Source of the DNA: an uncultured Polaribacter sp.
Lineage (GTDB): Bacteria; Bacteroidota; Bacteroidia; Flavobacteriales; Flavobacteriaceae
Direction of reading: 5' to 3'
NCBI RefSeq assembly: GCF_947495205.1
Contig: NZ_CANLXV010000007.1
Location: forward strand, 1-64,000
DNA length: 64,000 nucleotides
Part shown: piece by piece, positions 1-64,000 of the stretch
Layout of the letters: every line of letters begins with the position of its first letter
Numbering within the stretch: position 1 is the first letter of the stretch
Translations under genes and position numbers: made by a program
The notes under the pieces: generated by a model
What the model was told of the DNA's origin: nothing
The model's database searches: none
What the model saw: only the letters and a program-made list of their open reading frames with translations

Positions 1-77
1 TTTAGACTTTAGACTTTAGACTTTAGACTTTAGACTTTAGACTTTAGACTTTAGACTTTAGACTTTAGACTTTAGAC
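1..77. repeat. Heptamer tandem array (TTTAGAC)x11
   Basis: Eleven perfect head-to-tail copies of the 7-mer TTTAGAC run from the first base of the window, so the array may extend further upstream. On the other strand the unit reads CTAAAGT. It ends 7 bases before a terminator hairpin. Related heptads occur at 12024-12051, 25052-25124 and 35939-35973. Confidence 0.97.
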
Positions 78-84
78 AAAAATA

Positions 85-110
85 AAAAATCCAGCTTTTG
101 CTGGATTTTT
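85..110. terminator. Intrinsic terminator hairpin
   Basis: An 11-bp perfect stem (AAAAATCCAGC / GCTGGATTTTT) closes on a TTTT loop. A-runs and T-runs on both sides would let it work in either direction. It probably ends a gene lying before the window on the + strand and insulates recQ. Confidence 0.85.
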
Positions 111-162
111 TATTGTGCTTTATTCAAAGAAAAATTTCATTTTTGTAGTATAATTTTATCCC

Positions 163-2274
163 TTGAAAACAACAGCAAATACACTTTTAAAGACAGTTTA
201 TGGTTATGACAACTTTAGACCTTTACAAGAAGATATCATCAACAGAACTATAGCAGGTAAAGATAGCTTTGTTTTAATGCCAACTGGCGGTGGTAAATCT
301 ATTTGTTTTCAAATACCAGCATTATTGTTTGACGGAATTACAATAGTAGTTTCTCCATTAATTTCTTTAATGAAAGATCAAGTACAAGCATTAAAAGCAA
401 ACGGTATTAAAGCAGATTTTTTTAACAGCTCTATTACACCTCAAGAGGAAAATGAAGTGATTGAAAAAGCAATTAAAGGAAATATTCAACTGCTATATTT
501 ATCACCAGAAAAATTAATAAGTGTAAGCAGCACTTGGCTAAAAATGCTGAATATTAAATTAGTTGCCATAGATGAAGCACATTGCGTAAGTATGTGGGGT
601 CATGATTTTAGACCAGAATACACCCAACTAAAAACCTTTAGAAGATCTCTGCAAAACGTGCCTTTCATGGCACTTACTGCTACTGCAGATAAATCTGCCA
701 GAAAAGATATTGAAGCACAATTAGGCTTGCAAAACTCCAAACTATTTATTTCTTCTTTTGATAGAAAAAACTTAAGTATTGAAGTTCGCGGGCAAGTGCC
801 AAAGAAGAAAAAACTACATGAAATTGGCAATTTCATCAACCAAAGAAAAAATGAAAGTGGCATTATTTACTGTTTGAGTAGAAAAAATACAGAAGAAGTT
901 GCCAGTTATTTAAAAGCTGAAGGACATTCTGTTACTTTTTATCATGCAGGAATGGATTTTGAAGAAAGAGAACAAACCCAAACTAACTTTATAAATGACG
1001 ATATAAAAATTGTTGTAGCAACCATAGCATTTGGAATGGGAATTGATAAATCTAACGTGCGCTATGTAATTCATTATAATTTACCAAAAAATTTAGAAGG
1101 CTATTACCAAGAAATTGGAAGGGCTGGTAGAGATGGTTTACCTTCTGAAACCATTTTGTATTATAATATGAGAGATTTTGTATTGTACAGTCAGTTTGCA
1201 GATGAAGGTGCAAATACTACCATGCAAAAAGAGAAGTTAAATAGAATGTTGCAATTTGCAGAAGCAAAATCTTGTAGAAGAAAAATATTACTCTCTTATT
1301 TTGGAGAACATTTAACCGAAAATTGTAATAATTGCGACGTTTGTTTAAATCCGCCCAAAGATTTTGAAGGAACTATTTTAGCACAAAAAGCATTATCTGG
1401 TATTGTAAGAATGCAAGAAAAAAACGGAATTACCATGCTAATTAATGTTTTAAGAGGTAGTAATAATGCAGATATTCATGCAAAACAATACTATACTTTA
1501 AAAACTTACGGAGTTGGTAAAGAAGTTTCTTTTTTTAATTGGCGAGATTACATCATACAAATGGCAAACCAAGGATTAATAGAAATTATGTATGCAGAAA
1601 ACTCTGCTTTAAAAATAACACCAATTGGCTGGCAAGTTTTAAAAGGAAACAAACAAATCCGTTTAACTACACCAATAGAAAAAACAGAAAAAACCAAAAT
1701 AAAAAAACAACTAAAAGTTGGTATTGAAGGTGAAACCAACACCAATTTATTAGCCGAATTAAAAAAGCTACGTTTATCAATTTCCAAAGAAGAAAAAATG
1801 CCTGCTTACATCATTTTTAATGATAAAACCTTAAAATTAATGGCAAGTGAATTACCAACAACAGAAAACGAATTCTTATCCATTTCTGGAGTTGGAACCA
1901 ACAAAATGGAGAAATATGGAGACGATTTTATGGATATTATTCGTAAATATAAAAACGTTGCTAAACCTAGAAAACAATCTACTACGTTAAAAACTTTTGA
2001 ATTGTATCAGCAAGGTTTAAAACCCATTGCAATTGCTAAAGAAAGAAATTTATCTATCACAACCATTTATTCACATTTATCGCAATTGTACACAGAAGGG
2101 AAAAATATTAATTTAAGCCAATATGTTACCAAAGAAATCATAGAAAGGGTACGTTCCGTTTTTAATAAATTCAATAAAAAAATAGAGCTAAAACCAATCT
2201 ACGAAAAACTAAATGAAGAGATTACTTACAGTGAAATTAGAATAAGTATTACGCTTATTTTAAAGGAAGAGTAA
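163..2274 (+). CDS. recQ: ATP-dependent DNA helicase RecQ
   Basis: RecQ unwinds DNA 3'-to-5' in recombination and replication repair. Visible motifs: Walker A TGGGKS at residues 41-46, DEAH box at 137-140 followed by the RecQ aromatic-rich loop (CVSMWGHDFRPEY), motif III ALTATA near 170-175, and the zinc site formed by C371, C388, C391 and C394. An RQC winged helix follows (about 405-490), then an HRDC-like domain (about 525-600) and a C-terminal helix-turn-helix (about 605-655). At 703 residues it is longer than E. coli RecQ (about 610) because of that tail, which is common in Bacteroidota. The start is TTG; no in-frame ATG lies upstream, and homologues begin at about this point. A weak -7-like box (TAATTTTA, 151-158) sits directly upstream, so the leader would be very short. 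Confidence 0.95.
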   Translation: MKTTANTLLKTVYGYDNFRPLQEDIINRTIAGKDSFVLMPTGGGKSICFQIPALLFDGITIVVSPLISLMKDQVQALKANGIKADFFNSSITPQEENEVIEKAIKGNIQLLYLSPEKLISVSSTWLKMLNIKLVAIDEAHCVSMWGHDFRPEYTQLKTFRRSLQNVPFMALTATADKSARKDIEAQLGLQNSKLFISSFDRKNLSIEVRGQVPKKKKLHEIGNFINQRKNESGIIYCLSRKNTEEVASYLKAEGHSVTFYHAGMDFEEREQTQTNFINDDIKIVVATIAFGMGIDKSNVRYVIHYNLPKNLEGYYQEIGRAGRDGLPSETILYYNMRDFVLYSQFADEGANTTMQKEKLNRMLQFAEAKSCRRKILLSYFGEHLTENCNNCDVCLNPPKDFEGTILAQKALSGIVRMQEKNGITMLINVLRGSNNADIHAKQYYTLKTYGVGKEVSFFNWRDYIIQMANQGLIEIMYAENSALKITPIGWQVLKGNKQIRLTTPIEKTEKTKIKKQLKVGIEGETNTNLLAELKKLRLSISKEEKMPAYIIFNDKTLKLMASELPTTENEFLSISGVGTNKMEKYGDDFMDIIRKYKNVAKPRKQSTTLKTFELYQQGLKPIAIAKERNLSITTIYSHLSQLYTEGKNINLSQYVTKEIIERVRSVFNKFNKKIELKPIYEKLNEEITYSEIRISITLILKEE

Positions 2275-2393
2275 GCAAAGTTCATAACAAAACCTAGCCT
2301 TAAAAACCCTCATTCATTATCAATTTACTAAAATACTTTTATAAACTACCGTAAACTTTACAAATCACTAAGAAAAAACCAATCTTTTTTACA

Positions 2394-2401
2394 TATATTT
2401 G
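2394..2401 (+). promoter_or_regulatory. TANNTTTG -7 box (TATATTTG)
   Basis: An exact Bacteroidota -7 element ends 4 bases before the ATG at 2406. The transcription start would fall at or next to the start codon, so the mRNA is probably leaderless. No clear -33 TTG is seen at ideal spacing. Confidence 0.6.
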
Positions 2402-2405
2402 GCAC

Positions 2406-3008
2406 ATGAAAGCAAAATGGTACGTAAGTGCTTTACTTTTTATTTCGCTGTGTTTTGGAGCTTTCCAAGAGCAAGTGTATGAGCCTAATCAAGAAATTGT
2501 ATTAGAGTTTACAAACACAAACCGTACAGAAAATAGCGTTGCTTTTACCATTAATCAAATTAAAGAAAGTCTTTTAAAGGTTGGTGCCACCAATATTAAA
2601 ATTCAGAATAACAAAAATGGAAGTTTAAAAATTGGCTATTACAGCACTTTAGATGCCCAAGATGTAAAAGCTATTCTTACCGAAAAAAAGCAATTAAATT
2701 TACTAGAACAATCTAAGCAAAAAGAAAATAAAGAGATTTCTTCTATTTATAATTTAGATGTTTATGAATTAAAAGAGCAAACAGATCTTTCCTCTACAAC
2801 AGATAACAAGTTTATCCTAGAAATAAAATATCAATCAGACAGGTTTACAACCAATCACTTTTCTGATCTTTCTAAAAACCTAGAGTACAAAGCAAATCGA
2901 TATTTTAAAACTGCTTTTAAAATAAGTAAAAGCAATCCTTTTGCTAAAGATTTTACTTCACATAAAGAACCAGAGGTTAGAGCTGGCCCACAAATAAAAC
3001 TTTCTTAA
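2406..3008 (+). CDS. Small exported protein of unknown function
   Basis: I do not recognise the family. The 200-residue protein has a short basic start and a hydrophobic segment (residues 4-20) typical of a signal peptide. There is a Cys at 16, but its context (ISLC) is not a good lipobox, so a soluble periplasmic protein is more likely. The mature part is Lys/Asn/Glu/Ser-rich with no membrane segments. It lies between recQ and secDF in the same direction, with its own promoter and its own terminator, so it is a single-gene unit. The ATG start is fixed by the -7 box 5 bases upstream. Confidence 0.8.
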   Translation: MKAKWYVSALLFISLCFGAFQEQVYEPNQEIVLEFTNTNRTENSVAFTINQIKESLLKVGATNIKIQNNKNGSLKIGYYSTLDAQDVKAILTEKKQLNLLEQSKQKENKEISSIYNLDVYELKEQTDLSSTTDNKFILEIKYQSDRFTTNHFSDLSKNLEYKANRYFKTAFKISKSNPFAKDFTSHKEPEVRAGPQIKLS

Positions 3009-3032
3009 AAGAGTTTATTACAACACTCTTTT
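3007..3032 (+). terminator. Short terminator hairpin overlapping the stop codon
   Basis: An 8-bp stem, AAAAGAGT / ACTCTTTT, with a 10-base loop begins inside the TAA of the preceding gene. The U-run is the 3' arm itself. The stem is modest. Confidence 0.5.
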
Positions 3033-3094
3033 GCAATTAATTACCTAGTATTGGTGTGCCCAAAACACATCAACCAAAACAAACATTAAAAACA

Positions 3095-3125
3095 TTGTCA
3101 GGTTTTACGAGTTGGTATATATTTG
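3095..3125 (+). promoter_or_regulatory. secDF promoter, TTG-N20-TATATTTG
   Basis: TTG at 3095-3097 and TATATTTG at 3118-3125 are 20 bp apart, matching the Bacteroidota primary sigma consensus. The transcription start should be near 3132, giving a leader of about 37 bases before the ATG at 3169. Confidence 0.75.
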
Positions 3126-3168
3126 CTCGTTTTTTATTTAAAAAAAAATCAGACTTAAAAATTACAAA

Positions 3169-6162
3169 ATGCAAAACAAAGGACTTATTAAGGTATTTGC
3201 TATTCTATTTGGTTTAGTTAGTTTATACCAATTATCATTTACGTTTTTAGCCAATAAGGTAGAAGACGATGCTGTGGTTTATGCAGAAAGCAAAGCAAGC
3301 ACTGCAAGAGAAAAAGCAAATTTCGAAAGAAAATATTTAGATAGTGTTGCCAATAAAGACATTATAAATTTAGGTATTGCACAATATTCTTACAACGATG
3401 TAAGAGACAAAGAAATGAATTTAGGTTTAGACCTAAAAGGTGGTATAAATGCCATTTTACAAGTTTCTGTAAAAGAAGTTTTAAGAAGTTTATCTAACGA
3501 TTCTAAAAACGAAGCGTTTAACAATGCTTTAGCTGCTGCAGACGAAAAACAAAAAAGTAGTAATGAAAACTATTTAGATTTATTTTTCGAAGAATTTGAA
3601 AAAGTTGCTGGAGACACAAAATTAAGCGATCCTGCTATTTTTGGTACAAAAGCTTTAAGCGAAAAAATTACTTTTAATGAAGCAAATGCATCTGTTAAAG
3701 AAACTTTACAAGAAGAAATTAACAGTTCTATAGGTACTGCTTTTGAAGTTTTAAGAAGTAGAATAGATAAGTTTGGGGTAACGTCTCCAAACATTCAAAG
3801 AATTGGAAACTCAGGTAGAATTCAAATTGAATTGCCAGGTGCTAAAGACATTGAGCGTGTTACAAAATTAATTACAAGTAAAGCAGAATTACAATTCTGG
3901 GAAGTGTACACCAATGCAGAAGTGCAAGGATTCTTATTTTCTGCAAACGCAAAAGTAGCAGAATTATTAAAGGAAGATGTTACTACTGAGCAAGTAAAAG
4001 ACACTACTAAAAAAGACGATATTGATGATCTTTTAGGCGAAGCAGTAGATTCTACAAGTGTTCAAAAAAACTTATTTACGTACTTATTTCCTAATGTAGC
4101 ACAATCTCAACAACAAATGAGCTCTTTAGTGGCACGTGCTAGAGTAATTGATACTGCTAAAGTTAATGATTTATTGGCTCGAAAAGAAATTAGAGATTTA
4201 TTACCAAATGAATTAAGGTATGTAAAATTCTTGTGGGATTACAAACCTTTTACAACTGAAAAACCAGCAACCGCTGGAGACGATTTTGAGGCAGAAGAAA
4301 TAATTGGTTTATATGCAATTAAATCTAATAGAAATGATGTTCCTTCAATTGAAGGAGACGTTATTTTAGATGCTGGTCAAGTATTTGATCAATTAAACAA
4401 GCCAGAAGTTAGCATGACAATGAACAGCTCTGGAACAAAACAATGGGCAAAAATGACTGCAGAAAATGTAGGTAGATTTGTAGCTGTTGTTTTAGATGAT
4501 TACGTTTATACTGCCCCATCTGTAAATCAAGCCATTACTGGTGGTAGAACTTCTATCTCTGGTGGAAGTATGACAGTTGCAGAAGCAGAAGATATTGCTA
4601 CAGTTTTAAAAGCAGGTAAATTACCAGCCGCTGCAAGAATTATACAATCTGCAGTTGTAGGACCATCTTTAGGACAAGAAGCAATTGACGCCTCTTTCTT
4701 ATCTTTTGGTTTGGCTATTTTATTAGTTTTAGTTTGGATGGTAGTGTATTATGGTAAAGCAGGTTTATTTGCAGATGTTGCTTTAATTGTAAACATTTTA
4801 TTCATTTTTGGTATTTTAGCAAGCTTTAATGCTGTGTTAACTTTACCTGGCATTGCTGGTATAATATTAACTATTGGTATGTCTGTAGATGCCAACGTAA
4901 TTATCTTTGAAAGAATTAAAGAAGGTTTAGGTTTAAAGAAAGGTTTAAAACAATCTGTAGAAGAAGGTTTCTCTGTAAAAGGAGCGCTTTCTGCAATTAT
5001 AGATGCCAATATTACTACACTTTTAACAGGTATTATTTTATATGTATTTGGTACAGGACCAATTAAAGGTTTTGCATTAACTTTAATGATTGGTATTGCA
5101 ACTTCTTTATTTACAGCAGTATTTATTACACGTTTATTAATTGATGGCGCCGTTAATAAAGGCACTAACTTAACCTTTAATACTTCTGTATCTAAAGGAT
5201 GGTTCCAAAATATAAATGTAGAGTTCTTAAAGAAACGTAAAATTGCATATGTAATTTCTGGAGGAATTATTATTGCAGGTTTAATTTCTATTTTATCTAT
5301 AGGTTTAAAGCAAGGTGTAGATTTTAAAGGAGGTAGATCTTACTTGGTTCGTTTTGATCAAGCTATGGTACCAACTGAAGTAGCTTCTACTTTAAAAGAT
5401 GCATTTGGTACAGCACCAGAAGTAAAAACGTACGGAGAAGACAATCAATTAAAAATTACAACCGTTTATAAAATTGATGATGAAGGGCAAGCTGTAGATG
5501 AAGAAGTACAAAATGCTTTATTTACAGGTTTAAAACCATATTTAGGAAATACTACTTACGAAAGCTTTAAACCAGGTTTTGAAAAAACTGGTGCAGGAAT
5601 TATGAGTGCAGATAAAGTAGAACCTACAATTGCAGATGATATTAAAACCTCTGCTTTATATGCTGTATTTGGTTCTTTATTAGTTGTTTTCTTATATATT
5701 TTATTACGTTTTAGAAAAATATCTTATTCTATTGGAGCTGTAGCAGCCGTTTTTCATGATGTATTAATTGTACTAGGTGTATTCTCTATTACCTACAATT
5801 TTATGCCTTTTGATATGGAAATTGGCCAATCTTTTATTGCAGCCATACTAACTGTTGTTGGTTACTCTCTAAATGATACAGTGGTAATTTTTGATAGAAT
5901 TAGAGAATTTGTTGGAGATTATAAAAACAGATCATTAAGCGAAAATGTAGATAAAGCCGTAAGTTCTACCTTAGGAAGAACAATAAACACCTCTTTAACT
6001 ACCTTATTGGTAATGATTGCAATATTTGCTTTTGGTGGAGATTCTATTAAAGGATTTATGTTTGCATTAATTGTAGGTGTTGCTGTAGGTACATACTCAT
6101 CATTATTTGTGGCAACTCCAATAATGTATGATGCTACCAAGAAAAAAGAAAAAAATAAGTAA
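3169..6162 (+). CDS. secDF: Protein translocase subunit SecDF (fused SecD-SecF)
   Basis: SecDF is an inner-membrane RND-like factor that uses the proton gradient to help SecYEG pull proteins into the periplasm. The SecD half begins with one membrane helix and carries the DLKGG motif at 88-92, followed by a large periplasmic domain and a membrane bundle with the GIILTIGMSVDANVIIFERI signature. The SecF half restarts with a transmembrane helix and VDFKGG at 717-722, and ends with the NDTVVIFDRIRE signature and a last helix pair. The 997-residue length fits a full D-F fusion, the usual form in Bacteroidota. It has its own promoter and a strong terminator, so it appears to be monocistronic. Confidence 0.96.
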   Translation: MQNKGLIKVFAILFGLVSLYQLSFTFLANKVEDDAVVYAESKASTAREKANFERKYLDSVANKDIINLGIAQYSYNDVRDKEMNLGLDLKGGINAILQVSVKEVLRSLSNDSKNEAFNNALAAADEKQKSSNENYLDLFFEEFEKVAGDTKLSDPAIFGTKALSEKITFNEANASVKETLQEEINSSIGTAFEVLRSRIDKFGVTSPNIQRIGNSGRIQIELPGAKDIERVTKLITSKAELQFWEVYTNAEVQGFLFSANAKVAELLKEDVTTEQVKDTTKKDDIDDLLGEAVDSTSVQKNLFTYLFPNVAQSQQQMSSLVARARVIDTAKVNDLLARKEIRDLLPNELRYVKFLWDYKPFTTEKPATAGDDFEAEEIIGLYAIKSNRNDVPSIEGDVILDAGQVFDQLNKPEVSMTMNSSGTKQWAKMTAENVGRFVAVVLDDYVYTAPSVNQAITGGRTSISGGSMTVAEAEDIATVLKAGKLPAAARIIQSAVVGPSLGQEAIDASFLSFGLAILLVLVWMVVYYGKAGLFADVALIVNILFIFGILASFNAVLTLPGIAGIILTIGMSVDANVIIFERIKEGLGLKKGLKQSVEEGFSVKGALSAIIDANITTLLTGIILYVFGTGPIKGFALTLMIGIATSLFTAVFITRLLIDGAVNKGTNLTFNTSVSKGWFQNINVEFLKKRKIAYVISGGIIIAGLISILSIGLKQGVDFKGGRSYLVRFDQAMVPTEVASTLKDAFGTAPEVKTYGEDNQLKITTVYKIDDEGQAVDEEVQNALFTGLKPYLGNTTYESFKPGFEKTGAGIMSADKVEPTIADDIKTSALYAVFGSLLVVFLYILLRFRKISYSIGAVAAVFHDVLIVLGVFSITYNFMPFDMEIGQSFIAAILTVVGYSLNDTVVIFDRIREFVGDYKNRSLSENVDKAVSSTLGRTINTSLTTLLVMIAIFAFGGDSIKGFMFALIVGVAVGTYSSLFVATPIMYDATKKKEKNK

Positions 6163-6180
6163 TTCTTTAGAACATACTAA

Positions 6181-6227
6181 AAACCGTTTTCTTATGATGA
6201 TTTTAGAATCTCATAATAAAACGGTTT
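6181..6227 (+). terminator. Long terminator hairpin after secDF
   Basis: The outer stem AAACCGTTTT / AAAACGGTTT (6181-6190, 6218-6227) encloses inner stems TATGA / TCATA and GATT / AATC closing on TTAG. The 3' side ends in a T-run. Confidence 0.85.
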
Positions 6228-6248
6228 TTTCATTTGATAATTAGCGTT

Positions 6249-6256
6249 TATATTTG
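6249..6256 (+). promoter_or_regulatory. TANNTTTG -7 box that fixes the start of the HPRT-ADK gene
   Basis: TATATTTG covers a TTG triplet at 6254 that could otherwise be read as the start codon. Transcription should begin around 6262-6264, so the ATG at 6263 is the credible start and the message is nearly leaderless. Confidence 0.65.
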
Positions 6257-6262
6257 CAATAT

Positions 6263-7381
6263 ATGAGTATTATTAAGCTACATAACCTCTATTTTAAACC
6301 TTTTATTAAAAAGGAAGAAATAAAACAAATTGTAAAGCAATTAGCTTATCAAGTAAAACAGGAATTACCCAAAGATGAAATCCCTATTTTTGTAGGAATT
6401 TTAAATGGTTGTTTCTTATTTGCTGCAGATTTTATAAGAGAATTTAATGGAAATTGTGAAGTTTCTTTTGTAAAACTAGCCTCTTATAATGGCACAAAAT
6501 CTACTGAAAAAGTAAAAGAATTAGTAGGTATAAATGAAGATATAACGAATAGAACTGTTATTATCTTAGAAGATGTTATAGATACTGGCACTACCTTGCA
6601 AGAAATTTATAATATCTTTAGAAACAAAAATGTAAAACAATTAAAAATAGTCTCACTTTTTTTTAAACCAGATGTTTTTAGAAAAGAATTACCAATAGAT
6701 TATATTGGCAAAAGTATTGCAGATAAATTTATTGTAGGTTACGGATTAGATTATAACGGATTAGGTAGAAATTACCCAGAAATATATCAATTAACAACAG
6801 CACCCAAAATGAAAAACATTGTATTATTTGGTCCTCCAGGAGCAGGAAAAGGAACACAAGCAGAATTTTTAAAAGACATGTACAACTTAGTACATATTTC
6901 TACTGGAGACGTTTTTCGTTTCAATATTAAAAATGCTACTGAATTAGGTTTACTAGCAAAAAAATATATGGACGAAGGAGATTTAGTACCAGATGAAGTT
7001 ACCATAAATATGCTAAAAGCAGAAGTAGAAAAAAATGCAGATGCTAACGGTTTTATTTTTGATGGTTTTCCTAGAACACAATCTCAAGCAGAAGCTTTAG
7101 ACGCTTTTTTAGCTGATAAAGGAGAACAAATAAACGGAATGGTAGCTTTAGAAGTGCCTGAAGATTTATTAGTAGAACGTTTGCTAGAAAGAGGAAAAAC
7201 TAGCGGAAGAGCAGATGATACCGATGAAGGTAAAATTAGAAATCGTTTTAACGAATACAACACAAAAACTGCTATTCTTAAAGATTATTTCGCAGAACAA
7301 AATAAATATTACGGCATTAATGGTGTAGGTTCTATTGCTGAAATTACCAAAAGAATTGCAGAAGTATTTAATACATTGTAA
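6263..7381 (+). CDS. adk: Fused hypoxanthine phosphoribosyltransferase / adenylate kinase
   Basis: Two complete enzymes share one frame. Residues 1-178 are a purine phosphoribosyltransferase (base + PRPP to nucleotide) with the PRPP loop EDVIDTGTT at 103-111. Residues 183-372 are adenylate kinase (ATP + AMP to 2 ADP) with P-loop GPPGAGKGT at 190-198, the FDGFPRT AMP-site motif, and a short form without the zinc LID, as in other Bacteroidota. An in-frame ATG at 6809 (Met183) is where a free adenylate kinase would start, so internal initiation is possible, though no Shine-Dalgarno is visible there. The join is short (about PEIYQLTTAPK). I chose the ATG at 6263 because a TTG start at 6254 would lie inside the promoter. 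obg follows 83 bases downstream. Confidence 0.92.
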   Translation: MSIIKLHNLYFKPFIKKEEIKQIVKQLAYQVKQELPKDEIPIFVGILNGCFLFAADFIREFNGNCEVSFVKLASYNGTKSTEKVKELVGINEDITNRTVIILEDVIDTGTTLQEIYNIFRNKNVKQLKIVSLFFKPDVFRKELPIDYIGKSIADKFIVGYGLDYNGLGRNYPEIYQLTTAPKMKNIVLFGPPGAGKGTQAEFLKDMYNLVHISTGDVFRFNIKNATELGLLAKKYMDEGDLVPDEVTINMLKAEVEKNADANGFIFDGFPRTQSQAEALDAFLADKGEQINGMVALEVPEDLLVERLLERGKTSGRADDTDEGKIRNRFNEYNTKTAILKDYFAEQNKYYGINGVGSIAEITKRIAEVFNTL

Positions 7382-7387
7382 AATGTG

Positions 7388-7419
7388 TAACTTTTTAAAC
7401 GTTTAACTTTTTAAACGTT
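7388..7419. repeat. Perfect 16-bp tandem duplication
   Basis: TAACTTTTTAAACGTT occurs twice head-to-tail (7388-7403, 7404-7419) in the spacer before obg. Each copy holds the palindrome AAACGTTT or part of it, and GTAAC/GTTAC at the ends could pair. Confidence 0.9.
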
Positions 7420-7464
7420 ACAAATACAACTACACTTTTAACAATTACCCAATTATACACTAAG

Positions 7465-8454
7465 ATGACCGAAGGAAATTTTGTTGACTACATAAAAATA
7501 TACGCTTCTTCTGGAAAAGGAGGGCAAGGTTCTGCACACTTACACAGAGAAAAATACATTACCAAAGGTGGTCCAGATGGTGGAGATGGTGGACGTGGAG
7601 GACACATTATTTTACGTGGAGACAAAAATATGTGGACTTTATTTCACCTAAAATTCAAACGTCATTTTAGAGCAGAACACGGTGGTGCTGGTAGTAAAAG
7701 TAGAAGTTCTGGGCACGATGCAGAAGATGTTTATATAGATGTACCCTTAGGAACTATTATTAGAGATGCAGATACCGATGAAATTTTACACGAAATTACA
7801 GAAAATGGTAAAGAAGTAATTTTATTACCTGGTGGTAAAGGTGGTTTAGGAAACTGGAATTTTAAATCGTCTACAAACCAAACACCAAGATATGCCCAAC
7901 CAGGAATTGATGGACAAGATGGTTGGTTTAGAATTGAATTAAAACTGCTGGCAGACGTTGGCTTAGTAGGTTTCCCAAATGCAGGAAAATCTACGCTTTT
8001 GTCTGTATTAACTAGTGCTAAACCTAAAATTGCAGACTATGCATTTACAACTTTAAAGCCAAATTTAGGTATTGTAGAACATAGAAGTCATGCTACTTTT
8101 GTAATTGCAGATATTCCTGGAATTATAGAAGGCGCTGCAGAAGGAAAAGGCTTAGGCCACAGATTTTTACGTCATATAGAACGTAATTCTGCCTTATTAT
8201 TTTTAATACCTGCAGATTCAGATGACATTCAAAAAGAGTATGATATTTTATTAAACGAACTTAAAAAACACAATCCAGAATTGTTAGATAAGGAGCGTTT
8301 GTTAGCCATTTCTAAAACCGATATGTTGGATGATGAATTACAAGCAGAAATTAAAGCTGAATTACCAAAAGGCGTAAAAAGCATCTTTATTTCTTCTGTT
8401 GCAGAAATTGGTTTGCAAGAATTAAAAGACAACCTTTGGGAAATGTTAAACTAA
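7465..8454 (+). CDS. obg: GTPase Obg, ribosome assembly
   Basis: Obg is an essential GTPase that binds the 50S subunit and monitors ribosome maturation and the stringent response. The N-terminal glycine-rich Obg fold is clear (residues 1-160, with GGxGG and [11 protein letters not shown] runs). The G domain follows, with G1 GFPNAGKST at 169-177, a [10 protein letters not shown]3 motif, and a SKTD G4 motif near 280. At 329 residues it lacks the variable C-terminal OCT domain found in Bacillus Obg. ATG start; no Shine-Dalgarno, as is normal here. It follows the adk fusion in the same direction and may be read through from it. Confidence 0.95.
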
Positions 8455-8553
8455 GTTTTTGTTTTTACGTTTTACAGAAAGTTTATAGCAATTTAGAATT
8501 TTGCAACTGTAAGTTTCTAAAATTTTTCACTGCATTTTAATGTAATACTTATA

Positions 8554-9027
8554 TTACTCCAGTTCAATTTTAATAGGCAATTGATATTTTGATTTTACTG
8601 GAATTCCTCTTTTTATCGCTGGAAAAATAGCAGGAATTTTAGCAATACTGTTTTGTAAAACACTATCTAAACTGGGTAAATTTTTCTTTATTTTTTCGTT
8701 TGATGTAATTTGTTGTAACTCAATTTTACCATCTGTATTAATAATTAAATCTACATAAACCGTTTCTGAGATAGACTCTTTAAGCGTAAACTGATGTTTC
8801 TGTATCTCCTCTCCTATTTTTAAGTGAATTGTAGTTCTAAAACAATCGGCTTTTTTTTGTTTGGTAATTAAAGAATCGCAATTTTTAAAAGACGGAAACG
8901 TATCTACAGAAGAAAAATCTACAATAGTATCTAAAACAGGTAGATTTTTATTTTTAGAGAACGAAAAATAATCACACGAAGTGAAAAAAATCATTAAAAA
9001 CAAAAAAGTTAAAACCCGTAAAAACAT
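8554..9027 (-). CDS. TonB-C-terminal-like lipoprotein
   Basis: This 157-residue protein starts with a lipoprotein signal (FLFLMIFFTSC, lipid-modified Cys at 18). The second half (from about residue 80) has the pattern of the TonB C-terminal fold: VYVDLIINTDGKIELQQI, then a helix with paired Leu/Ile, then PVKSKYQLPIKIELE. The same fold sits at the end of the M56 protein two genes upstream, so both may act on the same partner. It is the last gene of the minus-strand cassette blaI, blaR1-like, TPR, lipoprotein, 42 bases after the TPR gene. Function unknown; the TonB-like call rests on pattern only. Confidence 0.75.
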   Translation of the reverse strand: MFLRVLTFLFLMIFFTSCDYFSFSKNKNLPVLDTIVDFSSVDTFPSFKNCDSLITKQKKADCFRTTIHLKIGEEIQKHQFTLKESISETVYVDLIINTDGKIELQQITSNEKIKKNLPSLDSVLQNSIAKIPAIFPAIKRGIPVKSKYQLPIKIELE

Positions 9028-9069
9028 TTGCTAATTTATAGCGTGAAATTACTAAAAATTAGCGAAATA

Positions 9070-10323
9070 CTATTCTAAACTTTCTCCTTTAATAAAATAG
9101 GCCTTTTTTATGGCTACAATTCGACTTTCTACAAAATCAGACATTTCCTTATCTCTTCTAAAAAACCGACTTTTAAATTTTTTATACAAATCATAAGCTA
9201 TTTTTTTATCTTTATAGTAGTCTTCAGAAAGTTTTGCTTGCTGAAAAAGCGCTTTGTAATTCTGGGCGTTTTCATCAAAAGCTTTTTTAAAATAATTAAT
9301 AGCACTTTTTGGTTTTTCTTGCTCATAAAACATAGTTGCCAAACCATAATAAGCGTTGTCTCTAGGCTCTTTACCTACTTTTGCTGCTCTAAGATAATGA
9401 AACATTGCCATTCTGTAATCTTTTTCTTTTAAAGCAATATTTCCTAAATAAGTAAACGCTTTAAAATCTTCTGCATCTATTTTTACTACATTTTTAAAAC
9501 GGTCTTTTGCATTTTTATAATCTTCTAATTGGTAATAAGATTTCCCTAACATATTATTAGTAAAATGCTCCATTTTTTCTAAACTATCTAACCTTAACAA
9601 CACAGGTATGGTTGCTTTAAACTTTTTTTCGCTGTAAAGTTGGTTTGCTTTTATGCGATTTAAACTAATATGATTTTCATCTAAACGCAAACCTTTATTT
9701 ATAAACAAATAGGTAGAATCTTTATCTCTTAAAGCAAAATACTGAATGGCGAGTTTTGTAATTGCTTTTAAATGTGTGCTATCTTTTTCTAGAACATCTA
9801 AAAAACAATTCATCATTCTATTGCCGTCATTTACAAAACTATAAGCCAAACCTAATTGGTAAGAATAATGCGGATTTAAAGTATCTTTAGTTGTTAAATC
9901 TTTAAATAACGAAATGGCATTTTCACTTTTTCTATTTTGTAAGTACAATTTCCCAAGTTGATATTTCAACACCAAATTCATAGAATCTTTTGCCAATAAA
10001 TCTTCATAAATTTTTATAGATTTATTGGGTTTAAAAAGCCTTAAATACGCTTTTGCTAGTTTTAAACTTGCTTTTTTATGTTCTTTAAATTCCAATGCTT
10101 TTTCTAAAAAAGAAACTGTTTTTTTATAATTATCTATAGACTCATAAATAAGTGCTGTTTTGTAATTGCTTAAAAAAGAAGGCGGATTCATAGCCTCTAA
10201 TTTTTGCAATGCCAATTGATATCTTCCATTTTCGAACAAACTATCTATAGCAGCAAAAGCAGAAGTTTGTGCCTCTACTTTTACCACTACAAATAATACT
10301 ACAATTAAAACTTTCTTTTTCAT
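9070..10323 (-). CDS. Exported tetratricopeptide-repeat protein
   Basis: The 417-residue protein has a signal peptide (KKKVLIVVLFVVVKVEA, cut near residue 18) and is otherwise a chain of TPR helices, with repeated patterns such as YQLGKLYLQNRKSENAISLF and AYYGLATMFYEQEKPKSAINYF across about residues 35-400. TPR chains in the periplasm usually serve as protein docking surfaces. Its ATG shares one base with the TAA of the upstream M56 gene (TAATG), so the two are probably translationally coupled and made in fixed ratio. This ties its role to the M56 sensor, but its ligand is unknown. Confidence 0.85.
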   Translation of the reverse strand: MKKKVLIVVLFVVVKVEAQTSAFAAIDSLFENGRYQLALQKLEAMNPPSFLSNYKTALIYESIDNYKKTVSFLEKALEFKEHKKASLKLAKAYLRLFKPNKSIKIYEDLLAKDSMNLVLKYQLGKLYLQNRKSENAISLFKDLTTKDTLNPHYSYQLGLAYSFVNDGNRMMNCFLDVLEKDSTHLKAITKLAIQYFALRDKDSTYLFINKGLRLDENHISLNRIKANQLYSEKKFKATIPVLLRLDSLEKMEHFTNNMLGKSYYQLEDYKNAKDRFKNVVKIDAEDFKAFTYLGNIALKEKDYRMAMFHYLRAAKVGKEPRDNAYYGLATMFYEQEKPKSAINYFKKAFDENAQNYKALFQQAKLSEDYYKDKKIAYDLYKKFKSRFFRRDKEMSDFVESRIVAIKKAYFIKGESLE

Positions 10324-11885
10324 TAGTATTTATTCTTTCTTTTTTCAGGTACAAATATTGTAAATGGTATTGTATAAGAAACCTTAACTTTTTTGCCATC
10401 TTGCTCCCCTGGTTTCATCTTTGGTAAAAGTTGCATTACTCTTAAAACTTCTTTCTCTATTTTAGGATGTGGTCCTCTTGACTTTATATCAACTACGTTT
10501 CCTTTATTATTAATACTAAAAGCAATAAAAACTCTTTTTTTACCCGAACTTAAACCCAATGTTTCTCGTAAATCAGCATTGAAATTTCTAGCAAAATGCT
10601 TTTGTATCATTTTAGAAAAGCAAGTTTTATCTCCAATACCACAACCAGGGAAAGTTGGAGATTTCTCTATTTTAAGAAAACTTACACTTTTATCATCAGC
10701 TTTATTTTCACGAAATCTATATTCTGTTTTTACTGAAAATCCTTTTCTAATATGAACGCCAACAATTTTTCTTCCTTTATATTCATAAAATTTATACTCA
10801 TATGTTTTTAAACCTTCCTCTCCCCTTTGTTTTAATGTTAATTCTAAAAACTTATTAAACTCTTTTAATTCTTTTTTTGATAAATCCTGTTTGTTAATTT
10901 CTTTACCAATAGGTTTATGACTTTCTCCAGCTATATAATAATCTAAGTACGTTTTTTCTTGTCTTACTGTAAAATCATCGGTATTTGAAGTATAAATCTT
11001 TTGTAATTCTTTTTTAGAAGCTGAATTATTAAACACTTTTTGAGAACAAGAAGTATAAAAAAGCATGCTTGTTAATACAGGAATCAACACCAAATATTTT
11101 AGCTGATTCATTTTTTTAGATTTGTTTTTCGTCATCATAGTAATTCTTTTTTTAATGAATGTTTGTTTGTAAAACTGATTGATAAAAGCAATATTTTCTA
11201 CTTGAAAAAAGTTAGATAGCAATTGATTGATGTAGTTTTCTTTGGGTGAAGATTTTGTGGCAACTTCATCTGAAATATACTCGTGTATTAAAGTGATTCT
11301 TTTCTGATAAATAAAAATCATTGGATTAAACCACATTACAATTTTTAAAACCTCGAAAAACAATAAATCCAAAGAATGTTTTTGTTTACTGTGCACTAAT
11401 TCGTGCGCAATTATTTGTTCTTTTTGAGATTTTGGTATTTCTTTTCCTAAAAAAATATAATTGAAAAAAGAAAACGCTTTGGTTTGGTTTGGAATTAAAA
11501 CCAATGTGTAGTTCTCTATTTTAACAAGTCTATAAGTTCTTATTAAGTTGATAATTGCCAATAACTTAGAAACAAACAACACACTGAAAACAATAACACC
11601 AATACCAAAAAAAACATCGATATAATTTACAGATTGGTACCAGGAAGATGCTACAATTACCTTTTCAGGAAACAGCACCAATTCTGGTAAATTCACTATA
11701 TATTCTTGAGGCACTGCTTGTTGAAATGTAGGTATTTTAATTAAAGGAATTAAAAAAGACAATAATGGCGTAGATAATAAATACCATCTATTTTTTCTAA
11801 AAAAGGTTTCTTTGCTTAGAAAGAAATCATAAATAGCCAAGAATAACACTTGGAATAAAATTACCTGAATTATATAATTAATCAT
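10323..11885 (-). CDS. BlaR1/MecR1-like M56 membrane metallopeptidase with TonB-like C-terminus
   Basis: BlaR1-type proteins sense an outside signal and then cleave a BlaI-type repressor. Here the N-terminal 120 residues hold about four membrane helices, then the cytoplasmic zinc site HELVH at 161-165, with HEYISDE at 201-207 as the likely third-ligand region. A last helix (KYLVLIPVLTSMLFYTSC, about 265-283) leads outside. In place of the penicillin-binding sensor of BlaR1 there is a linker and a TonB C-terminal-like domain (about 425-515, VFIAFSINNKGNVVDIKS to YTIPFTIF). The gene lies 172 bases after blaI on the same strand and is coupled to the TPR gene. It is therefore a sensor protease for something other than beta-lactam, by inference. 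Confidence 0.87.
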   Translation of the reverse strand: MINYIIQVILFQVLFLAIYDFFLSKETFFRKNRWYLLSTPLLSFLIPLIKIPTFQQAVPQEYIVNLPELVLFPEKVIVASSWYQSVNYIDVFFGIGVIVFSVLFVSKLLAIINLIRTYRLVKIENYTLVLIPNQTKAFSFFNYIFLGKEIPKSQKEQIIAHELVHSKQKHSLDLLFFEVLKIVMWFNPMIFIYQKRITLIHEYISDEVATKSSPKENYINQLLSNFFQVENIAFINQFYKQTFIKKRITMMTKNKSKKMNQLKYLVLIPVLTSMLFYTSCSQKVFNNSASKKELQKIYTSNTDDFTVRQEKTYLDYYIAGESHKPIGKEINKQDLSKKELKEFNKFLELTLKQRGEEGLKTYEYKFYEYKGRKIVGVHIRKGFSVKTEYRFRENKADDKSVSFLKIEKSPTFPGCGIGDKTCFSKMIQKHFARNFNADLRETLGLSSGKKRVFIAFSINNKGNVVDIKSRGPHPKIEKEVLRVMQLLPKMKPGEQDGKKVKVSYTIPFTIFVPEKRKNKY

Positions 11886-11994
11886 AGCTTTTGTTTTTTA
11901 TTGATTTTAACTTCTAAAAATCTTATTTTATGAAAGATTGTAAAGAAAAATTGAATTTATAATGTAAATTTTTTGATACAAATTTTCGTACCTC

Positions 11995-12020
11995 AAAAAC
12001 CCCACGAACTAGAGGTTTTT
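11995..12020 (-). terminator. Possible weak terminator between blaI and the M56 gene
   Basis: AAAAACC (11995-12001) can pair with GGTTTTT (12014-12020) around a 12-base loop, with a T-run in the 3' arm on the minus strand. It could lower readthrough from blaI into the M56 gene. The stem is only 7 bp. Confidence 0.3.
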
Positions 12021-12023
12021 ACT

Positions 12024-12051
12024 ACTGTTTACTGAATACTGATGACTGAAA
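12024..12051. repeat. Degenerate heptad array, ACTGNNN x4
   Basis: Four heptads (ACTGTTT, ACTGAAT, ACTGATG, ACTGAAA) follow each other, then a fifth ACTG one base out of phase. The ACTG core matches the heptads in the rpoB-rpoC spacer. Confidence 0.7.
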
Positions 12052-12057
12052 AACTGC

Positions 12058-12420
12058 TTACTTTTTCTTATGTACTTCTTTTAAAATACTTTCTAATTCA
12101 GAAATATCCATTTTATTTTCTTTTACAAAAAAGGAAACCATACTTTTAAAAGAACCATTAAAATAGCCATTCATTAATTTGTGTAAACTTTGGTTACTAT
12201 AGGTTTCTTTTTCTATAATTGGATAATATAAAAAACCTCTTCCTAAAGGTTTGTGATCTACAAATTCTTTGGTTTCTAAAATTCTAATAATGGTAGAAAC
12301 TGTATTATATGCTGGTTTGGGTTCAGGTAATTTTTCGATTACTTCTTTTACAGAAGCCTCTTGTAAATCCCACAAAACTTGCATAATCTGCTCTTCTGCT
12401 TTTGTTAATTGTTTATTCAT
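12058..12420 (-). CDS. BlaI/MecI/CopY-family transcriptional repressor
   Basis: The 120-residue protein is a winged-helix repressor. It begins with the family signature LTKAEEQIMQVLWDLQEASVKEVIEKL, followed by AYNTVSTIIRILETKEFVDHKPLGRGFLYYP (recognition helix and wing), and a C-terminal dimerisation helix region (about 75-120). BlaI proteins dimerise on dyad operators and are inactivated by cleavage by the partner M56 protease, which is encoded just downstream here. Its own promoter carries three AACTAA-N4-TTAGTT dyads, so it very probably represses itself and the cassette. ATG start about 25 bases after the predicted transcription start. Confidence 0.93.
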   Translation of the reverse strand: MNKQLTKAEEQIMQVLWDLQEASVKEVIEKLPEPKPAYNTVSTIIRILETKEFVDHKPLGRGFLYYPIIEKETYSNQSLHKLMNGYFNGSFKSMVSFFVKENKMDISELESILKEVHKKK

Positions 12421-12426
12421 ATTTAC

Positions 12427-12491
12427 AACTAAATTTTTAGTTTAACAATACAAATATAACTAAAAAATTAGTTTAAACTAATTTTTTAGTT
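12427..12491 (-). promoter_or_regulatory. blaI promoter with three dyad operators
   Basis: Three exact copies of AACTAA-N4-TTAGTT lie at 12427-12442, 12458-12473 and 12476-12491. The last two together form a perfect 34-bp palindrome (12458-12491). On the minus strand the -7 box TATATTTG occupies 12458-12451, between copies one and two and touching copy two, so the predicted start is near 12444. Dimers bound at copies two and three would cover the region upstream of the -7 box, and at copy one the start and early leader. This is not the TACAnnTGTA operator known for BlaI/MecI/CopY. Confidence 0.85.
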
Positions 12492-12935
12492 CTTAATTAT
12501 TTTTACGAAGGCATTTATCCATATAAACTAATTTATAGCTTGTGTATTTAATGCAACAAATAGCGTTTGTTACAATGTTATTGTAAGTTTGAAAATTGAA
12601 GAATATTTTTTACGAATTCTTATTATTTGATTTTCATTATATTCTGCTCATTTAAAATAGATGCTATCAATTAGTGTTTTATAATGATGTTTTTGCAGTG
12701 TAAAAGGGCACTTTTTCGTTTGTTCTTTTTACTTCCTTTTTCTTTTCTGTTGATGTGTATTGAATGAAATTCAAGATAAGTTTTAACAAAGAATCTACAT
12801 ATTAATACACTAACATATTAAAACCAATACATTCTTTACATATTTACCACTTCTTAAGATTTATATTACTACAAAAACTAAAACAAGATTACATTTAAAA
12901 AAACAACTACGCTAAAAATTATACATTATGTTGGC
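12492..12935. other. Gene-free stretch
   Basis: About 440 bases with no credible reading frame, tRNA or strong terminator. It is AT-rich, with scattered stops in all frames. It separates the blaI promoter from the structured RNA and the insertion sequence. Confidence 0.6.
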
Positions 12936-12939
12936 AAAC

Positions 12940-13028
12940 AAGACTAGCCCAGATTGAACGGCTTGTTTGAGCTCTTTTTTATTCTTTTTTGAATAAAAAA
13001 AGCGAGTAGTGAAAGCTGGAAATAGCTT
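12940..13028 (+). ncRNA. Flavo-1-like structured RNA, copy 1
   Basis: The outer helix pairs CCAG (12949-12952) with CTGG (13016-13019), with CTA/TAG and AAG/CTT further out. Inside are the conserved-looking strings ATTGAACGGC (5' side) and GTAGTGAAAGC (3' side), around a long hairpin TTTTTTATTC / GAATAAAAAA (12975-12984, 12991-13000). The same strings, in the same order, occur in the element at 35817-35914. From memory this matches the Flavo-1 class of Bacteroidota intergenic RNAs; I could not check it against a covariance model. It ends 17 bases before the insertion sequence. Confidence 0.6.
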
Positions 13029-13106
13029 CAAAAAAGAAATATTATGGATCAATACCAAAAGTTGTGGAGTAAATAAAAAAGGCTGAACTTTGATATTAAG
13101 ACATTT

Positions 13107-13425
13107 ATGTCTTCAGAACCTTTATGTTACTTAGTTTGAACTTATCAAGCACAACGTTAAATCAAAAGAAATTCATTTTTATTTTACAGAGTTAAACAGT
13201 ATTCCAGAAGAATTTAAAGATGTTAAGCTGCATTCTAAAGGTTTCTTTGCAGAAGCTACCGTTCAAGATTTTCCTATTCGAGGTAAAAATGTATAGTTAC
13301 ATATAACCAGACGAAGATGGTTTGATCAAGACACTAATAAAATAGTTACCAGAGATTGGAATTTAGTAGCAAAAGGAACTAGAATCACTAGTGAATTTGC
13401 TGCTTTTTTAAAAGAACTCCATTAG
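13107..13425 (+). pseudogene. Broken N-terminal region of the ISAon1-like transposase
   Basis: From ATG 13107 the frame reads MSSEPLCYLV and stops at TGA 13137. In the next frame the protein continues as FELIKHNVKSKEIHFYF and on through a stretch containing HSKGFFAEATVQDF, the known N-terminal region. A second lesion, TAG at 13294, stands where a Tyr codon is expected (KNV-stop-LHITRRRW). The frame then ends at TAG 13423. So there is at least one frameshift near 13134-13137 and one nonsense change, and the element is unlikely to make this part. Confidence 0.75.
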
Positions 13426-14404
13426 TAATAAAGCTTCTAGTACTAGTATTGTAGCTGATTTTTATGGCGTAAACCCAAGAAATCTACAAAGACAATACAG
13501 AGACTCTTTAAGTGATTTTAAATCATGGAATCAAAAAACACATGCTAAAGATTGGCTCTTATTCGCAAAAAATTTAGGAAGTAATTTATCTTTAGATGAA
13601 ACCGCTTTTTCTAATGGTGATTTATATACCATTTTAACCAATAAAAAAGCAAAAGGAAAAAAAGGGGCAATAATAGTAATGGTTAAAGGAACTAAAGCTG
13701 AAACCGTCGTAAAAATATTGCATAAAATCCCTTTAAAACAAAGAAAAAAAGTCAAAGAGGTTACTCTAGATATGGCTGGTAATATGGGGCTTATTGTAAG
13801 AAAATCATTCCCAAACGCAACTTTGGTTATAGACCGTTTTCATGTTCAGAAACTAGCCTTAGATGCATTACAAGAAATAAGAATAAAACATCGTTGGGAA
13901 GTAATAGATGCAGAAAATGATCTGATAGAAAACGCTAGAAGTAAAAACTTAAAATACAATCCAGAATTAATGCCAAATGGCGATACACTAAAACAATTAT
14001 TAGCTAGAAGCAGGTATTTACTCTACAAATCAAGCTCTAAATGGACTGATAATCAACAGCAAAGAGCAACAATATTATTTGAAAAATACCCTGATAGAGA
14101 AAAAGCATACAAATTATGCCAGAACCTTTCTTGGATATTTAATACTACAAAAGATAAAACTTCTGCGTTAATAAGATTCGCTAAATGGGACGAAAAAGTA
14201 AGACAAGCGGATTTTAAAAGTTTTAGAACCATAGCAAGAACTATGTCCATACATTATAAAAACATCCTCAATTATTTTGACAATAAAAGCACAAATGCCT
14301 CTGCGGAATCTTTTAATGCTAAGATTAAAGCTTTTAGAACGCAATTTAGAGGTGTGAGAAATATAGAATTCTTCCTGTTTAGATTAACAAATATTTTTGC
14401 CTAA
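13421..14404 (+). CDS. ISL3/ISAon1-like transposase, catalytic part
   Basis: An open frame of 327 codons carries the DDE catalytic core: Asp in LSLDET, Asp in VTLDMAGNM, Glu in SAESFNAKIK, with the ISL3-typical VIDRFHVQKLALDALQEIR between them. A helix-turn-helix-like segment (VADFYGVNPRNLQRQY) is near the N-terminus. The start is unclear: the frame is open from ATT 13421, just where the upstream frame ends, and the first ATG is at 13679, which would remove the first catalytic Asp. The start codon may have decayed, or the part may normally be reached by frameshifting. With the upstream part broken, transposition in cis is doubtful. Confidence 0.72.
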   Translation: MSNKASSTSIVADFYGVNPRNLQRQYRDSLSDFKSWNQKTHAKDWLLFAKNLGSNLSLDETAFSNGDLYTILTNKKAKGKKGAIIVMVKGTKAETVVKILHKIPLKQRKKVKEVTLDMAGNMGLIVRKSFPNATLVIDRFHVQKLALDALQEIRIKHRWEVIDAENDLIENARSKNLKYNPELMPNGDTLKQLLARSRYLLYKSSSKWTDNQQQRATILFEKYPDREKAYKLCQNLSWIFNTTKDKTSALIRFAKWDEKVRQADFKSFRTIARTMSIHYKNILNYFDNKSTNASAESFNAKIKAFRTQFRGVRNIEFFLFRLTNIFA

Positions 14405-14502
14405 TTATAAAATCCCACAACTTGTTGACTTGATCCTTAAAAAGGTAACCTAATAGGTATCCAACAGAATGGTAATTAATACACTTTTTGATGTTTTGGG
14501 AT

Positions 14503-14535
14503 AAAAAAAAACCCTGTAAACATAGTGTTTACAGG
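14503..14535 (-). terminator. Terminator of tRNA-Ser
   Basis: A perfect 10-bp stem, CCTGTAAACA / TGTTTACAGG (14513-14522, 14526-14535), with a 3-base loop is followed on the minus strand by a run of nine T. Confidence 0.88.
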
Positions 14536-14560
14536 ACTTTAACAGATTTTGAATAAATAC

Positions 14561-14648
14561 TGGCGGAGAAAGAGGGATTCGAACCCCCGGACCTGTTACA
14601 GTCAACAGTTTTCAAGACTGCCGCATTCGACCACTCTGCCATTTCTCC
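14561..14648 (-). tRNA. tRNA-Ser (anticodon UGA)
   Basis: The minus strand gives a full cloverleaf with GGAGAAA / TTTCTCC acceptor stem, a long variable arm typical of serine tRNA, GGTTCGAATCC T-loop, and anticodon loop CTTGAAA (anticodon TGA, reads UCA). The 3' CCA is encoded. It has its own promoter and terminator. Confidence 0.97.
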
Positions 14649-14682
14649 AAGTGTCTCATTAGGTATTCCCCAAATGCGGTTG

Positions 14683-14690
14683 CAAATATA
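14683..14690 (-). promoter_or_regulatory. tRNA-Ser promoter -7 box (TATATTTG)
   Basis: On the minus strand TATATTTG ends 34 bases before the mature tRNA 5' end. A TTTG lies about 24 bp further upstream, a little wider than ideal. Confidence 0.65.
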
Positions 14691-14859
14691 GAAAGGTTTT
14701 TTATTTCTAAAAAACAAAAAAGACATTATTTTTAATGTTTTTTGAATATAATTAACTATTTTTTCTATCTACTTCATTATCAACAAATATTGATAAATTA
14801 AAAACAGTAGAAATCGTTATAAAGTGTAAATAATTAGAAACTTCTTTTGTTGTCTTTAG

Positions 14860-14867
14860 TATCTTTG
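14860..14867 (+). promoter_or_regulatory. aroC promoter -7 box (TATCTTTG)
   Basis: TATCTTTG lies 23 bases before the aroC ATG, giving a leader of about 17 bases. No good -33 TTG at standard spacing. Confidence 0.6.
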
Positions 14868-14890
14868 CAATCTCATTTAATACAAAAACT

Positions 14891-15955
14891 ATGTCTTTTA
14901 ATTCTTTTGGAAATTTATTGAAAGTAACAACTTATGGAGAATCTCACGGAACAGCTATTGGTGGTGTTATAGATGGTTTTCCTGCAGGGTTAAAAATTGA
15001 TTTTGATGCAATTCAAGAAGAATTGAATCGAAGAAAACCCGGTCAATCTAAAATTGTTACACAACGTAAAGAACCAGATAGTGTAGAGTTTTTATCTGGT
15101 ATTTTTGAAGGAAAAACCACAGGTACTTCTATTGGATTTATCATTAGAAATACAAATCAAAAATCTAAAGATTATAACCATAACACCAATGTTTATAGAC
15201 CATCGCACGCAGATTATACTTATGACCAAAAATATGGCATAAGAGATTATAGAGGTGGTGGTAGAAGTTCTGCCAGAGAAACTGCCAATTGGGTTGTTGC
15301 CGGCGCTTTAGCAAAACAGTTAATCGCTTCCATAAACATTAATGCCTTTACTTCTTCTGTAGGTGATATTTTTGTTGAAAAACCTTACCAAGAGTTAGAT
15401 TTCTCTAAAACTGAAGATAATATTATTCGCTGTCCAGATGAAACTTCAGCAGAAAAAATGATAGAAAAGGTAAAAGAAATTAGAAAAGCAGGAGATACAA
15501 TTGGTGGCACCATTACATGTGTAGCTAAAAATGTACCTGTTGGTTTAGGAGAACCTATTTTTAACAAATTGCATGCTGCTTTAGGAAGTGCAATGCTTTC
15601 TATAAACGCTGTAAAAGGTTTTGAATTTGGCAGTGGCTTTTGTGGTGCAAAAATGAGAGGTTCTGAACATAACGATGTTTTTAACGCAGATGGCTCAACC
15701 CAATCTAACTTATCTGGTGGTATACAGGGTGGTATCTCTAACGGAATGGATATCTACTTTAGAGTAGCTTTTAAACCGGTAGCTACTATAATGAGCTCGC
15801 AACAAACCATTAACTCTGAAAATGAAGTTACAGAAATTACGGGTAAAGGTAGACACGATCCTTGCGTTGTACCAAGAGCTGTGCCTATTGTAGAAGCAAT
15901 GACTGCTTTAGTTTTAGCAGATTTTTGGCTACTTAACAAAGCAAGAAAAATATAA
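14891..15955 (+). CDS. aroC: Chorismate synthase
   Basis: AroC converts 5-enolpyruvylshikimate-3-phosphate to chorismate with reduced FMN, the last shared step of aromatic amino acid synthesis. The protein (354 residues) begins with the family signature [14 protein letters not shown] and carries [11 protein letters not shown] in the middle (about 125-135) and RGSEHND plus [10 protein letters not shown] toward the end, all in place. Full length, ATG start just after a TATCTTTG promoter. It stands alone on the + strand between a tRNA and a convergent phytase gene. Confidence 0.97.
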
Positions 15956-16010
15956 TTCATATATTTTTATTTATGTTTTTAATAATAAACATAAAATTAT
16001 TTTTATGATA

Positions 16011-16040
16011 AAAAAGCGAAACTTAAAAGTTTCGCTTTTT
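16011..16040. terminator. Shared bidirectional terminator for aroC and the phytase gene
   Basis: A 14-bp perfect stem, AAAAAGCGAAACTT / AAGTTTCGCTTTTT, with A and T runs at the base serves both convergent genes. Confidence 0.88.
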
Positions 16041-16063
16041 CTTTAAATAGAGTTTTATCTAAA

Positions 16064-17086
16064 CTATTTTATAACTTTACTAAAATTATAGAAGTAAAAG
16101 TTTTTATCATTATTCATAGCTACAAACAAACCACTATCAAATGTTTTGTTTAACGGAACTGTAACTACCTCACATCCATCTGTCTCTAAAGTAGATAAAT
16201 TTACAGCTTTTATAAACGCATTTGTATTTCTATCAAAAAGGTTAAATTGTCCATTTTGTTGATCTGATACAATTAAATAACCTGCACCATTTTCTTGTTT
16301 TGCAATTGCAATTCCCTCTATATCTCTATAAAAATACTCAGCTCCAAAACAACTAATTTCATCACTGCCTTTTGACGGTTCTGCATAATATTTACGAATG
16401 CAATGCATTTCATCAGCATAATAAACAAAACCCATTTCAGCATCTACTGCAATTGCTTCGATTTCCTTTTTACCACTAAAATTTCCAAATTTTCTTACTA
16501 GAGTATATTTTAGAAGACCATTTTCTGAAGCTAATTTGTATTGATACAAATAACCCTCTTTGGGTCCAGGTTTTCTACCCACAATTATATAAAAAGAGGA
16601 ATCTACTGGTGATTTATATATAGCTACACCCATTGGCAAATTATACTCAGGCTTTGTTGCATCTTCAAAAACAGGAAATCCACCATTATCTAAAGCTTTC
16701 ATATCTGGAATAGAAAAAACTCTAATTTGTTGCTTTTCTCTTTCCGTAAATACTAAAATATCGGTATTTGTTGAATCATTTAATTTAAAACCATATTCTA
16801 AATCGACGTTATTTGGTCTTTTTATATTTCTAATGGTTTTGTCTTCAATAATTTTTCCTTTTAAATCAAAAGCATAAATAGCTCCGTTTGTTTCTTTATC
16901 TGTGCCAAAAACAATACTTTTTTCTGGGTCTGTTGGGTGAATCCAAATTGCAGGATCATCAGTATCATTTAAAGTATTCTCTGTAATTACATCTGGTTTA
17001 ATAACTGGCAACTTACTTTTATTACTACAAGAAAGCAGTATAACAGCACTTAAAAAACAGATACTTATTTTATGATTTATTTTCAT
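16064..17086 (-). CDS. Beta-propeller phytase-like lipoprotein
   Basis: Beta-propeller phytases remove phosphate from phytate (inositol hexakisphosphate) with calcium. The 340-residue protein has a lipoprotein signal (FLSAVILLSC, Cys20). The family entry motif DTDDPAIWIHPTDP is near residue 42, followed by GTDKETNGAIYAFDLKGK, RPNNVDLEYGF, EAIAVDAEMGFVYYADE and DIEGIAIAKQENGAGYLIVSDQ, the repeating blades of the six-bladed fold. I chose the ATG at 17086: it puts the signal peptide at the N-terminus and leaves a 13-base gap to the TonB-receptor gene, whereas the upstream ATG at 17119 would overlap that gene and spoil the signal. It is the second gene of a two-gene operon with the receptor. Confidence 0.9.
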   Translation of the reverse strand: MKINHKISICFLSAVILLSCSNKSKLPVIKPDVITENTLNDTDDPAIWIHPTDPEKSIVFGTDKETNGAIYAFDLKGKIIEDKTIRNIKRPNNVDLEYGFKLNDSTNTDILVFTEREKQQIRVFSIPDMKALDNGGFPVFEDATKPEYNLPMGVAIYKSPVDSSFYIIVGRKPGPKEGYLYQYKLASENGLLKYTLVRKFGNFSGKKEIEAIAVDAEMGFVYYADEMHCIRKYYAEPSKGSDEISCFGAEYFYRDIEGIAIAKQENGAGYLIVSDQQNGQFNLFDRNTNAFIKAVNLSTLETDGCEVVTVPLNKTFDSGLFVAMNNDKNFYFYNFSKVIK

Positions 17087-17099
17087 TTTGACAGCTAAA

Positions 17100-19955
17100 T
17101 TACTTTTTGAATAAATCATACTTTAAGCCTAGTGTTATTCTTCTTCCATAATATTCCATTTGCATGGTTCTATCACTAACTCCTTGAAAATAACGTAAAG
17201 GTTGGTCTGTAATATTGTTTACATCTGCATAAATTCTTAAATTTTTATTGATGGTAAACGTAGCATTAAAATCTAAAAAGAATTGCTTGTCGTAATAACG
17301 ATCTTCAAAGGCATTTCCTCCAATTTCATCTATATAAGAATCAGAGAAGTTTGCTGAAAGTCTTCCGCTAAAAAATTTATTAGCATACCCTAATGAACCA
17401 TTAAACATATTAGGTGCTGTATTGGGTAAATCTAAGTCATTTCTTTCATCTCCATCTTCATTTCTAATACCATTTGCACTTGATGTTAAATAGGTATAAT
17501 TAACATATAAGCTAAAGTTTTTTAAGAAACCTGGTAAAAAATCTAATTGTCTTTGTAGCGCAAACTCAAATCCGAAAATAGAAGCGTCATCACCATTTAC
17601 TGGTCTTGTTGTATCAAATCCTGTTGTGTTTGCTCCAAGAGAATCATCTGTAGTTTGAGATGCTAAAGGATAAATAAAGTTATCTATTTTTTTATAGAAA
17701 ATACCTCCTGATAAAATACCAACATTTTTAAAGTATTGCTCACCTAATAAATCAAAGTTCATAGATGTAGTTGGGTTTAATTCTGGATTCCCTATTTCTA
17801 TTTCTGCATCTTCTCTTATGATGTTTCTAAAAGGAACCAAATCTATATAATTAGGTCTTGCAATGGTATTTGTCCAAGCAAAACGTAATGAACTATTTTT
17901 AGTGAAATCATATTTTAAATGCAAGCCTGGTAATATGTTTGTATATGAATTATTTTCTGTTGTTGATGTAACACCATCAAAATCTCCATTTACATCAAAA
18001 TTAACAATATTACCAGTAGTTTCTATTTTAGTGGTTTCTAATCGTAAACCTCCTAAAAGTGTTAACTTATCATTCAACTTATGCGTAATCATTATATATC
18101 CAGCAAATACATCTTCTTTAGCATCGTAATTTCCACCTAAAAATTCATCAACAACAGACTCTTTATCAAATAAAGACGCATCATTAAAATTAAGATTTCC
18201 TAAAAAAGCAGGATCTACATACTGACCTGCTGCATATCTACTTCCTGCTAAAAAATTAGCATCTGTTTGATTTGTTAATGGCAAAGCAGAAAAATCATCA
18301 AAAGTGGCATTTGTTGGATCTAACTCAAAAAAGTCATTATTTCTATCTTTACTTTTTGTTCTGATTCTCCCTCCAAATTTTAAAGATCCTTTTTTAGTTG
18401 GTAGTTTAAAATTAGCTACAAAGTTTACATCCTTTTCTTCTGTAAACTGATTTTCTTCTGTGATTTCTTTTAAGGAATATCTATTTAAAGCAGCATCAGT
18501 TGCAACACTTGGATTTATAACTGGAAATCTAGTATTATTTAAATTTACTTGTAAACGAATAGGGTCTCCTGCTGGGTTTTCTTCTAACTCATATTCTATA
18601 TATCTTTCGTTTAATCTTTCTTCTGAAGCTGCAGCTAAAGAACCAAACCAATCAAACTCCAATTTTCCAAATACATGCTTACCTCCTAACGTATAATTTT
18701 GCATACGTTGATCTTCTAATCTTGTGTTTTTATTTCTATCATTATTAATACCACCTTTGGTTTGTCTTCTAATTTCACCTTCATAACCTGAAATTTGATC
18801 AGTTCCTGGAGTAAATATTGGCTCGATACTTCTGTAACGTAACCTATACCTATTTTCTCTATCATCTCTCCAATTGTACATTGTTTTTAAGTAGATGTTA
18901 TTATTATCGTTGATCTGATAGTCAAAATTTGCAGAAAAACTTCTACGAACACGCTGTACTAAATACGTTCTAATATCAGATTCTGCAATATATGGGCTAA
19001 CAGTAATATCATTCCCTGTTAATGGGCTTTCAGCTTCATCTACCCATTCTGCTTCAACATTATCAGAACCAAAATCGTTATCATTTACAGTTGCAGAAAT
19101 CATCCAACCAAATTTTTTGTTTTTAGAACGATTCCCCACTAAAAAAGAACCATTTAAAATTCTTTTATTGGTAATTGTATTTAATCCAGACCCTGCAGTT
19201 GAAGATAATCTAAATCCTTGTGGAGCTGTTCTAGTTATTAAATTTACAGAACCTCCTATAGCATCAGCTTCCATATCTGGAGTAACTGCTTTATTAACTT
19301 GAATAGACTGAATCATATCAGATGGAATTAAGTCCATTTGAATATTTCTGTTATCACCTTCTGCTGATGGGATTCTACTACCATTTAAAGTAACCGAGTT
19401 TAATTGAGGAGAAAGCCCTCTAATGATAATGTTTCTAGCTTCTCCTTGATCTACTTGCATTGTAATTCCAGGAATTCTTTTTACAGCATCTCCAATGTTA
19501 GCGTCAGGAAATTTACCAATCTGATCTGTAGAAACAACATTGGTAATATTAATATTATTTTTCTGTTTATTTAAGGCTTTAGATTGACCACTTAAAGCGT
19601 ATGTTTTTATTTGGATTTCATTTAATTCAATTCCTCCGGATTTTAATTGTAAACTTACTTTAGTTGTTTGGTTTTGCTTAACAGTTATTGATTGCTCAAC
19701 ATCTTTATAGCCCAAATAGGTAACTTTTAAAGTATAAGTACCTGCAGGAACAGCTACAATAGTAAACTTACCATCAAAATTGGTGACATCTCCTTTTTTG
19801 ATTGATTCTAAAGATACACTAGCACCTGGAACGTAAAATCCGTTTTCATCGGTTATTAAACCTTGTATTGTACCTGTTTGTGAAAATGTTTGAAATGCCG
19901 TTAAAGAAAATACAGCAATACATAAAAAAAGTCTTAAAGTATTAAGTTGTCTCAT
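17100..19955 (-). CDS. TonB-dependent outer-membrane receptor, phytate locus
   Basis: This 951-residue receptor has a signal peptide (to about residue 26, FSQ), a carboxypeptidase-regulatory-like domain (about 28-115, GTIQGLITDENGFYVPGASV), a plug domain (about 135-245, with DAVKRIPGITMQ, IIIRGLSPQLNSVTLNG and ADAIGGSVNLITR), and a long C-terminal beta-barrel. It takes up a substrate through the outer membrane using TonB/ExbBD energy. The phytase lipoprotein gene follows 13 bases downstream, so the likely ligand is phytate or its breakdown products (inference). No SusD gene is next to it, so it is not a classic polysaccharide locus. Confidence 0.92.
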   Translation of the reverse strand: MRQLNTLRLFLCIAVFSLTAFQTFSQTGTIQGLITDENGFYVPGASVSLESIKKGDVTNFDGKFTIVAVPAGTYTLKVTYLGYKDVEQSITVKQNQTTKVSLQLKSGGIELNEIQIKTYALSGQSKALNKQKNNINITNVVSTDQIGKFPDANIGDAVKRIPGITMQVDQGEARNIIIRGLSPQLNSVTLNGSRIPSAEGDNRNIQMDLIPSDMIQSIQVNKAVTPDMEADAIGGSVNLITRTAPQGFRLSSTAGSGLNTITNKRILNGSFLVGNRSKNKKFGWMISATVNDNDFGSDNVEAEWVDEAESPLTGNDITVSPYIAESDIRTYLVQRVRRSFSANFDYQINDNNNIYLKTMYNWRDDRENRYRLRYRSIEPIFTPGTDQISGYEGEIRRQTKGGINNDRNKNTRLEDQRMQNYTLGGKHVFGKLEFDWFGSLAAASEERLNERYIEYELEENPAGDPIRLQVNLNNTRFPVINPSVATDAALNRYSLKEITEENQFTEEKDVNFVANFKLPTKKGSLKFGGRIRTKSKDRNNDFFELDPTNATFDDFSALPLTNQTDANFLAGSRYAAGQYVDPAFLGNLNFNDASLFDKESVVDEFLGGNYDAKEDVFAGYIMITHKLNDKLTLLGGLRLETTKIETTGNIVNFDVNGDFDGVTSTTENNSYTNILPGLHLKYDFTKNSSLRFAWTNTIARPNYIDLVPFRNIIREDAEIEIGNPELNPTTSMNFDLLGEQYFKNVGILSGGIFYKKIDNFIYPLASQTTDDSLGANTTGFDTTRPVNGDDASIFGFEFALQRQLDFLPGFLKNFSLYVNYTYLTSSANGIRNEDGDERNDLDLPNTAPNMFNGSLGYANKFFSGRLSANFSDSYIDEIGGNAFEDRYYDKQFFLDFNATFTINKNLRIYADVNNITDQPLRYFQGVSDRTMQMEYYGRRITLGLKYDLFKK

Positions 19956-19978
19956 TTTAGTTTAGTTATAATTTTACC

Positions 19979-19986
19979 CAAAATTA
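19979..19986 (-). promoter_or_regulatory. Receptor-phytase operon promoter -7 box (TAATTTTG)
   Basis: On the minus strand TAATTTTG ends 23 bases before the ATG. No TTG is seen at the usual upstream spacing. The rest of the spacer up to 20230 shows nothing else I can name; I saw no Pho-box-like repeat in it. Confidence 0.5.
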
Positions 19987-20230
19987 GGTTTAAAATAACT
20001 TTAGTCGATTAATAAAATGAAAAGAAAAAGCTAAATAATAGCTTAAAAACAAGCCCAATTAACGTTTAATTAATTTCGTTTTTACAATTTATTTAATACC
20101 AAACAACTAAATATCTAGCTACCAACAATTATTAAAAAAGAAGCTTTTATTCGTTATTTATGACTAGTTTTAAATATAGGACTACTTTAATTCAGTCTTT
20201 TTTAATAATACAATTGATAAAAATTTTGTA

Positions 20231-20259
20231 AAAAAAAAGTGAAACTTTCATTTCACTTT
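20231..20259 (-). terminator. Terminator of the DUF3467 gene
   Basis: AAAGTGAAA / TTTCACTTT (20236-20244, 20251-20259), 6-base loop, followed on the minus strand by a T-run. Confidence 0.82.
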
Positions 20260-20267
20260 CTTTATTT

Positions 20268-20579
20268 TTAAGCTTGACCTGTAGGTCCAAAGTTCATAGG
20301 CATTGGTGGTTGCTCATAATCTTTGATCTCACCATTTTGTTGTTCGAATTTTCTTACATTATCTGCTAAAGCTTTTGCCAACCTTTTAGCGTGTTGTGGC
20401 GTTAAAATTATTCTAGATTTTACTTTTGCTTTTGGTACACCAGGCATAATATTTATAAAATCTACTATAAATTCTGATATAGAATGATTGATAATTGCCA
20501 AATTTGAATAGGTTCCTTCTGCTATTTCTTGGTCTAACTCTATATTTAATTGACCATCTTTATTTTGATTTTCTTCCAT
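20268..20579 (-). CDS. DUF3467 family protein
   Basis: A 103-residue soluble protein of unknown function that recurs in Bacteroidota next to rpoC. It has the family pattern: an acidic Asn/Gln-rich start (MEENQNKDGQLNIELDQEIAEGTYSNLA), the core NHSISEFIVDFINIMPGVPKAKVKSRIILTPQHAKRL, and a Pro/Met-rich tail. I chose the ATG at 20579 because homologues start there; a longer frame from 20681 would add 34 unusual residues and run into the rpoC terminator. It follows rpoC on the same strand but beyond a strong terminator, so it is probably transcribed on its own. Confidence 0.85.
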   Translation of the reverse strand: MEENQNKDGQLNIELDQEIAEGTYSNLAIINHSISEFIVDFINIMPGVPKAKVKSRIILTPQHAKRLAKALADNVRKFEQQNGEIKDYEQPPMPMNFGPTGQA

Positions 20580-20682
20580 TGTATGTGTTGTAAAATTTTG
20601 TAATTGTTGAACTGTGTAATTGTAATATATTAGAATTTTTCGACTGTGCTCAAAATAACGATTGACAGCAATTTTTCTCAAA

Positions 20683-20733
20683 ATAAAAAAAGTTGAATTG
20701 AATTCTGTAAAAAATTACAGTAAACAATTCAAC
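20683..20733 (-). terminator. Terminator of the rpoBC operon
   Basis: A two-part stem: outer GTTGAATTG / CAATTCAAC (20692-20700, 20725-20733), inner CTGTAA / TTACAG (20705-20710, 20715-20720). On the minus strand it is followed by seven T then ATTTT. It lies 34 bases after the rpoC stop. Confidence 0.9.
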
Positions 20734-20766
20734 TTTTAAACACTTAAACGTTTACACGTTATTTAT

Positions 20767-23700
20767 TTAGAAACTTTGTTCTATCTCATCTTTTGGTCCA
20801 ACAATAATCTTATCGTAAGCTCTCATTCCTGTTCCTGCTGGTATTTTCTTACCTACAATTACATTCTCTTTTAAGCCTTCTAAGGTATCTATCTTTCCAT
20901 TTACAGCCGCCTCGTTTAATACTTTTGTAGTTTCTTGGAAAGAAGCTGCAGAAATAAATGATTTGGTTTGTAGTGATGCTCTTGTAATACCTTGCAACAC
21001 TTGTTCTGCTGTTGCTGGTCTTGCATCTCTAGCTTCTACTAAGTTCTGATCATTTCTTCTTAATAAAGAATTCTCATCTCTTAATTGACGCGCAGTAACT
21101 ATTTGACCTTCTTTTAAGTTCTCAGAATCTCCAGCATTTTCAACAACTTTCATTCCGTAAATTGCATCATTGTCTTTGATAAAGTCAATTTTATGAATCA
21201 ATTGATTCTCTAAGAATAAAGTATCTCCAGAATCTATAATTTTAACTTTACGCATCATTTGACGCACAACTACTTCAAAATGTTTGTCATTAATTTTTAC
21301 ACCTTGTAAACGATATACTTCTTGTATTTCATTAACTAAGTACTCTTGTACTGCAGACGGTCCTTTAATTCTTAAAATATCAGAAGGCGTTGTTGCTCCA
21401 TCAGACAATGGCATACCCGCTTTAATAAAGTCGTTTTCTTGAACTAAAATTTGGTTAGAAAGCTTTACTAAATACTTGCTTACTTCCCCTGTTTTAGATT
21501 CAACAATAATTTCTCTATTACCTCTTTTAATTTTACCGAAAGAAACCACACCATCAATCTCTGAAACCACAGATGGGTTAGAAGGATTACGCGCTTCAAA
21601 TAATTCTGTTACACGTGGTAAACCTCCTGTAATATCACCGGCTTTACCAGATTTTCTTGGTATTTTAACTAATGTTTTTCCGCTTTCTACAGCTTCTCCA
21701 TCATCTACCATTAAGTGTGCACCTACTGGTAAACTGTAAGAACGTAATGCGTTTCCATCAGCATCTTCTATAATTAAAGAAGCAATAATCTTCTTGTTTT
21801 TAGAATCTGTAATTACTTTTTCTTGGAAACCAGTTTGTTCATCAATCTCTACAGCATAGTTCATACCTTGCTCTAAATTATCAAACTTCACTTTACCTCC
21901 AAATTCAGAAACAATTACACCGTTAAATGGATCCCATTGTACAATTACATCACCTTTCTTAATTGTCTTTCTTTCTTTATCAAAAATAATAGAACCATAA
22001 GGAATAATGTTTGTACTCTGTGTAATTCCTGTTTTCTTATCTATAATTTTAATCTCCGCAGTTCGTGAAATTACAATATCAACATCGTTTCCATCATTAT
22101 CCTTACCAACTACGGTTCTTAAATCTTCTATATTTACATTACCATCAAACTTAGCAATTAACTTATTGTCTTCTGATATGTTACCTGCAACCCCACCAAC
22201 GTGGAATGTACGTAATGTTAACTGCGTTCCTGGTTCTCCAATAGATTGTGCTGCAATTACACCAACTGCTTCACCAATTTGTACTTTGTTAAGTGTAGAT
22301 AAACTCTGTCCGTAACATTTTGCACAAATTCCTTTTGCAGATTCACATGTTAATGGAGATCTTACTTCTATACTATCTAAACCAGAGTTTTGAACCGCCA
22401 TTGCCAATTGGTATGTAATACGGTCATTAGCATTTAAGATTACATCTCCTGTTACAGGGTGATATACATTATTTAAAGAAACTCTACCTTCAATTCTATC
22501 TGCTAAAGATTCTACAATTTCATCGTTTTTCTTTAATGCAGCAACCTCTAAACCTCTTAAAGTTCCACAGTCTTCTTCATTAATTATAACGTCTTGAGAA
22601 ACATCTACCAATCTTCGTGTTAAGTAACCAGCATCTGCCGTTTTTAAGGCGGTATCTGCTAATCCTTTACGTGCACCGTGTGTAGAAATAAAATATTCTA
22701 AAATTGATAAACCTTCCTTAAAGTTAGATAAAATTGGATTTTCAATAATTTCTCCACCACCTGCTGTAGATTTTTTAGGCTTCGCCATTAAACCACGCAT
22801 ACCTGTTAACTGACGAATTTGCTCTTTAGAACCCCTTGCACCAGAATCAAGCATCATGTAAACCGAGTTAAAACCTTGTTGGTCTTCTCTTAAACGCTTC
22901 ATAGATAATTCTGTTAATTGATTGTTGGTTCTACCCCAAATATCAATTACCTGATTGTAACGCTCTTTTTGCGTTAACATACCCATATTATAATTTCCTA
23001 CAATTATATCCACCTCTTTGTTGGCTTCATCAATCATAGATTGTTTTTCTTTAGGAATAATAATATCTCCTAATGAGAATGATAAACCACCTTGGAAGGC
23101 AAATTTATAACCCATATTTTTAATTTCATCTAAGAAAGCCCCTGTTGTAGGAATATCTGTAGCTTTTAAAATACCACCAATAATTCCTCTTAAGTTTTTC
23201 TTAGTTAAAACTTCGTTGATATAACCAGCAGCAGGAGGAACTTTTTCATTAAATAAAACTCTACCAACAGTAGTTTTTATTATTTTAGTTACTTGCTCTC
23301 CATTCTCATCAATATCTTGAGTTCTTACTTTAATACCGGCATTTAAGTCTACCATTTCTTCGTTAAAAGCAATAGTTACTTCTTCTGGTGAATAGAAAGT
23401 TAATCCTTCTCCTTTAATTTTAACTTCTGGAGTAGAAATTCTTTCTTTAGTCATATAATACAAACCAAGTACCATATCCTGAGAAGGAACTGTAACTGGT
23501 GCACCATTTGCAGGGTTTAAGATATTATGAGAAGCTAACATTAATAATTGTGCTTCTAAAATAGCCTCTGGTCCTAATGGTAAGTGAACCGCCATTTGAT
23601 CTCCATCAAAATCGGCATTAAATGCAGAACACGCTAATGGGTGTAACTGTATTGCTTTACCTTCAATTAATTTTGGTTGAAATGCTTGTATACCAAGTCT

Positions 23701-25041
23701 GTGTAATGTAGGTGCTCTGTTTAATAAAACAGGATGACCTTTAATTACATTTTCTAAAATATCCCAAACAACTGGTTCTTTTCTATCTATTATTTTCTTA
23801 GCAGATTTTACAGTCTTAACAATTCCTCTTTCAATTAGTTTTCTAATTACAAATGGCTTGTAAAGTTCTGCCGCCATGTCTTTTGGCAATCCACATTCAG
23901 ACAATTTCATTTCTGGTCCAACAACAATTACAGAACGTGCAGAATAATCAACACGTTTTCCTAATAAGTTCTGACGGAAACGACCTTGCTTACCTTTTAA
24001 TGAATCTGATAAAGATTTTAAAGGTCTGTTAGATTCTGTTTTTACTGCAGATGATTTACGCGTGTTATCAAATAAAGAATCTACAGATTCTTGTAACATA
24101 CGTTTTTCATTACGTAAAATAACTTCTGGAGCTTTAATTTCTACTAACCTCTTTAAACGGTTGTTTCTAATAATAACTCTTCTATATAAATCATTTAAAT
24201 CTGAAGTTGCAAAACGACCACCATCTAATGGAACTAAAGGACGTAATTCTGGTGGAATTACTGGTACTGCCTTCATAATCATCCATTCTGGATTGTTTTC
24301 TCTGTTTTTCTGAGAATCTCTAAATGCTTCAACAACATTTAAACGCTTTAAAGCTTCCGTTTTACGTTGTTTAGACGTTTCTGTGTTTGCTTTATGTCTT
24401 AACTCAAAAGATAACGACTCTAAATCGATACGTGCTAACAAATCTATTAAACACTCAGCTCCCATTTTAGCGATAAACTTATTTGGGTCTGAATCTTCTA
24501 AATATTGATTTTCCTGTGGAATTTCATCCACGATATCTAAATATTCCTCTTCTGTTAAGAAATCCATTTTTTGTAATGGTTCTCCTTCAGGATTTTTTGC
24601 AATACCTGGTTGAATTACTACGTAACGTTCGTAGTAAATAATCATGTCTAACTTCTTAGATGGTAAACCTAAAAGGTAACCCATTTTGTTAGGTAATGAT
24701 CTAAAGTACCAAATATGAGCAACAGGAACCACTAAATTAATGTGTCCTACTCGATCTCTACGTACTTTCTTTTCTGTAACTTCTACACCACATCTATCAC
24801 AAACAATACCTTTGTAACGTATTCTTTTGTACTTTCCACAAGCACATTCATAATCCTTTACAGGACCAAAAATACGCTCACAAAATAAACCATCACGCTC
24901 TGGCTTGTGCGTACGATAGTTTATCGTTTCTGGTTTTAAAACTTCACCTTTAGAGATTTCTAAAATCGCTTCTGGAGATGATAAACCAATAGATATTTTG
25001 TTAAACTTTTTTACAGTGTACTTCTCTTGTTTTCTTGCCAT
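20767..25041 (-). CDS. rpoC: RNA polymerase subunit beta'
   Basis: The catalytic large subunit of RNA polymerase. The N-terminal zinc ribbon uses C66, C68, C81 and C84. The magnesium-binding NADFDGDQ is at 475-482. A second zinc cluster with [13 protein letters not shown] is near residue 900, followed by the trigger-loop region ([16 protein letters not shown]). Length 1424 fits Bacteroidota. It is the last gene of the secE-nusG-rplKAJL-rpoBC group, 104 bases after rpoB, with a heptad-rich hairpin in that spacer. Confidence 0.99.
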
Positions 25042-25051
25042 GTGTTTTTAT

Positions 25052-25124
25052 AGTCTTCAGTCTTCAGTTGGCAGTCTTCAGTTTACAAAACTTTGTGTAA
25101 AGATTTCTGCAAACTGCAGACTGC
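25052..25124 (-). repeat. Heptad repeats forming a hairpin in the rpoB-rpoC spacer
   Basis: Read on +, AGTCTTC, AGTCTTC, AGTTGGC, AGTCTTC, AGTTTAC follow in register (25052-25086). Inverted heptads of the same AGTNNNC type lie at 25110-25137. GCAGTCTTCAGTTT (25071-25084) pairs with 25111-25124 over 14 positions with one mismatch, and ACAAA/TTTGT can pair in the loop. The rpoBC transcript would carry this stem just before the rpoC start. Confidence 0.75.
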
Positions 25125-25145
25125 TTTACTGCCCACTATTAAAAA

Positions 25146-28100
25146 TTATTCTTCTAATCTAACGTCTAATCCTAAACCTTTCAGTTCGTGCATTAATACG
25201 TTAAACGATTCTGGTAAACCTGGTTCTGGCATAGTTTCACCTTTCACAATACTTTCGTATGTTTTGGCTCTACCCATTACATCATCAGATTTTACAGTTA
25301 AGATTTCTCTTAAGATACTAGAAGCACCATAAGCCTCTAATGCCCAAACTTCCATCTCTCCAAAACGCTGACCACCAAATTGTGCTTTACCACCTAATGG
25401 TTGTTGTGTAATTAATGAATATGGTCCAATAGAACGCGCGTGCATTTTATCTTCAATCATATGCCCTAACTTAATCATATAAATGATACCAACTGTTGCT
25501 GGTTGATCAAAACGTTTTCCAGTTCCACCATCATATAAATAAGTATGTCCATACCTTGGTACACCTGCTTCATCTGTAATTCCGTTGATCTGATCTAAAG
25601 ATGCTCCATCAAAAATTGGTGTAGCATATTTAGTATCTAATTTTTGACCTGCCCAACCAAGAACAGTTTCATAAATTTGACCAATATTCATACGAGATGG
25701 TACACCTAATGGATTCAGTACAATATCTACTGGAGTTCCATCTTCTAAGAAAGGCATATCTTCTGCCCTTACAATACGAGCAACAATACCTTTGTTACCA
25801 TGACGTCCTGCCATTTTATCACCTACTTTTAACTTACGTTTTTTAGCGATATAAATTTTAGCTAATTTTAAAATTCCTGCTGGCAATTCATCTCCAACGG
25901 AAATTGTAAATTTCTGACGTCTTAAAGAACCTTGTAAATCGTTTACTTTAATCTTGTAGTTATGCACTAACTCACCAACTAACGAATTTAATTCGCTATC
26001 TGTAGTCCAAGAACCTGTTAAGTGCACATAATCATCTACAGAGTTTAACATTTTTAAAGTGTACTTTTTACCTTTTGGTAAAACTTCTTCACCTAAATCA
26101 TTAAATACACCTTGTGATGTTTTTCCACTGATTAAGTTGAATAATTTTTCAATTAATTCATCTTTTAAACCTTCAAACTTAGAAATAAAAGAATGTTCTA
26201 ATTTAGCTACAGCTTCCTTGTCTCTAATTCTCTTATTTTTATCTTTTACGGCTCTTCTAAATAATTTTTTATCAATTACTACACCTCTTAATGACGGCGA
26301 AGCTTTTAAAGATGCATCTTTTACATCACCTGCTTTGTCACCAAAAATTGCACGTAATAATTTTTCTTCTGGAGTTGGGTCAGATTCTCCTTTTGGTGTA
26401 ATTTTACCAATCAAGATATCACCAGGATTAACTTCTGCTCCAATTCTAATCATTCCGTTTTCATCTAAATCTTTAGTAGCTTCTTCAGAAACGTTAGGAA
26501 TATCATTAGTTAACTCTTCAGTTCCTAATTTTGTATCTCTAACATCTAAAGAGTACTCATCAATATGAATAGATGTAAATATATCTTCACGAACTACTTT
26601 TTCAGAAATTACAATTGCATCCTCAAAGTTATACCCTTTCCAAGGCATAAAGGCTACTTTCATATTTCTACCTAAAGCTAATTCTCCTTTTTGTGTTGCA
26701 TAACCTTCACAAAGTACTTGTCCTTCTTGGACTCTATCGCCTTTTTCTACAATTGGCTTTAAGTTGATTGATGTACCTTGATTGGTTTTTCTAAATTTAA
26801 TTAAATTATAAGAAACTTCATCAGAATCAAAACTTACTAGTTTTTCTTCCTCAGATCTATCATATTTAATTGTAATCTTATTTGCATCTACATAAGTTAC
26901 TTCACCGTTTCCTTCTGCATTAATTAAAATACGAGAATCTTTGGCTACTCTTCTTTCTAAACCAGTTCCTACAATAGGAGATTCTGGTCTTAATAAAGGT
27001 ACTGCTTGACGCATCATGTTAGATCCCATCAATGCACGGTTTGCATCATCATGCTCCAAGAAAGGAATTAAAGATGCAGAAATTGATGCAATTTGATTAG
27101 GAGCAACATCCATATATTGAATATCTTGTGGAGTAACCACAGGAAAATCTCCTTCTTCACGCGCAATAACTCTATCTAATACAATAGCACCATCTTCCTT
27201 AAGCTCTAAGTTAGATTGGGCAATTTTCATTCCTTCTTCTTCTTCTGCACTTAAATAAATAGGCTCTTCTAATGCAACCACACCATCGTTTACTTTTCTG
27301 TAAGGCGTTTCAATGAAACCTAAATTATTCACTTTTGCAAAAACAGAAAGTGAAGAAATTAAACCAATATTTGGTCCTTCTGGCGTTTCAATCGGGCAAA
27401 GACGTCCATAATGTGTATAGTGTACATCACGTACCTCAAAACCTGCTCTTTCTCTAGATAAACCTCCTGGTCCTAATGCAGACAATCTACGTTTGTGCGT
27501 AATTTCTGCTAAAGGATTGGTTTGATCCATAAACTGAGATAATTGATTCGTTCCGAAGAAAGAATTAATTACAGATGACAATGTTTTCGCATTAATCAAG
27601 TCAATTGGTGTAAAAACTTCGTTATCACGAACATTCATACGCTCACGAATTGTTCTAGCCATACGCGCTAAACCAACTCCAAATTGACCTGCTAATTGTT
27701 CACCAACAGTTCTAACACGACGGTTAGATAAATGATCAATATCATCTACCTCTGCTTTAGAATTAATTAACTCAATTAAATATTTAATAATGGTTATAAT
27801 ATCTAACTTTGTTAATACCTTCTGGTCTATAGGCTCATTAAGTTGAAGTTTTGTGTTCATTCTAAAACGACCAACCTCACCTAAATTATATCTTTGTTCA
27901 GAAAAGAATAATTTATCGATAATACCTCTTGCAGTTTCCTCATCTGGCGGTTCTGCATTACGTAATTGTCTATAAATATGCTCTACTGCCTCTTTTTCTG
28001 AGTTGGTAGGATCTTTCTGAAGTGTGTTATGAATAATTGCATAATCTGCTAAATGATTATCTTGCTTGTGCAATAAAACCGTTTTAGCTCCTGCATCAAT

Positions 28101-28955
28101 TATTTCATCTATATGTTCTTTTTCTAAAATTGTATCACGATCTAAAACAATTTCGTTTCTTTCAATAGATACCACTTCTCCAGTATCTTCATCAACAAAA
28201 TCTTCATGCCATGTCTTTAAAACTCTAGCAGCTAATTTACGTCCTAATATCTTTTTTAAACCAGCTTTAGAAACCTTTACTTCTTCAGCAAGATCAAAAA
28301 TCTCCAAAATATCTTTATCTCTTTCAAAACCAATGGCTCTAAATAAAGTGGTTACTGGTAATTTTTTCTTTCTATCAATATAAGCATACATTACTTGATT
28401 GATATCGGTAGCAAATTCTATCCAAGAACCTTTAAAAGGAATTACCCTAGCTGAATACAATTTAGTACCATTTGCGTGGAAAGATTGCCCAAAGAATACA
28501 CCAGGTGAACGGTGTAACTGAGAAACTACCACACGCTCTGCACCATTAATCACAAAGGTACCAGAGTTAGTCATATAAGGAATTGTACCAAGATAAACAT
28601 CTTGTACAATAGTTTCAAAATCTTCGTGTTCTGGGTCTGTACAATACAATTTTAAACGTGCTTTTAAAGGCACACTGTGCGTAAGACCTCTTTCGATACA
28701 TTCTTGAATAGAATATCTTGGTGGATCTACAAAGTAGTCTAAGAATTCTAATACAAACTGATTTCTTGTATCTGTAATAGGAAAGTTATCCATAAAGGTT
28801 TTATACAAACCTTCTTCGCCTCTTTCTTCTGCCTTAGTTTGAAGTTGGAAAAAATCTTGAAAAGACTTTACCTGAATATCCAAAAAGTCTGGATATTCCT
28901 TTATCATTTGAGAAGTTGCGAAATTGATTCTTTCAGTAGTGTTTTTCGTTGCCAA
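25146..28955 (-). CDS. rpoB: RNA polymerase subunit beta
   Basis: The second catalytic subunit of RNA polymerase. It carries the rifampicin-pocket region [32 protein letters not shown] around residue 460-490, the [29 protein letters not shown] segment after it, and the C-terminal [12 protein letters not shown] signature before the end. Length 1269 is normal for the phylum. ATG start; no Shine-Dalgarno. It is preceded by a 150-base spacer with two hairpins after rplL. Confidence 0.99.
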
Positions 28956-29016
28956 AAGAGAATATTTTTTTGATTAAAATCTGAATTAAAATAAAGAACG
29001 AATATATACACAAAAT

Positions 29017-29096
29017 GGTTTAGGCCTAAAAACGTATGTTCCTAGTACCTAAACCTAAATTTGTTTTCCCGAATTTCGACAAAAATCGAAAGCGGG
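29017..29096 (-). promoter_or_regulatory. Two hairpins in the rplL-rpoB spacer
   Basis: On the minus strand the first stem is CCCG...CGGG enclosing TTTCGA/TCGAAA (29068-29096), then GGTTTAGG / CCTAAACC (29017-29024, 29048-29055). Neither is followed by a U-run, so they look like an attenuation or RNA-processing site rather than full terminators. In other bacteria the rplL-rpoB gap holds an attenuator or RNase site, which fits the need for less polymerase than L7/L12. Confidence 0.6.
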
Positions 29097-29105
29097 AGTA
29101 AAAGC

Positions 29106-29483
29106 TTACTTAAGCTCTACCTCAGCTCCAGCTTCTTCTAAAGATGCTTTAAGACCTTCAGCCTCATCTTTAGAAACTCCTTCTTTTACTGCTGCAGGAG
29201 CGCTATCCACGATACCTTTAGCTTCTTTTAATCCTAAACCAGTTAATTCTTTAACTAATTTTACAACAGCTAATTTAGAACCACCTGCCGCTTTTAAGAT
29301 TACATCAAATTCAGTTTGCTCTTCAGCTCCACCTGCATCACCACCTGCTGCTGGTCCTGCTACTGCTACTGCAGCTGCTGCTGGCTCAATACCGTACTCA
29401 TCTTTTAAAATAGTAGCTAATTCATTAACTTCTTTTACTGTTAAGTTAACTAATTGTTCTGCGAAATCTTTTAATTCTGCCAT
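29106..29483 (-). CDS. rplL: 50S ribosomal protein bL12 (L7/L12)
   Basis: bL12 forms the flexible stalk that recruits translation GTPases. Residues 1-35 are the dimerisation domain ([21 protein letters not shown]), an Ala/Gly/Pro-rich hinge follows (about 36-52), and the C-terminal factor-binding domain has the conserved [29 protein letters not shown]. 125 residues, full length. It follows rplJ after 47 bases. Confidence 0.98.
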
Positions 29484-29530
29484 TTTAATTGTTTTTAATA
29501 ATGTTTATTATAGTTTATTTGTGCGCGTAA

Positions 29531-30049
29531 TTATTTTTCAGATAATGTTTTAATAATACCTGAAAGTGTTTGTCCACCTGATTGTAATGCTGAAACAACA
29601 TTCTTAGCAGGCGACTGAAGTAATCCAATGATTTCTCCAATTAACTCTTCTCTAGACTTAATGCTAACAAGAGCATCTAATTGATCATCACCAATGTAAA
29701 CAGACTCTTCTGCAAAAGCTCCTTTTAATAATGGTCTATCTTTAGATTTTTTTCTAAATTCTTTGATTAATTTTGCTGGAGCATTTGCTGCTTCAGAAAT
29801 CATCATTGAAGTATTTCCTTTTAATACTGTTGGTAAGTCTTCAAAATCTTTATCTGAAGCTTCCATTGCTTTTGCAAGTAATGTATTCTTTACAACCGAT
29901 AACTGAACACCCGCCTTAAAACAAGCCCTACGTAAGTTAGAAGTTGTTTGTGCATCTAATCCAGAAATATCCGCAAGATAAATAGTATTAGTATCTGCTA
30001 ATGTTGCCGTTAAATCTTGTATTACTTGTGATTTTTCTTCTCTAGTCAT
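29531..30049 (-). CDS. rplJ: 50S ribosomal protein uL10
   Basis: uL10 anchors bL12 dimers to 23S rRNA. The 172-residue protein has the N-terminal rRNA-binding part (TREEKSQVIQDL through VVKNTLLAKA) and a C-terminal helix for bL12 (LLQSPAKNVVSALQSGGQTLSGIIKTLSEK). It sits 20 bases after rplA in the usual order. In other bacteria the L10-L12 complex represses its own mRNA; I could not identify the leader structure here. Confidence 0.98.
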   Translation of the reverse strand: MTREEKSQVIQDLTATLADTNTIYLADISGLDAQTTSNLRRACFKAGVQLSVVKNTLLAKAMEASDKDFEDLPTVLKGNTSMMISEAANAPAKLIKEFRKKSKDRPLLKGAFAEESVYIGDDQLDALVSIKSREELIGEIIGLLQSPAKNVVSALQSGGQTLSGIIKTLSEK

Positions 30050-30069
30050 AATTCCTAAGTTTTAACGTA

Positions 30070-30759
30070 TTAGTTAGCCTTAACCTCAACCTCTACACTA
30101 GGACTCATTGTACTAGACATAAAAACACTCTTTACATAAGTACCTTTTGCAGTTGTAGGTTTAAGTTTAATAATTGTTTGTATTAATTCATTTGCATTTT
30201 CCTCGATTTTCTTAGCATCAAAAGATACTTTTCCAATCGCAGCATGCACAATACCAGTTTTGTCAACTTTAAAGTCGATTTTACCAGCTTTAACGTCTGC
30301 AACAGCTTTTGCAACATCCATTGTTACTGTACCAGTCTTTGGGTTTGGCATTAAACCTCTAGGACCTAAAATTCTACCTAAAGGACCTAATTTACCCATA
30401 ACACTTGGCATAGTAATAATAACATCTACATCTGTCCAACCACTTTTAATTTTCTGAAGGTATTCATCTAATCCCACATAATCTGCACCAGCTGCTGTAG
30501 CTTCTGCTTCTTTATCTGGAGTTACTAATGCTAAAACTTTAACATCTTTACCTGTACCATGAGGTAATGTTACTACACCTCTAACCATTTGATTAGCTTT
30601 ACGTGGATCTACTCCTAAGCGAATTGCTAAATCTACTGACGCATCAAACTTTACATTAGTAATGTCTTTGACTAGCGCTGAAGCTGCTGCTAAATCATAC
30701 GTTTGAGAACGATCTAATTTAGAGTAAGCCTCTTTTTGCTTTTTTGTTAATTTTGCCAT
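30070..30759 (-). CDS. rplA: 50S ribosomal protein uL1
   Basis: uL1 forms the mobile L1 stalk that releases deacylated tRNA. The 229-residue protein shows the two-domain pattern: [37 protein letters not shown] near the start, then [18 protein letters not shown] and the closing [22 protein letters not shown]. Full length, 20 bases after rplK. Confidence 0.98.
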
Positions 30760-30779
30760 TTTACTACTTTTTATAAAGC

Positions 30780-31217
30780 TTATGCTGGTGCATTACCTTT
30801 TACTGTTAATCCCATAGAACGCGCTGTACCTGCAATCATACGCATTGCTGAAGCTACTTCAAAGGCATTTAAATCTACCATTTTGTCTTCTGCAATAACT
30901 TGAATCTGATCCCAAGTAACTGATGCTACTTTCTTTCTGTTTGGTTCTCCTGAACCCTTTTTAATTTTGGCCGCTTCTAGTAACTGAACTGCTGCAGGAG
31001 GAGTTTTTACAACAAAATCAAACGATTTGTCTTTGAAAACAGTAATAACAACAGGTAAAACTTTACCTTGTTTGTCTTGCGTTCTTGCATTAAACTGTTT
31101 ACAGAACTCCATAATGTTAACACCAGCAGCACCTAAAGCGGGTCCAACCGGCGGCGATGGATTCGCTGCGCCTCCCCTTACTTGTAACTTAACTACTTTA
31201 CTAACTTCTTTTGCCAT
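30780..31217 (-). CDS. rplK: 50S ribosomal protein uL11
   Basis: uL11 lies at the base of the bL12 stalk and is needed for the stringent response through RelA. The 145-residue protein has the usual N-terminal [35 protein letters not shown] and the C-terminal rRNA-binding helix ending [12 protein letters not shown]. Full length. It lies 73 bases after nusG. Confidence 0.98.
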
Positions 31218-31290
31218 TTTAAAAATGTTTAATGATTTATTTTAAGTTGGAAGCCTTAAAACAAATCGATAATATATATTTGTGTAACAA

Positions 31291-31839
31291 TTATATCTTT
31301 TCTACTTGCATATAACTTAATTCTAAAGGTGTTTTTCTTCCGAATATTTTCACCATAACTTCAAGTTTACGCTTTTCTTCATTTACCTTCTCTATAGTTC
31401 CATCAAATCCATTAAATGGACCATCTACAACTTTAACAGTCTCTCCTGTACTAAAAGGAATTGCAATATTTTCATCTTGAACAGATAATTCATCTACCTT
31501 ACCTAGCATTCTGTTCACTTCAGATTTTCTCATTGGAACAGGTTCTCCACCTTTTGTTTCTCCAAGAAAACCAATAACACCAGTAATAGATTTAATAACG
31601 TGAGGTACTTCTCCTGAAAGATTTGCCTCCACCATTATATAACCTGGAAAATAGACTCTTTCTCTATTTACTTTCTTACCATTTCTAATCTGAACAACTT
31701 TTTCTGTAGGTACAATAACCTGACTTACATAATCTGATAAACCTACTCTAGAAATTTCAGTTTCAATATAAGCTTTTACTTTATTTTCTTGTCCACCAAT
31801 GGCTCTAACAACATACCATTTCATCACTGAATCAGCCAT
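31291..31839 (-). CDS. nusG: Transcription antitermination factor NusG
   Basis: NusG binds RNA polymerase and links it to the ribosome or Rho. The 182-residue protein has the NGN domain (KWYVVRAIGGQENKVKAYIE through YFPGYIMVEA, residues 6-120) and a C-terminal KOW domain (VKVVDGPFNGFDGTIEKVNEEKRKLEVMVKIFGRKTPLEL). A start at Met6 is also possible. It follows secE by 9 bases, the standard pairing. Confidence 0.98.
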   Translation of the reverse strand: MADSVMKWYVVRAIGGQENKVKAYIETEISRVGLSDYVSQVIVPTEKVVQIRNGKKVNRERVYFPGYIMVEANLSGEVPHVIKSITGVIGFLGETKGGEPVPMRKSEVNRMLGKVDELSVQDENIAIPFSTGETVKVVDGPFNGFDGTIEKVNEEKRKLEVMVKIFGRKTPLELSYMQVEKI

Positions 31840-31848
31840 AATTTAATT

Positions 31849-32037
31849 TTAAAATAATTTAAAAAAGTTATCTAATCCAGTTTGAAAAACGTAGTCTATA
31901 CCTGCAACTGCTAATGCGAACAAAATTGTAAAAACTGCAACAGTTACAGTTGTTTTTTGAGCATCTTCCTTTGAAATCCAAGTCATATTATTACTTAGCT
32001 CTTCAAAAGAATCTTTAATGTATTGTATAAACTTCAT
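31849..32037 (-). CDS. secE: Preprotein translocase subunit SecE
   Basis: SecE is the small clamp subunit of the SecYEG channel. The 62-residue protein has a basic amphipathic start (KFIQYIKDSFEELSNNMTWISKEDAQKTT) and a single membrane helix (VTVAVFTILFALAVAGIDYVF), the short one-helix form. I chose the ATG at 32037: the frame can be extended to 32088, but that would overlap tRNA-Trp and add 17 residues unlike SecE. Confidence 0.95.
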   Translation of the reverse strand: MKFIQYIKDSFEELSNNMTWISKEDAQKTTVTVAVFTILFALAVAGIDYVFQTGLDNFFKLF

Positions 32038-32058
32038 TGTACTTGTTTGTTTAATTTG

Positions 32059-32130
32059 CACGGACGGAGAGATTCGAACTCCCGACACCTGGTTTTGGAG
32101 ACCAGTGCTCTACCGCTGAACTACGTCCGT
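32059..32130 (-). tRNA. tRNA-Trp (anticodon CCA)
   Basis: Cloverleaf on the minus strand with ACGGACG / CGTCCGT acceptor stem, anticodon loop with CCA between CTGGT and ACCAG, and GTTCGAAT T-loop. CCA end not encoded. It sits between tuf and secE, a common bacterial arrangement. Confidence 0.96.
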
Positions 32131-32150
32131 TTCTTTAATTCATTATTAAA

Positions 32151-32175
32151 GGCGTCACGTTAAAAACGTGACACC
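32151..32175 (-). terminator. Hairpin after tuf
   Basis: GTCACGTT / AACGTGAC (32154-32161, 32165-32172) with a 3-base loop, extendable by GG/CC. On the minus strand it is followed by TTTAAT, a weak U-run, so it may be a partial terminator that sets tuf apart from the tRNA-Trp, secE and nusG part. Confidence 0.55.
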
Positions 32176-32209
32176 CTTATAATTTATTAATTAGTAAACC
32201 AATATATGA

Positions 32210-33397
32210 TTAGTCTAATAATTCAGTTACCTGACCTGCACCTACAGTTCTACCACCTTCACGGATAGCGAAACGTAAACCAACATTTAATGCAATTGGT
32301 TGGATTAAGTCTACAGTAATTGTTAAGTTATCTCCTGGCATTACCATTTCTACTCCATCAGGTAAATTAATTGTACCTGTAACGTCTGTAGTTCTTACAT
32401 AGAACTGTGGACGATAATTATTATGGAATGGAGTGTGACGACCACCTTCTTCTTTTTTAAGAACATATACCTCTGCTTTAAACTTAGCATGAGGAGTTAC
32501 AGAACCTGGCTTACAGATTACCATACCTCTTTTAATATCTTCTTTTGCAATACCTCTTAATAAGATACCTGCATTATCTCCTGCCTCACCTCTATCTAAG
32601 ATTTGACGGAACATTTCAATACCAGTAATAGTAGAAGACATTTTTTCAGCTCCCATACCAATAATATCTACAACATCACCTGTATTAGCAATACCAGTTT
32701 CGATACGACCTGTAGCTACAGTTCCACGACCAGTAATAGAAAATACATCTTCAACAGGCATTAAGAAATCTTTATCAACTTCTCTTAAAGGCTCTTGAAT
32801 CCATGCATCAACTTCACTCATTAATTCTAATACAGTATCAACCCATTTTTGTTCACCATTTAAAGCACCTAAAGCAGAACCTGAAACAACAGGACCATTA
32901 TCTCCATCATACTCATAGAAAGATAATAATTCTCTAACTTCCATATCAACTAACTCTAAAAGCTCTTCATCATCAACCATATCAACTTTGTTTAAGAAAA
33001 CAACGATACGAGGAATACCTACCTGACGACCTAATAAGATGTGCTCTCTAGTTTGCGGCATAGGACCATCTGTAGCAGCAACAACTAAAATAGCACCGTC
33101 CATTTGAGCAGCACCAGTAACCATATTCTTCACGTAATCCGCGTGACCTGGACAGTCAACGTGCGCATAGTGACGATTTTCTGTTTGATATTCTACGTGA
33201 GAAGTGTTAATTGTAATACCTCTTTCTTTTTCTTCAGGAGCATTATCAATCTGATCAAAAGATCTAGCTTCAGAGAATCCTGCATCAGCTAATACTTTAG
33301 TAATAGCCGCAGTTAAAGTTGTTTTACCGTGATCTACGTGTCCGATAGTACCAATGTTTAAGTGTGGTTTCGAACGGTCAAAAGTTCCTTTTGCCAT
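32210..33397 (-). CDS. tuf: Elongation factor Tu
   Basis: EF-Tu delivers aminoacyl-tRNA to the ribosome with GTP. The 395-residue protein is complete: P-loop GHVDHGKT at 19-26, the switch I segment [27 protein letters not shown] (G3), NKVDM (G4), SALGAL region, then beta-barrel domains 2 and 3 ending in [15 protein letters not shown]. It is placed in the tRNA-tuf-tRNA-secE arrangement typical of Bacteroidota. Confidence 0.99.
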
Positions 33398-33458
33398 AAT
33401 TATTGATTTTAATTCTTAGGTTAAATATATTTAGTGTCTAATAATACTTTTTAACTTG

Positions 33459-33531
33459 AGCCAATGACGGGATTTGAACCCGTGACCTCATCCCTACCAA
33501 GGATGCGCTCTACCAACTGAGCTACACCGGC
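33459..33531 (-). tRNA. tRNA-Thr (anticodon GGU)
   Basis: Minus strand: GCCGGTG / CATTGGC acceptor, anticodon stem CATCC/GGATG with loop TTGGTAG (anticodon GGT), GGTTCAAAT T-loop. No encoded CCA. It is the last of the four tRNAs before tuf. Confidence 0.95.
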
Positions 33532-33548
33532 TTTGTTGATTATATTTG

Positions 33549-33621
33549 AGCGAAAGACCGGGTTCGAACCGGCGACATTCAGCTTGGAAGGCTGACGCTC
33601 TACCAACTGAGCTACTTTCGC
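33549..33621 (-). tRNA. tRNA-Gly (anticodon UCC)
   Basis: Minus strand: GCGAAAG / CTTTCGC acceptor, anticodon loop CTTCCAA (anticodon TCC), GGTTCGAAC T-loop. No encoded CCA. 17 bases separate it from tRNA-Thr(GGU). Confidence 0.96.
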
Positions 33622-33634
33622 AAAATGTAAATTG

Positions 33635-33716
33635 TGGGGAGAGCAGGATTCGAACCTGCGAAGACATAGTCAACGGAGTTACAGTCCGTCCTCGTTGGCC
33701 GCTTGAGTATCTCCCC
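33635..33716 (-). tRNA. tRNA-Tyr (anticodon GUA)
   Basis: Minus strand: GGGGAGA acceptor, anticodon stem ACGGA/TCCGT with loop CTGTAAC (anticodon GTA), a long variable arm as expected for bacterial tyrosine tRNA, and GGTTCGAAT T-loop. No encoded CCA. Confidence 0.96.
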
Positions 33717-33741
33717 GATAATTTACTATTTTAATGAACTT

Positions 33742-33762
33742 AAAAATCGCACTGCGATTTTT
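33742..33762. terminator. Hairpin between tRNA-Thr(UGU) and tRNA-Tyr
   Basis: A perfect 9-bp stem AAAAATCGC / GCGATTTTT with a 3-base loop. On the minus strand the T's are only those of the stem, so it may be a processing stem or a weak terminator within the tRNA cluster. Confidence 0.45.
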
Positions 33763-33773
33763 GTTTTTTTTTG

Positions 33774-33847
33774 AGCCGATGAAGGGACTCGAACCCCCGA
33801 CCTGCTGATTACAAATCAGCTGCTCTAGCCAGCTGAGCTACATCGGC
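33774..33847 (-). tRNA. tRNA-Thr (anticodon UGU)
   Basis: Minus strand: GCCGATG / CATCGGC acceptor, anticodon stem GCTGA/TCAGC with loop TTTGTAA (anticodon TGT), GGTTCGAGT T-loop. No encoded CCA. First tRNA of the cluster, directly after the composite promoter/terminator. Confidence 0.96.
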
Positions 33848-33854
33848 TTTTGTT

Positions 33855-33894
33855 GAAAAAAACAAACCGCTATTTCTAACGGTTTGCAAATGTA
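33855..33894 (-). promoter_or_regulatory. Overlapping hpf terminator and tRNA-operon promoter
   Basis: On the minus strand, TACATTTG (33894-33887) is an exact -7 box that should start transcription near 33880. Directly after it, CAAACCG (33886-33880) pairs with CGGTTTG (33869-33863) and is followed by seven T (33862-33856), an intrinsic terminator for the upstream hpf gene. A transcript started at the promoter would lack most of the 5' arm and so escape termination. Confidence 0.7.
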
Positions 33895-33953
33895 TAAAGT
33901 TTTTTGATATTCTAAAACTTTTTGTAATTATTTTTTTGTTTTTTTTTTACTTT

Positions 33954-34262
33954 TTAAGAAATTAAAGAGTCTCTATGCTTTTCTTTTGACCTTTTTAATT
34001 GTCTTTTTAAATTATCTACTGCAGCATTAATGCCTTCTTCAAAGGTTTTTGTTTCTCTTTTAACAATAAGTTCACTACCTGGTATGTTAATTTTTATTTC
34101 TGTAATTTTATTTTCTTTATCGCTAGTTTTTTGAACTTTTAAAAAAACCTCTGCATCTACAATTTTATCGTGAAATTTTACAAGTGAAGCTACTTTGTTA
34201 TTTGCATATTCTACTAATGTTGCATCTGCATTGAAATTGACTGATTGTGTAAATACTTTCAT
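33954..34262 (-). CDS. hpf: Ribosome hibernation-promoting factor, short form
   Basis: HPF binds the 30S decoding centre in stationary phase and stores ribosomes as inactive particles. The 102-residue protein has the family fold (MKVFTQSVNFNADATLVEYANNKVASLVKF, then EIKINIPGSELIVKRETKTFEEGINAAVDNLKRQLKRSKEKHRD). It lacks the C-terminal dimerisation domain of long HPF. It lies 4 bases after the Xer recombinase gene and ends at an intrinsic terminator. Confidence 0.93.
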   Translation of the reverse strand: MKVFTQSVNFNADATLVEYANNKVASLVKFHDKIVDAEVFLKVQKTSDKENKITEIKINIPGSELIVKRETKTFEEGINAAVDNLKRQLKRSKEKHRDSLIS

Positions 34263-34266
34263 AAAT

Positions 34267-35151
34267 CTATTTTTTATTGCCTCTAGGGTGCGCGTTATTA
34301 TATACTTTCTTTATAGCATCAAGACTATTGTGTGTATAGACTTGAGTGGAGGCTAAAGAGGAATGCCCTAGCAATTCTTTAACCGAATTTAAATTTGCTC
34401 CTTCATTTAATAAGTGTGTTGCAAAAGAATGCCTTAAAATATGTGGACTCTTTTTTACCTTTGAAGAAACTTTACTAAAATAAGTATTAATTACTCTATA
34501 AACAAGAGTTTCATATATTTTATTTCCTTTTTCTGTAATAAATAAAAACTGGTTATTCATTTGAAGTTTTTCTTTAATTTCTAAATAACAAATGAGCGTC
34601 TTTTTTACAGTATTTAGTATTGGAAGAAGTCTTTCTTTATTTCTTTTACCTAAAATTTTTAAAGTATGCTGTTCTAAATCTATATCAGCTACTTTGATAT
34701 TAATTAGTTCTGCTCTTCTAATACCTGTTGAATAAAGCAATTCTACTATTAATTTGTTTCTGAGAGAAACAAAATCTTTTTCCTTATCTAAATCTTGCAG
34801 AACTACACTAATTTCTTTTGACGTAAAAGGTACTTGTATCTTTTTTTGTGTTTTTAAAGCTTTATGTTTGTTTAAAGGGCTTACTGCTATTTGTTCTGTT
34901 TTTTGCAAAAATTTGTAAAAAGATTTTAAAGCACTTAACTTTCTATTTACACTATTATTAGATATGTTTTGCTTTACCAAACTTACTACCCAACCTCTAA
35001 TTTGAGCGTAATTTATTTCGGTTAGGTCTTCTTGATCAAATTCTGTGATACAAAAATCTTTAAAATTTAATAAATCGTTTTTATATGCCGTAACTGTGTG
35101 TTCTGAATATTGTTTCTCTAATTGTATGTATTCTAGAAAAGGTGTTATCAA
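34267..35151 (-). CDS. xerC: Tyrosine recombinase, XerC/XerD type
   Basis: Xer recombinases resolve chromosome dimers at dif. The 294-residue protein has an N-terminal SAM-like core-binding domain (1-95, FLEYIQLEKQYSEHTVTAYKNDL) and the catalytic domain with R145 (TGIRRAE), K169, H237 and R240 (HILRH), H263 (LLGHSS), and nucleophile Y272. All six are present. The start is TTG at 35151; no ATG lies close upstream in frame and family members begin here. XerC versus XerD cannot be decided from this gene alone. It forms an operon with hpf. I see no dif site nearby. Confidence 0.88.
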   Translation of the reverse strand: MITPFLEYIQLEKQYSEHTVTAYKNDLLNFKDFCITEFDQEDLTEINYAQIRGWVVSLVKQNISNNSVNRKLSALKSFYKFLQKTEQIAVSPLNKHKALKTQKKIQVPFTSKEISVVLQDLDKEKDFVSLRNKLIVELLYSTGIRRAELINIKVADIDLEQHTLKILGKRNKERLLPILNTVKKTLICYLEIKEKLQMNNQFLFITEKGNKIYETLVYRVINTYFSKVSSKVKKSPHILRHSFATHLLNEGANLNSVKELLGHSSLASTQVYTHNSLDAIKKVYNNAHPRGNKK

Positions 35152-35352
35152 TGGTAGATGATTTGTTTGATTGTAAATTTACGAAATATAATAATTTGGC
35201 AAGTATTTAAATTTACTGAAACTTACTTTGTTTATTGAATTGAGTTTATACAAGTTGAATAAAAGGCTTTAGATGGTCTATTTGTGTATGAATTATTTTT
35301 AACTTGATATTTTTACTAATTATTGCACAATTTTTACAAATTAGTCATAAAA

Positions 35353-35384
35353 AAAAACTCGTAAAATTAAATTTACGAGTTTTT
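35353..35384 (-). terminator. Terminator of rpsU
   Basis: A 13-bp stem AAAAACTCGTAAA / TTTACGAGTTTTT with a 6-base loop, followed on the minus strand by further T. The stretch from here to the Xer start (35152-35352) holds no gene and nothing I can name. Confidence 0.85.
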
Positions 35385-35479
35385 GACTTTTGAATAAGTA
35401 AATTCCAACATAAAATTGGAATGAGTTAGCTTTATAATTTTTAATGGGTTGCTGAACAACTTTTAAAAATTAAGTTTTA

Positions 35480-35677
35480 CTATCCTACTTCTTCTTGTGT
35501 TCTTAATTTTTGTACGTAAGAGGCTTTAATTCTTTGAGCTCTCTTTGCTACAGATGGCTTTGTAAAGTTTTTTCTGTTACGTAGGTTTTTCATCGTTTTT
35601 GTACGATCGAATTTTCTTTTGTAACGCTTTAACGCTCTATCTATATTTTCTCCTTCTTTAATAGGTATAATTAACAT
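35480..35677 (-). CDS. rpsU: 30S ribosomal protein bS21
   Basis: A small basic 65-residue protein near the 3' end of 16S rRNA, full length (MLIIPIKEGENIDRALKRYKRKFDRTKT, then a Lys/Arg-rich tail). In Bacteroidota ribosomes bS21 is known to help cover the anti-Shine-Dalgarno, so most genes lack a Shine-Dalgarno. This gene is the exception: it has a strong one (35685-35691), a good promoter at 35754-35783 and a leader of about 70 bases. This fits feedback control, with ribosomes lacking bS21 exposing their anti-Shine-Dalgarno and translating rpsU. Confidence 0.96.
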   Translation of the reverse strand: MLIIPIKEGENIDRALKRYKRKFDRTKTMKNLRNRKNFTKPSVAKRAQRIKASYVQKLRTQEEVG

Positions 35678-35684
35678 AAGTTGG

Positions 35685-35691
35685 CACCTCC
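35685..35691 (-). promoter_or_regulatory. Strong Shine-Dalgarno of rpsU (GGAGGTG)
   Basis: On the minus strand GGAGGTG stands 7 bases before the ATG and can pair with CACCUCC of 16S rRNA over seven bases. I saw no comparable Shine-Dalgarno before tuf, rpoB, rplL, aroC, uvrA or parA. Confidence 0.85.
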
Positions 35692-35753
35692 CTTCATAAG
35701 TATCTTTATTTTTTAATCTGCTTTACGCTAGATGTTTTTTATTTTTTGGACTG

Positions 35754-35783
35754 CAAATGTACTTACAAATAATGAATTGGCAA
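35754..35783 (-). promoter_or_regulatory. rpsU promoter, TTG-N19-TACATTTG
   Basis: On the minus strand TTG (35783-35781) and TACATTTG (35761-35754) are 19 bp apart, a full consensus match. The start should be near 35747, giving a 70-base leader. Confidence 0.8.
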
Positions 35784-35816
35784 CTTTTATTTAAATTATT
35801 TTTAAACAAGCACTTT

Positions 35817-35914
35817 GCGTTAGGGATTGCAACGGCATCCTTTTTAGTAAATACTGAATGAAATTTAGTATTTATTAAAAAGATATAGTGGAAAGCCCGA
35901 CCTTTAGGTAACGC
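35817..35914 (+). ncRNA. Flavo-1-like structured RNA, copy 2
   Basis: GCGTTA (35817-35822) pairs with TAACGC (35909-35914) and GGG (35823-35825) with CCC (35896-35898). The inner hairpin TTTTTAGTAAATACT / AGTATTTATTAAAAA is nearly perfect, and ACC-TTTA-GGT forms a small 3' stem. Shared strings with copy 1: ATTG(C)AACGGC and ATAGTGGAAAGC. From memory this is the Flavo-1 class. It is divergent from rpsU, its start about 35 bases beyond the rpsU -33 box. Confidence 0.65.
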
Positions 35915-35938
35915 CATAATAGCGTTTGTGGTTGGTGG

Positions 35939-35973
35939 TTTTTAGTTTTTAGTTTTTAGTTTTTAGTTTTTAG
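35939..35973. repeat. Heptamer array (TTTTTAG)x5
   Basis: Five perfect copies of TTTTTAG, then TTTGAAA. The unit reads CTAAAAA on the minus strand, close to CTAAAGT of the array at 1-77. Confidence 0.92.
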
Positions 35974-36002
35974 TTTGAAAGCTAAAAATTTAATTGCAAA
36001 GA

Positions 36003-36053
36003 TTACGTTGCTGGTTTGTATTCCTTGTTATCGATTACCATTTTTGCGATAAT
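36003..36053 (-). pseudogene. Remnant of an acyl-CoA dehydrogenase 3' end
   Basis: These 51 bases match the last 51 bases of the neighbouring acyl-CoA dehydrogenase gene (36091-36141) at 48 of 51 positions and encode the identical peptide IIAKMVIDNKEYKPAT plus stop. All three differences are in third codon positions. A plain recent duplication would not be expected to differ only silently, so this is probably the tail of a diverged homologous allele. Confidence 0.8.
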
Positions 36054-36090
36054 TGGAAATAATTTTCGCAAAAACCATAATCAAAAAAAA

Positions 36091-37257
36091 TTACGTTGCT
36101 GGTTTGTATTCTTTATTGTCGATTACCATTTTTGCGATAATCTCTTTCAGGATTTCTGAAGTTCCACCGCCAATTGGTCCTAATCTACTATCTCTTAATA
36201 AACGAGCCATTGGGTATTCTTCCATATAACCATAACCGCCTAAAAGTTGTAATGCATCATAAATTACCTCATCTGCCATTTTGGTAGATAGTAATTTAGA
36301 CATACTTGCTTCTTTTACTACGTATGTGCCTTGGTCTAATCTTTTGGCAATGGAATAATTGTATTCTCTACACATATCTACTCTACTCGCCATTTCTGCA
36401 ATTTTGTGTCTTAAGGCTTGAAATCTATCTAAAGATTTACCAAAAGCTACTCTTTCTTGCATGTATTTTATGGCATAATCTACTGCATACTCTGCTCTTG
36501 CATGTGCATTTACACCCATTAGTAAGCGTTCTAATGCAAAGTGCTGCATAATGTAAGGAAAACCTTTTCCTTCTTCTCCAAGAAGGTTTTCTGCGGGAAT
36601 TGCTACATTATCAAAAGCTAGCTCTCCTGTATCTGAGGCTCTCCAACCTAATTTATCTAATTTGGTTGCAGAAATTCCTGGTGTTTCTCTGTCTACTACA
36701 AAGATGCTAATTCCTTTATATTTGTCTGATGGATCTGTTTTTGCAGCAACTATTAAATAATCTGAATAAACACCATTTGTTATAAATGTTTTAGAGCCGT
36801 TTAATATATATTTATCTCCTTGTTTAATTGCTGTGGAGCGCATTCCTGCAACATCACTACCACCAAATGGTTCTGTAATGCATAAACAACCTATTTTGTC
36901 TCCGGTTACACTTGGTACCAAATATTTTTGTTTGGTTTCTTCTGAGGCTTCTTTGTTTAAATGCGTCATTGCTAAATACTCGTGCGCCCACATTGCTGCT
37001 GCAAAACCACAAGAGTTTATTTTTTGCATTTCTTCTAAAAAAATAATAGTGTAAAAAAGGTCTAAATCTAAACCACCATATGCTTCTGGCGTAGAAAGAC
37101 CAAAATAACCCATATCGCCAAATTTTTTCCAAATAAAACGATCTATTGTTCCTGTTTTTTCCCACTTTTCTATGTGTGGAACAACTTCTTTTTGTAAAAA
37201 ATCTTTAAAACTTTCACGAAAAATTTCGTGCTCTTCAGTAAAGTAAATACTGCTCAT
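36091..37257 (-). CDS. Acyl-CoA dehydrogenase
   Basis: This FAD enzyme makes the alpha-beta double bond of acyl-CoA in fatty-acid or branched-chain breakdown and passes electrons to ETF. The 388-residue protein has the N-terminal helical domain, the middle barrel with CITEPFGGSDVAGM (126-139) and KTFITNGVYSDYLIVAAKT, and a C-terminal helical domain with ERVAFGKSLDRFQALRHKIAEM. At the usual catalytic-Glu position (YEGT) there is GGGT, and Glu256 (ARAEYAVDY) stands where long-chain and isovaleryl-CoA dehydrogenases carry their base, so it belongs to that subgroup. Substrate not fixed. A -7 box (37293-37300) lies upstream, inside the end of the next gene. Confidence 0.92.
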   Translation of the reverse strand: MSSIYFTEEHEIFRESFKDFLQKEVVPHIEKWEKTGTIDRFIWKKFGDMGYFGLSTPEAYGGLDLDLFYTIIFLEEMQKINSCGFAAAMWAHEYLAMTHLNKEASEETKQKYLVPSVTGDKIGCLCITEPFGGSDVAGMRSTAIKQGDKYILNGSKTFITNGVYSDYLIVAAKTDPSDKYKGISIFVVDRETPGISATKLDKLGWRASDTGELAFDNVAIPAENLLGEEGKGFPYIMQHFALERLLMGVNAHARAEYAVDYAIKYMQERVAFGKSLDRFQALRHKIAEMASRVDMCREYNYSIAKRLDQGTYVVKEASMSKLLSTKMADEVIYDALQLLGGYGYMEEYPMARLLRDSRLGPIGGGTSEILKEIIAKMVIDNKEYKPAT

Positions 37258-37280
37258 AGAATTGGAATAAATTTTGTTAG

Positions 37281-38177
37281 CTATTCAGCCAACAAATATA
37301 AGACTATTCTATCATACAAATCTTTTGGAAAGTCTTGTATATTTGTTAATTCTTTTATGTTTTGTAGTTCTGCAACTTCATCTCTATAATTAAAAATCTT
37401 TTTACAGAGCTCGTAATCTATATAAGGATTTTTAAGTAATTCTTTGAACGTTACTGTATTTACGTTTAGTTTTTTAATTGCTGGTTTTTCTATAATCTTA
37501 AACGTTTGCAAAACTCTATCTGCAACTTCTTTTTCTAATTGCCAAACTTCGTATAGTTGTTCTTTTACGGAAAAACCTTGTAATTTAGAACGATACTTAA
37601 TTATTCTGTAAGAAAAAGACGCTCCAATACCATTTATAGTTTGTAAATCTTCTGCTGTTGCCTTATTAATATCGTTAGTAGATCGCTTAGTTAAGTTTTT
37701 ATTGTAGGAATTTTTATTGCTTATAAATGATTTATTTTTTTGCTTTTTTTGATTCTTCTGAACCACCCATTCTGGAAATTTAAAATAAGCTGCAATTTTA
37801 TTTAAAAGTGAATCTGAAACATGCGTAATTTTTTGAAATTCTTCTTTTGAATTGATAAATTTATTGCTTTTTCTGTAAGCTAAAAGCCTATCTATTTCTT
37901 GAATTGACATACCCAATTGCTCTCCTTTAAAATCTGTTATATAATTAGGATTGAAAGGATAAATCTTAGGCTTTCTATTTGCTAATTCTATTTTTTTAAG
38001 ACTATCTATTTGCTTTTGAAAAGCTACTATTTCTGGTGTAGTTATAGCTATTTTTTTTGAAGAAGAAAACACATCAAAAAAAATAATGAATTGAAAAATT
38101 ATAATTATTAATACCAAAAGAAAAATCCCATTTCTTTGGCTTTTGTTATACCAGAAATGAGATTTTAAAAAATTCAT
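37281..38177 (-). CDS. Membrane-anchored helix-hairpin-helix protein (ComEA-like)
   Basis: The 298-residue protein has one N-terminal membrane helix (GIFLLVLIIIIFQFIIFFDVF, about 17-37), then several helix-hairpin-helix units of the ComEA/T2SK type: MSIQEIDRLLAYRKSNKFINS, DINKATAEDLQTINGIGASFSYRIIKYRSKLQGF (about 167-200), and VTFKELLKNPYIDYELCKKIFNYRDEVAEL near the end. Such repeats bind DNA backbone or proteins. ComEA acts in DNA uptake, but many Bacteroidota carry this protein with no shown role. It lies 12 bases after the AGCS symporter gene on the same strand. Confidence 0.85.
   Translation of the reverse strand: MNFLKSHFWYNKSQRNGIFLLVLIIIIFQFIIFFDVFSSSKKIAITTPEIVAFQKQIDSLKKIELANRKPKIYPFNPNYITDFKGEQLGMSIQEIDRLLAYRKSNKFINSKEEFQKITHVSDSLLNKIAAYFKFPEWVVQKNQKKQKNKSFISNKNSYNKNLTKRSTNDINKATAEDLQTINGIGASFSYRIIKYRSKLQGFSVKEQLYEVWQLEKEVADRVLQTFKIIEKPAIKKLNVNTVTFKELLKNPYIDYELCKKIFNYRDEVAELQNIKELTNIQDFPKDLYDRIVLYLLAE
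37293..37300 (-). promoter_or_regulatory. Acyl-CoA dehydrogenase promoter -7 box (TATATTTG)
   Basis: On the minus strand TATATTTG lies 35 bases before the ATG, within the last codons of the upstream helix-hairpin-helix gene. A TTTG is 16 bp further upstream, slightly short. Confidence 0.5.
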
Positions 38178-38189
38178 AATAATGTAAAT

Positions 38190-39782
38190 TTATGCTTTTT
38201 GTGCTTTTATGGCACTCATGTATTTTTTAAGTTCTTCTTTTACTTTTGGTGCTAAAATAATTAAACCAATCATGTTTGGTACCATCATTGCAAAAACCAT
38301 GGCATCTGAAAAATCAATTACAGAACCTAAACTTGCGGCTGCTCCAATTATTACAAAAACACAAAAAATAATTTTATAAGTATATTCCATTTTTTTAGAT
38401 CTACCAAATAAATACACCCAACCTTGAAAACCATAATAAGACCAAGATATCATAGAACTAAATGCAAATAAAACAACTGCAACTGTAAGCACATAAGGAA
38501 ACCAAGAAATTGCAGATTCAAATGCACCTGAAGTTAATAAAATTGCTTGTGCATTGTCTAGTGAAGCGTTTTCTGCTGCTACATTACCTGTAATTATTAA
38601 CACCAAGGCTGTCATAGTACAAACTACAACTGTGTCTATAAAAGGCTCTAACAAAGCAACCATACCTTCACTTGCAGCATATTTAGTTTTTACAGCAGAG
38701 TGTGCTATAGAAGCAGAACCAATACCTGCTTCATTAGAAAAGGCTGCTCTTCTAAACCCTTGTACTAAAACACCTACAACTCCACCAGCTATTCCTTCTG
38801 GACTAAAAGCTCCGCTAAAGATTTGACCAAAAGCATCACCAATCATATCATAATTATAGAAGATTACATATAAAGAGGCTGCTACATAAATTGCCACCAT
38901 AAAAGGAACAATTTTATCGGTTACTTTTGCTATCTTTTTAATTCCGCCAATAATTACAATACCTACTAAAACTGCCATTACCAAACCAAAAGCCCAACCT
39001 TTGCCATTTAAAAAAGAAGTACCATTAACTGTTGTGATATTTTCTACTAATTGAAAAGCTTGATTTACTTGAAACATGTTTCCGCCACCAAAAGAACCAC
39101 CAATTACAAAAATTGCAAATAAAGCCGCTAAAACTTTACCTAATGTTTTGTTTTTTAATCCTTTTGTTAAATAATACATTGGACCACCATAAACGGTTCC
39201 ATCTGCCTCTATATCTCTATATTTTACACCTAAAGTACATTCTACAAACTTAGACGCCATTCCTAAAAAACCTGCAATAATCATCCAAAAAGTAGCACCT
39301 GCGCCACCAATTGAAACTGCAATTGCAACACCTGCAATATTACCCAAACCAACTGTTGCAGATAATGCTGCTGTTAATGCTTGGAAATGAGAAACCTCAC
39401 CATCATTACCTTCTACCCTGATAGTATCTGGATTATCGCCATCTGTTGTAGAAACATTATTTGAAACTTCAATTGCTTTATGCGCTCCTTTGCCTTCTAA
39501 ACCATCATACTTACCTCTTACAATATTTATTGATGTAAAAAAACCTCTAAAGTTGATAAAATTGAAATAAAATGTAAAATACAATGCTCCCAAAATAAGT
39601 GGAAATAACACCCAATAAATGCTAATTGTATCTGTAAAAGGAATTTGGTAAAAAACAATTTCTACAAACCAACCTGTTGCATTACCAAATGCTTCATCTA
39701 TCTTTTGATCTAATCCTTTTTCTTGCGCAAATATTAATAATGGAGCTGCTAAAAAAAGCAGTGATAGAAGTCTTTTCTTCAT
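38190..39782 (-). CDS. Sodium:alanine symporter family (AGCS) transporter
   Basis: AGCS proteins import alanine or glycine with sodium. The 530-residue inner-membrane protein has about eleven membrane segments with the family signatures ALSATVGLGNIAGVAIAVSIGGAGATFWM (about 142-170), TVYGGPMYYL, and FRRAAFSNEAGIGSASIAHSA. It has an N-terminal signal-like segment (KKRLLSLLFLAAPLLIFAQ) and an extra loop of about 30 residues after the third helix (DNPDTIRVEGNDGEV), both frequent in Bacteroidota members. Substrate inferred from family. Confidence 0.92.
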   Translation of the reverse strand: MKKRLLSLLFLAAPLLIFAQEKGLDQKIDEAFGNATGWFVEIVFYQIPFTDTISIYWVLFPLILGALYFTFYFNFINFRGFFTSINIVRGKYDGLEGKGAHKAIEVSNNVSTTDGDNPDTIRVEGNDGEVSHFQALTAALSATVGLGNIAGVAIAVSIGGAGATFWMIIAGFLGMASKFVECTLGVKYRDIEADGTVYGGPMYYLTKGLKNKTLGKVLAALFAIFVIGGSFGGGNMFQVNQAFQLVENITTVNGTSFLNGKGWAFGLVMAVLVGIVIIGGIKKIAKVTDKIVPFMVAIYVAASLYVIFYNYDMIGDAFGQIFSGAFSPEGIAGGVVGVLVQGFRRAAFSNEAGIGSASIAHSAVKTKYAASEGMVALLEPFIDTVVVCTMTALVLIITGNVAAENASLDNAQAILLTSGAFESAISWFPYVLTVAVVLFAFSSMISWSYYGFQGWVYLFGRSKKMEYTYKIIFCVFVIIGAAASLGSVIDFSDAMVFAMMVPNMIGLIILAPKVKEELKKYMSAIKAQKA

Positions 39783-39958
39783 AATTCTTGTTATATGTTT
39801 TTAAATTATAGCTTGCAATATGATAAAAAATTGCGCTTTTAACAAGTTTAAACAGTTAAAAATAATTTTACATTAAAAACAATTTCTACTTTAAGGAATC
39901 TAATTTGTTGTTATTCCTATCAAACTTAAAATAATAGCGATTTATTTTTAAAAAAAAA

Positions 39959-40957
39959 TTAAAACAAGTCTCTTAATTTTAAAATTTGTTCTGGTCTTCC
40001 TAAAACAATTAATTGAGAGCCTTCTATTAATTTAATATCTGCCTCTGGATTTATAATGTAATCTTTATCCGGATTTCTAAAACCAATAACCGTACAACCC
40101 GTTTGTTTTCTTAAATCTAAATCTAAAATTGTTTTATTAATGTATTTTTTTGGCAAATCATTTACAGCAATTTCTTCTAAATTTGCAGTTGTTTCTCCTT
40201 CTATAGTTAACCTGTCTACAAATTCTATTACGTCTGGTGTGGTTACAAGTGAAGCCATATGATCACCACCTAATTTATCTGGCATAATTACATTACTAGC
40301 ACCTGCAAACTTTAATTTTTTATAAGAAGATTCGTTTGCTGCTCTGCTTATTATAGTGCATTTTTTATTTAACTGACTTGCTGTTAACACCACAAATAAA
40401 TTATCTGCGTCTGATGGTAAAGCTGTTATTAAATAGGCTGCGTTTGCAATACCTGCTTTTAATAAAGTTTCATCTAAAGTGGCATCTCCTTCAATATTTA
40501 AAAGACCACGATTGTCTAATTCTTCAATCATTTCTTTGTCTTTTTCTACAACTACAAATTGCTTATTGTAATTGCCCAACTTTAAAATAGCTTGTTTTCC
40601 ATTTCTGCCAAAGCCACAAACTATGGTGTGTTTTTTTAGATGTCCTATTTGCTTTTCCACTTTTCTGTGTTTAAAATGTTCAAATAATTTACCGCTTACC
40701 AAATATTCTGAAAACGCAGAAACTGCATAACCAAAAACAGTAATACTAGTTAAAATTAATAAAATAGTAAAAATTTTTTCTTCTGGAGAAAACGGTTGTA
40801 ACTCTCCAAAACCAACGGTAGTAACTGTAATTACAGTCATGTATAAAGCATCTACAAAATTAAAATCTGATATAAGCATATAACCTACTGTACCAAATAG
40901 AATTATAGCAACTACTAAAACAGCAATTTTATTTATTTTTGATTTTAAAATTACCAT
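39959..40957 (-). CDS. Potassium channel with TrkA-N (RCK) domain
   Basis: The 332-residue protein has two membrane helices around a pore loop with filter TVGFGE (47-52), then an RCK N domain with the nucleotide fold VCGFGRNGKQAIL (about 112-125), ending in a TrkA-C-like domain (about 245-330, GCTVIGFRNPDKDYIINPEADIKLIEGSQLIVLG). It forms a gated K+ (or mixed cation) channel in the inner membrane. GFG in place of GYG in the filter is an accepted variant. It lies 3 bases after the PspC-like gene, so the two are probably coupled. Confidence 0.92.
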   Translation of the reverse strand: MVILKSKINKIAVLVVAIILFGTVGYMLISDFNFVDALYMTVITVTTVGFGELQPFSPEEKIFTILLILTSITVFGYAVSAFSEYLVSGKLFEHFKHRKVEKQIGHLKKHTIVCGFGRNGKQAILKLGNYNKQFVVVEKDKEMIEELDNRGLLNIEGDATLDETLLKAGIANAAYLITALPSDADNLFVVLTASQLNKKCTIISRAANESSYKKLKFAGASNVIMPDKLGGDHMASLVTTPDVIEFVDRLTIEGETTANLEEIAVNDLPKKYINKTILDLDLRKQTGCTVIGFRNPDKDYIINPEADIKLIEGSQLIVLGRPEQILKLRDLF

Positions 40958-40960
40958 AAA

Positions 40961-41197
40961 CTACAAATCAAAAACAGAGCTTCTTTTAGTATATACCATA
41001 TCTTTTAATTTCATTGCAAATGCAAAAGTCAAGTAAAAACCAAAAGACAACCCAACTGTAAAAAAGGTTACATAAATAAAGTAAATTCGTACATTTTTGG
41101 CACGCATACCTAAACGATCTGCCAGTCTTTGAAAAAAGCCAAAACCATGTCTTTCAAAAAAATGACGAATTTTATGTATTGTTGTTTTTGATTTCAT
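40961..41197 (-). CDS. PspC-like small membrane protein
   Basis: The 78-residue protein has a basic N-terminus (KSKTTIHKIRHFFERHGFGFFQRLADRLGM) and then two close hydrophobic stretches (RIYFIYVTFFTVGLSFGFYLTFAFAM), matching the PspC fold found in envelope-stress proteins. The PspC label is by pattern and moderately sure. It is the first gene of a two-gene unit with the K+ channel. Confidence 0.72.
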   Translation of the reverse strand: MKSKTTIHKIRHFFERHGFGFFQRLADRLGMRAKNVRIYFIYVTFFTVGLSFGFYLTFAFAMKLKDMVYTKRSSVFDL

Positions 41198-41327
41198 TAC
41201 AACTGCAAGATACTATTTTATGATTTGTTTTTAAATGATTTTTTTAAGGAATTCTAAAAATATTATGCTAAGAAAACCTTAACAATAATCGCTTTTAGAT
41301 TTGTTCCTTTTTTAAAGTTGTATTGAT

Positions 41328-41335
41328 TAACTTTG
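41328..41335 (+). promoter_or_regulatory. uvrA promoter -7 box (TAACTTTG)
   Basis: TAACTTTG lies 24 bases before the TTG start of uvrA; a TTG 24 bp further upstream (41301-41303) could be the -33 element though the spacing is wide. Confidence 0.5.
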
Positions 41336-41359
41336 CTTTTTCCCAAAAAATAAATCCGT

Positions 41360-44179
41360 TTGAAAGACCAAGAATTTATTGAAGTTTACGGAGCAAGAGC
41401 TCATAATTTAAAAAATATTGATGTTAAAATTCCGCGTGAAAAACTTGTAGTTATTACAGGTTTAAGCGGAAGTGGAAAATCTTCTTTAGCCTTTGATACT
41501 ATTTATGCTGAAGGACAAAGACGTTATATTGAAACATTTTCTGCGTATGCAAGACAATTTTTGGGCGGTTTAGAAAGACCAGATGTAGATAAAATTGATG
41601 GGCTTTCTCCTGTAATTTCCATAGAACAAAAAACAACAAATAAAAGCCCGCGTTCTACTGTTGGAACTATAACAGAAATTTACGATTTTTTACGTTTACT
41701 TTTTGCAAGAGCTGGCGATGCTTATTCTTACAATACAAGCCAAAAAATGGTTAGTTATTCTGATGAACAAATAAAAGAACTGATTTTAAAAGATTTTAAC
41801 GGAAAAAAAACAGCCGTTTTAGCTCCTTTAATTAAATCTAGAAAAGGACATTACAGAGAACTTTTTGAGCAAATTTCTAAACAAGGTTTTATTAGAGTTC
41901 GTGTAGATGGCAAAATTAGAGAGATTGAAAAAGGCATGAAACTAGACCGTTACAAAACTCATGATATAGAGGTTGTAATTGATAGATTGGTGGTAAACGA
42001 ATCTATAGAAAAACGTTTAGATGAAACCATAAAAACAGCGTTGTATTCTGGGAATAACATCATGATGGTTATTGATTTAGAAACCAACAAACCAAGGTAT
42101 TTTAGTAGAGAACTAATGTGCCCAACAACAGGAATTGCCTATCCAAACCCAGAACCTAATACGTTTTCTTTTAACTCGCCAAAAGGTGCTTGTAATTCTT
42201 GCAACGGATTGGGAATTACTAATGAAATCAACCTAAAAAAAGTAATTCCAAATGACACTATTTCTATTAAAAAAGGTGGAATTATTCCTTTAGGAGAACA
42301 AAAAAATAGTTGGATTTTTAAACAAATTCAAAACATAGCAGAACGTTACAAATTTAAATTAACAGACGCTATAAAAGACATACCAAAAGAGGCTTTAAAT
42401 ATTATTTTAAATGGTGGAAATGAATCTTTTGAAATTGAATCTAAAACTGCTGGTGTTCGTCGAAATTACAAAATAGATTTCGAAGGAATAATTGCTTTTA
42501 TAAACGGGCAATATGACAATGCAGAAAGCACCTCTATAAAACGTTGGGCAAAAAACTTTATGGACGAAGTAAGTTGTGCTACCTGTAAAGGAAAACGTTT
42601 AAAAAAAGAAGCACTTCACTTTAAAATTACCGATAAAAACATTAGTGATTTGGCACAAATGGATGTTGCTGAATTGGCAAATTGGTTTCAAAATATAGAA
42701 GAAAAATTATCTGAAAAACAACAAATTATTGCCACAGAAATCTTAAAAGAAATTAGAACTAGAATTCAGTTTTTATTAGATGTTGGTTTAGATTATTTAA
42801 CTTTAGACAGAACGTCTAAATCGCTTTCTGGTGGTGAGGCACAAAGAATACGTTTAGCAACACAAATTGGCTCTCAATTGGTGGGTGTTTTATATATTTT
42901 AGATGAACCAAGTATTGGTTTACACCAAAGAGATAATGAAAAATTAATAGATTCTTTAGTAAAATTGCGTGATATTGGTAATTCTGTTTTGGTGGTAGAA
43001 CACGACCAAGACATGATAGAAAATGCCGATTTTGTTTTTGACATTGGACCTGGAGCAGGAAAACATGGCGGAGAAATTATTTCTGCAGGAACTTTTGCAG
43101 CATTAAAGAAACAACGCACATTAACTGCTGATTATATCACAGGAAAAAGAAAAATTGAAGTTCCTAAAAAAAGAAGAGAAGGAAACGGAAAAACAATAAA
43201 ACTGAAAGGCGCCTCTGGTAACAATTTAAAAAATGTTTCTGTAGAATTTCCTTTAGGAAAAATGATTTGTGTTACAGGTGTTTCTGGAAGTGGAAAATCT
43301 ACTTTAATAAACGAAACTTTATATCCTATTTTAAATGCTCATATTTATAGAGGTGTAAAAAAACCAATGCCTTACAAAAAAATTGAAGGTTTAGAGCATG
43401 TAGATAAAGTAATAGACATAGACCAATCTCCTATTGGTAGAACCCCACGTTCTAACCCAGCAACTTACACAAAAACTTTTGATGAAATTAGAAGTTTATT
43501 CGCAAAAACTCCAGAAGCTGCCATTAGAGGGTACAAACCAGGACGTTTTTCTTTTAATGTTAAAGGTGGTAGATGTGAAACTTGCCAAGGTGGTGGCGTT
43601 CGTGTAATAGAAATGAACTTTTTACCAGACGTGCAAGTAGAATGTGAAACTTGCCAAGGAAAACGTTTTAACAGAGAAACTTTAGAAATTAGATATAAAG
43701 GAAAATCTATTTCTGATGTGTTAAATATGACCATTGAAGATGCAACGGATTTCTTTGAAATGATTCCTAAAATTCACCGAAAATTAAAAACGATTAAAGA
43801 TGTAGGCTTGGGTTATATTACACTTGGGCAACAATCTACCACACTTTCTGGTGGTGAAGCACAACGTATAAAATTGGCTGCAGAACTTTCTAAAAGAGAT
43901 ACAGGAAACACCTTCTATATCTTAGATGAACCCACAACTGGACTTCATTTTGAAGATATTAGAGTTCTCATGGAAGTTTTAAATAAACTAGCCGACAAAG
44001 GAAATACCGTTTTAATTATAGAACACAATTTAGATGTTGTAAAATTGGCAGATTTTATTATTGATGTTGGTATGGAAGGTGGTAAAAAAGGTGGTAAAAT
44101 ACTTACTACAGGAACTCCAGAAGAAGTTGCAAAACATAAAACAAGTTATACTGCTAAGTTTTTAAAGAAATTACTTTAA
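41360..44179 (+). CDS. uvrA: Excinuclease ABC subunit A
   Basis: UvrA finds bulky DNA lesions and loads UvrB in nucleotide excision repair. The 939-residue protein has two ABC ATPase halves: Walker [10 protein letters not shown] (about 34-42) and GVSGSGKST (about 639-647), signature motifs [12 protein letters not shown] and [12 protein letters not shown], and zinc modules CNSCNG / CATCKGKR and CETCQGGG / CETCQGKR. Complete. The start is TTG at 41360; no ATG upstream fits and the protein then begins as in homologues. It is followed by a 223-base spacer without a clear terminator. Confidence 0.97.
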
Positions 44180-44402
44180 TTTAGGAAAGTATTTATCAAT
44201 TCTTAAAATGCCATATTCATTAATCTGTAAAACACTATTTTATCTTTTTAATTCAAATAGTTTCTGCTAATAGTCATAAAAAAAAATCAAATTAGAAGAA
44301 TATATTTTATGAATTGATAACTATAAACGTATTTAAATTTTCATCAAAAAAGACCTATTTTAGCGTACTTTACAAAAAAATAACAAAAGAAAAATATTTA
44401 AA

Positions 44403-45110
44403 ATGACAAACGACGATAGAAAAATAAGAGAAAAATTACAACAAAAAACCTGGAATGAAATAAAAACTAACGATTCTTGGGCCATATTTAAAATAATGGC
44501 AGAATTTGTAGATGGTTATGAAAGACTTAGTAAAATTGGACCTTGTGTTTCCATTTTTGGTTCTGCAAGAACAAAACCAGAGCATCCTTATTATAAATTA
44601 GCAGAAGAAGTCGCGTTTCAATTAACCCAAAACGGTTATGGTGTAATTACTGGTGGTGGCCCAGGAATAATGGAAGCAGGTAATAAAGGTGCAAATCGTG
44701 GAAAAGGAATTTCTGTAGGTTTAAATATAGATTTACCTTTTGAACAGCATGACAATCCTTGGATAGATCCAGGTAAAAGTTTAGATTTCGATTACTTTTT
44801 TGTTAGAAAAGTAATGTTTGTAAAGTATTCTCAAGGTTTTGTGGTTATGCCTGGTGGTTTTGGTACTATGGATGAACTTTTTGAGGCAATAACCTTAATT
44901 CAGACACACAAAATTGGACGTTTTCCGATAGTTTTGGTAGGTAAAAAATTCTGGGGTGGTTTGCTAGATTGGATTAAAAATACGCTTTTAGAAGAAGGTA
45001 ACATTTCCGAAAAAGACTTAAACTTATTTAGAGTGGTAGATACAGCAGAAGAAGCTTTAGAACACTTGAACAAATTTTATGCGAAATACCAATTAAAACC
45101 AAATTTTTAA
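44403..45110 (+). CDS. LOG-family nucleotide 5'-monophosphate phosphoribohydrolase (TIGR00730)
   Basis: Proteins of this family cleave the base from nucleoside monophosphates; some are cytokinin-activating in plants and microbes. The 235-residue protein carries the Rossmann-like motifs GGGPGIMEA at 84-92 and PGGFGTMDE at 150-158, matching the PGGxGTxxE signature. It has no signal peptide. Its physiological substrate here is unknown; nucleotide salvage or disposal is likely. Confidence 0.9.
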   Translation: MTNDDRKIREKLQQKTWNEIKTNDSWAIFKIMAEFVDGYERLSKIGPCVSIFGSARTKPEHPYYKLAEEVAFQLTQNGYGVITGGGPGIMEAGNKGANRGKGISVGLNIDLPFEQHDNPWIDPGKSLDFDYFFVRKVMFVKYSQGFVVMPGGFGTMDELFEAITLIQTHKIGRFPIVLVGKKFWGGLLDWIKNTLLEEGNISEKDLNLFRVVDTAEEALEHLNKFYAKYQLKPNF

Positions 45111-45146
45111 ACAATTTTCACAATACAAATAAAAGTATTGTTCTTC

Positions 45147-45259
45147 CCAATAGAAAAACTGGTAATCATAATCTTAAAGTTAAAAAAACGTAACATTTAA
45201 TAATAGCAACAATATTTTTTATAAAAGATAGTTGTTTTACAAATAGGCTTTTCTATTGG
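45147..45259. repeat. Spaced inverted repeat in the spacer before the M1-like gene
   Basis: CCAATAGAAAA (45147-45157) and its exact complement (45249-45259) lie 91 bases apart, with weaker inner pairing AACAA/TTGTT. There is no reading frame in between. The upstream end has a small hairpin ACAATAC/GTATTGT (45120-45126, 45135-45141) that might end the LOG gene. Confidence 0.55.
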
Positions 45260-45361
45260 TTAGCAAACAAATTATGAATCTATCAAATACCACAAACATG
45301 AAAAGGATCTACTTTGTTTAAAAGTACATAGTCTAAATTCTTAAAAATTATTAAAATATAT

Positions 45362-48163
45362 TTGAAAAATCGTTTTTATATACCTGTTTTCTTCTTACTT
45401 TTTTGTGCTTGCTTATGTGCACAACAAAACAACATTACCATTAAAGCAAGCTTAAATACAGATAAAAACACAATTGCTATTCAGCAAGAAATAATATATT
45501 TTAACACATCAAATAAACCCTTAAAAGAAATTTATTTAAATAATTGGCCAAATAGTTATAAAGATAGAAAAACACCTTTAGCCAATAGGTTTATAGAAAA
45601 CTTTAAAAGAGCCTTTTATTTTAGTAAACCAAAAGATTTAGGGCATACAAGTATAAAAAACATTACAGTTAATTTTAGTAGCATAAAACACGAAACATTA
45701 GAAAACAAACCAGATGTATTAAAACTTTTTTTAAATACGCCTCTAAAACCTAATGAAAGCAGAAAAATAAACCTTACCTACGTTGTAAAAATTCCAAATT
45801 TAAAATTTACAGATTATGGTCAAAGTAAAAATTTGTATCGCTTAAGATATTGGTACATAACGCCAGCTATTTATAATAAAGATTGGCACTATATGAGCAA
45901 TCTTAATTTAGATGATTTGTATGAAAACTTTACTACTTTTAATATTGAGTTTAAGCTACCCAATAACCTTACGCTTAATACAAGTTTAAACAAAATAAAA
46001 AAAGACAATAACACATACCTGCTTACTGGAAAAAATCAAAAAGATGTTATTGTTTACATTCAAAACAAAAGTAATTTTAAAACCTTTTCTACAGATAAAC
46101 ATACCGTAGAAACTGATATTTTTAATAACGAAATAAATGAAAAAATAACGAAAGATATTTTAAACAGAGAGCTCAGTTATTTAGAAGAATTCTTAGGTCC
46201 TTTGCCTATAGATAAAGTTTTTATTGATGAAGTAATGCGCAGAAAAAGCCCTGTTTATGGTTTAAATCAGCTGCCTAAGTTTATTAGACCTTTTTCTGAT
46301 GTTTTTAAATACGATTTAACACTTTTTAAAGCACTTTCTAAAAGATATATTTCTAAAACACTTTTATTAAACAAAAGGAAAGATTATTGGCTTATAGATG
46401 GTTTGCATAATTATTTAATGATAGAATATGTAAATAAACACTACCCAGAAGTAAAATTACTAGGTAAAATGTCTGATTCTTGGTTCTTAAAACGGTACAA
46501 CATCTCTAAACTTCAGTTCAATAAAAAATACCCTTTTATATACCAATTTACTGCCAGAAAGTTTTTAGATCAAGCGCTTACAACTTCTGCTGATTCATTA
46601 TCTAATTTTAATAGAACCATAGTTAGTCCTTATAAAGCAGGCTTAGGCTTCACATACTTAAGAGGTTTTTTAGGAGATAGCACGTTAAATAAATCTCTAA
46701 AAGAATTTTATCAAAAAAGCAAAAAACAAGCTGCAACCACTGCAGATTTTGAAAACATTTTAACCAAAAATAGTACAAAAGATATCAATTGGTTTTTTAA
46801 AGACTATTTAAAAACAAACAAAAAAATAGATTATAAAATAGAATCTGTGAGCACTAGTAAAGACAGTTTAAAAGTTACTATTAAAAACAAAAGAAACATA
46901 ACAACTCCTGTGGCTTTATATGGCCTTAAAGAAGAAAATATAGTTTTTAAAAAATGGCTTACAGGCATTGATAAAAACCAAACCTACACCCTACCAAAAG
47001 GAGAATTTGACAAATTAGCACTGAATTACGAAAACATTTATCCAGAATACAACACGTTAGACAATTATTTTAATTTAGATAAAAAACTATTTAATAAACC
47101 GTTTAAATTCACCTTAATAAAAGACGTAAAAGCTCCAGATTATAATCAACTTTTTTATCAACCTGTAACTAGATATAACTTTTATGATGGTATAATTTTA
47201 GGATTAAAAATAGATAATAAACCCTTAATTAAAAGAAATTTAGAATTTAAAATTGCTCCTGGTTACGCTTTTAAAAGTAGGAAATTAAGTGGCTCATTCT
47301 CTTTACGTTATAATCAATTTTTTGAAAAAACGAGTATCTATAAAATTGCCTATGGTATTGCTGGTAACACTTTTCAATATGCACCAAACTTATCGTACAG
47401 TTCTTTAAACCCATTTGTAGACATCTCTTTTAAAAGAAAATCTTTAAGAGATGCCACAGAAAAATATATAAGAGCAAAAATAGTGCATATAGACAGGGAA
47501 GTTGTCCAAAATCAATTTTTAACAGATGAAGATAATTATAGTGTATTTAATTTAAGTTATAATTTTATAGACCCTAACATTCTTAATGAAAAAAGATATA
47601 AAATAAATGCAGAGTTTGCCCAAAACTTCTCTAAACTTTCTGCAGATATTAGGTTCAGAAAACTTACCACTTCTAATACACAATTAGATTTTAGAGTTTT
47701 TGCAGGTGCTTTTTTACACAACAATACACAGTCAGATTATTTTAGTTTTGGTTTAGACAGGGCAAACGATTATTTGTTTGAATTAAACTATTTTGGCCGT
47801 TCAGAAAATTCAGGTATTTTTAGCCAACAATTTATTATAGCAGAAGGTGGTTTTAAATCTGTTTTACCTACAAGATTTGCCAACCAATATACGCTGTCTT
47901 TAAACTCTAGCATTGGCCTATGGCGTTGGGCAGAATTTTATAACGGCATTGCTTTTCTAAAAAACAAACAAAGTCCTATTTTCTTTGGTTATGAAAACGG
48001 AATTCGATTTAACTTTATTCATAATATATTTGAATTATATTTTCCACTTTATTCAAATAACGGCTGGGAAATTGGACAAGCATCTTACCCAGAAAAAATA
48101 AGATTCACCTTTACTGGAGATCTTAGAAGAGTAATTAATTTTTTTAGAAGAGGATTTCTATAA
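45362..48163 (+). CDS. M1-peptidase-like pseudoenzyme with C-terminal outer-membrane barrel
   Basis: The 933-residue protein has a signal peptide (PVFFLLFCACLCAQ). Residues about 25-480 follow the M1 aminopeptidase plan: N-terminal beta domain, then a helical domain with WLIDGLHNYL at 343-352, the counterpart of WLNEGLATY. At the zinc site HEXXH, expected at 323-327, the sequence is KALSK, and the distal Glu is Asp346, so no zinc can bind in the normal way. From about residue 590 there are alternating beta-strand patterns rich in Tyr/Phe/Asn ending FFRRGFL, typical of an outer-membrane barrel. Probably a surface or periplasmic binding protein, not a protease. TTG start; a TATATTTG overlapping it is taken as chance. 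Confidence 0.75.
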   Translation: MKNRFYIPVFFLLFCACLCAQQNNITIKASLNTDKNTIAIQQEIIYFNTSNKPLKEIYLNNWPNSYKDRKTPLANRFIENFKRAFYFSKPKDLGHTSIKNITVNFSSIKHETLENKPDVLKLFLNTPLKPNESRKINLTYVVKIPNLKFTDYGQSKNLYRLRYWYITPAIYNKDWHYMSNLNLDDLYENFTTFNIEFKLPNNLTLNTSLNKIKKDNNTYLLTGKNQKDVIVYIQNKSNFKTFSTDKHTVETDIFNNEINEKITKDILNRELSYLEEFLGPLPIDKVFIDEVMRRKSPVYGLNQLPKFIRPFSDVFKYDLTLFKALSKRYISKTLLLNKRKDYWLIDGLHNYLMIEYVNKHYPEVKLLGKMSDSWFLKRYNISKLQFNKKYPFIYQFTARKFLDQALTTSADSLSNFNRTIVSPYKAGLGFTYLRGFLGDSTLNKSLKEFYQKSKKQAATTADFENILTKNSTKDINWFFKDYLKTNKKIDYKIESVSTSKDSLKVTIKNKRNITTPVALYGLKEENIVFKKWLTGIDKNQTYTLPKGEFDKLALNYENIYPEYNTLDNYFNLDKKLFNKPFKFTLIKDVKAPDYNQLFYQPVTRYNFYDGIILGLKIDNKPLIKRNLEFKIAPGYAFKSRKLSGSFSLRYNQFFEKTSIYKIAYGIAGNTFQYAPNLSYSSLNPFVDISFKRKSLRDATEKYIRAKIVHIDREVVQNQFLTDEDNYSVFNLSYNFIDPNILNEKRYKINAEFAQNFSKLSADIRFRKLTTSNTQLDFRVFAGAFLHNNTQSDYFSFGLDRANDYLFELNYFGRSENSGIFSQQFIIAEGGFKSVLPTRFANQYTLSLNSSIGLWRWAEFYNGIAFLKNKQSPIFFGYENGIRFNFIHNIFELYFPLYSNNGWEIGQASYPEKIRFTFTGDLRRVINFFRRGFL

Positions 48164-48279
48164 ACCTAATAGAAAAACATCTTTTTTTTGCATTATTCGT
48201 AATAAAAATCAATTAAAATGATTTTATACTGCAAAATACTTAATAAATATTTATATTTTTAAATATCAACTAAAAAAAC

Positions 48280-48287
48280 TACCTTTG
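48280..48287 (+). promoter_or_regulatory. E1 dehydrogenase promoter -7 box (TACCTTTG)
   Basis: TACCTTTG lies 21 bases before the ATG at 48309, giving a leader of about 15 bases. Confidence 0.6.
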
Positions 48288-48308
48288 CAAAACTTTAAAA
48301 CATAAAAA

Positions 48309-50762
48309 ATGCTTGATAAAACACTTTCTAAAAATAAGACAGACTTATCATTTGAAGATTTTAAAGCTGAAGTTCTGCACGATTATAAAATTGCAAGAAT
48401 AAGCAGAGAATGCAGTTTATTAGGAAGAAGAGAAGTATTAACAGGAAAAGCAAAGTTTGGTATTTTTGGCGATGGTAAAGAAGTACCTCAATTAGCCATG
48501 GCCAAAGCTTTTAAAAAAGGCGATTTTAGATCTGGTTATTACAGAGATCAAACCTTTATGATGGCTTTAGGAGAACTATCTGCCCAACAATTTTTTGCTG
48601 GTTTATATGCGCACACTAACATAGAATTAGAACCCATGTCTGCAGGTAGGCAAATGGGCGGTCACTTTGCAACGCATAGTTTAAATAAAGATGGAAGTTG
48701 GAAAAACTTAACACAACAATACAACTCTAGTTCAGATATTTCACCAACAGCAGCTCAAATGCCACGTTTACTAGGTTTAGCGCAAGCTTCTAAAATTTAT
48801 AGAAACGAAAAAAGCGTACAAAACCAAACTAAATTTTCTATTGCTGGTAATGAAATTGCTTGGGGTACAATTGGTAATGCAAGTACTAGTGAAGGTTTAT
48901 TTTTTGAAACTATAAACGCAGCTGGTGTATTGCAGGTTCCTATGGTTATGAGCGTTTGGGACGATGAATATGGAATTTCTGTACACGCCAAACATCAAAC
49001 TACAAAAGAAAATATTTCAGAAATTTTAAAAGGTTTTCAAAGAGACCCAAAAAATAAAGGTTTTGAAATTTTTGTAGTAAATGGTTGGGATTACGTAAAA
49101 TTAATAGACATTTACAATCAAGCAGCTAAAGTTGCTAGAGAAGCACATGTACCTGTTTTAATTCATGTAAAAGAATTAACACAACCTCAAGGACACTCCA
49201 CATCTGGTTCTCATGAACGCTATAAAAGTATAGATAGATTATCTTGGGAAAAAAAGTATGATTGCATTTCACAAATGCGCGATTGGATTTTAAATTTTGA
49301 ATTAGAAACAGAAACCGGAGAAACCTTAAATTTTGTAGAATCTGAAGAAGAAATTATTCTTCTAGAAAGAGAAGCTAAAAAGATTGTTACCACAGCAAAA
49401 AGAAATGCTTGGAACGAATATTTAAACGAAATTAAGGCAGAACTTACGGTTGCTACTCGTTTATTAGATAGAATAGCCTTAAAAAGTAAAAACAAAAATT
49501 TTATTCTAAAAAATAAGACTGATTTAGAAAAAATTGTAGAGCCTGTAAGAAAAGATATTTTAGTTGCTGCAAGAAAAACACTTCGCTATGTAAAAGATGA
49601 AGATTTTTCTGAAAAAGTAGAATTACAAAACTTTATAAAGAACAGCTTACAAGATGCACACACAAAATATTCATCATTATTACAAAGTGAGAGTAATTTA
49701 AGCCCTTTACATGTAATAGAAAAAAAACCAATTTACGGTCAAAAACAAAATTTAGTTGATGCTAGAATTATAATGAGAGATAATTTTGATGCTTTACTAA
49801 AAAAACATCAGGAACTTGTAATTTTTGGCGAAGATGCAGGCTATATAGGTGACGTAAACCAAGGGTTAGAAGGTTTGCAAGAAAAATATGGAGACATAAG
49901 AATTGCAGATACTGGTATTAGAGAAGCTACAATTATAGGTCAAGGAATTGGTTTAGCAATGCGTGGTTTAAAACCAATAGCAGAAATACAATATTTAGAC
50001 TACTTGTTGTATGCGCTACAAATTATGAGTGATGATTTGGCTACTTTACATTACAGAACTTTTGGTAAACAAAAAGCACCCTTAATTATTAGAACACGTG
50101 GCCATCGATTAGAAGGTATTTGGCATGCAGGTTCACCAATGGGTGGTATTATTAATAATGTGAGAGGAATGCATGTTTTGGTACCTAGAAACATGACAAA
50201 AGCTGCAGGTTTTTACAATACCTTATTAGAAGGTGATGATCCTGCTTTGGTAATAGAATGCTTAAATGGCTATCGCTTAAAAGAAGAATTACCTAAAAAT
50301 TTGGGCGATTTTAAAACACAAATTGGTGTTGTAGAAACCGTAAAAGAAGGGAAAGATATTACCATAGTATCTTACGGTTCTACATTAAGAATTGTACAAG
50401 AAACCGCTAAAGAATTGCAACAAGTAGGCATAGATATAGAAATTATAGATGCACAAAGCTTGCTACCTTTTGATATACATAAAGATTGTGTTAAAAGTTT
50501 AGCCAAAACAAATAAATTATTGGTAATAGATGAAGATGTTCCTGGAGGAGCTTCTGCCTATATTTTGCAAGAAATCCTAGAGAATCAAAATGGTTATCAA
50601 TTTTTAGACAGCAAACCAACAACTTTAACTGCAAAAGCACATAGACCTGCTTATGGCACAGATGGTGATTATTTTTCTAAACCTTCTGCAGAAGATGTTT
50701 TTGAAAAAGTTTACGAACTAATGCATGAAAGTAACCCAAATAAGTTTAAAAGTTTGTATTAA
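48309..50762 (+). CDS. 2-oxoacid dehydrogenase E1, fused alpha and beta subunits
   Basis: The E1 enzyme decarboxylates a 2-oxoacid with thiamine diphosphate and hands the acyl group to the lipoyl E2. Residues about 20-330 are the alpha part (SAGRQMGGHFATH near 112, thiamine-binding GNASTSEGLFFETINAAGVLQVPMVMSVWDDEYGISV near 195-230). Residues about 475-810 are the beta part (FGEDAGYIGDVNQGLEGLQEKYG, DTGIREATIIGQGIGLA, GSPMGGIINNVRG). A linker of about 100 residues joins them. The fused form (817 residues) is common in Bacteroidota and usually called branched-chain or pyruvate dehydrogenase E1; no E2/E3 gene is nearby, so the substrate stays open. Confidence 0.9.
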   Translation: MLDKTLSKNKTDLSFEDFKAEVLHDYKIARISRECSLLGRREVLTGKAKFGIFGDGKEVPQLAMAKAFKKGDFRSGYYRDQTFMMALGELSAQQFFAGLYAHTNIELEPMSAGRQMGGHFATHSLNKDGSWKNLTQQYNSSSDISPTAAQMPRLLGLAQASKIYRNEKSVQNQTKFSIAGNEIAWGTIGNASTSEGLFFETINAAGVLQVPMVMSVWDDEYGISVHAKHQTTKENISEILKGFQRDPKNKGFEIFVVNGWDYVKLIDIYNQAAKVAREAHVPVLIHVKELTQPQGHSTSGSHERYKSIDRLSWEKKYDCISQMRDWILNFELETETGETLNFVESEEEIILLEREAKKIVTTAKRNAWNEYLNEIKAELTVATRLLDRIALKSKNKNFILKNKTDLEKIVEPVRKDILVAARKTLRYVKDEDFSEKVELQNFIKNSLQDAHTKYSSLLQSESNLSPLHVIEKKPIYGQKQNLVDARIIMRDNFDALLKKHQELVIFGEDAGYIGDVNQGLEGLQEKYGDIRIADTGIREATIIGQGIGLAMRGLKPIAEIQYLDYLLYALQIMSDDLATLHYRTFGKQKAPLIIRTRGHRLEGIWHAGSPMGGIINNVRGMHVLVPRNMTKAAGFYNTLLEGDDPALVIECLNGYRLKEELPKNLGDFKTQIGVVETVKEGKDITIVSYGSTLRIVQETAKELQQVGIDIEIIDAQSLLPFDIHKDCVKSLAKTNKLLVIDEDVPGGASAYILQEILENQNGYQFLDSKPTTLTAKAHRPAYGTDGDYFSKPSAEDVFEKVYELMHESNPNKFKSLY

Positions 50763-50781
50763 AAAAACTATTAATCAACAC

Positions 50782-50820
50782 AAAAAGCGTCTAAAATTTA
50801 AATTTTAGACGCTTTTTTTT
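50782..50820 (+). terminator. Terminator of the E1 gene
   Basis: A perfect 36-bp palindrome (50782-50817, arms AAAAAGCGTCTAAAATTT and its complement) followed by T-run. It may work on both strands. Confidence 0.92.
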
Positions 50821-50890
50821 TAACAGAATCATAAGAGAGCATCCTTACTTAATTTAATAAATTTATGCGCTAATTTTAACCAAACTTATA

Positions 50891-53302
50891 ATGCAAAAAT
50901 ATTTTATATGCTCCGTATGTTTTTTAGTTCTATTTAGTTGTTCCCCAAAAAGCAGCACTATTTTAAAAAATCCAAAAGCAATAACGAAAGTTAAAAAAAG
51001 AACTTCAAAAAAATACACAGATTTTGTAAAAAAAGACACAAAAACAGACGAAGGTCTTTTTAAAGTTCATGAAACTAAAAATAATTTCTTATATGAAATA
51101 CCAAAAAATTATTTTGGTAAAGAAATGCTACTAGTTACCAGAATTAAAGAGTTACCTGCAAATTTAGGTGGTGGTTATGTAAACGCAGGCTCTAAAATAA
51201 ATACACAAGTTATTGTTTGGGAAGCTTTCAAAGATAAAATTCTTTTAAAAGTAAAATCTTACAATGCAATTGCCAACGATTCTTTACCAATTTACAAATC
51301 TGTAAAAGCAAATAACTTAGAACCTGTAATTTATGCTTTTGATGTAAAATCTCAAAATCAAGATTCTACAGCTGTTTTAATTGATGTAACAAAATTCTTT
51401 TCATCAGATGTTAAAGCTATTTCTGGTTTACCATCGTCTTTTAGAAGCAGATACCGAGTTAGAAGATTAGATGCTTCAAGAAGCTTTATCAATTCTATTA
51501 AAAGTTACCCAAAAAACATTGAAGTTATTCAAGATTTTTCTTTTGATGCAGATGCACCACCAAGTAATGCAAGCACCAACACCATTACCATGCGTATTAA
51601 TCAATCTATGATTTTACTTCCAGAAAACCCAATGATGCCTAGAGTTTACGACAAAAGAGTTGGTTATTTTTCTATTGGAAACGTAGACTACAGCTCAGAA
51701 GCCTTAAAAGCAGACAACAAAAGATATATTAGACGTTGGCGTTTAGAACCAAAAGATTTAGCTGCGTATAATCGTGGAGAATTGGTAGAACCCATTAAGC
51801 CAATTGTGTATTATTTAGATCCTGCTACTCCAAAAAAGTTAAGAAAATACATACAGCAAGGTGTAAATGATTGGCAAAAAGTATTTGAAACAGCAGGTTT
51901 TAAAAATGCAATTATGGCAAAAATGCCACCAACAAAAGAAGAAGATCCAGAATTTAGTATGGAAGATATTCGTTATTCTTCAATTAGATATGTAGCAAGC
52001 ACCACAAGAAATGCAACTGGCCCAAGTGTTTCTGATCCAAGGTCTGGAGAAATTTTAGAAAGCGATATCATTTGGTATCACAATCATTTACGATCGTACA
52101 GAAACAGGTATTTATTAGAAACTGGGGCTGCAAATCCTTCTGCAAGAACGTTAAACACACCAGATGATGAAATTGGAGAAATGATGCGCATGGTAATATC
52201 ACATGAAGTTGGCCACGCTTTAGGTTTACCTCACAATATGGCAGCTAGCTTTGCTTATAATACAGAAGATTTACGTAATGGTGCTTTCACTCAAAAAAAC
52301 GGAATTGCAGCAACTATTATGGATTATGCTAGATACAATTATGTGGCACAACCAGGAGATAAAAACATTCGTTTTATAAGACAACTAGGCCCTTATGACC
52401 ATTATGCAATCAATTGGGGTTATAGAAAAATACCAAATGTAAAAACACCACAAGAAGAAGTTGCTACTTTAGATAAGTGGATTGAAGAAAAAGCAGAGAA
52501 CCCAATTTACAGATTTGGTGGGCAACGTTTTGATCCTTCTGCACAAACAGAAGGAATTGGAAATGACCAAATAAAATCTAGCACCTATGGTGTAAAAAAT
52601 CTTAAAATTGTTGCGAAAAACTTGCCAAAATGGACATCTAATCAAACCAATAATTATGAAGATTTAAATGAACTTTATGGAGAGTTACTAAGTGTTTGGA
52701 GCAGATATGCTGGCCATGTAGCAGGTAACATAGGTGGCGTTTATGAGTATAATAAAAAACCAAATCAAATTGGAGACATTTATGTACCTGTTTTAAAAGA
52801 AAAACAAAAAGCAGCTTTAAATTGGTTAAATAAAAATGTTTTTGAAACCCCTTATTGGTTGTTGGATAAAAATATTTTAAATAAAATTGATGAGACAGAC
52901 TACACCGATAAATTAGGTCGTTATCAAAAAAGAATATTAAGCACTATTTTAAATACGAACACTTTAAAAAGATTAGTAGAAGCAGAAGTTATTCAAACCA
53001 ATAATTATGCTACAGTAGATATGATTTCTGATTTAAAAACCCATATTTTTTCTGAAACTAAAACTTCAAAAAACGTTGATATTTATAAAAGAAATCTACA
53101 AAAGTATTTTACAAATAGAATGGCAAATTTAATGAATAGCGACAGTGCAAAAGGAAACGATATTACAGCCATTGTAAGAGGAGAATTAAATGCTTTAAAA
53201 TCGCAATTAAATACGGCGCATAAAAAACGAATCAATAAAATAACAAAATACCATTATAAAGACCTTATAGAAATTATTAATAAAACTTTAGAATTTAAAT
53301 AA
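50891..53302 (+). CDS. Zinc-dependent metalloprotease lipoprotein (DUF5117 type)
   Basis: The 803-residue protein has a lipoprotein signal (FLVLFSCSPK, Cys at 17). The central region has the metzincin site HEVGHALGLPH (H438, H442, H448) with E439 as base, and a Met-turn candidate in TIMDYARYNY about 30 residues later. Upstream is a beta-rich domain (about 60-300, with IDVTKFFSSD and DFSFDADAPPSNASTNTITMRINQSMILLP) typical of the DUF5117/DUF5118 family. The C-terminal 250 residues are mostly helical. It should be an envelope-bound protease facing the periplasm or the surface. Its own terminator follows; no partner gene is evident. Confidence 0.88.
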   Translation: MQKYFICSVCFLVLFSCSPKSSTILKNPKAITKVKKRTSKKYTDFVKKDTKTDEGLFKVHETKNNFLYEIPKNYFGKEMLLVTRIKELPANLGGGYVNAGSKINTQVIVWEAFKDKILLKVKSYNAIANDSLPIYKSVKANNLEPVIYAFDVKSQNQDSTAVLIDVTKFFSSDVKAISGLPSSFRSRYRVRRLDASRSFINSIKSYPKNIEVIQDFSFDADAPPSNASTNTITMRINQSMILLPENPMMPRVYDKRVGYFSIGNVDYSSEALKADNKRYIRRWRLEPKDLAAYNRGELVEPIKPIVYYLDPATPKKLRKYIQQGVNDWQKVFETAGFKNAIMAKMPPTKEEDPEFSMEDIRYSSIRYVASTTRNATGPSVSDPRSGEILESDIIWYHNHLRSYRNRYLLETGAANPSARTLNTPDDEIGEMMRMVISHEVGHALGLPHNMAASFAYNTEDLRNGAFTQKNGIAATIMDYARYNYVAQPGDKNIRFIRQLGPYDHYAINWGYRKIPNVKTPQEEVATLDKWIEEKAENPIYRFGGQRFDPSAQTEGIGNDQIKSSTYGVKNLKIVAKNLPKWTSNQTNNYEDLNELYGELLSVWSRYAGHVAGNIGGVYEYNKKPNQIGDIYVPVLKEKQKAALNWLNKNVFETPYWLLDKNILNKIDETDYTDKLGRYQKRILSTILNTNTLKRLVEAEVIQTNNYATVDMISDLKTHIFSETKTSKNVDIYKRNLQKYFTNRMANLMNSDSAKGNDITAIVRGELNALKSQLNTAHKKRINKITKYHYKDLIEIINKTLEFK

Positions 53303-53313
53303 ACCCATTCACC

Positions 53314-53354
53314 AAAAAAAGTCTTTCAAGTTTACGTTTGAAAGACTTTTTTTT
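53314..53354 (+). terminator. Terminator of the metalloprotease gene
   Basis: A stem AAAAAAAGTCTTTCAA / TTGAAAGACTTTTTTT (53314-53329, 53338-53353) with an 8-base loop and T-run. The A-rich 5' side makes it usable for the convergent DUF2851 gene too. Confidence 0.88.
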
Positions 53355-53434
53355 GATACAATAACTACCACTTTTCTACTTTAGTTGAATAAGACATATC
53401 AATTCAAAAATTTTTAGAATAAATAATATTTCTT

Positions 53435-54706
53435 CTATTTCCCTAAAACTTTTAAACCAATTGGACATTCTAAACATCGTTTTGGTGTGCAAAAATTATT
53501 TTTCAACTCCAATAAAGCTTGCGTATCATAAGCATTATTAACCTCTATTTTTAAAGATTTAAATTTAGAAATGATATTATTTTTCTCAGGTTTTATTTGT
53601 TGTAGTAAACTTAAATAAAATTCTTCATTAACTACTCCTGTGCGCTTTTCGTATAAAAATTTTAAAGGTATAATCGTATTTATAACCAAAAGATCTATAA
53701 AAGGTTTTGTTAATTTTTTAGATGAGGATTTAGAAATGGACTCAAAATTATAATGTGTTTTCCAGAACTCATCAATTTCAATAGAAAATAAGGCATAAAA
53801 ATCTTTTAAGTTTTGAATAGCAATTATTTTTGAAAATAGGTTTTGATGCTTTTGAAATAAACCAACCAATTGGGCAATTCTAAGGGTAGGAAAATTATTG
53901 GGACGCATTCTAAAAAATGAAAAAGTGTTTTTAGGAATACTTTCTAAACCAAATTTATGTTTTAAATAGGCATATTCATTTTTTAATTTTTCATAATAAC
54001 TTTCTTGTAAATCTTCTTCTAAAAAACCTGCTTGTCCAAATAAAAGAGCAGAAAATTGTAATTTATTAAAACTAGTTTTTTGAATTATAGAAAATTCTAC
54101 AGATTGTGCCAATCTTAAAAAAGCCTCTCCGTTAATTTTTAAACCAAAATTTTTTGCCAAAAGGCAAAATAAAACTGCCTCAAAATTAGAATTTTCTTTA
54201 TCAAGCAAACCTTTAATTTCTTTGGATTTTCGCTCTAATCTGTTAAAAAATAAGCGTTCTTTCCAATTCACTAAAGTAAAAGCATCTATTTTAGCAATAA
54301 CAGCTTCACAAGCAATCCATTTTTGAGGAGCAAACAATAAACTTCTGTAGTTTTCTAAAACATTTTTTGCCACCAAATCTTTTAATACCAAAGTTGGTAT
54401 TGCTTGGTTATTTTGCCTGTAAATACTTGCATCATTTTCCCAAACCACATGTAAAATAACACTATCATAGTTTTTATCAACCTCATGTTTATGCAAATAC
54501 CAATCCGAAGATTTTATATGAATTTCAACATTACCAGCCCAAGTTTGTTCTGCTATCTTTAATCTTGCGTTTAAAAAGTCTGGCCCCGCATTTGTATTGT
54601 GTAAACCTACTTTTAAAACTTGTAGTTCTTCATGTAAAGTAGTTTTCAAATTTGCATTTGAAAACAATTTATATTTCCATACATAATGTAGAAAATCTTC
54701 ATTCAT
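53435..54706 (-). CDS. DUF2851 family protein
   Basis: A 423-residue soluble protein of unknown function found widely in Bacteroidota. It opens with the family motif FLHYVWKYKLF and LHNTNAGPDFLNARLKI, then EQTWAGNVEIHIKSSDWYLHKHEVDKNYDSVILHVVWEND, whose conserved acid and His residues resemble a nuclease-like fold (inference). At the C-terminus, FCTPKRCLECPIG holds three Cys, possibly a metal site. No signal peptide. It is divergent from the nitroreductase gene. Confidence 0.87.
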   Translation of the reverse strand: MNEDFLHYVWKYKLFSNANLKTTLHEELQVLKVGLHNTNAGPDFLNARLKIAEQTWAGNVEIHIKSSDWYLHKHEVDKNYDSVILHVVWENDASIYRQNNQAIPTLVLKDLVAKNVLENYRSLLFAPQKWIACEAVIAKIDAFTLVNWKERLFFNRLERKSKEIKGLLDKENSNFEAVLFCLLAKNFGLKINGEAFLRLAQSVEFSIIQKTSFNKLQFSALLFGQAGFLEEDLQESYYEKLKNEYAYLKHKFGLESIPKNTFSFFRMRPNNFPTLRIAQLVGLFQKHQNLFSKIIAIQNLKDFYALFSIEIDEFWKTHYNFESISKSSSKKLTKPFIDLLVINTIIPLKFLYEKRTGVVNEEFYLSLLQQIKPEKNNIISKFKSLKIEVNNAYDTQALLELKNNFCTPKRCLECPIGLKVLGK

Positions 54707-54792
54707 AGTTTTTTGTTTTCAAGGTACAAAAAAATTGATACTTCTATCAATTTATACAATTAACAACAATCATTAAACCAAGAATATTGTGG

Positions 54793-54800
54793 TATTTTTG
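54793..54800 (+). promoter_or_regulatory. Nitroreductase promoter -7 box (TATTTTTG)
   Basis: TATTTTTG lies 19 bases before the ATG at 54820 and shows that a TTG at 54787 cannot be the start. Confidence 0.6.
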
Positions 54801-54819
54801 CATTTCTAAATTTACGGAA

Positions 54820-55449
54820 ATGAATATTATAGAAAGCCTAAATTGGCGATATGCAGTAAAAAAATTCGATGATAAAAAAGAGTTATCTGCAACACAAATA
54901 AACACTTTAAAAGAAGCCTTTAATTTAACGGCCACTTCTTATGGTTTACAACCTTTAAAATTAGTGGTTGTAAAAAATAAGGAAATTCAAGAAAAATTAT
55001 TACCAAATTCTTGGAACCAGCAACAAATTGTGCAAGCCTCTCACATTTTAGTAATCTGTGTAAAAGACAATTACACAACACAAGAAGTAGACGATTATTT
55101 TAATTTAACACAACAATTAAGAAACACTACAGATGAAATTATAAAACCATTTAAAACCTTTTTAACTGAAGAAATTGCTAAAAAAACACAAGAAGAATTA
55201 TTTCTTTGGAACAAAAATCAAGCTTATATTGCTTTAGGTAATTTAATGACAGTTTGTGCTACAGAACAAATAGATGCTTGCCCAATGGAAGGTTTTTCTC
55301 CAGAAAAATATGATGAAATTCTAGGATTAAAAAATCACAATTTAAAATCGGTTTTAGTAATGCCTGTTGGTTTTAGAGCTGCAGATGATTATATGAAAGA
55401 CCTAAAAAAAGTTAGAAAACCATTAACAGAAACAGTTATTGATTTCTAA
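54820..55449 (+). CDS. NAD(P)H-dependent nitroreductase family oxidoreductase
   Basis: A 209-residue FMN enzyme that reduces nitro compounds, quinones or similar. It begins NIIESLNWRYAVKKFDDKKEL, the FMN-phosphate-binding start of the NfsB group, continues with SYGLQPLKLVVVKN and VQASHILVICVK, and ends with AYIALGNLMTVCATEQIDACPMEGFSPEKYDEILGL, the usual helix with the Cys-Pro-Met-Glu-Gly dimer motif. The ATG at 54820 is chosen over TTG 54787, which precedes the promoter box. A terminator follows. Natural substrate unknown. Confidence 0.9.
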   Translation: MNIIESLNWRYAVKKFDDKKELSATQINTLKEAFNLTATSYGLQPLKLVVVKNKEIQEKLLPNSWNQQQIVQASHILVICVKDNYTTQEVDDYFNLTQQLRNTTDEIIKPFKTFLTEEIAKKTQEELFLWNKNQAYIALGNLMTVCATEQIDACPMEGFSPEKYDEILGLKNHNLKSVLVMPVGFRAADDYMKDLKKVRKPLTETVIDF

Positions 55450-55471
55450 AAAAAAGTATTTCACAAGAACA

Positions 55472-55518
55472 AAAACTCCTTTTACACGCACTTTCCTTTG
55501 CTTTTTAAAAGGAGTTTT
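55472..55518 (+). terminator. Terminator of the nitroreductase gene
   Basis: AAAACTCCTTTTA / TAAAAGGAGTTTT (55472-55484, 55506-55518) with a 21-base loop. Confidence 0.75.
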
Positions 55519-55544
55519 AACTTTTAAAAACGCTACGAAAAGCG

Positions 55545-55552
55545 TATTTTTG
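55545..55552 (+). promoter_or_regulatory. pepD promoter -7 box (TATTTTTG)
   Basis: TATTTTTG lies 25 bases before the ATG at 55578; the transcription start would be about 19 bases upstream of it. Confidence 0.55.
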
Positions 55553-55577
55553 AAAACAACATTTTTAAAATTTAATA

Positions 55578-57038
55578 ATGAGTTTAGCCGTTAGAAATCA
55601 AGAACCAAAAGAGGTTTGGAATATGTTTGCCAATTTAAACGCTGTACCACGTCCTTCTAAAAAGGAAGAGCGAGTAATACAGTTTATGATTGATTTTGCA
55701 AACCAATTAAATTTAGAAAATTTTGTAGATAAAGTAGGTAATGTAATTGTTAGAAAACCTGCCACAAAAGGTTTTGAAAACAGAAAAACGGTAGTTTTAC
55801 AAAGCCATTTAGACATGGTACATCAAAAAAACAATGCTACTGTTTTTGATTTTGATAAAGAAGGTATTCAAATGATTGTTGATGGTGATTGGATAAAAGC
55901 AGATGGTACAACTTTAGGCGCAGATAACGGTTTAGGCGTAGCCTCAATTATGGCTATTTTGGCATCAAAAACAATTGAACACCCTAATTTAGAAGCACTT
56001 TTTACGATTGATGAAGAAACAGGCATGACAGGTGCAATGGGTTTGGAAGCAGGTATTCTAAAAGGAGACATTCTGTTAAATTTAGATACAGAAGAAGATG
56101 ATGAAATTGGTATGGGATGTGCTGGTGGTATAGATATTACAGCTACTAGAGTCTATAAAGAAGAAGCCACACCTATAGCAGCAACTGGTTATAAAATCTT
56201 TGTAAAAGGTTTAAATGGAGGGCATTCTGGAATGGACATTATAAAAGGTTTAGGAAATGCCAATAAAATTATGAATCGTTTATTATTTGACGGTTTTACC
56301 AACTTTGGTTTAAGAATTAATGAAATTAATGGTGGTAGTTTGCGAAATGCAATTCCTAGAGAAAGCACTGCTACAGTTGTAGTTGATAAAATCTCTAAAG
56401 AAACTTTTCTTCTTGAAACGGCAACTTTAATAAAAACAATACAAGAAGAATTTAAAATACTAGAACCAAATTTATCAATTGAATTAAAAGAAATTAGTGC
56501 GCCAGAAAAAGTAATGGAATTGAGTGCACAAGAGGTTTTACTTAAATCTATTTATGCTGCTTTAAATGGTGTATATAGAATGAGTGCAACAATTAGTAAT
56601 TTGGTAGAAACCTCTAACAACATAGCTAGAATTATTGTAAAAAATGGTGCAATTAAAATTGGTTGTTTAACTCGTTCATCATCTGAAACCAATAAACTAG
56701 ACTTGGCAAACTCTTTAAGATCTAGTTTTGAACTGGCAGATTTCACAGTAGAATTCTCTGGAAACTATCCAGGTTGGCAACCTAATTTAGATTCAGAAAT
56801 TTTAAAGATCGCCGCAGAATTATATGAAAAACTATATGGCGAAAAAGCCAAAGTAGAAGCTTGTCATGCTGGTTTAGAATGTGGTATTTTAGGCCAAAAC
56901 TACCCAAAAATGGATATGATTTCTTTTGGCCCAACTATAAGAGGTGCCCATTCACCCGATGAACGCGCAAGTATATCATCTACCCAAAAATTTTGGAAAT
57001 TTCTTTTAGAAATTTTAAAAAACACACCAAAAAAATAG
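55578..57038 (+). CDS. pepD: Aminoacyl-histidine / cytosol nonspecific dipeptidase (M20C)
   Basis: PepD hydrolyses Xaa-His and other dipeptides with two zinc ions in the cytoplasm. The 486-residue protein has the M20 metal sites HLDMVHQ (H78, D80), TLGADNGLG (D116), DEETGMTGA (E146/E147) and the C-terminal GAHSPDERASI. The lid/dimerisation domain (about 205-395) includes GGHSGMDIIKGLGNANKIMNR. It is full length, ATG start, single gene with its own promoter. Confidence 0.95.
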   Translation: MSLAVRNQEPKEVWNMFANLNAVPRPSKKEERVIQFMIDFANQLNLENFVDKVGNVIVRKPATKGFENRKTVVLQSHLDMVHQKNNATVFDFDKEGIQMIVDGDWIKADGTTLGADNGLGVASIMAILASKTIEHPNLEALFTIDEETGMTGAMGLEAGILKGDILLNLDTEEDDEIGMGCAGGIDITATRVYKEEATPIAATGYKIFVKGLNGGHSGMDIIKGLGNANKIMNRLLFDGFTNFGLRINEINGGSLRNAIPRESTATVVVDKISKETFLLETATLIKTIQEEFKILEPNLSIELKEISAPEKVMELSAQEVLLKSIYAALNGVYRMSATISNLVETSNNIARIIVKNGAIKIGCLTRSSSETNKLDLANSLRSSFELADFTVEFSGNYPGWQPNLDSEILKIAAELYEKLYGEKAKVEACHAGLECGILGQNYPKMDMISFGPTIRGAHSPDERASISSTQKFWKFLLEILKNTPKK

Positions 57039-57229
57039 TTATAATTTCAAAATTTATGAGAATAAAATACTTATTTTTTTTCGATTAAAATTTGTGTAAA
57101 AAGACAAAAAAAATCAATATAAAACACTAAATTAAAGCTTGTTAAAAAAAAAATCTTTTGTTAACATCTTTCACTTTTTAAAGTCATAAAAAAATGTAAT
57201 TTTACATTTACAAAAACAGGAACATTTCT

Positions 57230-57994
57230 ATGGGTAAAATCATCGCAATTGCAAATCAAAAAGGTGGTGTTGGTAAAACAACAACTAGCGTAAATCTAGC
57301 AGCTTCTTTAGGTGTTTTAGAGAAAAAAATATTGCTTATAGATGCAGACCCACAGGCAAATGCCTCTTCTGGCTTAGGCATAGATGTAGAAACGGTAGAA
57401 AGTGGTACTTACAATGTTTTAGAACATACATTATCTGCAAAAGAAGCCATTATTAAAACAGACTCGCCAAACGTAGATATTATTCCAGCTCATATAGATT
57501 TAGTTGCTATAGAAATTGAATTGGTAGATAAACAAGAGCGAGAATACATGCTAAAAAAAGCATTAATAGAAGTTAAAGATTTATACGATTATATTATTAT
57601 TGATTGTGCCCCTTCTTTAGGTTTAATAACATTAAATTCTTTGGTGGCAGCAGATGCAGTTATAATACCTATACAATGTGAATATTTTGCTTTAGAAGGT
57701 TTAGGAAAACTTTTAAATACCATTAAAAGTGTACAAAAAATTCACAATGCAGATTTAGAAATTGAAGGATTACTTTTAACAATGTTCGATTCGCGTTTAC
57801 GCCTGTCTAATCAGGTTGTAGATGAAGTTAGAAAGCATTTTTCTAGTATGGTTTTTGATACAATTATTAGACGAAATACGCGTTTAGGTGAAGCACCTAG
57901 TTATGGTGAAAGTATAATTGCTTACGATGCAACTAGTAAAGGCGCTGTAAATTATTTAAATTTAGCACAAGAATTACTTAAAAAGAACGCGTAA
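57230..57994 (+). CDS. parA: Chromosome partitioning ATPase ParA
   Basis: ParA moves replication origins with ParB by ATP-driven nucleoid binding. The 254-residue protein has the deviant Walker A KGGVGKTT (11-18), the Walker B-like DYIIIDCAPSLGLIT near 122-136, and the family DPQANASSGLG. A weak -7-like box (TAATTTTA) lies about 25 bases before the ATG. Its stop overlaps the parB start by one base (TAATG), so the two are coupled. Confidence 0.96.
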   Translation: MGKIIAIANQKGGVGKTTTSVNLAASLGVLEKKILLIDADPQANASSGLGIDVETVESGTYNVLEHTLSAKEAIIKTDSPNVDIIPAHIDLVAIEIELVDKQEREYMLKKALIEVKDLYDYIIIDCAPSLGLITLNSLVAADAVIIPIQCEYFALEGLGKLLNTIKSVQKIHNADLEIEGLLLTMFDSRLRLSNQVVDEVRKHFSSMVFDTIIRRNTRLGEAPSYGESIIAYDATSKGAVNYLNLAQELLKKNA

Positions 57995-58878
57995 TGGCAA
58001 AAGCAACAAAAAAGCAAGCTTTAGGTAGAGGATTGTCTGCTTTACTAAAAGAATCTCCAAACATTAATTCTGCATCAGATAAAAATGCAGATAAAGTGGT
58101 AGGTAATATTATTGAAATTGAATTGGGTTTAATTGATGTAAATCCTTACCAACCTAGAACATATTTTGATGAAGAAGCCTTAAGAGAATTAGCAGGTTCC
58201 ATAAAAGAACTAGGCGTAATTCAGCCAATTACTGTTAGAAAATTAGCGGGTAATAAATTTCAGTTGGTCTCTGGAGAACGCAGATTTAGAGCTTCTAAAT
58301 TAATAGGCAATAAAACAGTACCAGCATACATTAGAATAGCTAACGACCAAGAAATGCTAGAAATGGCATTGGTAGAAAATATTCAAAGAAAAAATTTAGA
58401 TCCAATAGAAGTTGCCCTTTCTTACCAACGTTTAATTGATGAAATAAAACTTACGCAAGAAGAGCTAAGTACAAGAGTTGGTAAAAAACGTTCTACGGTA
58501 ACTAATTATTTAAGACTTTTAAAATTAGATCCTATTTTACAAACAGGCATGCGAGATGGCTTTATTTCTATGGGCCATGGTAGGGCAATGATTAATGTAG
58601 AAAACACGGAAGATCAACTCGCTATTTACGAGAAAATTTTAAGAGATAAATTATCTGTTAGGCAAACAGAAGATCTTGTAAAAAGCCTAAAAACAGGTAG
58701 TATTGCAAAGCCTAAAAAGAAAGCAATACCTGCTTTTGTAAAAAATAACACAAAAGAAATTAGCGCTTTTTTTGGTCACAAGGTAACAATTACTGCCACT
58801 AGCAATGGTAAGGGAAAAATATCTATTCCATTTCATTCTGAAGAAGATTTTAATCGCATAAAAAACTTACTAAAATAA
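57994..58878 (+). CDS. parB: Chromosome partitioning protein ParB
   Basis: ParB binds parS sites and spreads along DNA using CTP. The 294-residue protein has the GRGLSALL start, the box region LIDVNPYQPRTYFDEEALRELAGSIKELGVIQPITVR (46-82), the CTP-binding GERRFRAS near 93-100, ENIQRKNLDPIEVALSYQRL, the helix-turn-helix LTQEELSTRVGKKRSTVTNYLRLLKL (about 153-178), and a short C-terminal dimer domain. I found no parS-like 16-bp palindrome in the neighbourhood. Confidence 0.96.
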   Translation: MAKATKKQALGRGLSALLKESPNINSASDKNADKVVGNIIEIELGLIDVNPYQPRTYFDEEALRELAGSIKELGVIQPITVRKLAGNKFQLVSGERRFRASKLIGNKTVPAYIRIANDQEMLEMALVENIQRKNLDPIEVALSYQRLIDEIKLTQEELSTRVGKKRSTVTNYLRLLKLDPILQTGMRDGFISMGHGRAMINVENTEDQLAIYEKILRDKLSVRQTEDLVKSLKTGSIAKPKKKAIPAFVKNNTKEISAFFGHKVTITATSNGKGKISIPFHSEEDFNRIKNLLK

Positions 58879-58879
58879 G

Positions 58880-59461
58880 GTGCTTTTAAAAAAAATCATA
58901 TTCGTTTTAGTGTTATCTTTTTCTAGTTTAACAATTTTAGCCCAAAAAGATGCTGCAAAGGTTAAAATAAAAAAAAATGCATCATTACAGCAAGGTAAAT
59001 ACGAACCTTTAAAACCAACTAAGGCTGCATTTTATTCTGCCATATTTCCTGGAATGGGTCAAATTTATAATAAAAAATATTGGAAAGCTCCATTAGTTTG
59101 GGCTGCCTTAGCAGTACCTACTTATTATTATCAACTAAATAATAACGAATACAAAAGATTCAGGCGTGCTTACAGATTAAGAAGAACTGGTTTTCAAGAT
59201 GAGTTTACAGATAATTTTGGAAATGAAAGTGTTTCTTTAGAAACCTTAGAACGTGCACAACAACAATTAAGCGAAAATAGAGATTTATCTTTACTATCTG
59301 GTGTAATTGTTTACGTTTTACAAGTTTTAGAAGCCAGCGTAAATGCACACTTATTACAATTTAATACAGACGATAATTTAACAATTAGACCAACTATTGT
59401 GCAAGATCCAATTCAGTTTGATGCACCTAAAGTTGGTTTTACACTAAAATATACTTTTTAA
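58880..59461 (+). CDS. DUF5683 family membrane protein
   Basis: The 193-residue protein has a signal-like N-terminus (LLKKIIFVLVLSFSSLTILAQ), a central segment PTKAAFYSAIFPGMGQIYNKKYWKAPLVWAALAVPTYYYQLN with one or two membrane helices, then a helical region, and ends in a short FTLKYTF beta end, as in outer-membrane-associated proteins. Function unknown. It is always seen after parAB in Bacteroidota as far as I recall. The start is GTG, one base after the parB stop. Confidence 0.85.
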   Translation: MLLKKIIFVLVLSFSSLTILAQKDAAKVKIKKNASLQQGKYEPLKPTKAAFYSAIFPGMGQIYNKKYWKAPLVWAALAVPTYYYQLNNNEYKRFRRAYRLRRTGFQDEFTDNFGNESVSLETLERAQQQLSENRDLSLLSGVIVYVLQVLEASVNAHLLQFNTDDNLTIRPTIVQDPIQFDAPKVGFTLKYTF

Positions 59462-59463
59462 AA

Positions 59464-60165
59464 ATGAAAATTGCACTTTTAGGTTATGGAAGAATGGGTA
59501 AAGAAATTGAAAAAATTGCAGTTTCTAGAGGTCATGAAATAGTTATAAGAAAAGATGTAAACGATGTTATAGACATAAATATAGCAGATGTTGCCATAGA
59601 TTTTAGTGTACCAACTTCTGCGTTTGATAACATTACCAATTGCATAAAAAATAATGTTCCTGTAATTTCTGGAACCACAGGTTGGTTAGAAAAATATAAT
59701 GATGCTGTTGCTCTTTGTGAAAAAGAAAAAGGAGCGTTTATCTATGCATCCAACTTCAGCTTAGGGGTAAATATTTTCTTTGAACTGAACAAGCAGTTGG
59801 CAAAAATGATGCGTAATTTAGAAGATTACAACATTTCTTTGGAAGAGATTCATCACACCAAAAAATTAGACGCACCAAGTGGAACTGCAATTACTTTAGC
59901 GGAAGGAATTATAGAAAATTCAGCAAAAAAGAATTGGGATTTAGACGAAAAAACATCCGAAGAAAATATACCTATAGTAGCAAAAAGAATTCCTGAAGTT
60001 CCTGGTACGCACACAGTTTGGTACGACTCTAAGGTAGATTCTATAGAAATTAAACACACTGCACATAACAGACAAGGTTTTGCATTAGGAGCTGTGGTAG
60101 CTGCAGAATGGATTCTAGGAAAAACAGGCGTTTTTAATATGAAAGATGTGTTAAGTTTAAAATAA
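59464..60165 (+). CDS. dapB: 4-hydroxy-tetrahydrodipicolinate reductase
   Basis: DapB makes tetrahydrodipicolinate for lysine and peptidoglycan diaminopimelate, using NAD(P)H. The 233-residue protein has the Rossmann start ALLGYGRMGKEI (about 4-15), GTTGW (about 69-73), and the substrate signature EIHHTKKLDAPSGTA (about 138-152), ending with HTAHNRQGFALGAVVAAEWI. It begins 2 bases after the DUF5683 stop, so it is in the same operon. Confidence 0.95.
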   Translation: MKIALLGYGRMGKEIEKIAVSRGHEIVIRKDVNDVIDINIADVAIDFSVPTSAFDNITNCIKNNVPVISGTTGWLEKYNDAVALCEKEKGAFIYASNFSLGVNIFFELNKQLAKMMRNLEDYNISLEEIHHTKKLDAPSGTAITLAEGIIENSAKKNWDLDEKTSEENIPIVAKRIPEVPGTHTVWYDSKVDSIEIKHTAHNRQGFALGAVVAAEWILGKTGVFNMKDVLSLK

Positions 60166-60215
60166 ACTGTAACTTTTTTTATAAAAAAACACTAATTAAA
60201 TAATAAATTGACTTC

Positions 60216-60275
60216 TTGAGCGCAGTTTAACCATTTATTTTTAATTTTTAAATAATATTGCTTTACTGCGCTTAA
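60216..60275. repeat. Spaced inverted repeat between dapB and lepB
   Basis: AGCGCAGT (60219-60226) and ACTGCGCT (60265-60272) are complementary and spaced by 38 bases, with AT-rich inner pairing. No U-run follows. It would lie in the 5' leader of lepB or serve as an RNA-processing stem in the operon. Confidence 0.6.
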
Positions 60276-60297
60276 ACAGACATCAAAATAAAAAATT

Positions 60298-61998
60298 ATG
60301 ACATTTACAGAATGGTTTATCTTCTTTTTAATTGTACAGATAATTCACTTTTTAGGTACTTGGAAGTTGTATGTTAAAGCAGGTAGAAAAGCGTGGGAAG
60401 CAGCAATACCCGTTTATAACGGCATTGTATTAATGCAAATTATAAATAGACCAAAATGGTGGATTATTCTACTATTTATACCCATTGTAAACCTTTTAAT
60501 GTTTCCTGTAATTTGGATAGAAACCATAAGAACTTTTGGCTATTATAAAAAAATAGACTCTCTTTTAGTAATCTTAACTTTAGGCTTATATATTTTTTAC
60601 ATCAATTATAAAGAAGATGCTAAATACAATGCAGAAAGAAGTTTAAAACCGCGCTCTGAACTTGGGGAATGGGTTAGTTCTATTACTTTTGCTATTATAG
60701 CAGCAACGCTAGTGCATACTTATTTTATGCAACCTTTTACCATACCAACTTCTTCCCTAGAAAAATCGCTATTAATAGGAGACTATTTATTTGTTAGTAA
60801 ATTTCATTATGGCGCCAGAGTTCCTTCAACAGTAATTGCAGCACCAATGGTGCACGATTCTTTGCCTTTTACAGGAACAGCTTCCTATTTAAAAAAACCA
60901 CAATTACCGTACACAAGGTTACCAGGATTACAAAAAATAAAAAACAATGATATTGTTTGTTTTAATTGGCCTGCAGATTCTTTAGCAACCATGTGGGGCG
61001 ATAATTCTGGAAAATTCACTTACAAACCTGTTGACAAAAAAACAAATTATGTAAAACGTTGTGTGGGTATTGCAGGAGATTCTTTAGAAATTAAAAATGG
61101 TTATGTTTACATAAATGGTAAGAAAAATGAGTTGCCATACAGAGCTAAAATTCAATTTTATTACACCTATGAAGCTAAAAAACCTATAGATAGAAATAGT
61201 TTTCCAAAGTTTTTAATAGAAAAAGAAAGAACAGGTGTTTATAGAATTTCTAATGAATACTGGAACGATTCTAGAGTGCAAGATGCATTTAAACAAAGTG
61301 CAAATTTAACCAAAATTGGTGCTGACTCTTTGTATACAGAAGTAGCAGGTGGTGTTGCGCAAAATTTAGCAACTCGTTTAAAAATGGAAAACGTTGCGAA
61401 TAAAATAAATATTAATTTAACTGAGGAAGAAGTAATTCGTTTAAGAAAACAGCCAAACACAATTTCTGTAACTAAATTAAATTATGGTGCAGATAATGCT
61501 ATTTTTCCTCATATAGAAAGCAATCATTGGAGTCAAGATAATTTTGGCCCAATATACATACCAAAAGCAGGAGCTACCGTTAAATTAGACACAAAGTCTT
61601 TACCATATTACGAGCAAATTATTAAGAATTATGAAAATAATGATTTAACTTTTGTTGGTGATGATATTTATATTAATGGTGAAAAAGCAGATACCTACAC
61701 CTTTAAACAGGACTATTATTGGTTAATGGGTGATAACCGTCATAATTCTTTAGATGCACGTTATTGGGGTTATGTGCCTTTTGATCATGTTTTAGGAAAA
61801 CCTGTATTAATATGGTTTAGTTGGGATGCAAATGCAGGCTCTTTTGGCGAGAAAATAAAATCGATACGTTGGGATAGAATGTTTACTACTGTTGGTGGAG
61901 ACGGCGCACCAGTGTCCTATAGATATATAGCATTTGGTTTAATTGCCTTATATATTGGTTATAGCTTTTTAAAATCTAAAAAGAAAAAAACTAAATAA
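60298..61998 (+). CDS. lepB: Signal peptidase I, enlarged
   Basis: LepB removes signal peptides from exported proteins at the outer face of the inner membrane. The catalytic Ser153 is in FTIPTSSLEKSLLIGD and the Lys253 in NYVKRCVGIAGDSLEIKNGYVYING; the final GDNRHNSLDARYWGYVP is present. The first 110 residues hold about three membrane helices (DUF5684-like, ending LYIFYINYKEDAKYNAE), another helix precedes the Ser, and there is a long insertion (about 275-455) between the Lys and the last box; a C-terminal helix closes. At 566 residues it is much larger than E. coli LepB (324), as usual in Bacteroidota. Confidence 0.93.
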   Translation: MTFTEWFIFFLIVQIIHFLGTWKLYVKAGRKAWEAAIPVYNGIVLMQIINRPKWWIILLFIPIVNLLMFPVIWIETIRTFGYYKKIDSLLVILTLGLYIFYINYKEDAKYNAERSLKPRSELGEWVSSITFAIIAATLVHTYFMQPFTIPTSSLEKSLLIGDYLFVSKFHYGARVPSTVIAAPMVHDSLPFTGTASYLKKPQLPYTRLPGLQKIKNNDIVCFNWPADSLATMWGDNSGKFTYKPVDKKTNYVKRCVGIAGDSLEIKNGYVYINGKKNELPYRAKIQFYYTYEAKKPIDRNSFPKFLIEKERTGVYRISNEYWNDSRVQDAFKQSANLTKIGADSLYTEVAGGVAQNLATRLKMENVANKININLTEEEVIRLRKQPNTISVTKLNYGADNAIFPHIESNHWSQDNFGPIYIPKAGATVKLDTKSLPYYEQIIKNYENNDLTFVGDDIYINGEKADTYTFKQDYYWLMGDNRHNSLDARYWGYVPFDHVLGKPVLIWFSWDANAGSFGEKIKSIRWDRMFTTVGGDGAPVSYRYIAFGLIALYIGYSFLKSKKKKTK

Positions 61999-62022
61999 CT
62001 TTATTCTTTTTGAAACAACATC

Positions 62023-62619
62023 ATGGCGCTGTTTATACCCACGTACTTCTCTCCTATAATTCAATATCAAGAAATTATAAAATATAAGGATATTGTATTT
62101 GAAGTAGAAGATAATTTTCAGAAACAAAGCTATAGAAACCGTTGTTACATATACAATACAAATGGCAAACAACTATTAAACATACCTGTAAAACATCCAA
62201 AAAACTCGGATAGAAAAAAAACAAAAGATACACGCATAGAAAATGATGAAAATTGGCAAGATCAACATTTTAAGAGTTTAAAAACAGCCTACAGAAACTC
62301 TCCTTTTTTTGAGTTTTATGTAGACGATCTTTTACCAATTTTTGAAAAAAAATACACCTTTTTGCAAGATTTAAATATAGATACTTTTCTTTTTATAAAT
62401 GATGCTCTGCAATTGGATATTAACTTTAAAAAATCTAATACCTACATAACTAACAATAATGTATTGGATTTCAGAGACTTGGCCGACTCCAAAAACAAAC
62501 CAGAGATACAAGCCAAAAAATACATACAAATGTTTGACTTAAAGCATGGTTTTCTTCCAAATTTATCCATCTTAGATTTATTATTTATGGAAGGACCAAA
62601 TAGTACTTGTTTATTGTGA
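62023..62619 (+). CDS. WbqC-like family protein
   Basis: The 198-residue protein has the family pattern: FIPTYFSPIIQYQEIIKYKDIVFEVEDNFQKQSYRNRCYIYNTNGKQLLNIPVKH, the DENWQDQHFKSLKTAYRNSPFFEFY middle, and PNLSILDLLFMEGPNS at the end. WbqC proteins lie in O-antigen or sugar modification clusters, but their reaction is not settled. It follows lepB after 24 bases and ends the parAB-dapB-lepB run. Confidence 0.87.
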   Translation: MALFIPTYFSPIIQYQEIIKYKDIVFEVEDNFQKQSYRNRCYIYNTNGKQLLNIPVKHPKNSDRKKTKDTRIENDENWQDQHFKSLKTAYRNSPFFEFYVDDLLPIFEKKYTFLQDLNIDTFLFINDALQLDINFKKSNTYITNNNVLDFRDLADSKNKPEIQAKKYIQMFDLKHGFLPNLSILDLLFMEGPNSTCLL

Positions 62620-62636
62620 AATTATGATTAACTTTG
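62607..62636 (+). promoter_or_regulatory. Crp/Fnr regulator promoter, TTG-N19-TAACTTTG
   Basis: TTG (62607-62609) and TAACTTTG (62629-62636) are 19 bp apart. The start should be near 62643, giving a 35-base leader. The -33 element overlaps the end of the WbqC-like gene. Confidence 0.75.
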
Positions 62637-62677
62637 CCTAACCAAACTTTCCCCCATAAGAAATAAAAACATTTCTA

Positions 62678-63268
62678 ATGGAAAACTTATTACATTACTT
62701 AGATGCGTTTGAAACTATATCAGACGAATCAAAAAAAAAGTTGTTTAAACTAGCAAAACCTGTATCTTTCAAAAAAGGAGAGTTTTTAGGTAAGCTAGGA
62801 GAAAAGCACAAATTCATTTACATTTTAGATACGGGTATAGTGCGTTCTACTTTTATAAACAATAAAGGAAAAGAACAAACTAGGAATATCTTTATGGGCA
62901 ATAGAGCTGTAGGTGCTTTAGATGCATTGATTTTAGATAAGCCCGCAAAATTTAGTTACATCTGCTCTACAGACTGTACTCTTTTTGCCATACACTTTAA
63001 AAAGTTTAAAAAACTGGCCAAAAAAAACAACGCAATTGGGCATTTATATGCGAAAATTTTAGAGCTTGTATTTTTAGAGGTAGAATCTAAGGTCATTGAA
63101 CTATCTAACTTAAATTCTACAGAAAGGTATTTGAAATTAATTAAGCAAACACCTGAAATTGAAAATGCTGTAAAGCAATATCACATTGCTTCATTCTTAA
63201 ACATTACTCCTGTACAATTAAGCCGAATAAGACGTAGTTTAATAGAAAAATCTTCAACATTAGCCTAA
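62678..63268 (+). CDS. Crp/Fnr-family transcriptional regulator
   Basis: The 196-residue protein has an N-terminal cyclic-nucleotide-binding-like beta-roll (FKKGEFLGKLGEKHKFIYILDTGIVRSTFINNKGKEQTRNIF), a long dimer helix, and a C-terminal helix-turn-helix (YHIASFLNITPVQLSRIRRSL, about 164-184). It lacks the Cys set of Fnr, so it is not an iron-sulfur oxygen sensor; the Arg-Ser-type cAMP phosphate pocket is also not recognisable, so its ligand is unknown. It has its own promoter; a DUF6122 gene follows 17 bases later. Confidence 0.9.
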   Translation: MENLLHYLDAFETISDESKKKLFKLAKPVSFKKGEFLGKLGEKHKFIYILDTGIVRSTFINNKGKEQTRNIFMGNRAVGALDALILDKPAKFSYICSTDCTLFAIHFKKFKKLAKKNNAIGHLYAKILELVFLEVESKVIELSNLNSTERYLKLIKQTPEIENAVKQYHIASFLNITPVQLSRIRRSLIEKSSTLA

Positions 63269-63285
63269 TAAATAACTTTTAATAT

Positions 63286-63585
63286 TTGACTATACTACAT
63301 TATGGCTTGCATTTTATTGCACCTCTAGGAATTTCGTTACTATTTTTTAGAAAAAAATGGAAGATGGTATATTTGATATTTTTAGCCTCTATGTTAGTAG
63401 ATTTAGACCATTTACTGGCTACACCAATTTTTGTTGAAGAACGATGTAGTATAAATTTTCATCCGCTACATTCTTATATTGCTATTGGTTTTTATACGGC
63501 TGGCTTGTACTTTAAAAAAGTAAGAATACTTTGTATTGCACTGCTATTTCATATGTTTACAGACTATTTAGATTGTCTTTTATAA
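63286..63585 (+). CDS. DUF6122 family small membrane protein
   Basis: The 99-residue protein has three or four hydrophobic segments (HFIAPLGISLLFF, MVYLIFLASMLVDLDHLLATP, SYIAIGFYTAGLYF, ILCIALLFHMFTDYLDCLL) and several conserved His/Asp pairs (DLDHLL, HPLHSY, HMFTDYLD), reminiscent of membrane metal-dependent hydrolases of the YdjM type (inference). The start is TTG, 17 bases after the Crp gene. Its 3' end overlaps the convergent flippase-like gene by 22 bases. Confidence 0.8.
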   Translation: MTILHYGLHFIAPLGISLLFFRKKWKMVYLIFLASMLVDLDHLLATPIFVEERCSINFHPLHSYIAIGFYTAGLYFKKVRILCIALLFHMFTDYLDCLL

Positions 63586-64000
63586 AACTTGTTTAAAAGT
63601 GCATCAAATTCATTAGAAATTTTTAATTTAATTACTAAAAAAATATAAAGAATTGTAATTAAAATACTTTTTAGAGCAATATTAATGATTGGTGATACTG
63701 TAAAATCTAAAATTACTATCTCTCCTATGGAAAAATCCCAAAAATAAAATGCAGAAAACAGTACCATTATTATTGTTAGCATTTTTAAAGATTTCGGAGT
63801 AAAAGGTGTTATAGAAAATTTATAATGTACAAACCATAACTTAAAAGAATTAAATAGTAATAAGGTTATTAGAGTTGATAATGCAAGACCATCTGTACCT
63901 ATTTGTAAATTAAAATAAAACAATTTATTTAAAAAATACACACATAAAGACATACCAACAGCAATTGGTAATGCAATTTTGTAAAATTTAGAATTATTTA
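63564..64000 (-). CDS. Flippase-like polysaccharide export membrane protein, C-terminal part (runs off the window)
   Basis: The minus-strand frame is open to the last base, so the true start lies beyond the window; a Met at 63953 is internal. The visible part has four or more membrane helices (KIALPIAVGMSLCVYFL, LALSTLITLLLFNSFKLWFV, MLTIIMVLFSAFYFW, IALKSILITILYIFLVI) with NLQIGTDGLALSTLITLLLFNSFKL, a pattern I know from the end of Wzx/MurJ-type polysaccharide or lipopolysaccharide flippases. It ends in a basic tail. Partial; the family call is moderate. Confidence 0.6.
   Translation of the reverse strand, partial: NNSKFYKIALPIAVGMSLCVYFLNKLFYFNLQIGTDGLALSTLITLLLFNSFKLWFVHYKFSITPFTPKSLKMLTIIMVLFSAFYFWDFSIGEIVILDFTVSPIINIALKSILITILYIFLVIKLKISNEFDALLNKFYKRQSK

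Follow-up and report, generated by a model that had tools for sequence, protein, structure and literature searches.

Paired AACTAA-N4-TTAGTT dyads at the blaI promoter of a Polaribacter as probable operators of a BlaI-M56 operon

In this study, we sought to determine why three closely spaced dyads of the form AACTAA-N4-TTAGTT stand at the promoter of a blaI gene in an uncultured Polaribacter, and which regulator would be expected to read them. The window, by which we mean the whole 64,000-nucleotide stretch of DNA analysed, carries these putative operators, none with a strand of its own, at 12476..12491 (dyad 1, distal, AACTAATTTTTTAGTT), 12458..12473 (dyad 2, middle, AACTAAAAAATTAGTT, 18 bp from dyad 1) and 12427..12442 (dyad 3, proximal, AACTAAATTTTTAGTT, 31 bp from dyad 2). 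All three are exact matches, and dyads 1 and 2, the tandem that proved to be conserved, together form a perfect 34-bp palindrome (12458-12491), as a sequence-only reading of this DNA had described; its word "identical" holds for the 12 specified bases but not for the N4 cores, which differ (ATTT, AAAA, TTTT). On the minus strand, the last base of the dyad pair is also the first T of TATATTTG (12451..12458, minus strand, read from the sequence), the one base common to dyad 2 and this box. Since TATATTTG fits TAnnTTTG, which we take to be the Bacteroidetes -7 consensus, the earlier description of dyads that overlap and flank a -7 box of blaI is borne out. From that consensus, we expect blaI transcription to start near 12446, which would place dyad 3 at the very beginning of the transcript, between the presumed start and the blaI ATG, from which it is separated by 6 bp. 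A transposase-like ORF (by eye) occupies 13679-14404, within the long interval that precedes blaI.

The gene next to the dyads (blaI, 12058..12420, minus strand) encodes a 120-aa repressor of the Penicillinase_R family (PF03965; E 2.7e-32, 112 bits against a cut-off of 22.6), the domain covering the whole protein, and it aligns to the MecI structures 1okr/1sax over residues 4-118. Starting 172 bp past blaI is a gene for an M56 (BlaR1-type) metallopeptidase with an HELVH motif and a C-terminal TonB_C domain (10323..11885, minus strand, PF05569 match). A TPR-repeat protein gene (9070..10323, minus strand) touches the end of the M56 gene and, from its position, probably belongs to the operon, to which a gene for a 157-aa probable lipoprotein (by eye; 8554..9027, minus strand, no family match) may possibly belong as well. 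Of 80 loci that carry a BlaI of the same class (class A, defined below) and have 1.3 kb of flank or more, 77 have an M56 homologue downstream in the same orientation, the exceptions being L025, L187 and L210, and a TPR homologue was present in 13 of 80, many flanks ending before its place. Pfam found Peptidase_M56 and TonB_C in the M56 partner and no penicillin-binding domain, so that beta-lactam sensing is not indicated; its score against blaR1_generic is 27 bits (cut-off 400). Staphylococcal repressors of the BlaI/MecI type are cleaved at Asn101-Phe102, according to two accounts (PMC3305447, PMC5341023). That position aligns to Phe97-Phe98 here, the Phe after the bond being kept and the Asn before it not, and proteolytic release of this BlaI is plausible.

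We propose that the three dyads are very probably operators at which dimers of the neighbouring BlaI repress their own blaI-M56 operon. The basis in hand is sequence, position, conservation, co-occurrence, and half-sites and spacing that are specific to the BlaI class; binding by BlaI, repression and inactivation through M56 are the predicted steps. On dyads 1 and 2, the dimers would sit side by side upstream of, and touching, the -7 box, where they would block RNA polymerase, and BlaI on dyad 3, just past the presumed transcription start, would add a roadblock to early elongation. When the M56 membrane protease senses its signal, BlaI would be inactivated and the operon would open.

Could the dyads be a chance feature of an A+T-rich promoter? 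The genome is indeed A+T-rich, and with the inner bases left free single dyads are hardly more frequent than in the control: AACTAn6TAGTT occurs eight times and the reversed pattern six times. Under the window's base composition with independent bases, chance would give about 1.9 exact dyads in a 3.14-Mb genome but a 65-bp cluster of three about 8e-10 times, and this estimate, together with conservation of the tandem in genomes of 123 of 235 genera (below), leaves the chance explanation hardly credible. The genome contains four exact AACTAA-N4-TTAGTT sites (reversed-pattern control, one). The whole-genome search that the sequence-only reading had suggested thus returned three of four sites at this promoter, but the fourth (C10:134163) lies in coding sequence, within a 329-aa ORF that reads by eye as aspartate-semialdehyde dehydrogenase. 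When up to two mismatches are allowed, the window has 10 matches, fewer than its shuffles (mean 19.4), and therefore only the exact cluster stands out. We also considered a wider regulon. The eight AACTAn6TAGTT sites comprise three at this promoter, one at the class-B blaI (below) and four elsewhere, and with eight sites against six for the reversed pattern a regulon beyond blaI promoters is unsupported.

Within the genus, the dyads follow the gene. A BlaI protein search of 58 genomes, the window's own included, gave matches in 42, and 40 of the 58 have an orthologue at 74% identity or above, our definition of class A in the genus. The tandem AACTAn6TAGTT-NN-AACTAn6TAGTT, with 18 bp from dyad to dyad, was found in 40 of 58 genomes (reversed control, zero), namely in 40/40 with a class-A orthologue and 0/18 without; the sets of 40 returned by the protein search and by the pattern search are identical. 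The corresponding figure, 1/C(58,18) = 2e-15, is not a true probability, because the genomes are related to one another and several of the 18 that lack the tandem are incomplete. An alternative is that the dyads bind another regulator and that their link to blaI is merely positional. Extra 18-bp tandems away from blaI, present in two of the 58 genomes, speak for it, and the absence of the tandem from all 18 genomes without class A speaks against it. The extra tandems lie at L211:1545-1578 and L212:126-159, in genomes that are 67% and 82% complete, and on the stretches examined no ORF of at least 60 aa starts just after either.

The tandem does not always adjoin blaI. It lies 286-1329 bp upstream in 8 of the 40 genus loci, and in seven of these eight an ORF of at least 156 aa stands in between; in the remaining one (L025, tandem at 286 bp) no intervening ORF of at least 50 aa was found. 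The intervening ORFs have 156-159 aa and begin like a lipoprotein (L021, L040, L043, L046, and also L217, outside the 40), or have 305-317 aa (L026, L029) or 413 aa (L035), and one example of each of these three types matched no Pfam family. Other genera have in this place an ORF that matches hydrolase families in Pfam (L197) or two ORFs that are M56-like by eye (L187). Standing ahead of intervening genes, the tandem looks like an operon front and not like a piece of blaI. We therefore rejected the notion that the lack of a dyad close to blaI refutes the finding, since eight of 40 loci have the tandem farther upstream, seven of them beyond an intervening ORF. As a separate observation, the ORFs between class-A tandem and blaI are varied, as though different genes could be taken up at the front of the cassette.

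The association extends through the family. We sampled 249 genomes from 235 genera, 195 of them with some BlaI match and 143 with class A, here a match at E 3.4e-40 or better. The strict 18-bp tandem occurs in 131/249 genomes and 123/235 genera, with a reversed control of zero in all 249; related genomes are not independent, and this applies to the genus and family counts alike. By BlaI content, it was present in 131/143 genomes with class A, in 0/52 with other BlaI only and in 0/54 with no BlaI. It is its absence from these last two groups, 52 of 52 and 54 of 54, that together with a shift of half-site and spacing with BlaI class (below) makes the other-regulator explanation improbable in our judgement. 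A looser search, with a gap of 1-6 bases, which does not separate the 18-bp tandem of class A from the 20-bp tandem of class B, gave 137/143, 30/52 and 0/54, respectively.

The exact 18-bp tandem is missing in 12 of the 143 class-A family genomes. We inspected seven of these, leaving out G120, G131, G133, G197 and G278: four loci have a degenerate tandem (L175, L176, L178, L179), one has a single dyad (L174), one has two dyads at another spacing (L209), and L177 has no dyad in the 95 bp inspected. We also examined a named set, the best 80 named relatives of the class-A protein, kept from 441, whose genomes are partly shared with the family sample and are led by Polaribacter and Tenacibaculum, followed by, for example, Salinimicrobium, Lutibacter, Christiangramia and Aquimarina. 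The tandem is present at 73 of these 80 best-matching loci and the exact 18-bp form is missing at seven; among these seven, the 110 bp inspected at three Salegentibacter loci (L340, L346, L348) contain no dyad. Among the 73 tandem-bearing loci, TATATTTG follows the tandem exactly in 53, and a third dyad stands 30-32 bp farther on in 37. Comparison of blaI promoters from related Flavobacteriaceae had been proposed with the sequence-only reading, non-conservation of the dyads being what would count against it; we found the dyads conserved before the orthologues.

Could the 34-bp palindrome instead form an RNA hairpin, an attenuator or terminator, and not a protein site? It is a perfect inverted repeat, but it is very A+T-rich and lies upstream of the -7 box, so that with this box in use the blaI transcript does not include it. 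The pattern of conservation also argues against a hairpin. We could align 73 of 84 class-A promoters on the tandem; the 2.0 bits at AACTA/TAGTT are a product of this selection and not evidence, but the inner base (position 6), left free by the alignment pattern, is A in 71/73 and 67/73, and it is this recurrence of AACTA/TAGTT with inner A in 73 aligned promoters that, with position and composition, makes a hairpin very improbable. Information in the same 73 promoters averages 1.50 bits per base in the -7 box and 1.21 bits at those N4 and gap bases that the pattern leaves free, against 0.46 bits upstream and 0.44 bits beyond the -7 box. In 63 of the 84 class-A promoters, a TAnnTTTG box begins at the final base of a dyad. 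Separately, we noted by eye a GACGA...TTTGTTACA block no more than about 45 bp upstream of the tandem in several class-A promoters of the genus (L012, L014, L016, L023 and others).

This genome has three BlaI genes, and the two co-resident with the window's blaI have dyads of their own that keep to the 16-bp frame. Ahead of the start of the second gene (L008, class B), AACTTAAAAAATAGTT, AACTATAAATTAAGTT and AACTACAAAAATAGTT follow one another every 20 bp; the third (L009, class C) carries TCTACGTTTGTAGA, which misses a TACAnnTGTA core by one base, plus a second dyad, TCTAn6TAGA. Downstream of this class-C blaI (C8:149971) stands a 366-aa ORF but no M56 homologue, the sole such case among 50 class-C loci with enough flank.

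To generalise, we collected 235 BlaI genes at the levels of genus, family and phylum and classed them by recognition-helix words only, 14 of them fitting no class. These derive from 242 loci searched for BlaI, of which two were removed as duplicates and five gave no match: L211 and L212, taken for extra tandems, and L245, L260 and L266, missed at E 1e-3. Repeats of the same places (L001-L007, L094-L124, L173) and L010 had been left out beforehand. The picker with which dyads were chosen keeps C3 and A5 constant and requires at least five of six paired positions; those bases are accordingly not evidence, and T4 is free. The half-sites are AACTAA in class A (n=84; 41 of the 84 come from the genus, and the counts are not independent), AACTA followed by T (0.57) or A (0.32) in B (n=36), [TC]TCTACA in C (n=63), [AGT]ACTAT in D (n=6), TACTAN in E (n=26) and TACGAA in F (n=6). 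Promoters with picked dyads, against the mean after shuffling, numbered 71/84 against 4.0 in class A, 31/36 against 1.6 in B, 62/63 against 3.4 in C, 6/6 against 0.5 in D, 22/26 against 1.0 in E, 6/6 against 0.1 in F and 6/14 against 0.9 among the unclassed. Inside blaI, the same picker found dyads in 18/84 (A), 5/36 (B), 12/63 (C), 0/6 (D), 0/26 (E) and 1/6 (F), and 500-750 bp downstream in 3/81 (A), 3/34 (B), 8/52 (C), 0/6 (D) and 4/21 (E); the 18/84 inside class-A blaI weighs against the operator reading. Enumeration with no bases fixed placed AACTAA at the top in class A (70/86, duplicates included) and TACGAA at the top in F (5/6). TACAnnTGTA occurs within 250 bp of 59/63 class-C genes and of 1/84 class-A genes (L046).

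Spacing differs between the classes as well. Neighbouring dyads in class A are most commonly 18 bp apart (61 pairs in 84 promoters, 20 bp in three), whereas those in class B are 20 bp apart only (21 pairs), and the -7 box is 2 bp farther from the dyad in class B (29/36) than in class A (63/84). A 20-bp tandem was found in 53 of 120 family genomes, with a control of zero: in 49/72 with class B (a match at E 1e-43 or better), in 4/4 with weaker or partial class-B-like matches and in 0/44 with neither. Genomes with class A only (18 of the 120) have the 18-bp tandem in 16 cases and the 20-bp tandem in none; those with class B only (24 of the 120) have the 18-bp tandem in none and the 20-bp tandem in 17. 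This comparison shows a double dissociation of tandem spacing.

How do these dyads relate to established operators of the repressor family? The sequence-only reading had noted the absence of TACAnnTGTA, and none is present in the window's blaI promoter. Its suggestion of a different recognition sequence holds in that respect only in part, since the 16-bp BlaI/MecI/CopY frame is kept and AACTA is allowed in it, while the inner CA is lost. Published sources give a 16-base CopY consensus, RNYKACANNYGTMRNY (PMC7253601), a mec/bla consensus quoted as [A/G]NATTACA[A/T]NTGTA[A/G][T/G]NT (PMC5341023) and, for B. licheniformis, three operators, OP1-3 (PMC3305447). When the class-A half-site is placed by hand in the consensus frame, with mec/bla halves merged, positions 1-5 are allowed and 6-7 depart; the half-site compositions by class give a 16-bp two-fold operator with a Y3 T4 A5 frame, C3 and A5 having been fixed by the picker. 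The class-A system resembles BlaI of S. aureus and B. licheniformis and MecI in its two-fold site, its half-site frame with compatible positions 2-5 and its pairing of repressor gene with M56 protease gene, and B. licheniformis also in having three operators. It differs from them in that the inner CA/TG becomes A-any/any-T, two operators adjoin at 18-bp spacing, and the M56 protein has TonB_C, with no penicillin-binding domain found by Pfam. With the CopY/CopR operator RNYKACANNYGTMRNY it shares the 16-bp frame, in which AACTA fits RNYKA, but positions 6-7 (CA) do not match, and this BlaI scores 52 bits against NCBIfam CopY_TcrY (cut-off 122).

A further comparison is with C. thermocellum, for which one account (PMC8457756) describes GACTAT (BlaI_1845) and GTCTAT (BlaI_0696) repeat motifs with EMSA support, the contrast for BlaI_0696 being modest, operators of two pairs of repeats for four protomers, shown by DAP-seq and EMSA, and regulons of three operons for BlaI_0696 and one for BlaI_1845. 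The statement that known BlaI operators contain TACAnnTGTA was therefore too strong. Both systems have CTA half-sites without TACA and pairs of inverted repeats, and the autoregulated blaI-blaR1 operon reported there has its counterpart in the autoregulation predicted here for blaI-M56. The outer and inner bases and the phylum differ, however; repeats are five nucleotides apart for BlaI_0696 and four here, and the C. thermocellum sites were shown by DAP-seq and EMSA, the class-A sites by comparison only. The class-A operator is a new spelling, non-TACA BlaI operators having already been published for C. thermocellum in that account (PMC8457756), and since those motifs already vary it is a further spelling in a family of varying spelling. 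We found no description of BlaI operators of Bacteroidota in the open-access literature, judged mostly by titles. A TACAnnTGTA-based search for BlaI targets would miss the class-A orthologue group, and probable operator sequences are now given for Flavobacteriaceae BlaI-M56 systems.

The idea that the inner base is dictated by the residues of the recognition helix alone did not hold as a strict rule: L276 has PAYNT with inner T or C, L209 combines PAYNT with a mixture of inner bases, inner A occurs without PAYNT in L251, L262 and L280, and the class-B inner base is mixed. Taken jointly, the comparisons may be read as Bacteroidota BlaI classes that share one 16-bp frame and differ in one or two half-site bases and in tandem spacing, which keep them separate, with a cassette front that accepts different genes; we consider this evenly balanced between true and false. 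The operator code would be AACTAA at 18 bp for A, AACTA(T/A) at 20 bp for B, TCTACA (the canonical core) for C, TACTAN for E and TACGAA for F, and if this reading is true, a simple recognition code (helix words PAYNT, PHYNT, PxTTxATLLKR, AYTTxMT, GYTTT) together with a spacing code would insulate co-resident paralogues in one cell. Such paralogues are a natural set for reading and testing BlaI recognition and spacing specificity. Two further groups share the 16-bp frame: TACTAn6TAGTA precedes 20 of 26 class-E genes (26 of loci L218-L261, e.g. L218, L225, L234), and TACGAAn4TTCGTA precedes five of six class-F genes (L254, L264, L269, L272, L275, L281).
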